IMG/VR virus record: IMGVR_UViG_3300046534_001279
Coordinates: 1 to 30,403 of that record
Length of the DNA stretch: 30,403 bases
Source of the DNA: a virus
Reading direction: 5' to 3' (one strand)
Positions 1 to 30,403 of the stretch are shown here, piece by piece (positions within the stretch are counted from its first letter, which is position 1; the number at the start of each line of letters is the position of its first letter). The notes under the pieces were generated by a model, which was given only the letters and a program-made list of their open reading frames with translations, searched no databases and had not been told where the DNA came from. The position numbers and the translations under genes are program-made.

Positions 1-1148
1 TTTCCGACAACGGAGATGTAGATGTAGAACCTAAAAAAAATGGTGAAGAAATTATCACTGGAGACGAAGAAGCAGAATTAGAAGGAGAACTTGAAATGGA
101 TGAGTTCGAAATTTCTGAAGAAGCGGAAGAGTACTTAATACAAGACGAAAATATGAATTTGTACAATGAAGAAGAGCCAGTAGTAGGAGCAGTACCAGCT
201 CCTGAGATGCCAGTGGCAGAGGTTCCATCTCCTGAGATGGAAGCAGCGCAAGATTTAAACGCAATGTCTCCTGAGGATTTAATAAAATATGCTGTAGAGC
301 AAATAGCTTCAAAAGCAGTAGGTGGTGCAGTAGATGGTGGAGAAGATGAAGCTATTACAGTGATCGATGATGAAATGCCAGCTGAAGAGCCAGCACCAAT
401 TGATCCAGCAGCAGTAGCGCCAGCCCCAGCTCCATTAGAAGAGCCAGTGGCGGAAGAAATTGATCTTGATTCTCTCTTAGAGAAGGATGAAGACGCAATG
501 ATTGAGATCGAAGATGTCAATCATGACATGGGCGGACTATCAGAAGATGATATCGTTGAAATCGAAATAGATGAAGACGATGAACCAATCGATGAAATGA
601 AAGCTATGGGTGTATCTCACTCATCACAAAGAACACAAGGTACTTCAGCAGGGCCAGCCAAGGCAGTAGCCGATAGGTCAAGACATGCTCAAGTAAATGA
701 AAATATAGCTCGTGAAGAAGCAGGTACTGCTGAGCTTAATAATGACAACAATAAGTTGGTTAATGAGAATGCTTCATTAAGGAAAGAAGTGGCTAAATTA
801 AGAGAGTCTCTTCCTGTACTAAGAAAGCAAATCCATGAAATGAAAGAATTCAACGCTAAAGTTGGTTTCATGCTAAGACTTTTCGAACAAGGTGAATTCA
901 CCAAGGAGGAAAGAATTCAAATTACAGAGAAATTCAATCAAGTTGACGGATATGATAATGCTAAGAGTCTCTTCAAAGAAGTGATGAACGAGCATTCAGT
1001 TACAGTAGACCAGAAGCCTAAAGCTACCAAGCAAGGGAATACAGGAAAGCAAATTGATCGTCCAGCAGCACAGAGAGAAACTCTATTTGAGTCGGCAGAA
1101 TCTAGCAGAATGCGAGAATTAATGACTTATGGAAACAAAAAAAGATGA
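1..1148 (+). CDS. Prohead core/scaffold protein (gp22-like), 5' partial
   Basis: The frame is open from base 3, through the ATG at 96, to the stop at 1146-1148. The residues before that ATG have the same acidic composition, so the gene probably begins outside the window. From the ATG at 96 there are 350 residues: a very acidic Glu/Pro/Ala-rich first half, then a charged coiled coil (about residues 205-265, with LVNENASLRKEVAKLRE) and a hydrophilic tail. There are no membrane segments or enzyme motifs. It lies directly before the major capsid gene, as gene 22 does in T4, and its acidic plus coiled-coil make-up fits an internal scaffold that is degraded during head maturation. The T4 equivalence is inferred from position and composition, not clear sequence identity. 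An AAGGAG-like stretch before position 96 makes an internal start there possible. Confidence 0.6.
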   Translation, partial: SDNGDVDVEPKKNGEEIITGDEEAELEGELEMDEFEISEEAEEYLIQDENMNLYNEEEPVVGAVPAPEMPVAEVPSPEMEAAQDLNAMSPEDLIKYAVEQIASKAVGGAVDGGEDEAITVIDDEMPAEEPAPIDPAAVAPAPAPLEEPVAEEIDLDSLLEKDEDAMIEIEDVNHDMGGLSEDDIVEIEIDEDDEPIDEMKAMGVSHSSQRTQGTSAGPAKAVADRSRHAQVNENIAREEAGTAELNNDNNKLVNENASLRKEVAKLRESLPVLRKQIHEMKEFNAKVGFMLRLFEQGEFTKEERIQITEKFNQVDGYDNAKSLFKEVMNEHSVTVDQKPKATKQGNTGKQIDRPAAQRETLFESAESSRMRELMTYGNKKR

Positions 1149-1181
1149 AATTCTACAATTTAATTAAAAAAAAGTAGAATT
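1149..1181. repeat. Short inverted repeat after scaffold gene
   Basis: AATTCTAC (1149-1156) is perfectly complementary to GTAGAATT (1174-1181) with a 17-base AT-rich loop. The downstream side is A-rich rather than T-rich, so it does not look like an intrinsic terminator for the forward strand. It could be a processing or stabilising hairpin between scaffold and capsid messages. Confidence 0.35.
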
Positions 1182-1195
1182 CAAAAAAAAACAAA

Positions 1196-1205
1196 CTATT
1201 TAACT
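1196..1205 (+). promoter_or_regulatory. Candidate late promoter box (capsid)
   Basis: CTATTTAACT lies 25 bases before the major capsid start codon. It is one of a family of CTATTTAYTT-like boxes that precede structural genes throughout the window. Confidence 0.5.
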
Positions 1206-1230
1206 AACAAACACAGAAAAAATTAAGACA

Positions 1231-2892
1231 ATGAGTCAATCAACATTATTAAGAAGCGGAAAAGTTGGGTACTCGGTTTTCAAAAACCTAGCCGAACAAC
1301 GTAACGCTATCATGAACAACTGGGGAGCATCTGGACTTCTTGACGAACTTGACGGTTTCGAAAGATCAAACGTAGCTCAACTATTGGAAAATCAAGCAGC
1401 TGGAATGCTTAACGAGGTAACTCTTGACGCATCAGCAGGTAGATTTGACACAGTAGCTTTCCCTATCGTTAGAAGAGTATTCTCAAGATTACTTGCTAAC
1501 GAACTTGTTTCAGTTCAGCCTTTAGCTCTTCCATCAGGACTTTTGTTCTATATGGACGCAAGAGTATCATATGCTGGTGCTGATAACACACAGTTTTCTT
1601 CTCAAACGAGAGCTAACTACACAACTAACTCTAACAGCCAGAAGGTTGCTCCAAGCAACACAGCTAACCAACAAGGTGGGCCACAATTCGCAGACACTAC
1701 TGCTTACGAGAGATTCTATAACAACAAAGGTTTCGATCTTTCGTTTGGTACAGGATTCACAGTAACAGCAGCAACTGTTGATATTGCATCTAACTTGTTC
1801 ACTAGCGGTATCTACGCTCAGTCATTTGCTTTGACTACAGCATTCGATATTTCTAAGCAGCAGTCATCTGCAACACTTAGATTCCTTTCTGTTGACGACC
1901 CTATTTACTACTCAGCTGGTACATCAAACACTTTGATTGTTGCTGCTGACGGTGAAATCCAACACTACGCACAAGTTCAGACATGGACTGCGGATCAATT
2001 TGCTAACAACCTTGCGGATGTAGTACTTGACCTTAGAGTTGCAGGTGTTTACGGATCATCATTTGATTCTACACTTCTTAACGATGGTGCAGGAAACTTC
2101 GGAGCTTCGCATACTATCACAGTTATGCCAGCATACGAGATTTTCAACGATCTTGAAGGTAAGTCAGAAATGGCTGAATTAACTATCAGATTCTCTTCTG
2201 TAACAGTTAACACTGTAACTAGAAAACTAAGAGCGCACTGGACACCAGAGCTTGCACAGGATTTGGAAGCATATCACTCAATTGACGCTGAGGCTGAGCT
2301 TACTGCTCTTCTTTCGGAACACGTTGCAGCTGAGATTGACAGAGAAATCATCATCGACCTTATTAATGGTGCGCCATTTAGAGCAAGATGGGATTACAAT
2401 GGTCTATCAAACAACGCTAACTTCTTCGGAACACAGAAGGATTGGAACCAAACTCTTATTACTAGAGTAAATGAGCTTTCAGCACAGATTCACAAAGCAA
2501 CATTGAGAGGTGGAGCTAACTGGATTGTTTGTTCAGCAGAAGCAGGAGCTATCTTCGATGATCTTGAATACTTCCACGTAGACGGATCAGCAGCACCAGA
2601 AGTTGACAAGTACAACTTAGGAGTTGAGAAAATCGGACAGCTTGGTTCAAGATATGTGGTTTACAAAGACCCTTACTTGCCAGCACAGATTGTACTTATC
2701 GGACACAAAGGATCAACATTCCTTGAAGCTGGTTACATCTACGCTCCGTATATTCCTCTACAGTTGACTCAGACGATCTACGATCCGAATGATTTCACAC
2801 CAAGAAAGGGAATTATGACAAGATACGCTAAGAAAATGGTTAACAACCGTTTCTATGGAGTTATCTACATTGACAACATCAACACTTACTAA
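1231..2892 (+). CDS. Major capsid protein (gp23-like)
   Basis: This 553-residue protein forms the hexameric shell of the head. Residues about 70-110 (VRRVFSRLLANELVSVQPL followed by a PSG turn) match the block in T4-type capsid proteins that runs from a paired-arginine helix into the GVQP strand. The length is close to T4 gp23 (521). The N-terminal helical part contains acidic LLE and LNE tripeptides near residues 51-62. These resemble the L/I-x-E sites cut by the T4 prohead protease, so an N-terminal propeptide is plausible; the protease gene itself is not in the window. It follows the scaffold gene, has its own late-type box, and is closed by a strong terminator at 2923. Codon use is richer in C-ending codons such as AAC and TTC than in its neighbours, as expected for the most highly expressed phage gene. 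Confidence 0.93.
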   Translation: MSQSTLLRSGKVGYSVFKNLAEQRNAIMNNWGASGLLDELDGFERSNVAQLLENQAAGMLNEVTLDASAGRFDTVAFPIVRRVFSRLLANELVSVQPLALPSGLLFYMDARVSYAGADNTQFSSQTRANYTTNSNSQKVAPSNTANQQGGPQFADTTAYERFYNNKGFDLSFGTGFTVTAATVDIASNLFTSGIYAQSFALTTAFDISKQQSSATLRFLSVDDPIYYSAGTSNTLIVAADGEIQHYAQVQTWTADQFANNLADVVLDLRVAGVYGSSFDSTLLNDGAGNFGASHTITVMPAYEIFNDLEGKSEMAELTIRFSSVTVNTVTRKLRAHWTPELAQDLEAYHSIDAEAELTALLSEHVAAEIDREIIIDLINGAPFRARWDYNGLSNNANFFGTQKDWNQTLITRVNELSAQIHKATLRGGANWIVCSAEAGAIFDDLEYFHVDGSAAPEVDKYNLGVEKIGQLGSRYVVYKDPYLPAQIVLIGHKGSTFLEAGYIYAPYIPLQLTQTIYDPNDFTPRKGIMTRYAKKMVNNRFYGVIYIDNINTY

Positions 2893-2922
2893 TCATAAGT
2901 GTAGAACATACCTAAAAGAAAA

Positions 2923-2947
2923 GGGAAGCAGAAGCTTCCCTTTTTTT
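2923..2947 (+). terminator. Intrinsic terminator after capsid gene
   Basis: GGGAAGC (2923-2929) and GCTTCCC (2934-2940) form a perfect 7-base-pair GC-rich stem with an AGAA loop, followed directly by seven T. It ends capsid transcription. Confidence 0.9.
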
Positions 2948-2967
2948 GTGCCTATAATTTTAGAAAC

Positions 2968-3000
2968 ATTAAACCCCTGATCATGTGATAGGGGTTTAAT
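2968..3000 (-). terminator. Hairpin between convergent genes, probable terminator for reverse island
   Basis: ATTAAACCCCT (2968-2978) pairs perfectly with AGGGGTTTAAT (2990-3000) across a short loop. It lies between the converging capsid and HAD genes. Read on the reverse strand, the hairpin is followed by a moderately T-rich stretch, so it could end reverse transcription and back up the capsid terminator. A second, imperfect GGGG/CCCC hairpin follows at about 3000-3031. Confidence 0.6.
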
Positions 3001-3056
3001 TAGTGTGTGGGGGTAAAACCACCCCACTAATAAAAGAGTACTTGGCTGTGTATATG

Positions 3057-3485
3057 TTATTGAAGTTTTTGAATAGCTAAATCAGCATCTACGTTAGTTA
3101 AACCGATCATTGACTCTGTTTTAATGTATTTTGATCTCAATAATTCGTCTTTCATATCAAGATTGTCGTCTATAATTATAAAATTATCTATTTCTAACGG
3201 AGGATTATTTAAGAAATAAGTCATTCCCTCTTCTTTATTTATTCCAATTGGCGTAAAACCTAAGATACTATGCTGATAAACACCTCTTTCGTAGAGAAGA
3301 TTCTTTATTATTTGAAAATCATAACTATCTTTCCAAGTAGAAATTAATATAATACCTGCCTCGGAAGTTAAAAGAATTCTATTAAGTTCCAATATGCAAT
3401 CATGAATCGTAGAAGATTCATGAAATACTCCAGATGACATGCAGTTATTTAAAACGCCATCTATGTCTAAAAAAATCAATTTCAT
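3057..3485 (-). CDS. HAD-superfamily phosphatase-like protein (Swiss-army-knife HAD type)
   Basis: This 142-residue protein has the haloacid dehalogenase motifs in order. FLDIDGVLN at residues 5-13 holds the nucleophile D7 and acid/base D9. LIST near 47-50 is motif II, and IIDDN at 104-108 supplies the metal-binding acids. The compact form with DGVLN and no large cap domain fits the HAD domains found alone or fused to RNA-repair enzymes (the HAD_SAK group), suggesting phosphate removal from a nucleic-acid end or small metabolite. The substrate cannot be read from the sequence. It follows the tandem-repeat gene on the reverse strand after a 29-base gap, which contains a TATATTTG box, so it may have its own host-like promoter. 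The pair sits as a reverse island between capsid and neck genes. Confidence 0.75.
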   Translation of the reverse strand: MKLIFLDIDGVLNNCMSSGVFHESSTIHDCILELNRILLTSEAGIILISTWKDSYDFQIIKNLLYERGVYQHSILGFTPIGINKEEGMTYFLNNPPLEIDNFIIIDDNLDMKDELLRSKYIKTESMIGLTNVDADLAIQKLQ

Positions 3486-3496
3486 TAGACAATATA

Positions 3497-3504
3497 CAAA
3501 TATA
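3497..3504 (-). promoter_or_regulatory. TAnnTTTG-type promoter box (HAD gene)
   Basis: The reverse strand reads TATATTTG, 11 bases before the HAD start codon. This matches the Bacteroidota -7 box (TAnnTTTG). A TTG lies 22 bases further upstream, close to the usual -33 spacing. Such boxes also arise by chance in AT-rich DNA. Confidence 0.35.
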
Positions 3505-3514
3505 TGAGTGGTAA

Positions 3515-4129
3515 TTAAAGGAAATTCAATATTCTTTTAGAAATTGATCTTCTAATTTTAGATTCATTTAAATTATCTGAAACTAATTTGAGATATTCTT
3601 TCTTTGCTGGAGCTTTAAGAACATCAGTCATTTCTTGAGAAAGACTATTTCCGTTTCCAACTGATACTGTAACAAATTTTATTTGATTTTCAAGAGAAAG
3701 ATATTTAACTTCAAATGTCCTAAGAAGATAATCATCTTCAAACCTAGCACTAGCATAAACTTTTCTCTCGGTAGATTTAAGTGTTTGAAACTCATCCATA
3801 TTTAGATGAAACTTAGAATATGCAATCTTTTCTACAGCTATTAATCTTTGTTTTTTATTTAAAAACTTGAATATATTAAAGTCAATCATATTACTGTTTC
3901 TTTGCATGTGACGCAAAATCTGATCGAACGTTAAGTGTTTTATTTCATAGTCTTCAAAAACTCTTCTAGTTGCAAGCTTTTGAGTGAAATATATTAGGAT
4001 TTGTTTTTTAGAACAAAAATCTAACTCTTCCTTTGAAAGATCGATAGTTCTTTCCAACATTCTATCAATGTAGGCGGTCTTTTCTTTCTTAGAGAGACTT
4101 TTAAATATTTCACGGGTGTAGTTATGCAC
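3515..4129 (-). CDS. Unknown protein with an internal tandem repeat
   Basis: I do not recognise the family. The 204-residue, lysine-rich, mostly helical protein consists of a repeated unit. Residues 8-77 (IFKSLSKKEK to ILRHMQR) align without gaps to residues 86-155 (IFKFLNKKQR to IKFVTV). Shared positions include IFK-L-KK, a central FEDDY/FEDY block and an E-K-LS/LT block. A half unit may follow from residue 170 (VLKAPAKKEY). The period is about 78 residues, the size of a small helical domain. There is no signal peptide, membrane segment or catalytic motif. It is the first gene of the reverse pair with the HAD gene, and its start faces the divergent promoter region at 4130-4177. A structural or protein-binding adaptor role is possible but unproven. 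Confidence 0.7.
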   Translation of the reverse strand: MHNYTREIFKSLSKKEKTAYIDRMLERTIDLSKEELDFCSKKQILIYFTQKLATRRVFEDYEIKHLTFDQILRHMQRNSNMIDFNIFKFLNKKQRLIAVEKIAYSKFHLNMDEFQTLKSTERKVYASARFEDDYLLRTFEVKYLSLENQIKFVTVSVGNGNSLSQEMTDVLKAPAKKEYLKLVSDNLNESKIRRSISKRILNFL

Positions 4130-4137
4130 AATTTAAT

Positions 4138-4166
4138 CTATTTACTATAAATATCCCTATTTATTT
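4138..4166. promoter_or_regulatory. Divergent late-type promoter region
   Basis: The forward strand carries CTATTTACTA (4138-4147) and CTATTTATTT (4157-4166), the latter 11 bases before the ATG at 4178. Between them CTATAAATAT (4145-4154) reads ATATTTATAG on the reverse strand, 15 bases before the reverse gene at 4129. Both divergent genes could therefore fire from the same class of late box. Confidence 0.5.
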
Positions 4167-4177
4167 AAAAAGAGAAA

Positions 4178-4471
4178 ATGATGTCACATAAATCAAATTA
4201 TATAGCTTTTCCGTTAACTACAGGAACTTACGAAACTGGACAGCTCGGAGATGGAATGTCTGCTTCATCAATACATACGGTTTACTGTTTAACTAACGGT
4301 AACGCCACTATTAGCGCACTTGGAGGTGGAGGTTCATTTACTTGGACTGCAACTGCTGGTCAGTCTATAGATGTAGAAGTAGGAAGGTTCGTAGTAAATT
4401 CAGGAACCTATGTTGGGTTCAAAGAACACTATGGATCAGGTAGAGTAAACAACAGTAATATTAAACTTTAA
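4178..4471 (+). CDS. Small beta-rich virion-type protein
   Basis: I do not recognise the family. The 97-residue protein is rich in Gly, Thr, Ser and Asn, with alternating hydrophobic residues typical of beta structure and no charged helices. The stretch NATISALGGGGSFTW to VNSGTYVGF resembles the N-terminal part of the adhesin at 14014 (SATILWSSGGTAAVV to NYSGGTVFAG), suggesting a shared virion-binding or decoration fold. Two adjacent ATGs (4178 and 4181) are possible starts. It follows a late-type box and is 10 bases from the neck gene at 4482, so it is probably co-expressed with head/neck proteins. A head decoration or small fibre role is inference. Confidence 0.65.
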   Translation: MMSHKSNYIAFPLTTGTYETGQLGDGMSASSIHTVYCLTNGNATISALGGGGSFTWTATAGQSIDVEVGRFVVNSGTYVGFKEHYGSGRVNNSNIKL

Positions 4472-4481
4472 TTCATAGAAT

Positions 4482-5690
4482 ATGTCATTGAATGTAGGAC
4501 AGTGTGCAACAGGGCTAACGCTTTCGGAAAGAACGGAAATTTATAACTATATCCGTCTAAAATTTGGGGCTTCAACTTTAGAGGTGGAGCTGATTGATGC
4601 TGACCTAGAATATTCTATCTGTGATGGTATCAGAGAGTACTCTACATGGGTCAATAGATGGACTCTACAGAACCGTTTAGGGGAAATGCTAGGTTTACCT
4701 AGTGATGTGGATTTCACGCTAAAATTCATCTCTAATTCTCTTTATTTTGAAAGATCGTTTGCAACATCGATTGCCGAACAATCTGGATATGGAGCAAACT
4801 CTGTGAAAGAGTATAAAACAGACTATATAACTTTAACGGGAGGAGTTCAAACTTATCTTGTTCCAGCTGGAAGAGAAATCGCAGATGTACTTTGGTATAC
4901 ACCTTCTTTTATAAACTTATTTGGTCTTGATCCTTTCGCAAATCAAAACATTGCATTCTCAGAATTTGGGGCATCTTTTGCGGGACATACACTTTATCAT
5001 GTTATGCCAGTATTTGACACTATTATGACAGCACAGGCTGCTGAGTTAAGAAACAGAGTTCGTGGCTCAGAGTACGCCTATTCGATTCATGGTGGGCCAG
5101 ATGGGACTAAGATGGTGAGATTATATCCAACTCCTAGAATTGGACAGTACGGAGGTAATAATAATACTGGAATTGGTGGTGGCGCAGGAACACCCGGATC
5201 GATGTTCTACAGATATTACGATAGAGTTGGAGTAGCTGGTAACTCGGCTTTCTCTGGAAATTCAGCAAACCCTTCATGGACTGCTGAAACAATTTCAAAT
5301 ACTATCGATGGAACAACTTATACTGCCGATGAACAAGGAAATGGTTTAGTTGCAACACCTGCTGATGCAAACTTAGATATCATCAACTGGGAGCAGCTTA
5401 ATTCAAACGCAAAGCAATGGGTTAGAAAATGGGCTTTAGCGGAAGCGGCAGAAAATTTATCGTTCATTCGTGGAAAATTTGATGAATTAGTTGTCCCTGA
5501 TGCTAGTGTAAAGTTGAATTCAGATTCATTGATGAGCTATGCTGAGAAAACAAAAGAAAGATTATTCAAGATTCTCGATGATGATCTTGAAAAACTATCG
5601 TATAAATCGATTATGGAAGATAGAGCATCTGTACAAGAGGCTATTAACAAATCGTTAGGATACGGGCCAATGGGAATTTGGGTTTATTAA
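4482..5690 (+). CDS. Neck / head-completion protein (gp13-like)
   Basis: This 402-residue protein probably caps the packaged head at the portal so that the tail can join. It starts with an acidic helical region (TEIYNYIRLKFGAS, then DADLEYSICDGIREYS). It has a strand-rich middle with a MVRLYPTPR block, a Gly/Asn-rich insertion at about 220-260, and a C-terminal helix QWVRKWALAEAAENL followed by FIRGKF. The YPTPR and W-A-A-x-x-L-x-x-IRGKF blocks are typical of gp13-like neck proteins of T4-type phages. T4 gp13 is 309 residues; the extra length lies in the Gly/Asn-rich insertion. The following two genes look like gp14 and gp15, which keeps the T4 order 13-14-15 and supports the call. Confidence 0.7.
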   Translation: MSLNVGQCATGLTLSERTEIYNYIRLKFGASTLEVELIDADLEYSICDGIREYSTWVNRWTLQNRLGEMLGLPSDVDFTLKFISNSLYFERSFATSIAEQSGYGANSVKEYKTDYITLTGGVQTYLVPAGREIADVLWYTPSFINLFGLDPFANQNIAFSEFGASFAGHTLYHVMPVFDTIMTAQAAELRNRVRGSEYAYSIHGGPDGTKMVRLYPTPRIGQYGGNNNTGIGGGAGTPGSMFYRYYDRVGVAGNSAFSGNSANPSWTAETISNTIDGTTYTADEQGNGLVATPADANLDIINWEQLNSNAKQWVRKWALAEAAENLSFIRGKFDELVVPDASVKLNSDSLMSYAEKTKERLFKILDDDLEKLSYKSIMEDRASVQEAINKSLGYGPMGIWVY

Positions 5691-5702
5691 TTTATAAAGA
5701 AA

Positions 5703-6269
5703 ATGTCAAACAGTTTAGATCATACAGGAAAGCAGCCAGACATGGTTAATATCATTGGAGCAAATTCAAAGGGTGTTAATCAATTCTTTACGAACAAAGA
5801 AGAAGCTTATTTCAATAAAACAGGTCGTGAGATCAGTGAAAAAATACTCCAAGAGGATTTCATCCTATACAGGATTGACCTAAAGCGTACTCAGACTAAT
5901 AGATATGGAGAAGCTAAGGAAAAGAGGTACAAAGAGGAAATTATAATCAACGGAAGAATAAATGTTGAAGTTGTTGAAAACACTTACCATGAGGATGGGG
6001 GTCTGCTAAAGAAGGGGTTTGGTAACTTTGAATCACACTGCTATATTGAGCATTTAGAAGAGTTAGGTCTAATTCAATTTAATGAGGGACAAAGGCTTGT
6101 TTATGAAATTAAAGAAGGTGACTTCATTGGATATAAAGGACAGTTTTATGAAATTAAAGATAATGGATCACAAATGATCAACAATCAGAGTTCATTTGCG
6201 GGTGACAGAAGATTTGCTACAACTATAAAAGCTGTAGAAGTCGGTGAACATATTTTTAGAGCTAGATAA
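5703..6269 (+). CDS. Putative neck / head-closure protein (gp14-like position)
   Basis: This 188-residue protein lies 12 bases after the gp13-like gene and before the gp15-like gene, the place of gene 14 in T4. Residues about 55-85 carry YRIDLKRTQTNRYGEAKEK, a pattern seen in connector proteins. The C-terminal half contains GDFIGYKGQFYEI, the 'D-x-I-x-x-x-G-x-x-Y-x-I' beta-barrel signature common in head-closure proteins. There is no signal peptide or membrane segment. The role in joining head to tail is inferred from these patterns and position; direct similarity to T4 gp14 is not obvious by eye. Confidence 0.55.
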   Translation: MSNSLDHTGKQPDMVNIIGANSKGVNQFFTNKEEAYFNKTGREISEKILQEDFILYRIDLKRTQTNRYGEAKEKRYKEEIIINGRINVEVVENTYHEDGGLLKKGFGNFESHCYIEHLEELGLIQFNEGQRLVYEIKEGDFIGYKGQFYEIKDNGSQMINNQSSFAGDRRFATTIKAVEVGEHIFRAR

Positions 6270-6284
6270 TTTTTTGTACATTGT
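6266..6284 (+). promoter_or_regulatory. Host-like promoter candidate at edge of the structured gap
   Basis: The run TAATTTTTTGTACATT here, followed by G, repeats the sequence in front of the polymerase gene (23357-23372). It lacks one T of the TAnnTTTG box. Sixteen identical bases in two separate intergenic regions argue for a shared promoter element; transcription would begin at about 6290. Confidence 0.4.
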
Positions 6285-6290
6285 CGAGTT

Positions 6291-6383
6291 ATGAGCCTTC
6301 TTGAATTCTTTAAGTACCTTAATAAAACTATAGATTATTTAAACGGGGGTAAAGTATTACTTCCTGACTTAGATATAGCTTAA
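6291..6383 (+). CDS. Possible 30-codon leader ORF
   Basis: An ATG directly after the promoter-like element opens a 30-residue frame (MSLLEFFKYLNKT... ending LLPDLDIA). It has alternating hydrophobic and charged residues and stops at 6381-6383. Its 3' part overlaps the 5' arms of two long stems (6351-6360 and 6363-6373), so its translation would compete with folding, as in leader-peptide control. There is no recognised family and no clear ribosome-binding site, and a 30-codon frame can arise by chance. Confidence 0.22.
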   Translation: MSLLEFFKYLNKTIDYLNGGKVLLPDLDIA

Positions 6384-6395
6384 ATTAATTTAAGC
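6378..6395. repeat. 18-base perfect palindrome
   Basis: GCTTAAATTAATTTAAGC is its own reverse complement. It may be a hairpin tip inside the candidate structured RNA or a binding site for a dimeric protein. Confidence 0.6.
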
Positions 6396-6398
6396 AAA

Positions 6399-6572
6399 AC
6401 CAAGCTCCCTAAATCCCTCATTTTAAACGTGAGTATTTCTAGGAGAAAGGTCTAAGTCAGGCTTACTTGTGTAAAAGCTAGTCGTTAGACCTTCAATTAT
6501 CACCCTTAAGTGTAATACTTTTCAGTACTACTTCCATTATCAGCGTAGCTCTAACCTTGTGACCAAGCTCCC
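6399..6572 (+). repeat. Direct repeat ACCAAGCTCCC (two copies)
   Basis: ACCAAGCTCCC occurs at 6399-6409 and again at 6562-6572, both inside the structured gap. Eleven identical bases in a 400-base AT-rich gap are unlikely by chance and suggest a duplicated binding or folding element. Confidence 0.5.
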
Positions 6573-6604
6573 ACAATGAACACATTAAAGCGGAAAGAGC
6601 GTTG

Positions 6605-6612
6605 CAAATATA
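6605..6612 (-). promoter_or_regulatory. TAnnTTTG box on the reverse strand of the structured gap
   Basis: The reverse strand reads TATATTTG, matching the Bacteroidota -7 consensus and placed so that a transcript would run through the stem-loops at 6600-6345. No good -33 element was seen at the usual spacing. Confidence 0.3.
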
Positions 6613-6646
6613 CACTTTATTTTCAATTCTAAAAAAAAATTTAAGA

Positions 6647-6656
6647 TTATTTACTT
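6647..6656 (+). promoter_or_regulatory. Candidate late promoter box (gp15-like gene)
   Basis: TTATTTACTT lies 12 bases before the start codon at 6669, which itself sits in the AAAGATATG context shared with the genes at 14014 and 15061. Confidence 0.5.
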
Positions 6657-6668
6657 TTAAACAAAGAT

Positions 6669-7394
6669 ATGTCCACTCTAGATAACCAAGCCAATAGCCA
6701 TGATAATAGGAATGAGAATTACAATTTTCTTCCGCAACCGTTGTTTCCAGATGATTTAGATTTTGGTTTAAGAGATTACATAGAAGGTTGGAATTTATCT
6801 CTCTATGATGGTTCTACTGGAAGTCAAAGGAAAGTCCCATTGATTATGTTGACTCAAGAATTATGGGCAGAAAGAAAACTTAATTGGAAATTCATGAGAA
6901 ATGAAGATGGACAAGAAGTTTCTCCTCCGTACATGGTTTTAGTTAGAAAGAATATTGTGCAGGGTACAGAACCAATTAAGAGAAACATTCCTTTAAGGAA
7001 AACATTTAAGTATTTAAAAGTTCCCTCATTTGATGGAACTACGAAAGGGTTCGATTATTATAAGATTCCTCAAGCTGTAAGAATTGATTTACTGTATGAT
7101 CTAAAGTTTGTTTCTGCTTACATGGAAGACGTTAATGCTTTTTATCATCAGCTACATAAATCTTATGTTCATGGGCAGGGTTATATGGCGATTAACGGAT
7201 ATCAAATTAGATCAATACTAGACGGTGATCCATCTGAGGACAACCAAAATGGAGATTTAATGAACGAGAGATTGTTCCGTGTGAACTCATCTATCAGATT
7301 GCATGGAAAGATTATCGATCCTCAAGAGTTTGAAAAAGTAAGAGGAATTAAGAAAATCAAATTTAATATGCAAGTTGTCAATAGGATTAGATAA
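6669..7394 (+). CDS. Tail terminator / sheath stabiliser (gp15-like)
   Basis: This 241-residue protein probably ends the tail tube and sheath and joins the tail to the neck. The T4 gp15 pattern is visible in order. A KVPLIMLTQELWAERKLNW block corresponds to the RVPITYASKEHF...KLNKW segment of T4 gp15. A central PQAVRIDLLYDLKFVSAYMED block corresponds to its PSPIKMIYELSIFTRYEDD. Near the end there is a paired-acid and Asn-Glu region (PSEDNQNGDLMNERLFRV) before a final strand region. Its place after the gp13- and gp14-like genes and before the sheath keeps the T4 gene order. T4 gp15 is 272 residues, so the length fits. The start follows an A-rich leader and a late-type box. Confidence 0.65.
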   Translation: MSTLDNQANSHDNRNENYNFLPQPLFPDDLDFGLRDYIEGWNLSLYDGSTGSQRKVPLIMLTQELWAERKLNWKFMRNEDGQEVSPPYMVLVRKNIVQGTEPIKRNIPLRKTFKYLKVPSFDGTTKGFDYYKIPQAVRIDLLYDLKFVSAYMEDVNAFYHQLHKSYVHGQGYMAINGYQIRSILDGDPSEDNQNGDLMNERLFRVNSSIRLHGKIIDPQEFEKVRGIKKIKFNMQVVNRIR

Positions 7395-7400
7395 AAATAC

Positions 7401-7410
7401 ATATTTACTA
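7401..7410 (+). promoter_or_regulatory. Candidate late promoter box
   Basis: ATATTTACTA lies 32 bases before the start at 7443; it differs from the CTATTTACTT form at the first and last positions. Confidence 0.35.
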
Positions 7411-7442
7411 TTGAAAACACTTTAACCTTTTAAACCAAACCA

Positions 7443-8660
7443 ATGGCACTCTCAATAAAAAACGATTCATCTCAACCAAGATGGATAAACTATGTAGTTG
7501 ACGGACAACCAAAAAGAGCTTTCTTTAATGCTTTTGAAGAAAGATTTATTGAAGAACTAGACAACGCTGATCAAATCAGCAGCAAAAGATCACAGGCTTT
7601 AAGAAAAGCGGTTGAATTAAACCCTAATTCTCTAAATGCAGCTTTAATTCAAAAAAAGGGTGGGTTTGTTAGAAACACTTCTTCCGAGGATAGATTTGAA
7701 GGGTTTGTTTCTTTCATTAATAATAAATTTACGAATTTAACTTTAACCAAACTTAGGAACTCTAACCCTCTTTCTTTATTTAGAACATCTGAAGATCGCC
7801 CTCAAAATGCAGGTACTCAGTTTTTTAATGTTGCTACAAAGAAGTTAGAAAACGTTAGTGGTTTTTATTCTGTTGATAATCAACATATTGTAAGTTTATC
7901 AAGAGGTAAAGTTGTTTATGGATTTGATTTCAGTGCTAGCTTGACTAAAAGAGTTTTAGCATCAAATTTTTACACGCTTTTTAGAAGAAATAATCTTAAA
8001 GGTGTATCTGAACAAGATATTGCGATTGCGTTAATTAATGCATCTTACACAGGTTCAACAGGAACTACTGGTACAACTGTAATTGTTACTGGAGATACAG
8101 GTACTGGATTCTCTACAGGAGGTACGGAAACATTCACTGGATTCACAACTTATAATATTGATTGCCCTAATGGTCAAGTAGTTATATCAGGAGGAACTAC
8201 CGCTTATTTTGGTCAATACGGAATTTCATATGACACTGATCCTTATGCACTTGTTGGGAGCGCAAGCACTATCACTTGCTCTGGAGGTTCTATGGTTGTT
8301 TTCGGAATCGCAAACGTACCCGGGAATGCTCTTTGGGTTTCAGGAGGTACAGTTTGGTTATCTGGCTGCACAACTGGAGATACAGTCTTTTATGACGATT
8401 GTACTTATGAAAGTTTTATTCCTTTCACTTCAGGAACAACTACAGGAACTACTGGAACTACAATAGAGGTTACAGGATCAACAAGCGGAACATGTTATAC
8501 AACACTTGATTTACTTGATTTCTTGTCTTGTTACGGTACTTCCGTAGCTGGAAGTAATAGCGGTTGTACAATATGGGATTTTAACGATAACGGAAATGTA
8601 GATACAGGTGATTTACTGACACTGCTATCTAATTTCTGCACAAGCGGAACCACTGGTTAA
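7443..8660 (+). CDS. Modular virion protein with a C-terminal dockerin-like EF-hand
   Basis: This 405-residue protein has three parts. Residues 1-200 form a mixed helix/strand domain that I do not recognise. About 203-330 is Gly/Thr/Ser-rich beta sequence with repeated SGGT units, flanked by GTTGTT-type linkers near 203-232 and 329-350. Residues 350-399 are Cys-rich. They contain two DLL-x-x-LS helices around a canonical calcium loop at 379-390 (DFNDNGNVDTGD, with acids or Asn at loop positions 1, 3, 5, 9 and 12 and Gly at 6). This arrangement matches dockerin type I modules that anchor secreted proteins in Bacteroidota and Planctomycetes. It lies between the gp15-like and sheath genes with late-type boxes on both sides, so it is probably virion-borne. 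A surface-display or receptor-binding role is inference. There is no signal peptide. Confidence 0.72.
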   Translation: MALSIKNDSSQPRWINYVVDGQPKRAFFNAFEERFIEELDNADQISSKRSQALRKAVELNPNSLNAALIQKKGGFVRNTSSEDRFEGFVSFINNKFTNLTLTKLRNSNPLSLFRTSEDRPQNAGTQFFNVATKKLENVSGFYSVDNQHIVSLSRGKVVYGFDFSASLTKRVLASNFYTLFRRNNLKGVSEQDIAIALINASYTGSTGTTGTTVIVTGDTGTGFSTGGTETFTGFTTYNIDCPNGQVVISGGTTAYFGQYGISYDTDPYALVGSASTITCSGGSMVVFGIANVPGNALWVSGGTVWLSGCTTGDTVFYDDCTYESFIPFTSGTTTGTTGTTIEVTGSTSGTCYTTLDLLDFLSCYGTSVAGSNSGCTIWDFNDNGNVDTGDLLTLLSNFCTSGTTG

Positions 8661-8663
8661 AAA

Positions 8664-8688
8664 AAACCAAGACTAATTGGTTATTACT
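8664..8688. repeat. Weak stem-loop after the dockerin-like gene
   Basis: AACCAA and TTGGTT pair around GACTAA just after the stop codon. The following sequence is only weakly T-rich, so terminator activity is doubtful. Confidence 0.25.
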
Positions 8689-8700
8689 AAAAAAATTACA

Positions 8701-8710
8701 CTATTTACTT
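8701..8710 (+). promoter_or_regulatory. Candidate late promoter box (sheath)
   Basis: CTATTTACTT is the exact commonest form of the box. It lies 60 bases before the sheath start, giving a longer leader than at the other genes. Confidence 0.5.
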
Positions 8711-8770
8711 AAAACTAAGCCCCTAGAAGGGTAAGTTTCAAAGTAGAATTTAAAAAGAAAAAAAAATAAC

Positions 8771-11485
8771 ATGGCTTCAGTATTTGTTTCACCGGGTGTT
8801 TACACAAAAGTTCAAGACTTCACTGCCTTCGCATCAAGAGTAGGTATTACCAGACTTGGAATTGTGGGAAGATTCCCAAAAGGGCCAGCTTTCGAAGCGA
8901 TTGCTGTTCCAACAGCAGAAGAGAGATATGAAAGGTTTGGATCAACAAACTACAACTATCCAGCAACATATGTTGCAGACGCTTTCCTTAGTCAGTCAAA
9001 TGAATTGACTATTTCAAGAATTCTTGGTAAATCTGGATTTACAAACTCAGGCGCTTGGCTTGTTATTGCTGATGTCTCTGAGGCTTTTAGTGGAACTTCT
9101 ACTACATCTGGTTTGACATTCACCGACACAGGGCTTGCTGCTTCTACCACATACACATACACATTTGAGGAAGATGGTATCAACTTTGCGGCAGGAGAAG
9201 TTGTTGTAACAGCTGCTACTCCAAACATTAACATTAAGTTTAGCGGAGCGATCACAACAGCAAATATTATTGCTGCAATGGCATCGTCTACCACTTACAC
9301 TGCTTTAGGTATTACATCTTCTGTCTCAACAGAAACAACATACACAGGAGCTGATGGTGAAACTATGTCACTTGCGGTTACAGCTTTAGAGCCAAGAGGT
9401 TCGAAGTCTGGAGCAACACTAGCTGTGCTTAGAAGTAAGAAGAATCAGATTTCTGGAAACTTCTACTTTGATGAAGCTACCGACATTACAATTGGAGCGA
9501 TTGGTTCACCAACGAATCCACTTACTGACTTTGTACTTTCAGCAACTACAGGGCCGCTTACGGCACAAACAAATGGATACACTGTTTCAGTTGATGAAAC
9601 AAAAGCGTCTTATGTAGCAACAGCATTTGGTAAATCAGCAAAAGTAATCTCAGGTCTTGAGAATATGTATGTAGAATCTATCTTTCCACACTTTGCAAGA
9701 GAAGCTTACAATAGAGGAGAGATTACAGGAATCAACCCATCGTTGGTTTATGTTGACACAGACCCATTCACATCTTATAATGCTGATTACACTAACGCAA
9801 AGACACCTTGGATTGTTTCAAGAGTGATCGGAGGAACTGTACGTAACCTATTCAAGGTTCACACAGTATCTGATGGAGACTCTTCTAACAGAGAGGTTAA
9901 GGTTTCATTTGCTAACATCGACATTAATAACAACAGATTTGACCTTATCGTAAGAAGATACGAGTATGGAGACTCTGTTGGTCTTGGTCAGTCAGGTTAC
10001 GAGAGATTCTCTAACTTGGAATTGAACGAAAATTCTTCTAACTACATCGGAAGAGTAATTGGAACATTGGATAAAGTTTACGATCAAGTTTCTAAGTACA
10101 TTACAATTGAAATGGCAGAAGCTGTTCCAACAAGCACTGTGCCAGCTGGATTTAGAGGATACGAAGTAAGAAATGTAGTTACTGGTTCAACAACTAGTCA
10201 ACCAAACATTTACTACAAAACTTCTTATCTTTCTGGAGATTCAACTAGTAGAACATACATGGGAGTTTCAGAACTTGGTTATGAATCAATTACTAGAACT
10301 GAGGTAAGCGTTAAAACAGCTGCTCAGAATATAGAGCATGATTTATTTGCATACGCTGGATCAGTAACTTCTGACAAAACAACACTTAAAGGATTCCACA
10401 TGGAGAGTGCTTCTGATTCAACATTGTTTGATTCAGGCGAGATTTCTTCAATGAGTGCTTATACAGATACTAGCGGACTTTATATTGATAGAGCTAAGCT
10501 TAAATTTACAGTTGTACCTTACGGTGGATTTGACGGATGGGATAAGACAAATGTTTACACCAACTCGTATGAAAGATTTACAGATATTCACACATCTGAT
10601 GTACAATCATTCAAAGATGCTTTAGATATTTTTGAATCTGATACTCAAGTAGATATTAATTTACTTGCTACTCCAGATATTGATTATTCTAATAACCTTT
10701 CAATCTGTAGATATGCACTTGAGATGGTTGAGGATAGAGCAGATACACTTTACATCATGGACTCTCCAAGAGTCGGTGATACTAACACTAACACAAACAG
10801 TGCAGTGTTACAAGTTATCTCTTCATTCGAAGCAACTGGATTTGATTCGTCATATGCAACCACATACTGGCCTTGGCTTAAGACTGAGGATACTGCTTCT
10901 AACGGAAGAATTGTATTCTTATCACCAACATTTGGTGTAGTTAGAGCGATTGCATTCACGGACAACAAATACAACCCTTGGTATGCACCAGCTGGAGCAT
11001 TGAGAGGAGCGCTTCCAAACAATGTTAAAAAGCCTGAGATTGTTCTTTCGAGAGATAATCTTGATGATCTTTACAACGCAAGAATTAACCCGATTGCTTT
11101 CTTCACTCAGCAAGGAACACTTATCTGGGGACAGAAGACTATGCAGGTTGTTAATTCAGCACTTGATAGAATTTCAGTTAGAAGACTTGTATTGAGACTT
11201 CAAAGGCTTGTATCAGCAGCATCATTCTCGCTAGTGTTTGATCCAAATGATGAAACTCTAAGGGATCAGTTTAAAGCTAAGGTAGAGCCTATCTTACTTC
11301 AGATTCAGAACCAAAGAGGTATCTACGACTTTAGAGTTGTAATGGATGACTCTAACAACACTGCCGAAACAATGGATAGACTAGAGTTGATCGGAAAGAT
11401 TCAGATCAAACCTACAAGAGCTGCGGAGTTCATTGACTTGACCTTCCAACTTTTACCAACTGGAGCAAATTTTGATGACTTTTAA
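8771..11485 (+). CDS. Tail sheath protein (gp18-like)
   Basis: This 904-residue protein forms the contractile sheath around the tail tube. The N-terminus (VFVSPGVYTKVQDF) and the following RLGIVGRFPKGPAF block are the standard start of phage sheath proteins. The C-terminal 300 residues carry the conserved core. This runs through RIVFLSPTFGVVRA, NPWYAPAGALRG, LYNARINPIAFF, GTLIWGQKTM and SVRRLVLRLQ, and ends in the strand arm IQIKPTRAAEFIDLTFQLL. T4 gp18 has 659 residues. The extra length lies mainly at about residues 90-330 and 440-600 in Thr/Ser/Gly-rich beta sequence, probably surface domains on the sheath. The gene is closed by a strong terminator at 11514. A short gene repeating its C-terminal arm follows at 11590. 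Confidence 0.95.
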   Translation: MASVFVSPGVYTKVQDFTAFASRVGITRLGIVGRFPKGPAFEAIAVPTAEERYERFGSTNYNYPATYVADAFLSQSNELTISRILGKSGFTNSGAWLVIADVSEAFSGTSTTSGLTFTDTGLAASTTYTYTFEEDGINFAAGEVVVTAATPNINIKFSGAITTANIIAAMASSTTYTALGITSSVSTETTYTGADGETMSLAVTALEPRGSKSGATLAVLRSKKNQISGNFYFDEATDITIGAIGSPTNPLTDFVLSATTGPLTAQTNGYTVSVDETKASYVATAFGKSAKVISGLENMYVESIFPHFAREAYNRGEITGINPSLVYVDTDPFTSYNADYTNAKTPWIVSRVIGGTVRNLFKVHTVSDGDSSNREVKVSFANIDINNNRFDLIVRRYEYGDSVGLGQSGYERFSNLELNENSSNYIGRVIGTLDKVYDQVSKYITIEMAEAVPTSTVPAGFRGYEVRNVVTGSTTSQPNIYYKTSYLSGDSTSRTYMGVSELGYESITRTEVSVKTAAQNIEHDLFAYAGSVTSDKTTLKGFHMESASDSTLFDSGEISSMSAYTDTSGLYIDRAKLKFTVVPYGGFDGWDKTNVYTNSYERFTDIHTSDVQSFKDALDIFESDTQVDINLLATPDIDYSNNLSICRYALEMVEDRADTLYIMDSPRVGDTNTNTNSAVLQVISSFEATGFDSSYATTYWPWLKTEDTASNGRIVFLSPTFGVVRAIAFTDNKYNPWYAPAGALRGALPNNVKKPEIVLSRDNLDDLYNARINPIAFFTQQGTLIWGQKTMQVVNSALDRISVRRLVLRLQRLVSAASFSLVFDPNDETLRDQFKAKVEPILLQIQNQRGIYDFRVVMDDSNNTAETMDRLELIGKIQIKPTRAAEFIDLTFQLLPTGANFDDF

Positions 11486-11513
11486 CAGACTAATAAACAA
11501 TAACTTATAATAG

Positions 11514-11547
11514 AAAAAGGTGATATTTAAACGATATCACCTTTTTT
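11514..11547 (+). terminator. Intrinsic terminator after sheath gene
   Basis: GGTGATAT (11519-11526) and ATATCACC (11534-11541) form a perfect stem, extended by flanking A/T pairs and followed by six T. Confidence 0.88.
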
Positions 11548-11563
11548 ATTGCCTTATTTTTTC

Positions 11564-11571
11564 TATCTTTG
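11564..11571 (+). promoter_or_regulatory. TAnnTTTG promoter box (sheath-fragment cassette)
   Basis: TATCTTTG matches TAnnTTTG and follows a TTATTTTTTC run like the one before the polymerase promoter. It lies 18 bases before the ATG at 11590, exactly the spacing seen at the polymerase gene. Because a terminator sits just upstream, this cassette needs its own promoter. Confidence 0.55.
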
Positions 11572-11589
11572 TATGCAAAATTAGAAATC

Positions 11590-11706
11590 ATGGATGAAGT
11601 AATATTTATCAAAGTCGTAATCAAACCAGTCAGGGTCGTTAAGTTTATTGATTTAGATTTTACATTATTACCATCTGGAGTTGATTTCGATAACAAAGAA
11701 AAATGA
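11590..11706 (+). CDS. 38-residue protein copying the tail-sheath C-terminal arm
   Basis: The frame opens at the ATG at 11590 and stops at 11704. From residue 8 the product (KVVIKPVRVVKFIDLDFTLL, then PSGVDFDNK) aligns without gaps to the last 29 residues of the sheath gene just upstream (KIQIKPTRAAEFIDLTFQLL, then PTGANFDDF). By my count 16 of 29 residues are identical and most others are conservative (I/V, T/S, D/N). The DNA has diverged strongly while the frame stayed open, which argues for selection rather than a fresh duplication. It has its own TAnnTTTG box 18 bases upstream and its stop nearly touches the next ATG (TGATATG). In contractile tails this arm adds a strand to a neighbouring subunit. 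A free arm peptide could cap or tune sheath assembly; that function is inference. Confidence 0.7.
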   Translation: MDEVIFIKVVIKPVRVVKFIDLDFTLLPSGVDFDNKEK

Positions 11707-11707
11707 T

Positions 11708-12073
11708 ATGAGTACAGATTGTTCAAAAGCTGGATTCTCAATTCCTTTTATTGATGAATACCAGAATCAAGAAAAGATGATGGAACTTTTAAAAATTACT
11801 GAAGAAGATGAATTTGAAGACTCTCTTTATGATTATGACAGAAAAGAAAATCAATGGGGAATGACTCGTGACTATGATGGGATACACGGATTGGTTTATT
11901 CCGTGCTAGATAAATGGGATGATCATTATTTAGAGTTTTATCACAAAATCAGTGATATAGACAAAATAAAAGATTCTATCCCGAAAGAATATTCAGATAT
12001 TCTAAATTTAGAAGAATTAAAGATTTTTGCATTCGTTTATTACAATGGGTCGGATGCCCCGTTTAAATTTTGA
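11708..12073 (+). CDS. Unknown acidic protein
   Basis: I do not recognise the family. From the ATG at 11708, one base after the preceding stop, it encodes 121 residues rich in Asp, Glu, Tyr and Trp (for example ITEEDEFEDSLYDYD and YSVLDKWDDHYLEF). There is no signal peptide or membrane segment. The frame extends further upstream to an ATG at 11681, but that start would overlap the sheath-fragment gene. The TGATATG junction, repeated at the next gene, favours 11708. It is the middle gene of a three-gene cassette transcribed from the promoter at 11564. A net-negative small protein could be a DNA mimic or an inhibitor, but nothing in the sequence shows this. Confidence 0.65.
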   Translation: MSTDCSKAGFSIPFIDEYQNQEKMMELLKITEEDEFEDSLYDYDRKENQWGMTRDYDGIHGLVYSVLDKWDDHYLEFYHKISDIDKIKDSIPKEYSDILNLEELKIFAFVYYNGSDAPFKF

Positions 12074-12074
12074 T

Positions 12075-12566
12075 ATGGAAGTAGATAAAGAATTATTAAA
12101 GAAAGCCATTGAGCTTTGGGGTGAAAAAGCTCAACGAGAAATGGTTATAGAAGAAGCTTTAGAGCTAGGTCTTGCATTAATGAAACTAAGGCGATCAGGA
12201 GACCCTGAGAAGCGCATGGCAGATGTAATTGATGAAGTAGCTGATATGAAGATAATGGTGGCTCAAGCGGAGCTTCTGTTTGATTTAGAAGCTATCAACA
12301 CTAGGGTTGAATTTAAGATGAATCGATTGAAGAAAAAAATTGAATCCAAAGAAGTATTTTTGGGATTGAATGGATGGAATGCTCGATGGAATGGTTTGCC
12401 TGAAAAAGATGGCGCTTACTTAGTAATCCATAATCGTGAAGTTGTTATCCGTATTTATAATAGCTATCATAAATGTTGGGATCAAGAGGATGGGGATGAT
12501 CATTTTTGTGACTTAAATCAAATTGATTTTTGGAAGGAAATGCCTCAAATGCCACAGAAAGCTTAG
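12075..12566 (+). CDS. MazG-like nucleotide pyrophosphohydrolase fused to a DUF551-like domain
   Basis: The start is placed at the ATG at 12075, in the TGATATG junction with the preceding stop, giving 163 residues. An ATG at 12027 would add 16 unlikely residues overlapping the upstream gene. Residues 20-85 are helical and carry the all-alpha NTP-pyrophosphatase pattern: EEALE at 26-30 and DEVAD at 53-57, whose acids bind the magnesium ions that activate the substrate. Residues 100-160 (W-x3-W-x-x-LPEKDGAYLVI, then FWKEMPQMP) match the DUF551 pattern common in phages. Phage MazG-like enzymes are thought to hydrolyse (d)NTPs or alarmones; the substrate here is unknown. Its 3' end overlaps the convergent reverse gene by four bases with no terminator between. 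Confidence 0.72.
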   Translation: MEVDKELLKKAIELWGEKAQREMVIEEALELGLALMKLRRSGDPEKRMADVIDEVADMKIMVAQAELLFDLEAINTRVEFKMNRLKKKIESKEVFLGLNGWNARWNGLPEKDGAYLVIHNREVVIRIYNSYHKCWDQEDGDDHFCDLNQIDFWKEMPQMPQKA

Positions 12567-12919
12567 TAAGGATTAATATCTTCTACTACTCTAATTGGAA
12601 TTCCTCCAATTTGAGGGATTGACATTTTTCCGCCACCTGTGTAAGTGATTTCAAATTCTCCTTTGTAAGTCCCTGCTTCGGAAGTGTCTGCTGCACTCCA
12701 AGAGTATTGGATAGTTCCAGCGGTCATGTTTGTAATTTGGGCTGTTTGAGACATAACGGCATAATCACCACAGTTGTCCACCATAGAGAATGTAACTCCC
12801 GTAGCCCCTTCTAAGCTCATCATTTCTCTTTGACCTAAGTTGCCTTTTCCAAACAAGCATACCTGCAATACAGGTAGAGTGTCGTTTTGTTTAATCAGAA
12901 ATTCGTTTCCTAGAGCCAT
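12563..12919 (-). CDS. Baseplate/fibre-associated protein, BppU-N-terminal-like
   Basis: This 118-residue beta-rich protein reads like the N-terminal domain of phage baseplate upper proteins. It begins with FLIKQNDTLPVLQVCLF, has a GATGVTFSMVD strand pair, then TAQITNMTAGTIQYSW, AGTYKGEFEITY and a final IPIRVVED. That order of polar-start, G-A-x-x-V-x-F, G-x-x-x-Y-x-W and AG-x-Y-x-G-x-F elements is typical of the family, which links fibres to the tail tip. It is the last gene of a reverse run with another beta protein (2-base gap) and the tail tube gene. It overlaps the stop of the convergent MazG-like gene. Confidence 0.6.
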   Translation of the reverse strand: MALGNEFLIKQNDTLPVLQVCLFGKGNLGQREMMSLEGATGVTFSMVDNCGDYAVMSQTAQITNMTAGTIQYSWSAADTSEAGTYKGEFEITYTGGGKMSIPQIGGIPIRVVEDINPY

Positions 12920-12921
12920 TG

Positions 12922-13344
12922 TTAAAATTCAAATGTGGTGTTGTTTACTTGCACCTGAGTTACTATTGCGTTATTGTTTATCTCAATAACCATAGGCTGA
13001 TCGATATCGTAAGATAAAGTTCCTTTGGGAGTCAGCATAGGATTGAGCTTAAATGTAGTCTTAAGTGTTCTTGTAGGGGCTGATACGGTATAATTTACAT
13101 CAAAGATGATATCATATTCATCATTCGAATTGTAAAGAGTACCATCAAGTAGTGCATAATATACACCAGTTGAATCCTGAATTACAGGCACATCGTCCTC
13201 AACTAAGGTTTGACCTTGAGTTACATTGTAGGTATTTGCAGAGACGGTATAAGGATCAGTTAAAGTATAATCCTCTACTGTTGCACTTCCGCTTACTGTG
13301 GAAGTGATTAAATAGAATCTTCTATATACTTTAATTTCAGCCAT
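12922..13344 (-). CDS. Beta-rich virion protein, unknown
   Basis: I do not recognise the family. The 140-residue protein is rich in Thr, Val, Asn and Asp with repeated beta-strand patterns (for example TSTVSGSATVEDYTL and VIQDSTGVYYALLDGT). The latter resembles the strand pair in the small protein at 15061 (SLVDSSSGMYSATFV), suggesting both belong to an immunoglobulin-like virion fold. It has no signal peptide or transmembrane segment. It lies between the tail tube and BppU-like genes on the reverse strand and is preceded by a strong RNA hairpin at 13358-13393. A baseplate or fibre role is inferred from position. Confidence 0.6.
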   Translation of the reverse strand: MAEIKVYRRFYLITSTVSGSATVEDYTLTDPYTVSANTYNVTQGQTLVEDDVPVIQDSTGVYYALLDGTLYNSNDEYDIIFDVNYTVSAPTRTLKTTFKLNPMLTPKGTLSYDIDQPMVIEINNNAIVTQVQVNNTTFEF

Positions 13345-13357
13345 ACCTACCCCTTAT

Positions 13358-13393
13358 TTGAACAAAAGCCAGCGCATGCTAGCTCTTGTTCAA
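13358..13393 (-). promoter_or_regulatory. Strong intercistronic RNA hairpin
   Basis: On the reverse strand the 16-base arms at 13393-13378 and 13373-13358 pair along their whole length around an ATGC loop. Two of the pairs are G-U; the forward reading would have A-C mismatches there. The asymmetry shows it acts in the reverse transcript, between the tail-tube stop codon and the next start. There is no T-run, so it looks like a message-stabilising or processing hairpin rather than a terminator. Confidence 0.65.
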
Positions 13394-13415
13394 TTAATAT
13401 TTACTCTAAATCTTC

Positions 13416-13904
13416 TTAGCTTTCTAGGATACATCTATCTGGTTGGATAGTGATGCTGATCATAGTAAGTGCATCATCTCCATAGTCATAGCTATCAAAG
13501 CCAGCTACAGTAATTTGACAACCAATGAGAGTCCATTTTTCAATTGCTACTCCAGTAGGATCAAGTCCATTAAGGATAAGATTTTTCTTATAACCCACAG
13601 CGTAACCTTTACGTCCAGTTGTTGATTCAAAGTGTAATCTAACCCATTCCATAACTTTCTGTGTGGTTGATGGCCCGACAGTATCAATGAAAGTTACTTC
13701 CATTGGCTGCCAAACCGAACGACCAGATACGAAAGTAGAACTATTCATATAAGGAATTTCAATTGAGTTAATGTTCAGCGAAGGCTTCTGAACTGTTTGA
13801 ACTAAGAAAGATTCAATTCCCAATTCGGTTGGAAAAAGAAGCTCAAAGTTATTCTTCATTTTTGGTTCGTTTTCAACAGGAACCGATCTATACATTTCGG
13901 GCAT
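13416..13904 (-). CDS. Tail tube protein (gp19-like)
   Basis: This 162-residue protein forms the inner tube through which DNA passes. The T4 gp19 family pattern is clear: an N-terminal NNFELLFPTELG strand, a loop then INSIEIPYMNSSTFVSGR, a MEVTFIDT strand, the helix KVMEWVRLHFE, and LNGLDPTGVAIEKWTLIGC leading into FDSYDYGDDALTMISITI. The length is almost the same as T4 gp19 (163). It is first in a reverse run of three virion genes, under a reverse-strand late-type box at 13933-13942. In T4 the tube gene directly follows the sheath gene on the same strand; here it is inverted and separated by a small cassette. Confidence 0.88.
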   Translation of the reverse strand: MPEMYRSVPVENEPKMKNNFELLFPTELGIESFLVQTVQKPSLNINSIEIPYMNSSTFVSGRSVWQPMEVTFIDTVGPSTTQKVMEWVRLHFESTTGRKGYAVGYKKNLILNGLDPTGVAIEKWTLIGCQITVAGFDSYDYGDDALTMISITIQPDRCILES

Positions 13905-13932
13905 TTCTTCTTATTTTTAAGAGTTAATTCAC

Positions 13933-13942
13933 TAATAAATAC
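13933..13942 (-). promoter_or_regulatory. Candidate late promoter box (tail tube, reverse strand)
   Basis: The reverse strand reads GTATTTATTA, 28 bases before the tail-tube start codon, the same type and spacing as the forward-strand boxes. Confidence 0.45.
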
Positions 13943-13990
13943 TATCAAAAAAAAATTAAGAACCGTGATTCGTTAAGAGTTTTCTTTTTT

Positions 13991-14000
13991 CTATTTATTA
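13991..14000 (+). promoter_or_regulatory. Candidate late promoter box (adhesin)
   Basis: CTATTTATTA lies 13 bases before the ATG at 14014, which has the AAAGATATG context. Confidence 0.5.
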
Positions 14001-14013
14001 GAAAGAAAAAGAT

Positions 14014-15039
14014 ATGTCAATTAATGTTACAGGTGGATATTACATCATCCCTTCTACAGGAGTGGGAGGGTCAGCTACAATCTTATGGTCTTCAGGTGGT
14101 ACAGCGGCAGTTGTTTCGGCTGGTGATTCATATTCATTATCTGCTGTAACGGTATTTAATTATTCAGGAGGAACTGTATTTGCAGGTATAGAACAGGGTC
14201 AGAATAAAACTTTAACCCCATCTTTGATTCTTGATACTTCAGGAAACACAGTTGCTAAATTAGCTCCCGATGGAACTTATACTATTGCAGATTTTACAAT
14301 AATCAATCAGGATGGTCAATCAGCATTAAGTGTGAATTATTCAGGGACTGTTTACACGGATTTTTCAGGAGGTTCTTCGCCATCAGTTTCTTTGGTTTAT
14401 CAAAGACCTACTTGGAGAGGTCAAGAAACTTCTTATGAAGATGGAGACGCTGGTTGGCAGTACCAGTCAGGAACTACTAAATACACACCAACTGGTAATA
14501 CAGTTCAAACAATTGATTATAATTCAATCGATCCATTTTATACACTAACTGAAGATAATATTTTCGGATCAAAATTTAGGTTCACAGATATGGATGGAAA
14601 CGAACCGTCTGATGGGATGGTTGGTTTTCCAACTGCACACTGGACAACTGGAGGAACTCAATGGTGTGTCATTGATCATTTAACTGGACTTCTTTGGTTT
14701 CAACCAAACATTGGAACCTCAATGAGAGATTGGGGTTCATATGTTTCTTCTGGTCATTCATTTACTTGGTCTGGCATTACAGACTGGAGATTAATAGGAA
14801 TTAATGACTTTACATCTGTGTTAAATTTCAATTCTGGTTATTTTTCTTCTGGTAATATCTTTAAAAGAGATGATTACTCAGGTGGTGCTGATACCTCAGT
14901 AATATTTGGTGATACCTATTTACAATCATCAACACAAAATTTTTATGGAACATCTGCTTTTGACGTAAGCCGTGCAGAAAAAACAACCTCATATAATTCA
15001 ACCTACGGAGCTTATGTTTGTAAAGATTATTTATTCTAA
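14014..15039 (+). CDS. Tail fibre/adhesin with C-terminal Lcl (DUF1566)-like domain
   Basis: This 341-residue protein starts with about 130 residues of Gly/Ser/Thr-rich beta sequence. The part around 20-60 resembles the small virion protein at 4178, perhaps a virion-attachment module. Residues 215-341 carry the Lcl C-terminal/DUF1566 signature in order: WCVIDHLTGLLWFQ near 217-230, TDWRLIGINDF at 256-266 (family form S/TDWRLP-x-x-x-E), and a YLQSST block at 302-307 (family form Y-W-S-S-T). This fold is used by bacterial and phage surface proteins for carbohydrate or glycosaminoglycan binding, so a receptor-binding role is likely. It heads a forward run that includes a small beta protein and a patatin-like lipase. 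The distal position of the lectin-like domain fits a fibre tip. Confidence 0.68.
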   Translation: MSINVTGGYYIIPSTGVGGSATILWSSGGTAAVVSAGDSYSLSAVTVFNYSGGTVFAGIEQGQNKTLTPSLILDTSGNTVAKLAPDGTYTIADFTIINQDGQSALSVNYSGTVYTDFSGGSSPSVSLVYQRPTWRGQETSYEDGDAGWQYQSGTTKYTPTGNTVQTIDYNSIDPFYTLTEDNIFGSKFRFTDMDGNEPSDGMVGFPTAHWTTGGTQWCVIDHLTGLLWFQPNIGTSMRDWGSYVSSGHSFTWSGITDWRLIGINDFTSVLNFNSGYFSSGNIFKRDDYSGGADTSVIFGDTYLQSSTQNFYGTSAFDVSRAEKTTSYNSTYGAYVCKDYLF

Positions 15040-15048
15040 TAAAGAAAA

Positions 15049-15058
15049 CTATTTAAAG
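15049..15058 (+). promoter_or_regulatory. Weak late-type box
   Basis: CTATTTAAAG matches only the first seven positions of the box. It lies two bases before the ATG at 15061, too close for a -10 element with a leader, so it may be a chance match. Confidence 0.2.
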
Positions 15059-15060
15059 AT

Positions 15061-15369
15061 ATGAGATATTATACTGGAGATACTGTACATGTAAATTTCG
15101 TTTCTGTTTCAGGATCGACCAACACACCTGTAACCGCTTCTACTACTTTTGATGATACTTTATTCAAAGATGGGGCGGTTTATACTGGAGCCACAACCAC
15201 TGTGTCTTTAGTTGATAGTTCTTCAGGAATGTATTCAGCAACCTTTGTTCCGACAGAATTAGGTAATTATCAATTATACGTAAAAAACGATATTACAAAT
15301 GTCATATTTGTTACTGAAATTCTTAGGGTTGTGTCAGGGGATCAAACAATAATTTATGTCGGATTATAA
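15061..15369 (+). CDS. Small beta-sandwich virion-type protein
   Basis: I do not recognise the family. The 102-residue protein has the strand pattern of an immunoglobulin-like fold (YYTGDTVHVNFVSV, then SLVDSSSGMYSATFVPTEL, then YQLYVKN). The G-x-Y-x-A-x-F turn is like BppU-type baseplate domains and the reverse gene at 12922. It lies 21 bases after the adhesin and three bases before the patatin gene, so the three are probably co-expressed. It may be a fibre connector or chaperone-like part of the adhesin; this is inferred from position. Confidence 0.6.
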   Translation: MRYYTGDTVHVNFVSVSGSTNTPVTASTTFDDTLFKDGAVYTGATTTVSLVDSSSGMYSATFVPTELGNYQLYVKNDITNVIFVTEILRVVSGDQTIIYVGL

Positions 15370-15372
15370 AAG

Positions 15373-16299
15373 ATGGGAAAAAAAGCGTTAGTAATTTCAG
15401 GAGGAGGCTCTACAGGAGCTTTCGCTGGAGGTGTTATTCAGTATTTATTACAAGGTCAGGAGAAAGAGTATGATTTATATGTTGGAACTTCTACAGGGAG
15501 TTTATTAGCTCCTTTATCTTCGGTCAGGGAAATTGAAATTTTACGCCAAGGATATACTAATGTAACTTCAAAAGATATATTTTCTTTCAATCCATTTTTT
15601 ACTAAAGGCAAAAGAGCTGGAAAGCATAATTACTGGAAAATACTTTTACGCATAATTATGCTCCGTAAGACTTTTGGTGAATCTCATAATCTTCGAGGGT
15701 TTATTGGAAAATATTTCAAACAAAAACATTTTGATAAATTAAAAGATTCTCATGTTGAAGTTATTGCAGTAGTGACCAATCTAACTTTAGAAACGACTGA
15801 GTACAAATCTTCAAACGATTATTCTTATGATGAATTTTGTGATTGGCTTTGGGCTTCAGCAAATGTCCCTCTTTATATGAGTTTAATGAAAAAGAATGGC
15901 TTTCAATACGCTGACGGAGGATTGTTCCAAAATGTTCCAATCCAAGCTGCAATTGATGCAGGAGCAACAGAAATAGATGTTATTGTGTTAGACTCTGAAA
16001 GCATTACCCCCAAAGGTAATTTTGAAATAAAAAACCCTATTCACTTTATGATCTCTATTTTAAGGATGATGATGAAGAAGAGTATGAGAAATAATATTGA
16101 AATGGGTAAGCTTGAATCTCATAATAAAAATATTGATATTAATTTATGTTTTATTCCAGAAGTGTTGACAAATAATGTTCTCTCTTTTGATAAAGAAAAA
16201 ATGGACGAGTGGTGGGATTTAGGCTATGAACATGCAAAAAGTGGAGGTTTTCAGAACTACAGGCTTACTAAAGGTAATAATCTTAAAAAAACAATTTGA
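15373..16299 (+). CDS. Patatin-like phospholipase
   Basis: This 308-residue protein has the complete patatin set. The oxyanion loop SGGGSTGAFAGG lies at 9-20, the nucleophile elbow GTSTG at 38-42 has catalytic S40, and the DGG motif at 181-183 has catalytic D181. These form the Ser-Asp dyad that hydrolyses acyl chains from phospholipids. Between them are a basic region (about 78-100) that could bind membranes and a W-x-W-A-S-A-N-V-P block typical of bacterial patatins. There is no signal peptide or transmembrane helix. It starts three bases after the small beta protein, inside the late virion region rather than a lysis cassette. It could be carried in the tail to open the host envelope, help lysis, or remodel lipids inside the cell. 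The fold call is firm; the role is inference. Confidence 0.88.
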   Translation: MGKKALVISGGGSTGAFAGGVIQYLLQGQEKEYDLYVGTSTGSLLAPLSSVREIEILRQGYTNVTSKDIFSFNPFFTKGKRAGKHNYWKILLRIIMLRKTFGESHNLRGFIGKYFKQKHFDKLKDSHVEVIAVVTNLTLETTEYKSSNDYSYDEFCDWLWASANVPLYMSLMKKNGFQYADGGLFQNVPIQAAIDAGATEIDVIVLDSESITPKGNFEIKNPIHFMISILRMMMKKSMRNNIEMGKLESHNKNIDINLCFIPEVLTNNVLSFDKEKMDEWWDLGYEHAKSGGFQNYRLTKGNNLKKTI

Positions 16300-16316
16300 T
16301 ATTGATTGAAAAAGAA

Positions 16317-16326
16317 CTATTTATTT
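16317..16326 (+). promoter_or_regulatory. Candidate late promoter box
   Basis: CTATTTATTT lies 55 bases before the ATG at 16382 in the 82-base gap after the patatin gene. Confidence 0.45.
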
Positions 16327-16381
16327 ACAGAAACGAAAATACTTTTCTCACAAAAACAGAAACTAAATCAAAAATAATAGA

Positions 16382-17146
16382 ATGGATATTTATGCCTATA
16401 ATTTAAATGATGAAGTCGTAGACTTTTTCAACGCAAAACAGCTCATTGTTGTTTCAAGAGCTTTAAAGTCTTCCCGAACAGGAAACTGGGGAATGCACAG
16501 AAACAAACAGCCAGCAACAAAACATTTCAGCAATGTTACGGTAATGCCTGTTGGTCAAGACTCATTCCAACTTCTAAGAAGTGGAAAATATCCAGTTGGA
16601 TATATGGAGAAAACTGACCAAGGAGGTCTTTGGAGGTTGTATAATAAACCAAACCCAGAAGATGCAACTATGATTTCTCTTTTAGTAGAGGGAGATGCTA
16701 CGGTTGATCTTTATCACGCAAACCCAGCAGTTAGAATAACAGAAGAAGATGGTATCACTACTGTTGAGAATATCTCTGAATTGAATGAAATGTCTTATAA
16801 AGATGTTAAAAACAATGTAGACATTCAAGGTATTGGTTGTATGTGGTATATGAGAAACGTTAAAGGATTAAACTACAGACAAGGTGGTTATATCGCAAAC
16901 GGTAATAAAACAGACCTAAACAGAGGTAGTGGTAGATTGGATTTCTGTAAACTTACAGAAAGAACTGATGTTCCAGAAACAACAGATTTTGAGGGTAATA
17001 CTGATCTTAATACATTTTCTGCGGATTACGTTTATACCGAAGAAGATAGACTTGATTCAAATAGAGAATATTTGTCTTTAATTTTATATCACGGAGTTAA
17101 ACAGACAGTATCTCCTCTTCATATCGCAATTACCAAAATACTTTAA
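16382..17146 (+). CDS. Unknown virion-type protein A
   Basis: I do not recognise the family. The 254-residue protein mixes strands and turns, with Trp/Tyr/Gly-rich segments such as TGNWGMHRNKQPATKHFSNV, GGLWRLYNKPNPED and GIGCMWYMRNVKGLNYRQGG. It has no signal peptide, membrane segment or catalytic motif. It lies 12 bases before another unknown gene and shares its late-type box, and both precede the terminase gene. Position in the tail/packaging block suggests a tail or baseplate component, possibly one that T4 supplies through other genes. Confidence 0.6.
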   Translation: MDIYAYNLNDEVVDFFNAKQLIVVSRALKSSRTGNWGMHRNKQPATKHFSNVTVMPVGQDSFQLLRSGKYPVGYMEKTDQGGLWRLYNKPNPEDATMISLLVEGDATVDLYHANPAVRITEEDGITTVENISELNEMSYKDVKNNVDIQGIGCMWYMRNVKGLNYRQGGYIANGNKTDLNRGSGRLDFCKLTERTDVPETTDFEGNTDLNTFSADYVYTEEDRLDSNREYLSLILYHGVKQTVSPLHIAITKIL

Positions 17147-17158
17147 AAATTTAGAAAG

Positions 17159-18013
17159 ATGAAACTTACAAGTAGAGATGCTATAACAGCACATTTAAAT
17201 AATTTCTTTGATGACGAATTTCAGCATTGGGAAGTTGATACAAGATTAATTTGGATTTATCAAGCCAAGGATGGAACTGGTAAATTTCAAAGCCAAAAAA
17301 ACCTTAACTACTCAGTTGTCGGTCTTATTGGAAAGCCAGTGGAAGTAGAAGATAATGTTGAGGATAACTCAGTATCTTTTATTAAAACAGGAACAGTCTA
17401 TAGAAAACCATATACAATGGTTACAACCATTACAAAAACAGGTGATACATATTCAGTTATTAAATATTGGACATTTCTGTATGATACATATTTAGCTAAC
17501 ATGGATAAAATGAGAGGAAACTCCAGTTATCTTAAAGCGGTAGAAATGACAGGTATGGAAAACCCTTCCGATGAAGATGTGGCAACTGTAATGGGAACCT
17601 TGATTTATGGAACTAGAAAAGATGCTCCAGAAATTGATCCAGAATTAGTCACACTAGAAGTTACAGCTGAAGAAGAAGATGGAAGAATGAGAATTAAAGG
17701 AAAATTCATGATCGATGGGGTTGAAACCAATCCGTTGAGATGGAGATGGTGGGTTAATCCAGCTAAAGGAGTTATTGGAACAACTAGCTCTGGAAAGGCT
17801 GCTGGTGAATATATCGGAGGAAGAAATTCTTTTACCGTAAACACTGACTTCAATGATAGACATTCGTTTATGATTATGAATCCTGAAGATGTAGAAATCA
17901 AATGTTATGCTCAATATAAAGAGGCTGACGGAGATATGAAGATGGTTCATAAAAGTGTTACAGTCGATATGTCTGATGTTCTTCCATTGTTCGATTACTT
18001 CGGATTAGCTTAA
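17159..18013 (+). CDS. Unknown virion-type protein B
   Basis: I do not recognise the family. The 284-residue protein opens with a helical segment (AITAHLNNFFDDEFQHWEVD). It then has a strand-rich middle (GTVYRKPYTMVTTITKTGD), an acidic linker near 155-180 and a Trp-rich block (PLRWRWWVNPAKGVIG) before a Gly-rich region and a beta C-terminus. No enzyme motif or membrane segment is visible. It follows the gene at 16382 by 12 bases with no separate promoter, so the two are a pair. A tail or baseplate role is inferred only from position. Confidence 0.6.
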   Translation: MKLTSRDAITAHLNNFFDDEFQHWEVDTRLIWIYQAKDGTGKFQSQKNLNYSVVGLIGKPVEVEDNVEDNSVSFIKTGTVYRKPYTMVTTITKTGDTYSVIKYWTFLYDTYLANMDKMRGNSSYLKAVEMTGMENPSDEDVATVMGTLIYGTRKDAPEIDPELVTLEVTAEEEDGRMRIKGKFMIDGVETNPLRWRWWVNPAKGVIGTTSSGKAAGEYIGGRNSFTVNTDFNDRHSFMIMNPEDVEIKCYAQYKEADGDMKMVHKSVTVDMSDVLPLFDYFGLA

Positions 18014-18038
18014 AAAAGCGGTAAAACATCGAAACTGA

Positions 18039-18048
18039 CTATTTATAG
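18039..18048 (+). promoter_or_regulatory. Candidate late promoter box (terminase)
   Basis: CTATTTATAG lies 20 bases before the terminase start codon. Confidence 0.5.
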
Positions 18049-18068
18049 CAAAGAAAACGCTATTAAAT

Positions 18069-20879
18069 ATGTCTATTATAAAACAAGTTCCCCAATTTAA
18101 ACAGAGGTCAGAGTACTTAAAGTGTGCTTCTGACCCTGTTTATTTTTTGAATACATACGGAAAAGTGTTCGATGCTGAGAAGCAAATGATTTCTGACATG
18201 ACCTGCTTTAGTTATCAGGAAGATGTCTTGGATGACTTCATCGATTTCCGTTTTAATATAACCCTTAAATCAAGACAGTGTTTACCTATAGGCACTTATG
18301 TTAATGTCCCAAACGGTATAAAATCAATAGAAAAATTTAAAATAGGAGACCCCGTATGGTCTTATAATATTAGTTCTGAAGAAAAAGAAAAAGATAAAGT
18401 TTTTGATGCTTGGAAGAGTGGCATGAGAGACTGCGTTACTTTAAAATTAAGAGATACCAGAAATATAACTATCGGAAAAAAACATCCTTTATTTATTAAA
18501 GGAAAAGGATGGGTTAAGGCTAAAGACTTAATAAAGGGGGATCAAATTTTATTTGAAAAACCATCTTTTGGGAATGTTTCTCCAAGAAATTCTTATGTAA
18601 TTGCTTTAGGTTATATGATAACTGATGGTAGTGCTATAAGTCAGCCAAAATTCACTAATAATAATTTAAATTATATTGATGAATTTTGCGATTGTGTTAA
18701 GGAACTTACTCCTAATTTACAAATTAGAAAAGTTCAAAAATGTAATGGATACGATGTTTTTCCTCATCAAGAACATGGGTCGTCAACTAAGAATTCATTT
18801 AAAGTTTTATGTGAAGATATGGGGGTTAATGTAAAATCTGAATATAAGATTTTACCAGAAGAAGTTTTTTCTTGGAATAAAAAATCAACTTCTCTTCTTT
18901 TGAATAGAATGTTTGCTGGAGATGGTTGGGTTAGTATTTATAAAAATGGGGGTTCTAAAAGATTAGAAATAGGGTTGGGTTCACCTTGTAGGGAATACTT
19001 ATATCAAGTCAAAAACCTTTTACTTAAATTTGGAATTACTAGTAATGTCTATGAAATTACTGGAATGAAAAAGCAAAAAAATAATTTTTGGAAACTTAGA
19101 GTTACCCATTCTAAAGCATGTAAGTTGTTTATTGAGGAAATTAGTATTTATGATAAAGTTAAGGAAGAACACTTTGAGATTGTTAATTCATACAAACATG
19201 ATGTAAAATATGACTCAGTTGTAAAATCTATTAAAGATGCTGGTAAAATTTTATGTTACGACATTTCAGTTGAGAAAAATGAAAACTTTTTCATTGATGG
19301 CTTACTAACTCATAACACTGGACTTTCCGTAGTAACCGCTGGTTATTGTGCGTGGAGGCTTATGTTTGGAAAAGATGAGAGGGTTCTTGTTATTGCTAAT
19401 GATGGAGCGGGAGCAATTCGTTTCCTTGAAACATGTAAACAATTCATTGACTATCTACCAGATTTCCTTAAACCACCAAAGGTTGGAACTTCCATTTATA
19501 AGACTGAAAACAAGAAAATGCTTCAGTTCTATAACAACTGCCAAATAGAAGCAAAAGCAGCTTCTCCTCAAGCTGGTCGTGGTGAGGCTTTAACATTATT
19601 GGTTTTGGATGAGGTTGCCTTTATTAAAGATGCTCCAGACATTTGGAAAGCAGCTTCAACAGCTCTTTCGATGACAAAAGGTGATGCAATTTTGATCTCT
19701 ACTCCTTGGGGTACAGGAAACTTGTATCATGACATTTGGACAAAAGCCGAGGCTAAGATAAACGATTTTCATCCAGTTGAGATTCACTGGACTCAAAACC
19801 CTATTGCATCTAAAAACCTTGAATGGAGAATCGATGATGAGGGTGAAAAATATCCTTGGAGTCCTTGGTACGAAGAACAGTGTACTAGACTAAATAATGA
19901 CCCAATTGCTATAGCTCAAGAGTTAGACCTTTCGTTTGAAGGTTCGAAGCACTTGGTTGTTGATGCAAAGATTTTGAGAAAATATAAAGATAGAATTAAG
20001 AATGAAGGTATTGAGCCTTTGTGTTATTTCGATTGGAAAGTAGACTCGTCAAACTTCACTTATGATATTACTCCCTTCTATATTTGGGAGCTTCCGATTG
20101 AAGGTCATAACTATATTATTGGCGGTGACGTTTCTAGGGGTGATGGTCGAGATTTTTCTACTCTTCAAATACTTGATGTAGAAACGATGACTCAAGTTGG
20201 TGAGGTTCAAATTAAAGTTGATCCAGATCAATTGGCAGATATTGTTTATAAAGTTGCTCAGGTTTATAATAACGCATTTGTAGCAATTGAGGTTAACTCG
20301 ATGGGTTCCGCTACTACATTTAGATTGAAGAATCAATTAAAATATACCAACCAATTTTTCTGCAAAAACTATAAAGATTTTTATGTCAAAGCTTCTTCTT
20401 ATAAGGAGGCAGCGATGTATAAAGACGGGGCGTTGGTTCCCGGTTTCCAGACCACAACCAAAACCAGACCTCTTATGATGGCTAATCTAATTCAGATTAT
20501 GAGAGAAAGACAAGTTATCATTAATTCAAAAAGACTTTTAAACGAGTTTGACACCTTTGTTAAAGTAAAAGACAAAGAGCAGCATGAAAAAGGGTTTAAT
20601 GACGATTTAATCTTCGCATGGGCAATTGCGCTTTACATGAGGAATACTGAGTATGAAAACGCCACTAAATCAAGAGAGCAAGCAAAGCAGATGATGAAGT
20701 ATTTCAATCTTAATGGTAAATCACCAATGAGAGATAATACTCCAGCTTCAGTAAGAAGACCAAAGAGAGATGGTGAAGAGGACGAAGAAGGTAAAAGAAG
20801 TAAGGGTGTAAGTCCAATTATCTTTGGAGGATCAAGAAGTCAGTCGGAAGAAGACGACATTAATTGGTTATATGACTAA
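18069..20879 (+). CDS. terL: Terminase large subunit (gp17-like), interrupted by an intein
   Basis: The 936-residue precursor encodes the DNA-packaging motor and headful nuclease. Removing the intein (residues 71-416) leaves 590 residues, close to T4 gp17 (610). The exteins join as LKSRQ/TGLSVV, forming the P-loop KSRQTGLS. This lacks the usual GK(S/T) lysine but keeps a lysine at the first position, as in lambda TerL (KSARVGYS). Walker B is LLVLDEVAF with D514 and E515, followed by the coupling motif ISTPWGTGN. The RNase H-like nuclease has acids D687 (IIGGDVSRG), E741 (AIEVNSMG) and D845/D846 (FNDDLIFAW). The C-terminus is charged and disordered. The gene has a late-type box and precedes the portal. 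In T4, genes 18 and 19 lie between 17 and 20, so the order is rearranged here. Confidence 0.93.
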   Translation: MSIIKQVPQFKQRSEYLKCASDPVYFLNTYGKVFDAEKQMISDMTCFSYQEDVLDDFIDFRFNITLKSRQCLPIGTYVNVPNGIKSIEKFKIGDPVWSYNISSEEKEKDKVFDAWKSGMRDCVTLKLRDTRNITIGKKHPLFIKGKGWVKAKDLIKGDQILFEKPSFGNVSPRNSYVIALGYMITDGSAISQPKFTNNNLNYIDEFCDCVKELTPNLQIRKVQKCNGYDVFPHQEHGSSTKNSFKVLCEDMGVNVKSEYKILPEEVFSWNKKSTSLLLNRMFAGDGWVSIYKNGGSKRLEIGLGSPCREYLYQVKNLLLKFGITSNVYEITGMKKQKNNFWKLRVTHSKACKLFIEEISIYDKVKEEHFEIVNSYKHDVKYDSVVKSIKDAGKILCYDISVEKNENFFIDGLLTHNTGLSVVTAGYCAWRLMFGKDERVLVIANDGAGAIRFLETCKQFIDYLPDFLKPPKVGTSIYKTENKKMLQFYNNCQIEAKAASPQAGRGEALTLLVLDEVAFIKDAPDIWKAASTALSMTKGDAILISTPWGTGNLYHDIWTKAEAKINDFHPVEIHWTQNPIASKNLEWRIDDEGEKYPWSPWYEEQCTRLNNDPIAIAQELDLSFEGSKHLVVDAKILRKYKDRIKNEGIEPLCYFDWKVDSSNFTYDITPFYIWELPIEGHNYIIGGDVSRGDGRDFSTLQILDVETMTQVGEVQIKVDPDQLADIVYKVAQVYNNAFVAIEVNSMGSATTFRLKNQLKYTNQFFCKNYKDFYVKASSYKEAAMYKDGALVPGFQTTTKTRPLMMANLIQIMRERQVIINSKRLLNEFDTFVKVKDKEQHEKGFNDDLIFAWAIALYMRNTEYENATKSREQAKQMMKYFNLNGKSPMRDNTPASVRRPKRDGEEDEEGKRSKGVSPIIFGGSRSQSEEDDINWLYD
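18279..19316 (+). mobile_element. Intein with LAGLIDADG homing endonuclease in terminase P-loop
   Basis: The 346-residue insertion is in frame. It begins with C71 (CLPIGTYV, block A) and has a block-B-like TIGKKHPLF. Two dodecapeptide endonuclease motifs are present: LGYMITDG at 180-187 with D186, and LLNRMFAGDG at 277-286 with D285. It ends CYDISVEKNENFFIDG then LLTHN (blocks F and G), with the splicing Asn at 416 and Thr417 as the +1 nucleophile. All splicing residues appear intact, so excision should restore KSRQTGLS. The endonuclease should cut intein-free copies of the gene and spread the element. Insertion inside an ATP-binding motif is typical, because that site is too conserved to escape by mutation and imprecise loss is lethal. 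Confidence 0.95.
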
Positions 20880-20883
20880 CCAA

Positions 20884-20893
20884 TTATTTACTT
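20884..20893 (+). promoter_or_regulatory. Candidate late promoter box (portal)
   Basis: TTATTTACTT lies 42 bases before the portal start codon, identical to the box before the gp15-like gene. Confidence 0.45.
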
Positions 20894-20935
20894 TTAATAA
20901 AACAAAGTTTACATTAGAAAAACAAGACGATAAAA

Positions 20936-23059
20936 ATGGCTGATAATATTATAACAGAACAATCTAACAATCCTGATGGAGATAAGGGAGTTGGTATTTT
21001 TAAGAGCGCAATGACCGCTCTTAAAGGAGGTAAAAGAATTACTCCTAATACAATAGGAAGTCAAGGTATGCCTTCTACGGCTGTACTTCCACCTTCTACT
21101 CAAAAAGATCACGTTGAAGGAATTCAACAACAATTTCTTGATTGGCAGGTAAGTAAAATCAATGAAAATATTTATACCAGAACTCTTTATTACGATACAG
21201 ACAGAATTGCTGCGTATCAAGATTTTAGAGCAATGGATATGTCTCCAGAAATATCAGCTGCATTAGATATTTTACGTGATGAGTGTTTGACCCGTGGAGA
21301 AAATGGAAAGATACTTCAGATTTATTCTCAAAACGGTAGGATTCAGACTGCATTAGAAGATTTATTCAATGTAAGATTGAATATGAACTACAACGCTAGA
21401 ATGATTCTGCGTGACTTGATGAAGTTTGGAGATTTCTATATGCACCTTCACATTGCGAAGGGGGATGGTGTTTATAATTTCCGTGTCCTCCCGGGCGAGG
21501 AAGTCCGTAGAGAGCCAGCTGTAACAGGTGAAGACAATTCAGAACTAGAACACTTCCGTTGGGAAACAATGGGAATGGATTTTGAGTTCTGGCAAGTTGC
21601 CCATTTTAGATTACTTGAAGATTCAAGAAGACTTCCTTATGGTCGTTCAATTTTAGATTCAGCCCGTAAGCTTTGGAAACAACTTCAATTAGCCGAGGAT
21701 GCAATGCTTGTTTATCGTTTGGTAAGAGCGCCAGAGAGAAGAATATTTTATATTGAGGTTGGTAATCTTGAAGAGCAGGATGTGGAGCAGTTTATGATGG
21801 GACTACAACACCAACTTAAGAAGCAGCCGATTGTTAATCAAGGAAACGGTAATGTCAATTATAGATATGACCCATTGAATGTTACGGAAGATTACTTTAT
21901 TCCGATTAGAGACCAGAAGATGTCGAAGATCGAGACCCTGCCCGGTGCAAACAATTTAGGTGAAATTCAAGACATTGAGTATCTAGAGAAGAAACTTTTT
22001 GCTTCTTTGAAAGTACCTAAAGCATATCTAAACTACACAGAATCACTACCCGGAGGTTCTACGCTTTCTCAAGCTGACCTTCGTTTTGCAAGAACAGTAA
22101 ATTCAATTCAAGAGGCATTCCTTATGGAGCTTCGTAGAATTGCTTCTATTCACTTGCATTTCCTTGGATTTGCAGAAGATGAATTAGAGAATTTTGACTT
22201 GAAGTTAAATAACCCTTCATCTCAACAAGAGCTTCTAAAGTTAGAAACAATGAAAGCTCGTGTTGAAGTGTTCAAGGAATACTTTACTTCTGATGCTTCT
22301 TCTCCTGTTTCATATACTTGGGCAATGGAGAATCTTTTAGGATTCTCGAAAACAGATATTAAACTTCTTCTTAAACAGAAGAAAATTGAGAAAAGATTAT
22401 TTGCTGAAATTGATGCAGGAGTTGAAACTTATAAGAAGACTGGATTGTTTTCTGATATTGATGCTATTTACGAGCTTCCTAATGCGGAAGAAATTATTGC
22501 TGGTGGCGGTGCTGGTGGCGAAGGCGGTGAGGATGATGGCGGAGGCGGATTCGGAGGCGGAGGCGGAGGTCTAGGCGGAGGTTTCGGTGGAGCTGAAGAC
22601 CTTGACTTAGGTGATGATATGGGTGATGACTTAGGTGGTGAAGAAGTAGATGGTGTTGGAATACCAGAACCAGAAGCACCTGCTGAAGAGCTGGCAGAAA
22701 GAGTTAGAAAATATAGAAGAATACAAGAACAAGCGACTCGAAACACTAATAACCTGCTTGATGAGTTGTTGGGAAGTGATGAGAAAGAAGTTGAGGTGAT
22801 TACTGAAACTATTGAAGATCAATTTGATTATCAACAAAGGTCTTTCGGAGATGCTAAAAGGTTGCTGGATTCTTTAGAGAGAAATGTTGATTTATCTGAA
22901 GCTCACACTGTTATGAATGCGTATGATCAAGGAAAAAACCCTCTTCTGACAAAACATGAAATTCTTGTAAAGAAATCTCAAGCTTTGATAAACGAGATTG
23001 AGGATTTGAATACTGAAGAATTTAATGGAGATATTGAAGAAATTGACATAAATGAGTGA
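20936..23059 (+). CDS. Portal protein (gp20-like)
   Basis: This 707-residue protein forms the ring through which DNA enters and leaves the head. T4-type portal blocks are present: YYDTDRIAAYQDFRAMDMSP near the N-terminus, RDLMKFGDFYMHL, RLPYGRSILDSARKLW, LVRAPERRIFYIEVGNL, and KIETLPGANNLGEIQDIEYL leading to LFASLKVPKAYLNY. T4 gp20 has 524 residues. The extra length is C-terminal: a glycine-rich stretch at about 522-565 broken by acidic residues, an acidic DDMGDDLGGEE region, and a helical tail of about 100 residues. The low-complexity linker is uncommon in portals and may tether a separate C-terminal domain. The next gene starts inside the last codons, indicating translational coupling. Confidence 0.93.
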   Translation: MADNIITEQSNNPDGDKGVGIFKSAMTALKGGKRITPNTIGSQGMPSTAVLPPSTQKDHVEGIQQQFLDWQVSKINENIYTRTLYYDTDRIAAYQDFRAMDMSPEISAALDILRDECLTRGENGKILQIYSQNGRIQTALEDLFNVRLNMNYNARMILRDLMKFGDFYMHLHIAKGDGVYNFRVLPGEEVRREPAVTGEDNSELEHFRWETMGMDFEFWQVAHFRLLEDSRRLPYGRSILDSARKLWKQLQLAEDAMLVYRLVRAPERRIFYIEVGNLEEQDVEQFMMGLQHQLKKQPIVNQGNGNVNYRYDPLNVTEDYFIPIRDQKMSKIETLPGANNLGEIQDIEYLEKKLFASLKVPKAYLNYTESLPGGSTLSQADLRFARTVNSIQEAFLMELRRIASIHLHFLGFAEDELENFDLKLNNPSSQQELLKLETMKARVEVFKEYFTSDASSPVSYTWAMENLLGFSKTDIKLLLKQKKIEKRLFAEIDAGVETYKKTGLFSDIDAIYELPNAEEIIAGGGAGGEGGEDDGGGGFGGGGGGLGGGFGGAEDLDLGDDMGDDLGGEEVDGVGIPEPEAPAEELAERVRKYRRIQEQATRNTNNLLDELLGSDEKEVEVITETIEDQFDYQQRSFGDAKRLLDSLERNVDLSEAHTVMNAYDQGKNPLLTKHEILVKKSQALINEIEDLNTEEFNGDIEEIDINE

Positions 23060-23327
23060 GAAGAGAATAAAAAGTAAGCACGATCATTATGATGTGGTCG
23101 AGAAGTGGGAGGACTTAAAAGATCAGCTAGAACTAATGGACGAGTTCTTAGCTGAGTTCTTTTCATATAAAAGAAATATCTCTGCGGGAGAAAGAGCAAG
23201 ACGGTTGACACGATTTGCTAAAAAAAGCATGCACGAGATTCAGGAGCTAATTTTGCAGCAGGAGAAGGAGTTTGTAGAAGCAAGAAAAGAGGAGAAATTA
23301 CTCAAAGGAAATTACGATAATGATTAA
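23052..23327 (+). CDS. Small basic protein resembling histone H1-like Hc1
   Basis: This 91-residue charged helical protein has an N-terminal acidic helix (VVEKWEDLKDQLELMDEFL). It then has the block ISAGERARRLTRFAKKSMHE, like the N-x-x-AG-x-R-x-R-K-x-x-x-x-x-x-K pattern of Hc1-type proteins widespread in Bacteroidota, and a KE-rich tail. Those proteins are thought to bind DNA. It overlaps the portal gene by eight bases, so it is expressed late with head proteins. A DNA-condensing or packaging-linked role is possible. It could equally be an unrelated coiled-coil head protein. The stem of a terminator overlaps its stop codon. Confidence 0.5.
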   Translation: MSEKRIKSKHDHYDVVEKWEDLKDQLELMDEFLAEFFSYKRNISAGERARRLTRFAKKSMHEIQELILQQEKEFVEARKEEKLLKGNYDND

Positions 23328-23348
23328 AGTGGAGCAATCCACTTTTTT
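23326..23348 (+). terminator. Intrinsic terminator after portal operon
   Basis: AAAGTGGA (23326-23333) and TCCACTTT (23338-23345) form a perfect stem with a GCAA tetraloop, followed by further T. It separates the packaging genes from the polymerase unit. Confidence 0.85.
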
Positions 23349-23365
23349 CTTGTTCTAATTTTTTG

Positions 23366-23373
23366 TACATTTG
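23366..23373 (+). promoter_or_regulatory. TAnnTTTG promoter box (DNA polymerase)
   Basis: TACATTTG matches TAnnTTTG, preceded by TAATTTTTTG and placed 18 bases before the polymerase start. The same 16-base run TAATTTTTTGTACATT recurs at 6268. Confidence 0.6.
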
Positions 23374-23391
23374 TAGAAATTAAAACTTCCC

Positions 23392-26300
23392 ATGTATCTA
23401 ATATTTGACACCGAGACAACTGGATTACCTCAAAACTATGAAGCCCCAATCACTGATACACAGAACTGGACACGGCTTGTACAGCTTGCTTGGATTGAAT
23501 ATGACATCAATGGAAATGAGTTAAGGAGATCAAATCTAATCATAAAACCTGAAGGGTTTATTATTCCTCAGGATTCAATTGACATTCACAGAGTTACAAA
23601 TGAGATAGCCAACGAAAAAGGTGTTTCTCTAGCTGATGCTGTAGAACAGTTTGATCAAGCCTTGTTACGAAATCACTATTTAATTGCTCACAACATATCT
23701 TTTGACCAAAAAATAATGGGTGCTGAGTATGTTCGTTTGGATAAGGATTATAAAAACCTATATGCAATTGAACATATTGACACAAAAGACACTACAGTTC
23801 AGTTTTGCAAAATTCCTAGTAGAGGAAAGGGTTTCAACTTTAAATGGCCTACTCTGACAGAACTTCACGAAACTCTTTTCGGAAGAGGTTTTGATGGCGC
23901 TCACGATGCGATGGTCGATGTTTTGGCGCTTGCTAAGTGCTTCTTCAAACTTCAGGAACTTGAATACTACGATTATAAAGATATCCCTCAAAAAATTGCG
24001 GGTCTTGATTTTGTTCCAAAAGAAGGGGCTACCTATGACTATGGAGGTAGCTTATCAGATGCAGAACTAGATAAGCCCGTAGTGGCTTTGGGGGTTCATA
24101 CTGATCACTCCTTGCTTCGTGGGGCGGCTACTGCTAAAGATTACATTGAAGTAGCTAAGAAGAACAATCACCCTGCAATCGGTATTACCGATTGGAATAC
24201 TATGTCTGGAACTTTAGAGTTTTGGATGAAATGTAAAGAAGCCAAAATCCATCCAGTACTAGGAATGGAACTCATGATCAATGAGAATATTGGAAAATTT
24301 GAAGAGCAAGGCGATGAAGGTGGCGATTTTCCTTTGAAATTTTTCATTAAAAACCAAGAAGGGTATGTCAACATGAACAAGCTCCTTTACAAGGCAAATA
24401 CAGAAGGTTTTAGATATCCTTACGGGAGAATTAAGACTGAGTGGTTGCTGCAAAATAAAGAGGGTATAATTGTTACTGCTGGTTGTCATGATGGTTTTAT
24501 CTGTGATCTGATGCAGAAAGGACACAAAAGAGAGGCTGAGGCTTACTTTAAGCTACTTCACACTCAGTTTGGTGAAGACTTTTATGTAGAGATTAAACTG
24601 AATGAGTTAATCGTACAGAAGCGCTTAAATAACTTTCTTTTAAATTTAGCTAGTAAGTATGGTGTGAAGGTCTTCACGGACAACGATGTTCATTATGCTT
24701 ATCCAGAAGATAACGATCTTCAAGACACTCTATTGGCTATTGGTCAAAAAGCCCCTCGTTCTCAAGCGAGACTTTTTGAGAGAAGAAGCTTGTATTATCC
24801 AACGAGAAGAGATTATTTGAAACTGAATAGAAAGTATGGATATAACTATCCAGAGGATGTTCTTATGAGTTTCATGGACAACACTCTTGAGTTAGGTAGA
24901 AAATGTCGTTTTGATTTTGAGATTGGAAAAGAAAAATACCCAAGATATGAAGCTACACCTGAAATTATAGATTTTTTCGGAACTGATGATCCTGAAAAAA
25001 TAATCTACAAACTTTCTTTTGGTAAACTGAATAAGAAATTAAAAGAAAGAGCTATACGTACAAAAACCCCAATCTCTAAAGAACAAGTTCAGGAATACCA
25101 TGATCGATTAAATTTTGAATTAGAAGTAATCAAAAGCAAATCAATGCTTGACTACTTCTTAGTAAACTGGGAGTTGATTCGTTATTATCGCTCTACGGGA
25201 CATGAGATAGGTGCAGCTCGTGGGTCAGGAGGAGGTTCTTTACTTTCTTATGCTTTGGATATTACTAAAATTGACCCTCTAAAGTACGGTCTTTATTTTG
25301 AGCGTTTTCTAAATCCAACTCGTGATTCACCGCCCGATTTAGATATTGACTTTGAATCTGATACACAAGATATCATTGACGGATTCCTTGTGAAGAAATA
25401 TGGAGCTACTAGAACTTTCCATGTTTGTACATTAGGCACATTCAATGAAAAAAGTTGTTTGAAGGATGTCGGAAGAGCTTTGTTGGGCAGAAAATCTGTT
25501 GAGAGAGGTTCAGATATTGAACAAGTAAACAGAGATATTGATAGACAGATAAATCATTTAGGGGACAAATTTCAATTAAAAGAATTTTTTGAGAGCTACT
25601 CAAAGAGCGATTCTTGTCACGCAATTACAAAGAATTGGTTAAATGATCCTGAGAACAAAAAGGTAATGGTTCAGACTCTTCGTTTGCAAGGAAGGGTGAA
25701 ACAATTGGGTCAACATGCTGCTGGTGTTGTAATAACACCTACAGATTCTTGGAACTACATTCCAACTAACGTGATTGCTGAGAATGGTGCTGTGGTTTCT
25801 GCTTTTCCTGAAGCTGATGGGTCATTTAAGGCTTTATCTTATTTGGGTATTCTAAAATTAGATACGCTTAAGATTTCTGCGATGAACATTATATCATCTT
25901 GTATTAAGATGGTGAAGGAGCGTAGAAATATAGATATCACAGATGATATTGTTTATGTTGAAGATCACTTTGACGATCCTAAATTATATGAAGAAATTAG
26001 GCTTGGCTTGAATCACGGAATATTTCAATTTGAGTCCTCTGGAATGAATGGCTTAATCCGCTCAATTCATATCGAGAATTTTGAAGAACTAACAGCGGCA
26101 AACGCATTGTTTCGACCCGGACCAATGGGTATCGGAGCTGATAAAGAGTTTATTGTCAATAAATTCAACCCTGAAGCAATCACTTATGTTCACCCACTTT
26201 TGGAGGAAGTTCTTAAGGAAACTAACGGAGTAATGGTTTTTCAGGAGCAAGTACAATTTCTAGCTAAGAAAATTGCTGGATTTAATTACGGTAAAGGTGA

Positions 26301-27507
26301 CATGCTTAGACGTTATATGGATAAGGGCGCTAAATTTATCGCTAAAGTAAATCTTGGCGGAGAGATTGATGACAATGATAGGAGTGATAGAAAGTTTGGT
26401 GATTACCTAAAATTTCAAGGGTATTGGAGTCAATTTATGGAGAATGCTAAGGCAGCGGGTGTGGATGAACATTCCTTACAGTTGATTCAGGAATATATGC
26501 TTAAGTATCTTGGTTATTCATTTAATAAGTCTCACTCGGTAGGGTATGCTTATATTGCTATGCAAACTCTTTATTTAAAGACTTATTATCCAGAGGAGTT
26601 TTATTGCTCCCTTCTGAATAACCCTAAAACATCAGGGTCTTTAGATAAACAGAAAGAATGGCTCACTAAAACAATTGCTTCCGCAATGGCGAAAGGAGTT
26701 CGTGTAGTTGCGCCTTCAAGAAAATCTGAATGGGATTGTGCAATTACAAATGATAAAGAGATAACTTTAGGGTTTTCTATGGTCAAAGGTTTTGGTGACA
26801 AAGCTTATTTAGAGCTTACGGAACTTTTGCAATTGAACAAAAAGTCTTTGGAAGATATTTCAATGGCATCTTTTTTCTCATTACCTTTTTCTAACTTTAA
26901 TAAGACCGCTTTTAATGCTTGTTTGAAATCAGGAGTGTTTGATGAATGGTCTTCTTCTAGAGAATTTCTTTTAAGTTTGAAAACAAAGAAGAAAAAGAAA
27001 ACTGACCCTAATCAACTGCTTGCATTTGATATTGACACTATTCAGTACGGATCAAAGATTGATACAATTAAATTTCCTCCGACTCAAGATATTCAGAAGA
27101 GATTAGATTTTGAAGAAGCTTGCGGTTTTGACTTAACGTTTATTAATCGAGTTGCTAAGATTAACGAAGCTATTATTAAAAAGTCTCAAGAGAGTGAAAG
27201 TCATGTTGATCCAATTACGTCATTTGATGAATCGGGAGACTATTACTTCTTCCTTCATGATATTAGGTATCTGGAAACAAAAAGAAAAACTGAGTACTTG
27301 GAAATGAAAGTTGGAGACGGAATCACCACAACTAAAATTAGAGCTTTTGGGGATTTAGCTAAGCGACTGAAGCCTGAGCTTCAAAAGAATGCTGTTTATC
27401 TTTCTCAATTTACGAAGAACGATAAAGGTTTTATCAATTTCAAAAAAACTGCTAAATTTAAAATGATAGTTGAACCATCGGGAGATAAATTACTATCAAC
27501 AACATAA
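23392..27507 (+). CDS. dnaE: C-family DNA polymerase III alpha (DnaE-type) with fused N-terminal DEDDh exonuclease
   Basis: This 1371-residue protein is a replicative polymerase carrying its own proofreader. Residues 1-190 are a DnaQ-like exonuclease with D6 and E8 (FDTETTGL), D105 (AHNISFD) and H171-D176 (HDAMVD). A PHP domain begins near 230 (GVHTDHSLLRGAATA, then IGITDWN). The polymerase active site is PDLDIDF with D649, D651 and D653, matching E. coli D401/D403 in PDFDVDF. D824 in LKLDTLK matches the third acid, D555. Other conserved blocks are GQHAAGVVI, LFRPGPMG, VFQEQVQFLAKKIAGF, MLRRYMDKG and FNKSHSVGYAYIAMQTLY, followed by helix-hairpin and OB-fold regions. T4 itself uses a B-family polymerase, so virion and replication modules have different origins. 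It has a host-like promoter and heads a run of small genes. Confidence 0.94.
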   Translation: MYLIFDTETTGLPQNYEAPITDTQNWTRLVQLAWIEYDINGNELRRSNLIIKPEGFIIPQDSIDIHRVTNEIANEKGVSLADAVEQFDQALLRNHYLIAHNISFDQKIMGAEYVRLDKDYKNLYAIEHIDTKDTTVQFCKIPSRGKGFNFKWPTLTELHETLFGRGFDGAHDAMVDVLALAKCFFKLQELEYYDYKDIPQKIAGLDFVPKEGATYDYGGSLSDAELDKPVVALGVHTDHSLLRGAATAKDYIEVAKKNNHPAIGITDWNTMSGTLEFWMKCKEAKIHPVLGMELMINENIGKFEEQGDEGGDFPLKFFIKNQEGYVNMNKLLYKANTEGFRYPYGRIKTEWLLQNKEGIIVTAGCHDGFICDLMQKGHKREAEAYFKLLHTQFGEDFYVEIKLNELIVQKRLNNFLLNLASKYGVKVFTDNDVHYAYPEDNDLQDTLLAIGQKAPRSQARLFERRSLYYPTRRDYLKLNRKYGYNYPEDVLMSFMDNTLELGRKCRFDFEIGKEKYPRYEATPEIIDFFGTDDPEKIIYKLSFGKLNKKLKERAIRTKTPISKEQVQEYHDRLNFELEVIKSKSMLDYFLVNWELIRYYRSTGHEIGAARGSGGGSLLSYALDITKIDPLKYGLYFERFLNPTRDSPPDLDIDFESDTQDIIDGFLVKKYGATRTFHVCTLGTFNEKSCLKDVGRALLGRKSVERGSDIEQVNRDIDRQINHLGDKFQLKEFFESYSKSDSCHAITKNWLNDPENKKVMVQTLRLQGRVKQLGQHAAGVVITPTDSWNYIPTNVIAENGAVVSAFPEADGSFKALSYLGILKLDTLKISAMNIISSCIKMVKERRNIDITDDIVYVEDHFDDPKLYEEIRLGLNHGIFQFESSGMNGLIRSIHIENFEELTAANALFRPGPMGIGADKEFIVNKFNPEAITYVHPLLEEVLKETNGVMVFQEQVQFLAKKIAGFNYGKGDMLRRYMDKGAKFIAKVNLGGEIDDNDRSDRKFGDYLKFQGYWSQFMENAKAAGVDEHSLQLIQEYMLKYLGYSFNKSHSVGYAYIAMQTLYLKTYYPEEFYCSLLNNPKTSGSLDKQKEWLTKTIASAMAKGVRVVAPSRKSEWDCAITNDKEITLGFSMVKGFGDKAYLELTELLQLNKKSLEDISMASFFSLPFSNFNKTAFNACLKSGVFDEWSSSREFLLSLKTKKKKKTDPNQLLAFDIDTIQYGSKIDTIKFPPTQDIQKRLDFEEACGFDLTFINRVAKINEAIIKKSQESESHVDPITSFDESGDYYFFLHDIRYLETKRKTEYLEMKVGDGITTTKIRAFGDLAKRLKPELQKNAVYLSQFTKNDKGFINFKKTAKFKMIVEPSGDKLLSTT

Positions 27508-27512
27508 TAATT

Positions 27513-27746
27513 ATGAAAAAAGAAGTGCAAGAAGTAGAAGTGTATGTGCAGATGTCGGGAGACTATGTTGCAGATCACGAGATGAGTATTAGTGTTTGTT
27601 ATGATATAACCAACGACAAAAGTGTTGGTTGGAGTAGCGAAATGACTTTAGAAGAGCTTAAGAAGTGGGAGTATGAAGGAGATTACTCTGATTACGCCCG
27701 TAAGTCGGCTATATTGGTAGATGGTAATTATTACGTGAAATGTTAA
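27513..27746 (+). CDS. Unknown small protein
   Basis: I do not recognise the family. The 77-residue acidic protein has a strand-rich start (VEVYVQMSGDYVADHEMSIS) and a short acidic helix (TLEELKKWEYEGDYSDYA), ending in a YYVKC tail. It lies five bases after the polymerase stop, so it is translated from the same message. There is no membrane or metal-binding motif. It may be a polymerase-associated or nucleotide-metabolism accessory, but only its position points that way. Confidence 0.6.
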   Translation: MKKEVQEVEVYVQMSGDYVADHEMSISVCYDITNDKSVGWSSEMTLEELKKWEYEGDYSDYARKSAILVDGNYYVKC

Positions 27747-27750
27747 TAGA

Positions 27751-28194
27751 ATGAAACTTACAATAGAGCTTGTGCCTCAAACAGCTTGGTACAGTAATGT
27801 GAGATCAAATGTCACAAGGGGAGAGTGGGATAAAATTAAAAAAGAGTCCTATCAAAAAGCTGATCATAAATGTGAAGTATGCGGAGATGTCGGAACCAAT
27901 CAAGGTTTCAGGCACAAAATTGAGTGCCATGAGATTTGGGATTACAATGACGAGACTCATAAGCAGACATTAACTGGAATGGTTTCCTTATGTCCGAGAT
28001 GCCATTCAACAAAACATTATGGATTGGCTCAAATAAAAGGAAAAGAGAAAGAAGTTAAAAAGCATTTAATGACTGTTAATCAAATAGATAAAGATGAGGC
28101 TGAAAAATATGTCGAGGAATCTTTTATGGTCTGGGAAGAAAGGAGTAAATTTGAATGGGAATTAGATATATCATATTTAAATGAAAAGGATTAG
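27751..28194 (+). CDS. HNH-type nuclease protein
   Basis: This 147-residue protein has a zinc-stabilised HNH fold. C41-x-x-C44 (CEVCG) and C81-x-x-C84-H85 (LCPRCHSTKH, with H89) form the metal site, and CHEIWDY at 59-65 holds the catalytic-region H60. This C-x2-C / CHE-x-W / C-x2-CH-x3-H arrangement is seen in stand-alone HNH proteins of phages and bacteria. The N-terminal TAWYSNVRSNVTRGEWDKI and the C-terminal acidic helix are outside the core. It lies in the operon behind the polymerase and overlaps the next gene by 14 bases. It could be a homing-type endonuclease or part of DNA repair or packaging; the sequence does not decide. Confidence 0.78.
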   Translation: MKLTIELVPQTAWYSNVRSNVTRGEWDKIKKESYQKADHKCEVCGDVGTNQGFRHKIECHEIWDYNDETHKQTLTGMVSLCPRCHSTKHYGLAQIKGKEKEVKKHLMTVNQIDKDEAEKYVEESFMVWEERSKFEWELDISYLNEKD

Positions 28195-28504
28195 AAGTAA
28201 GAAAATATCTACCACTAAAACTCCAAGGAAAAAAGTTGTCGTTAACGAAAAGCTTATCCCTAAGGGTCATTTTTGTTACAGTATTATTCCCGATTCTGAA
28301 AGCGTAACATTTAATGAGGAACTTCAATGCGAGGTTCCTACTTTTAAGGTTAAGAATTGCCCATATTTAAACTGGAAATCTTATGAACATGAGCATGAGC
28401 ATGGTTCCTATTGTTCTCTTTTGGGTGTTGAATTGGATGATGAAATAAAAGAGTGTGGCATTAATCTTCCTGACGAACTAGACAATTACGATTATGACGA
28501 ATAA
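28181..28504 (+). CDS. Unknown Cys-rich, probably metal-binding protein
   Basis: I do not recognise a named family. The 107-residue protein has a basic N-terminus (residues 1-24). It then has five cysteines (C32, C50, C60, C78, C92) in the order FCYS, LQC, NCPYLNW, SYCSLL and KECGIN, with a His-rich EHEHEHG between the third and fourth. The spacing, with CPY-x-x-W and C-S-L-L followed by KECG-x-N, recalls small phage proteins thought to bind zinc. It begins inside the HNH gene and its stop overlaps the next gene by 11 bases, so the three are translationally coupled. It may bind nucleic acid through the basic tail; this is inference. Confidence 0.62.
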   Translation: MKRIRSKKISTTKTPRKKVVVNEKLIPKGHFCYSIIPDSESVTFNEELQCEVPTFKVKNCPYLNWKSYEHEHEHGSYCSLLGVELDDEIKECGINLPDELDNYDYDE

Positions 28505-28964
28505 GGTGGAAATATATTGTGAAACCTCCTGTAGAGGAAAGGAGAGTTTTTATTATGGGGTCTTGGTTTTTAATGGTGTAGTTACGAAATCATTTGCATT
28601 AGCGGAAGAAAATCACGATCACAATCTTATGGAAATGAAATCCGTAGTTCATGGTTTTGAGTCGCTGGAAATAGAGTTAAAAGAACGATCTATTGAGGCT
28701 TCTGAAATTGATCTCTATATATCATCTCAAAATATCATTAAAGCATTCACTGACGGTTGGTTAAAAGGTTGGCATAAAAAAGGATGGGTTAATGGAAAGG
28801 GTAAGCCTATTAAATACCGTCAAGAATGGGAGCAAATAGAAGAGGCGGTTTATAAACATGCGCCTAAATTTGTTCATTCAAGTAAATTTAAAAGAAAGAA
28901 AGCTCTTACGTTCGCTAGAAAAAATGCAAGTAAGGTAACTAGGAAACTATCCAAAAAAGCATAA
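28494..28964 (+). CDS. RNase HI-fold protein with a degenerate active site
   Basis: This 156-residue protein follows RNase HI along its length: VEIYCETSCRG (family YTDGSC-x-G), YYGVLVF, NLMEMKSVVHGFESL (family N-x-ME-L-x-A), DLYISSQNIIKAF (family YTDSQYV), then GWHKKGWVNGKGKPIKY and W-x-x-I. Mapped on E. coli, D10 is E10, E48 is kept as E47, D70 is replaced by S77, and D134 falls on L138, with the HAGH loop also lost. With two of four catalytic acids missing, it should not cut RNA-DNA hybrids by the normal route. It may instead bind hybrid or double-stranded nucleic acid; a very basic C-terminal tail (130-156) supports this. It overlaps the upstream gene by 11 bases in the polymerase operon. 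Confidence 0.75.
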   Translation: MTNKVEIYCETSCRGKESFYYGVLVFNGVVTKSFALAEENHDHNLMEMKSVVHGFESLEIELKERSIEASEIDLYISSQNIIKAFTDGWLKGWHKKGWVNGKGKPIKYRQEWEQIEEAVYKHAPKFVHSSKFKRKKALTFARKNASKVTRKLSKKA

Positions 28965-28971
28965 AAATTAC

Positions 28972-28981
28972 CTATTTACTT
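28972..28981 (+). promoter_or_regulatory. Candidate late promoter box (28997 gene)
   Basis: CTATTTACTT, the exact commonest form, lies 15 bases before the ATG at 28997. A short TTACCT/AGGTAA hairpin surrounds it. The genes downstream may therefore be expressed late although they follow the polymerase unit. Confidence 0.5.
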
Positions 28982-28996
28982 AAAAAGGTAAATACT

Positions 28997-29320
28997 ATGC
29001 TTATTTCAGAAAAAATTTCAAGGATCATTTCTCAGACTCTCAAAGAGAATCAAGAGAGTCAATTTATTGACTTCCTTATTCAGGAGTTCGGAAGAGAAGT
29101 GAAAAAATCAGAAGTATCCTCGGCTATTATTGGCTGGGCTGATCTTTATATGCAAGGAGCAAATTCAGGAGATTTTGAAGGGGTAGCCAAATATTTGGAT
29201 GAAGATATCTATGTTCAGATATCAGATGAACTCCCTCCGATGTTCAAAAATGAAGTGATGCAATACCTTAAATTTACTCAAAATGGCGAAGAAGCAGAAG
29301 AAATTAACCCTGAGGGATAA
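28997..29320 (+). CDS. Unknown small acidic protein
   Basis: I do not recognise the family. The 107-residue protein is mainly helical, with a conserved-looking core FIDFLIQEFGREVKKSEV and AIIGWADLYMQGAN, and an acidic C-terminus. There are no metal or catalytic motifs. The start has a late-type box close upstream. Its last 38 bases overlap the Vsr/DUF559-like gene in another frame, indicating coupling with it. No function can be assigned. Confidence 0.6.
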   Translation: MLISEKISRIISQTLKENQESQFIDFLIQEFGREVKKSEVSSAIIGWADLYMQGANSGDFEGVAKYLDEDIYVQISDELPPMFKNEVMQYLKFTQNGEEAEEINPEG

Positions 29321-29762
29321 GGCGAAGTGGAGGTTAAAACAAATCAAGAAACAAGCTACTAAAAGAGAATTAACACCTTTCGAAAAAAAGAAGCGTTTGG
29401 AAGAAAACGCTAAGAAGATGGCTGGTAAATTAACTAAACCCGAAAGAGAGTTTGAAAAACTAATGAAAGAGATGAGTATTGAATGCGAGTCTCAAAAGAT
29501 TATTGGTGGTTCTATTTACGATTTTTATCTACCAGAATATAAAATGCTTGTAGAGATTGATGGTGACTATTATCACGGCAACCCTACCAAATACACTAAA
29601 GATCAGTTGAACGGGATGCAGAAAAAAAACAAACTCAACGATAAAGAAAAAGATATCCAAGCTAAAGGTTTTGGGTATAAAATTGAAAGAGTTTGGGAAC
29701 ATGATATTAACAAAGAATACTCTTCGGTGAGAATGAGATTTACAAAACTACTATTGGCATGA
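29283..29762 (+). CDS. Vsr/DUF559-type PD-(D/E)XK endonuclease-like protein
   Basis: This 159-residue protein has a strongly basic N-terminal helix region (1-50, Lys-rich), then a compact restriction-endonuclease-like domain. PEREFEKLMKEMSIE leads into QKIIGGSIYDFYLPEYKMLV and EIDGDYYHGN. This contains D80, E91 and D93 in the D-x(n)-E-x-D layout of Vsr and DUF559 nucleases, plus H98. The terminal KGFGYKIERVWEHDI matches the 'G-x-x-V-x-R-x-W-x-x-D/E' ending of that family. Such proteins nick mismatches or act as free-standing homing-like nucleases in T4-type phages. It overlaps the genes on both sides (38 and 4 bases). The substrate is not evident. Confidence 0.75.
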   Translation: MAKKQKKLTLRDKAKWRLKQIKKQATKRELTPFEKKKRLEENAKKMAGKLTKPEREFEKLMKEMSIECESQKIIGGSIYDFYLPEYKMLVEIDGDYYHGNPTKYTKDQLNGMQKKNKLNDKEKDIQAKGFGYKIERVWEHDINKEYSSVRMRFTKLLLA

Positions 29763-30160
29763 GAGAATTAATTAGAAAAGCTATATTTGAAGAACTAGAA
29801 AGTGTTTTCAATTCTGACGGTAAAATAGATTTTGATATTGACTCTGATGAAAATCCAGATACTGATGAAGTACAAGATTCATTAGAACAGGATGTTGAAG
29901 GAATGGAAGATATGGTAAAAAACCAAAAGAAAACCCTTACCTTCCCAACTAGCATTGATCCAACAATTGCCAACAAAGAGAAGCGAATCAAAATGGATAA
30001 GATTACTGATCTTCAAGATAGAATTGAAAAAAGGAGAGAAGATATTGAAAAAATGAAGGGCATTAAAGCTGGTATGCAACAAATGGCAGATGCTATGGTT
30101 GCTAATCAGGAACAACAAGATGAACTACCTGTTCCTCCTGAAGATTCTTTTGGTTTGTAA
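29759..30160 (+). CDS. Unknown acidic coiled-coil protein
   Basis: I do not recognise the family. The 133-residue protein starts in an ATGA overlap with the previous stop. It has an acidic first half (FDIDSDENPDTDEVQDSLEQ), a PTSIDPTIA linker, then a long charged helix (KMDKITDLQDRIEKRREDIE) and a Gln/Pro-rich acidic tail. The layout resembles small internal or scaffold-like virion proteins. Tight coupling to the nuclease gene before it does not define a function. Confidence 0.6.
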   Translation: MRELIRKAIFEELESVFNSDGKIDFDIDSDENPDTDEVQDSLEQDVEGMEDMVKNQKKTLTFPTSIDPTIANKEKRIKMDKITDLQDRIEKRREDIEKMKGIKAGMQQMADAMVANQEQQDELPVPPEDSFGL

Positions 30161-30176
30161 AAAACTTGATTTTTTA

Positions 30177-30208
30177 GTTTTTTGTATTTACAATTGAATA
30201 CAAAAAAC
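30177..30208. repeat. 12-base perfect inverted repeat before the last gene
   Basis: GTTTTTTGTATT (30177-30188) and AATACAAAAAAC (30197-30208) are exact reverse complements around an 8-base loop. The left arm also resembles the TTTTTTGTA part of the polymerase promoter, so it could be an operator or promoter over the start at 30215, or an AT-rich terminator for the genes before it. Confidence 0.45.
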
Positions 30209-30214
30209 AAGATA

Positions 30215-30403
30215 ATGGATCAGAATTACCAACATTTAGCCAATTCGGTAGGGGCTGGAAATAAAGAAGAGCAAAGAATAGAGGATTTTGCTGAGATCAA
30301 AACTAGAGCAAAAAATGGAAAAGAAATCCACACTTTTGTAACAGGTCTCAGAAATAACAACATTCCAGATCAAGACATTCCTAAAGTATTGCTTGGAATG
30401 GAT
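30215..30403 (+). CDS. Unknown protein, 3' partial
   Basis: An ATG at 30215, six bases after the inverted repeat, opens a frame that is still open at the window edge (63 residues visible). The sequence is hydrophilic and helical (NKEEQRIEDFAEIKTRAKNG, then IHTFVTGLRNNNIPDQDIPK). There is no recognised motif. The A-rich leader matches that of the other genes. Confidence 0.5.
   Translation, partial: MDQNYQHLANSVGAGNKEEQRIEDFAEIKTRAKNGKEIHTFVTGLRNNNIPDQDIPKVLLGMD

Follow-up and report, generated by a model that had tools for sequence, protein, structure and literature searches.

A 38-codon gene resembling the C-terminal joining module of the tail sheath in a contractile-tailed phage

Why should a phage carry, directly behind the gene for its tail sheath, a separate frame of 38 codons that resembles the end of the sheath itself, and is this frame a gene or the residue of a duplication? 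The question is raised by positions 11590-11706 (+ strand) of a 30.4-kb piece of a contractile-tailed phage genome, the whole of which we refer to as the window. The host of this phage is probably a member of the Bacteroidota, judging from the host-type promoter boxes (TAnnTTTG) that it carries, and its close relatives are metagenome contigs only. Elsewhere in the window, the terminase large subunit gene (18069-20879) is interrupted in frame by an intein that contains a LAGLIDADG domain (Pfam Intein_splicing, E 2e-17; LAGLIDADG_3, E 2.5e-14), and a patatin-like phospholipase gene (15373-16299; Pfam PF01734, E 7e-28) lies within the phage structural region.

A separate copy of the end of the sheath

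The source of the copied segment is the tail sheath gene at 8771-11485 (+), which encodes a T4 gp18-like protein of 904 residues, assigned by profile searches (PHROG 23 tail sheath, E 4.6e-60; Pfam PF17482, E 6.8e-9) and by matches in the PDB, at the level of both sequence and fold, to T4 gp18 and the KP1 sheath. The protein encoded upstream of it (7443-8660) has, by eye, a dockerin/EF-hand-like end (DFNDNGNVDTGDLLTLLSNF) and no Pfam match. The frame behind the sheath gene is intact, as the first-pass annotation had proposed, and is translated as MDEVIFIKVVIKPVRVVKFIDLDFTLLPSGVDFDNKEK (38 aa, followed by a stop). Searched against its own record, the peptide finds the sheath C-terminus (11390-11479) at E 3.1e-8 and 53% identity without gaps (16/30), reproducing the 16 identical residues counted earlier; homology at this level (E 3e-8) supports the reading of the peptide as a duplicate of the sheath end. 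An alignment with one gap, where sheath Gly875 is missing, extends over peptide residues 1-35 with 19/35 identities and 62% of the nucleotides identical. The start Met then pairs with sheath Met868 and the match runs to the FDN/FDD near the sheath end, the final KEK of the peptide being an extra beyond it.

By alignment and AlphaFold2 modelling, the copied segment corresponds to the last 37 sheath codons (11372-11482, +; residues 868-904). The sheath model, built from a 30-sequence alignment with a mean pLDDT of 75.8 and about 60-75 in the copied part, places strands at 853-857, 873-880, 888-895 and 898-903, so that the copied part is predicted to comprise the second strand of the C-terminal hairpin (873-880) and the C-terminal arm strand (888-895). 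The peptide had been described as the sheath arm alone; the arm is indeed copied, but so is the strand that precedes it. A model of the lone peptide is uncertain (pTM 0.35). In phage E217, the sheath C-terminal β-turn and the N- and C-terminal arms of neighbours form a four-stranded intermolecular sheet that joins the subunits (PMC10329688), in XM1 neighbouring subunits are linked through their N- and C-termini, a "handshake" by which the sheet of the ring below is extended (PMC10457771), and in Milano and XM1 the C-terminal arm of the terminator protein completes the sheet of the top ring (PMC10491603, PMC10457771). By homology of position, the window sheath may be joined in the same way.

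The arms nearest to the peptide are those of the sheaths of the window phage and of its relative L003 (50% identity), followed by that of L004 (47%) and by other sheaths (23-42%), and a Met, an LLP and an FDD are common to the peptide and the own-lineage sheath. The duplication therefore most likely arose inside the phage's own lineage, with 38 residues being too few for a decisive tree. The three positions that are invariant across 23 aligned sheath arms (P13, F24 and G30) are all kept, as is the FIDL-x-F core of the module. At sheath position 886, by contrast, where Glu is found in 30/30 aligned sheaths and also in the L003 copy, the window peptide has Lys, which could reflect an altered specificity or the onset of decay. 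The peptide has no Pfam, PHROG or PADLOC match and no profile match to PF17482 or PHROG 23, and nothing matched it in a search of annotated phages; going by its sequence, we regard it as a fragment derived from the sheath family and not itself a sheath protein.

Two other origins of the frame were considered. It could be what survives of a second complete sheath gene, as the tandem full sheath genes of L066-type relatives would suggest; this is less likely, given that the own-lineage arm is the nearest and that no other sheath part is left. An antisense frame (11505-11741), which is also stop-free and has a pN/pS of 0.31 between the window and L003, was rejected as the gene: it shares its third codon positions with the sense frame, so that a low ratio is expected, and the insertion found in L003 (see below) shifts the antisense frame too.

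Purifying selection and a damaged copy

The only comparison available for the free copy is with L003, whose sheath gene is 89% identical to that of the window at the DNA level, with a dN/dS of 0.056, and whose spacer is likewise 89% identical. Across the peptide region, 25/111 compared positions differ, distributed as 12.2 nonsynonymous changes in 88 sites and 12.8 synonymous changes in 23 (pN 0.14, pS 0.56, pN/pS 0.25), which gives a dN/dS of about 0.15, an estimate from 37 codons of two sequences with dS near 1 and with the insertion codon left out. Two genuine fast-evolving genes nearby, the MazG-like gene and the gene at 12922-13344, resemble the peptide in this respect, with pN/pS values of 0.17 and 0.23 for the two phages. 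In neutral simulations with the same number of differences, as few amino-acid changes occurred at P 0-0.0005, and over nine mutation models at P 0-0.004, while neutral drift at the observed differences produced an in-frame stop in 54-71% of runs. The forward frames +1 and +2 of the region contain stops in both phages. The ratio is thus not near 1, the value that the first-pass annotation had tied to a decaying duplication, and we reject the view that the copy decayed neutrally from the outset. Judged from these substitution patterns, the peptide has been kept as a protein under purifying selection between the two phages and, by its core, since the duplication; that the frame has been a selected gene is, in our estimation, highly probable.

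The L003 copy is nevertheless damaged. It starts with GTG instead of ATG, and a 1-nt insertion (CCAAATTAGG versus CCAGTCAGG in the window) leads to an in-frame TAG after 14 codons. No internal stop or split match was found in the other genes compared along the 12-kb L003 contig, which makes an assembly error less likely than a real mutation. The 24 codons after the insertion are still constrained (8.8 synonymous and 8.2 nonsynonymous changes, pN/pS 0.23), so either the frame was broken only recently or translation still yields the arm part, speculatively from an internal TTG start. In L003, the frame in which the peptide match continues extends over the beginning of the next gene as well.

An optional gene at the head of an accessory operon

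Sheath gene and peptide gene are separated by an intrinsic terminator (11514-11546, +), a perfect 13-nt inverted repeat (13/13 paired) with a loop of 7 and a T run. In L003 the stem is altered on both sides and still paired (GGTGATAT/ATATCACC to GGTGGTAT/ATACCACC), and these compensatory changes bear out the terminator proposed from the window alone. It is followed by a Bacteroidota-type -7 box, TATCTTTG (11564-11571, +), identified by pattern scan and by its conservation in L003, which lies 18 nt upstream of the peptide ATG and predicts a transcription start near 11576; it is identical in L003 and present as the variant TACTTTTG in L004. The box fits the flavobacterial sigma-A -7 consensus TAnnTTTG (PMC9723704), whereas a TTG at the usual -33 spacing was looked for and not found; only half of the promoter consensus is therefore present, and the suggestion that the peptide has its own host-class promoter holds for the -7 element and not for the -33 element. 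A similar arrangement of terminator and box is found upstream of the DNA polymerase gene at 23392.

The peptide gene is followed, after a single nucleotide (TGA-T-ATG junction), by a gene for a protein of 121 residues (MSTDCS...; 11708-12073, +) with no Pfam, PHROG or PADLOC match, and then by one for a protein of 163 residues (12075-12566, +) whose N-terminal part is a MazG-like nucleoside triphosphate pyrophosphohydrolase (PHROG 2245, E 4.2e-18) and whose C-terminal domain is a separate 77-aa gene in L004 (9160-9393). With a terminator, a TAnnTTTG box and a peptide gene present in 1/48 other post-sheath regions, the locus has the features of an accessory ("moron") operon, headed by the peptide gene, in a variable site between the sheath gene and an oppositely directed tube block.

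When 49 distinct post-sheath regions (the window, L003 and 47 others) were searched by tblastn with four arm queries, the window and L003 alone proved to contain a free arm; the sole other arm match, in L066, is a complete second sheath gene. Degenerate patterns of the peptide core, run over viral and genome contigs, matched the L003 record only, a sheath scan of genome contigs matched none, and scans with neighbouring proteins (P0004, P0005 and P0006) returned no further close relative, while a tube-protein scan returned many distant ones. The short ORF that the first-pass annotation had proposed to look for in related phages thus recurs in one relative, where it is frameshifted; the survey comes close to finding no conserved short ORF at all, which weakens the first-pass interpretation. 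In L004-L006, the sheath is 81% identical and the terminator, promoter box and next gene (11708-12073 homologue) are shared, and the peptide is absent from precisely the place where leader and ATG meet; it was either gained after the split from this group or lost in L004. Since phages with an 81% identical sheath manage without it, the peptide is not a generally required sheath cap, and its gene is rare, dispensable, optional cargo.

What the peptide may do

The peptide is best read as an accessory small protein that originated when part of the sheath gene was duplicated; as its mechanism we tentatively favour, with rather less than even confidence, the binding of sheath subunits by β-strand addition. 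A copy of the last ~36 sheath codons lies between the sheath terminator and the accessory operon, the one promoter-like box immediately ahead of it is host-type, and the ATG equivalent to sheath Met868 serves as the start. The peptide would be produced separately from the late sheath gene, probably at an earlier stage, and its strand-plus-arm module may bind sheath subunits where the arm of a neighbour normally sits, and would there compete with or cap the joining of subunits, in the phage's own tail or in that of another contractile phage in the same cell. Sheath binding appears the most likely role because this module, with its invariant P, F and G and its FIDL-x-F core, is kept; of the functions that would make use of these retained features, strand addition is the simplest. 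A more specific form of the idea, which we consider unlikely, is that of a natural decoy, likened to the capsid-derived restriction factors in animal genomes: a free joining strand of the sheath, made before the late genes, that jams sheath assembly by co-infecting contractile phages.

The main competing explanation, possible though in our view doubtful, is that a partial duplication, useful and selected in the past, is on its way out: the window copy would be intact by chance and the L003 copy dead, while the L004 group would either never have gained it or have deleted it. The L003 frameshift with its in-frame TAG and GTG start, on a contig whose other compared genes are unbroken, the 47 other distinct post-sheath regions without the peptide, and the replacement of an invariant Glu by Lys in the window copy all agree with it; however, the codons past the frameshift share in the low dN/dS, so that any loss of constraint must be recent, the window copy retains its ATG, frame, stop and promoter box, and the TTG start in L003 could still yield the arm part. 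Far less can be said for neutral debris, left by duplication or homing-type recombination in a variable cargo site and open by chance. The site is indeed variable among relatives, which carry zinc-finger, GIY-YIG-like and fibre-like ORFs or, in L066, tandem sheath genes, but the low dN/dS with its simulation support, and the stop that neutral drift would be expected to have introduced, over a time since duplication that is longer still than the divergence simulated, make this explanation very improbable.

Two further explanations were weighed. It is rather improbable that the ORF is a leader frame that acts through its translation, by coupling to the next gene, or that its role is unrelated to the sheath. 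This would suit its place as the first frame after the promoter box, the TGA-T-ATG junction, the overlap of the match-continuing L003 frame with the next gene's start, and the strong divergence of the peptide from the sheath; a pure leader, however, would not show selection on its residues or keep the invariant P, F and G, and the next gene of L004 has the same promoter position without any peptide. Still less probable is a structural role in the phage's own tail, where the peptide would occupy, for example, the joining sites left open in the last sheath ring. The terminator arm fills exactly such a site in Milano and XM1, but L004-L006 lack the gene, the likely promoter is host-type and not shared with the sheath, and a terminator stands between the two genes. 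An essential tail part is unlikely.

Several known systems resemble the proposed sheath-binding peptide in part. The peptide is homologous to the last ~36 residues of T4 gp18-type sheaths (PHROG 23, PF17482) and keeps their invariant family positions, but is 38 residues long, with a separate promoter box and no sheath body. As we propose for the peptide, the terminator arms of Milano gp18, XM1 gp5 and E217 gp29 give an outside strand to the sheath; these, however, are C-terminal parts of terminator or collar proteins and not free peptides, and have not been shown to descend from the sheath. In the type VI secretion system (T6SS), altered sheath subunits are dominant-negative (PMC5797969), and VipB-D333A and VipA-N5 offer a precedent for an altered sheath piece that blocks a contractile machine, although they are engineered full-length subunits and the peptide is a natural fragment. 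Phage "moron" operons, which lie between late genes with a terminator and a promoter of their own, match the locus in position, own signals, variable presence and small genes; at this locus, one cargo gene is itself a copy from the structural gene next to it. In our searches of the literature we came across no account of a stand-alone gene encoding a sheath joining strand. If the peptide does bind the sheath, evolution would have turned a copy of the machine's own joining strand into an inhibitor or regulator of contractile tails, and the peptide would offer a small, testable handle on the start, stop or sabotage of sheath polymerisation. With 38 codons, its gene is also of a size that annotation normally skips and that dN/dS makes recognisable.

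The region behind the sheath gene appears to be a hot spot in related phages, and this could have been the cause of the partial sheath duplication. Judged by eye, zinc-finger ORFs (CxxC...CSRKC) directly follow the sheath gene in L048, L049, L052, L087 and L066, and the post-sheath site of L066 also holds a GIY-YIG-like ORF. Tandem sheath genes about 60 nt apart occur in L066 (148-1764 and 1818-4460) and also in L061, L067 and L080.
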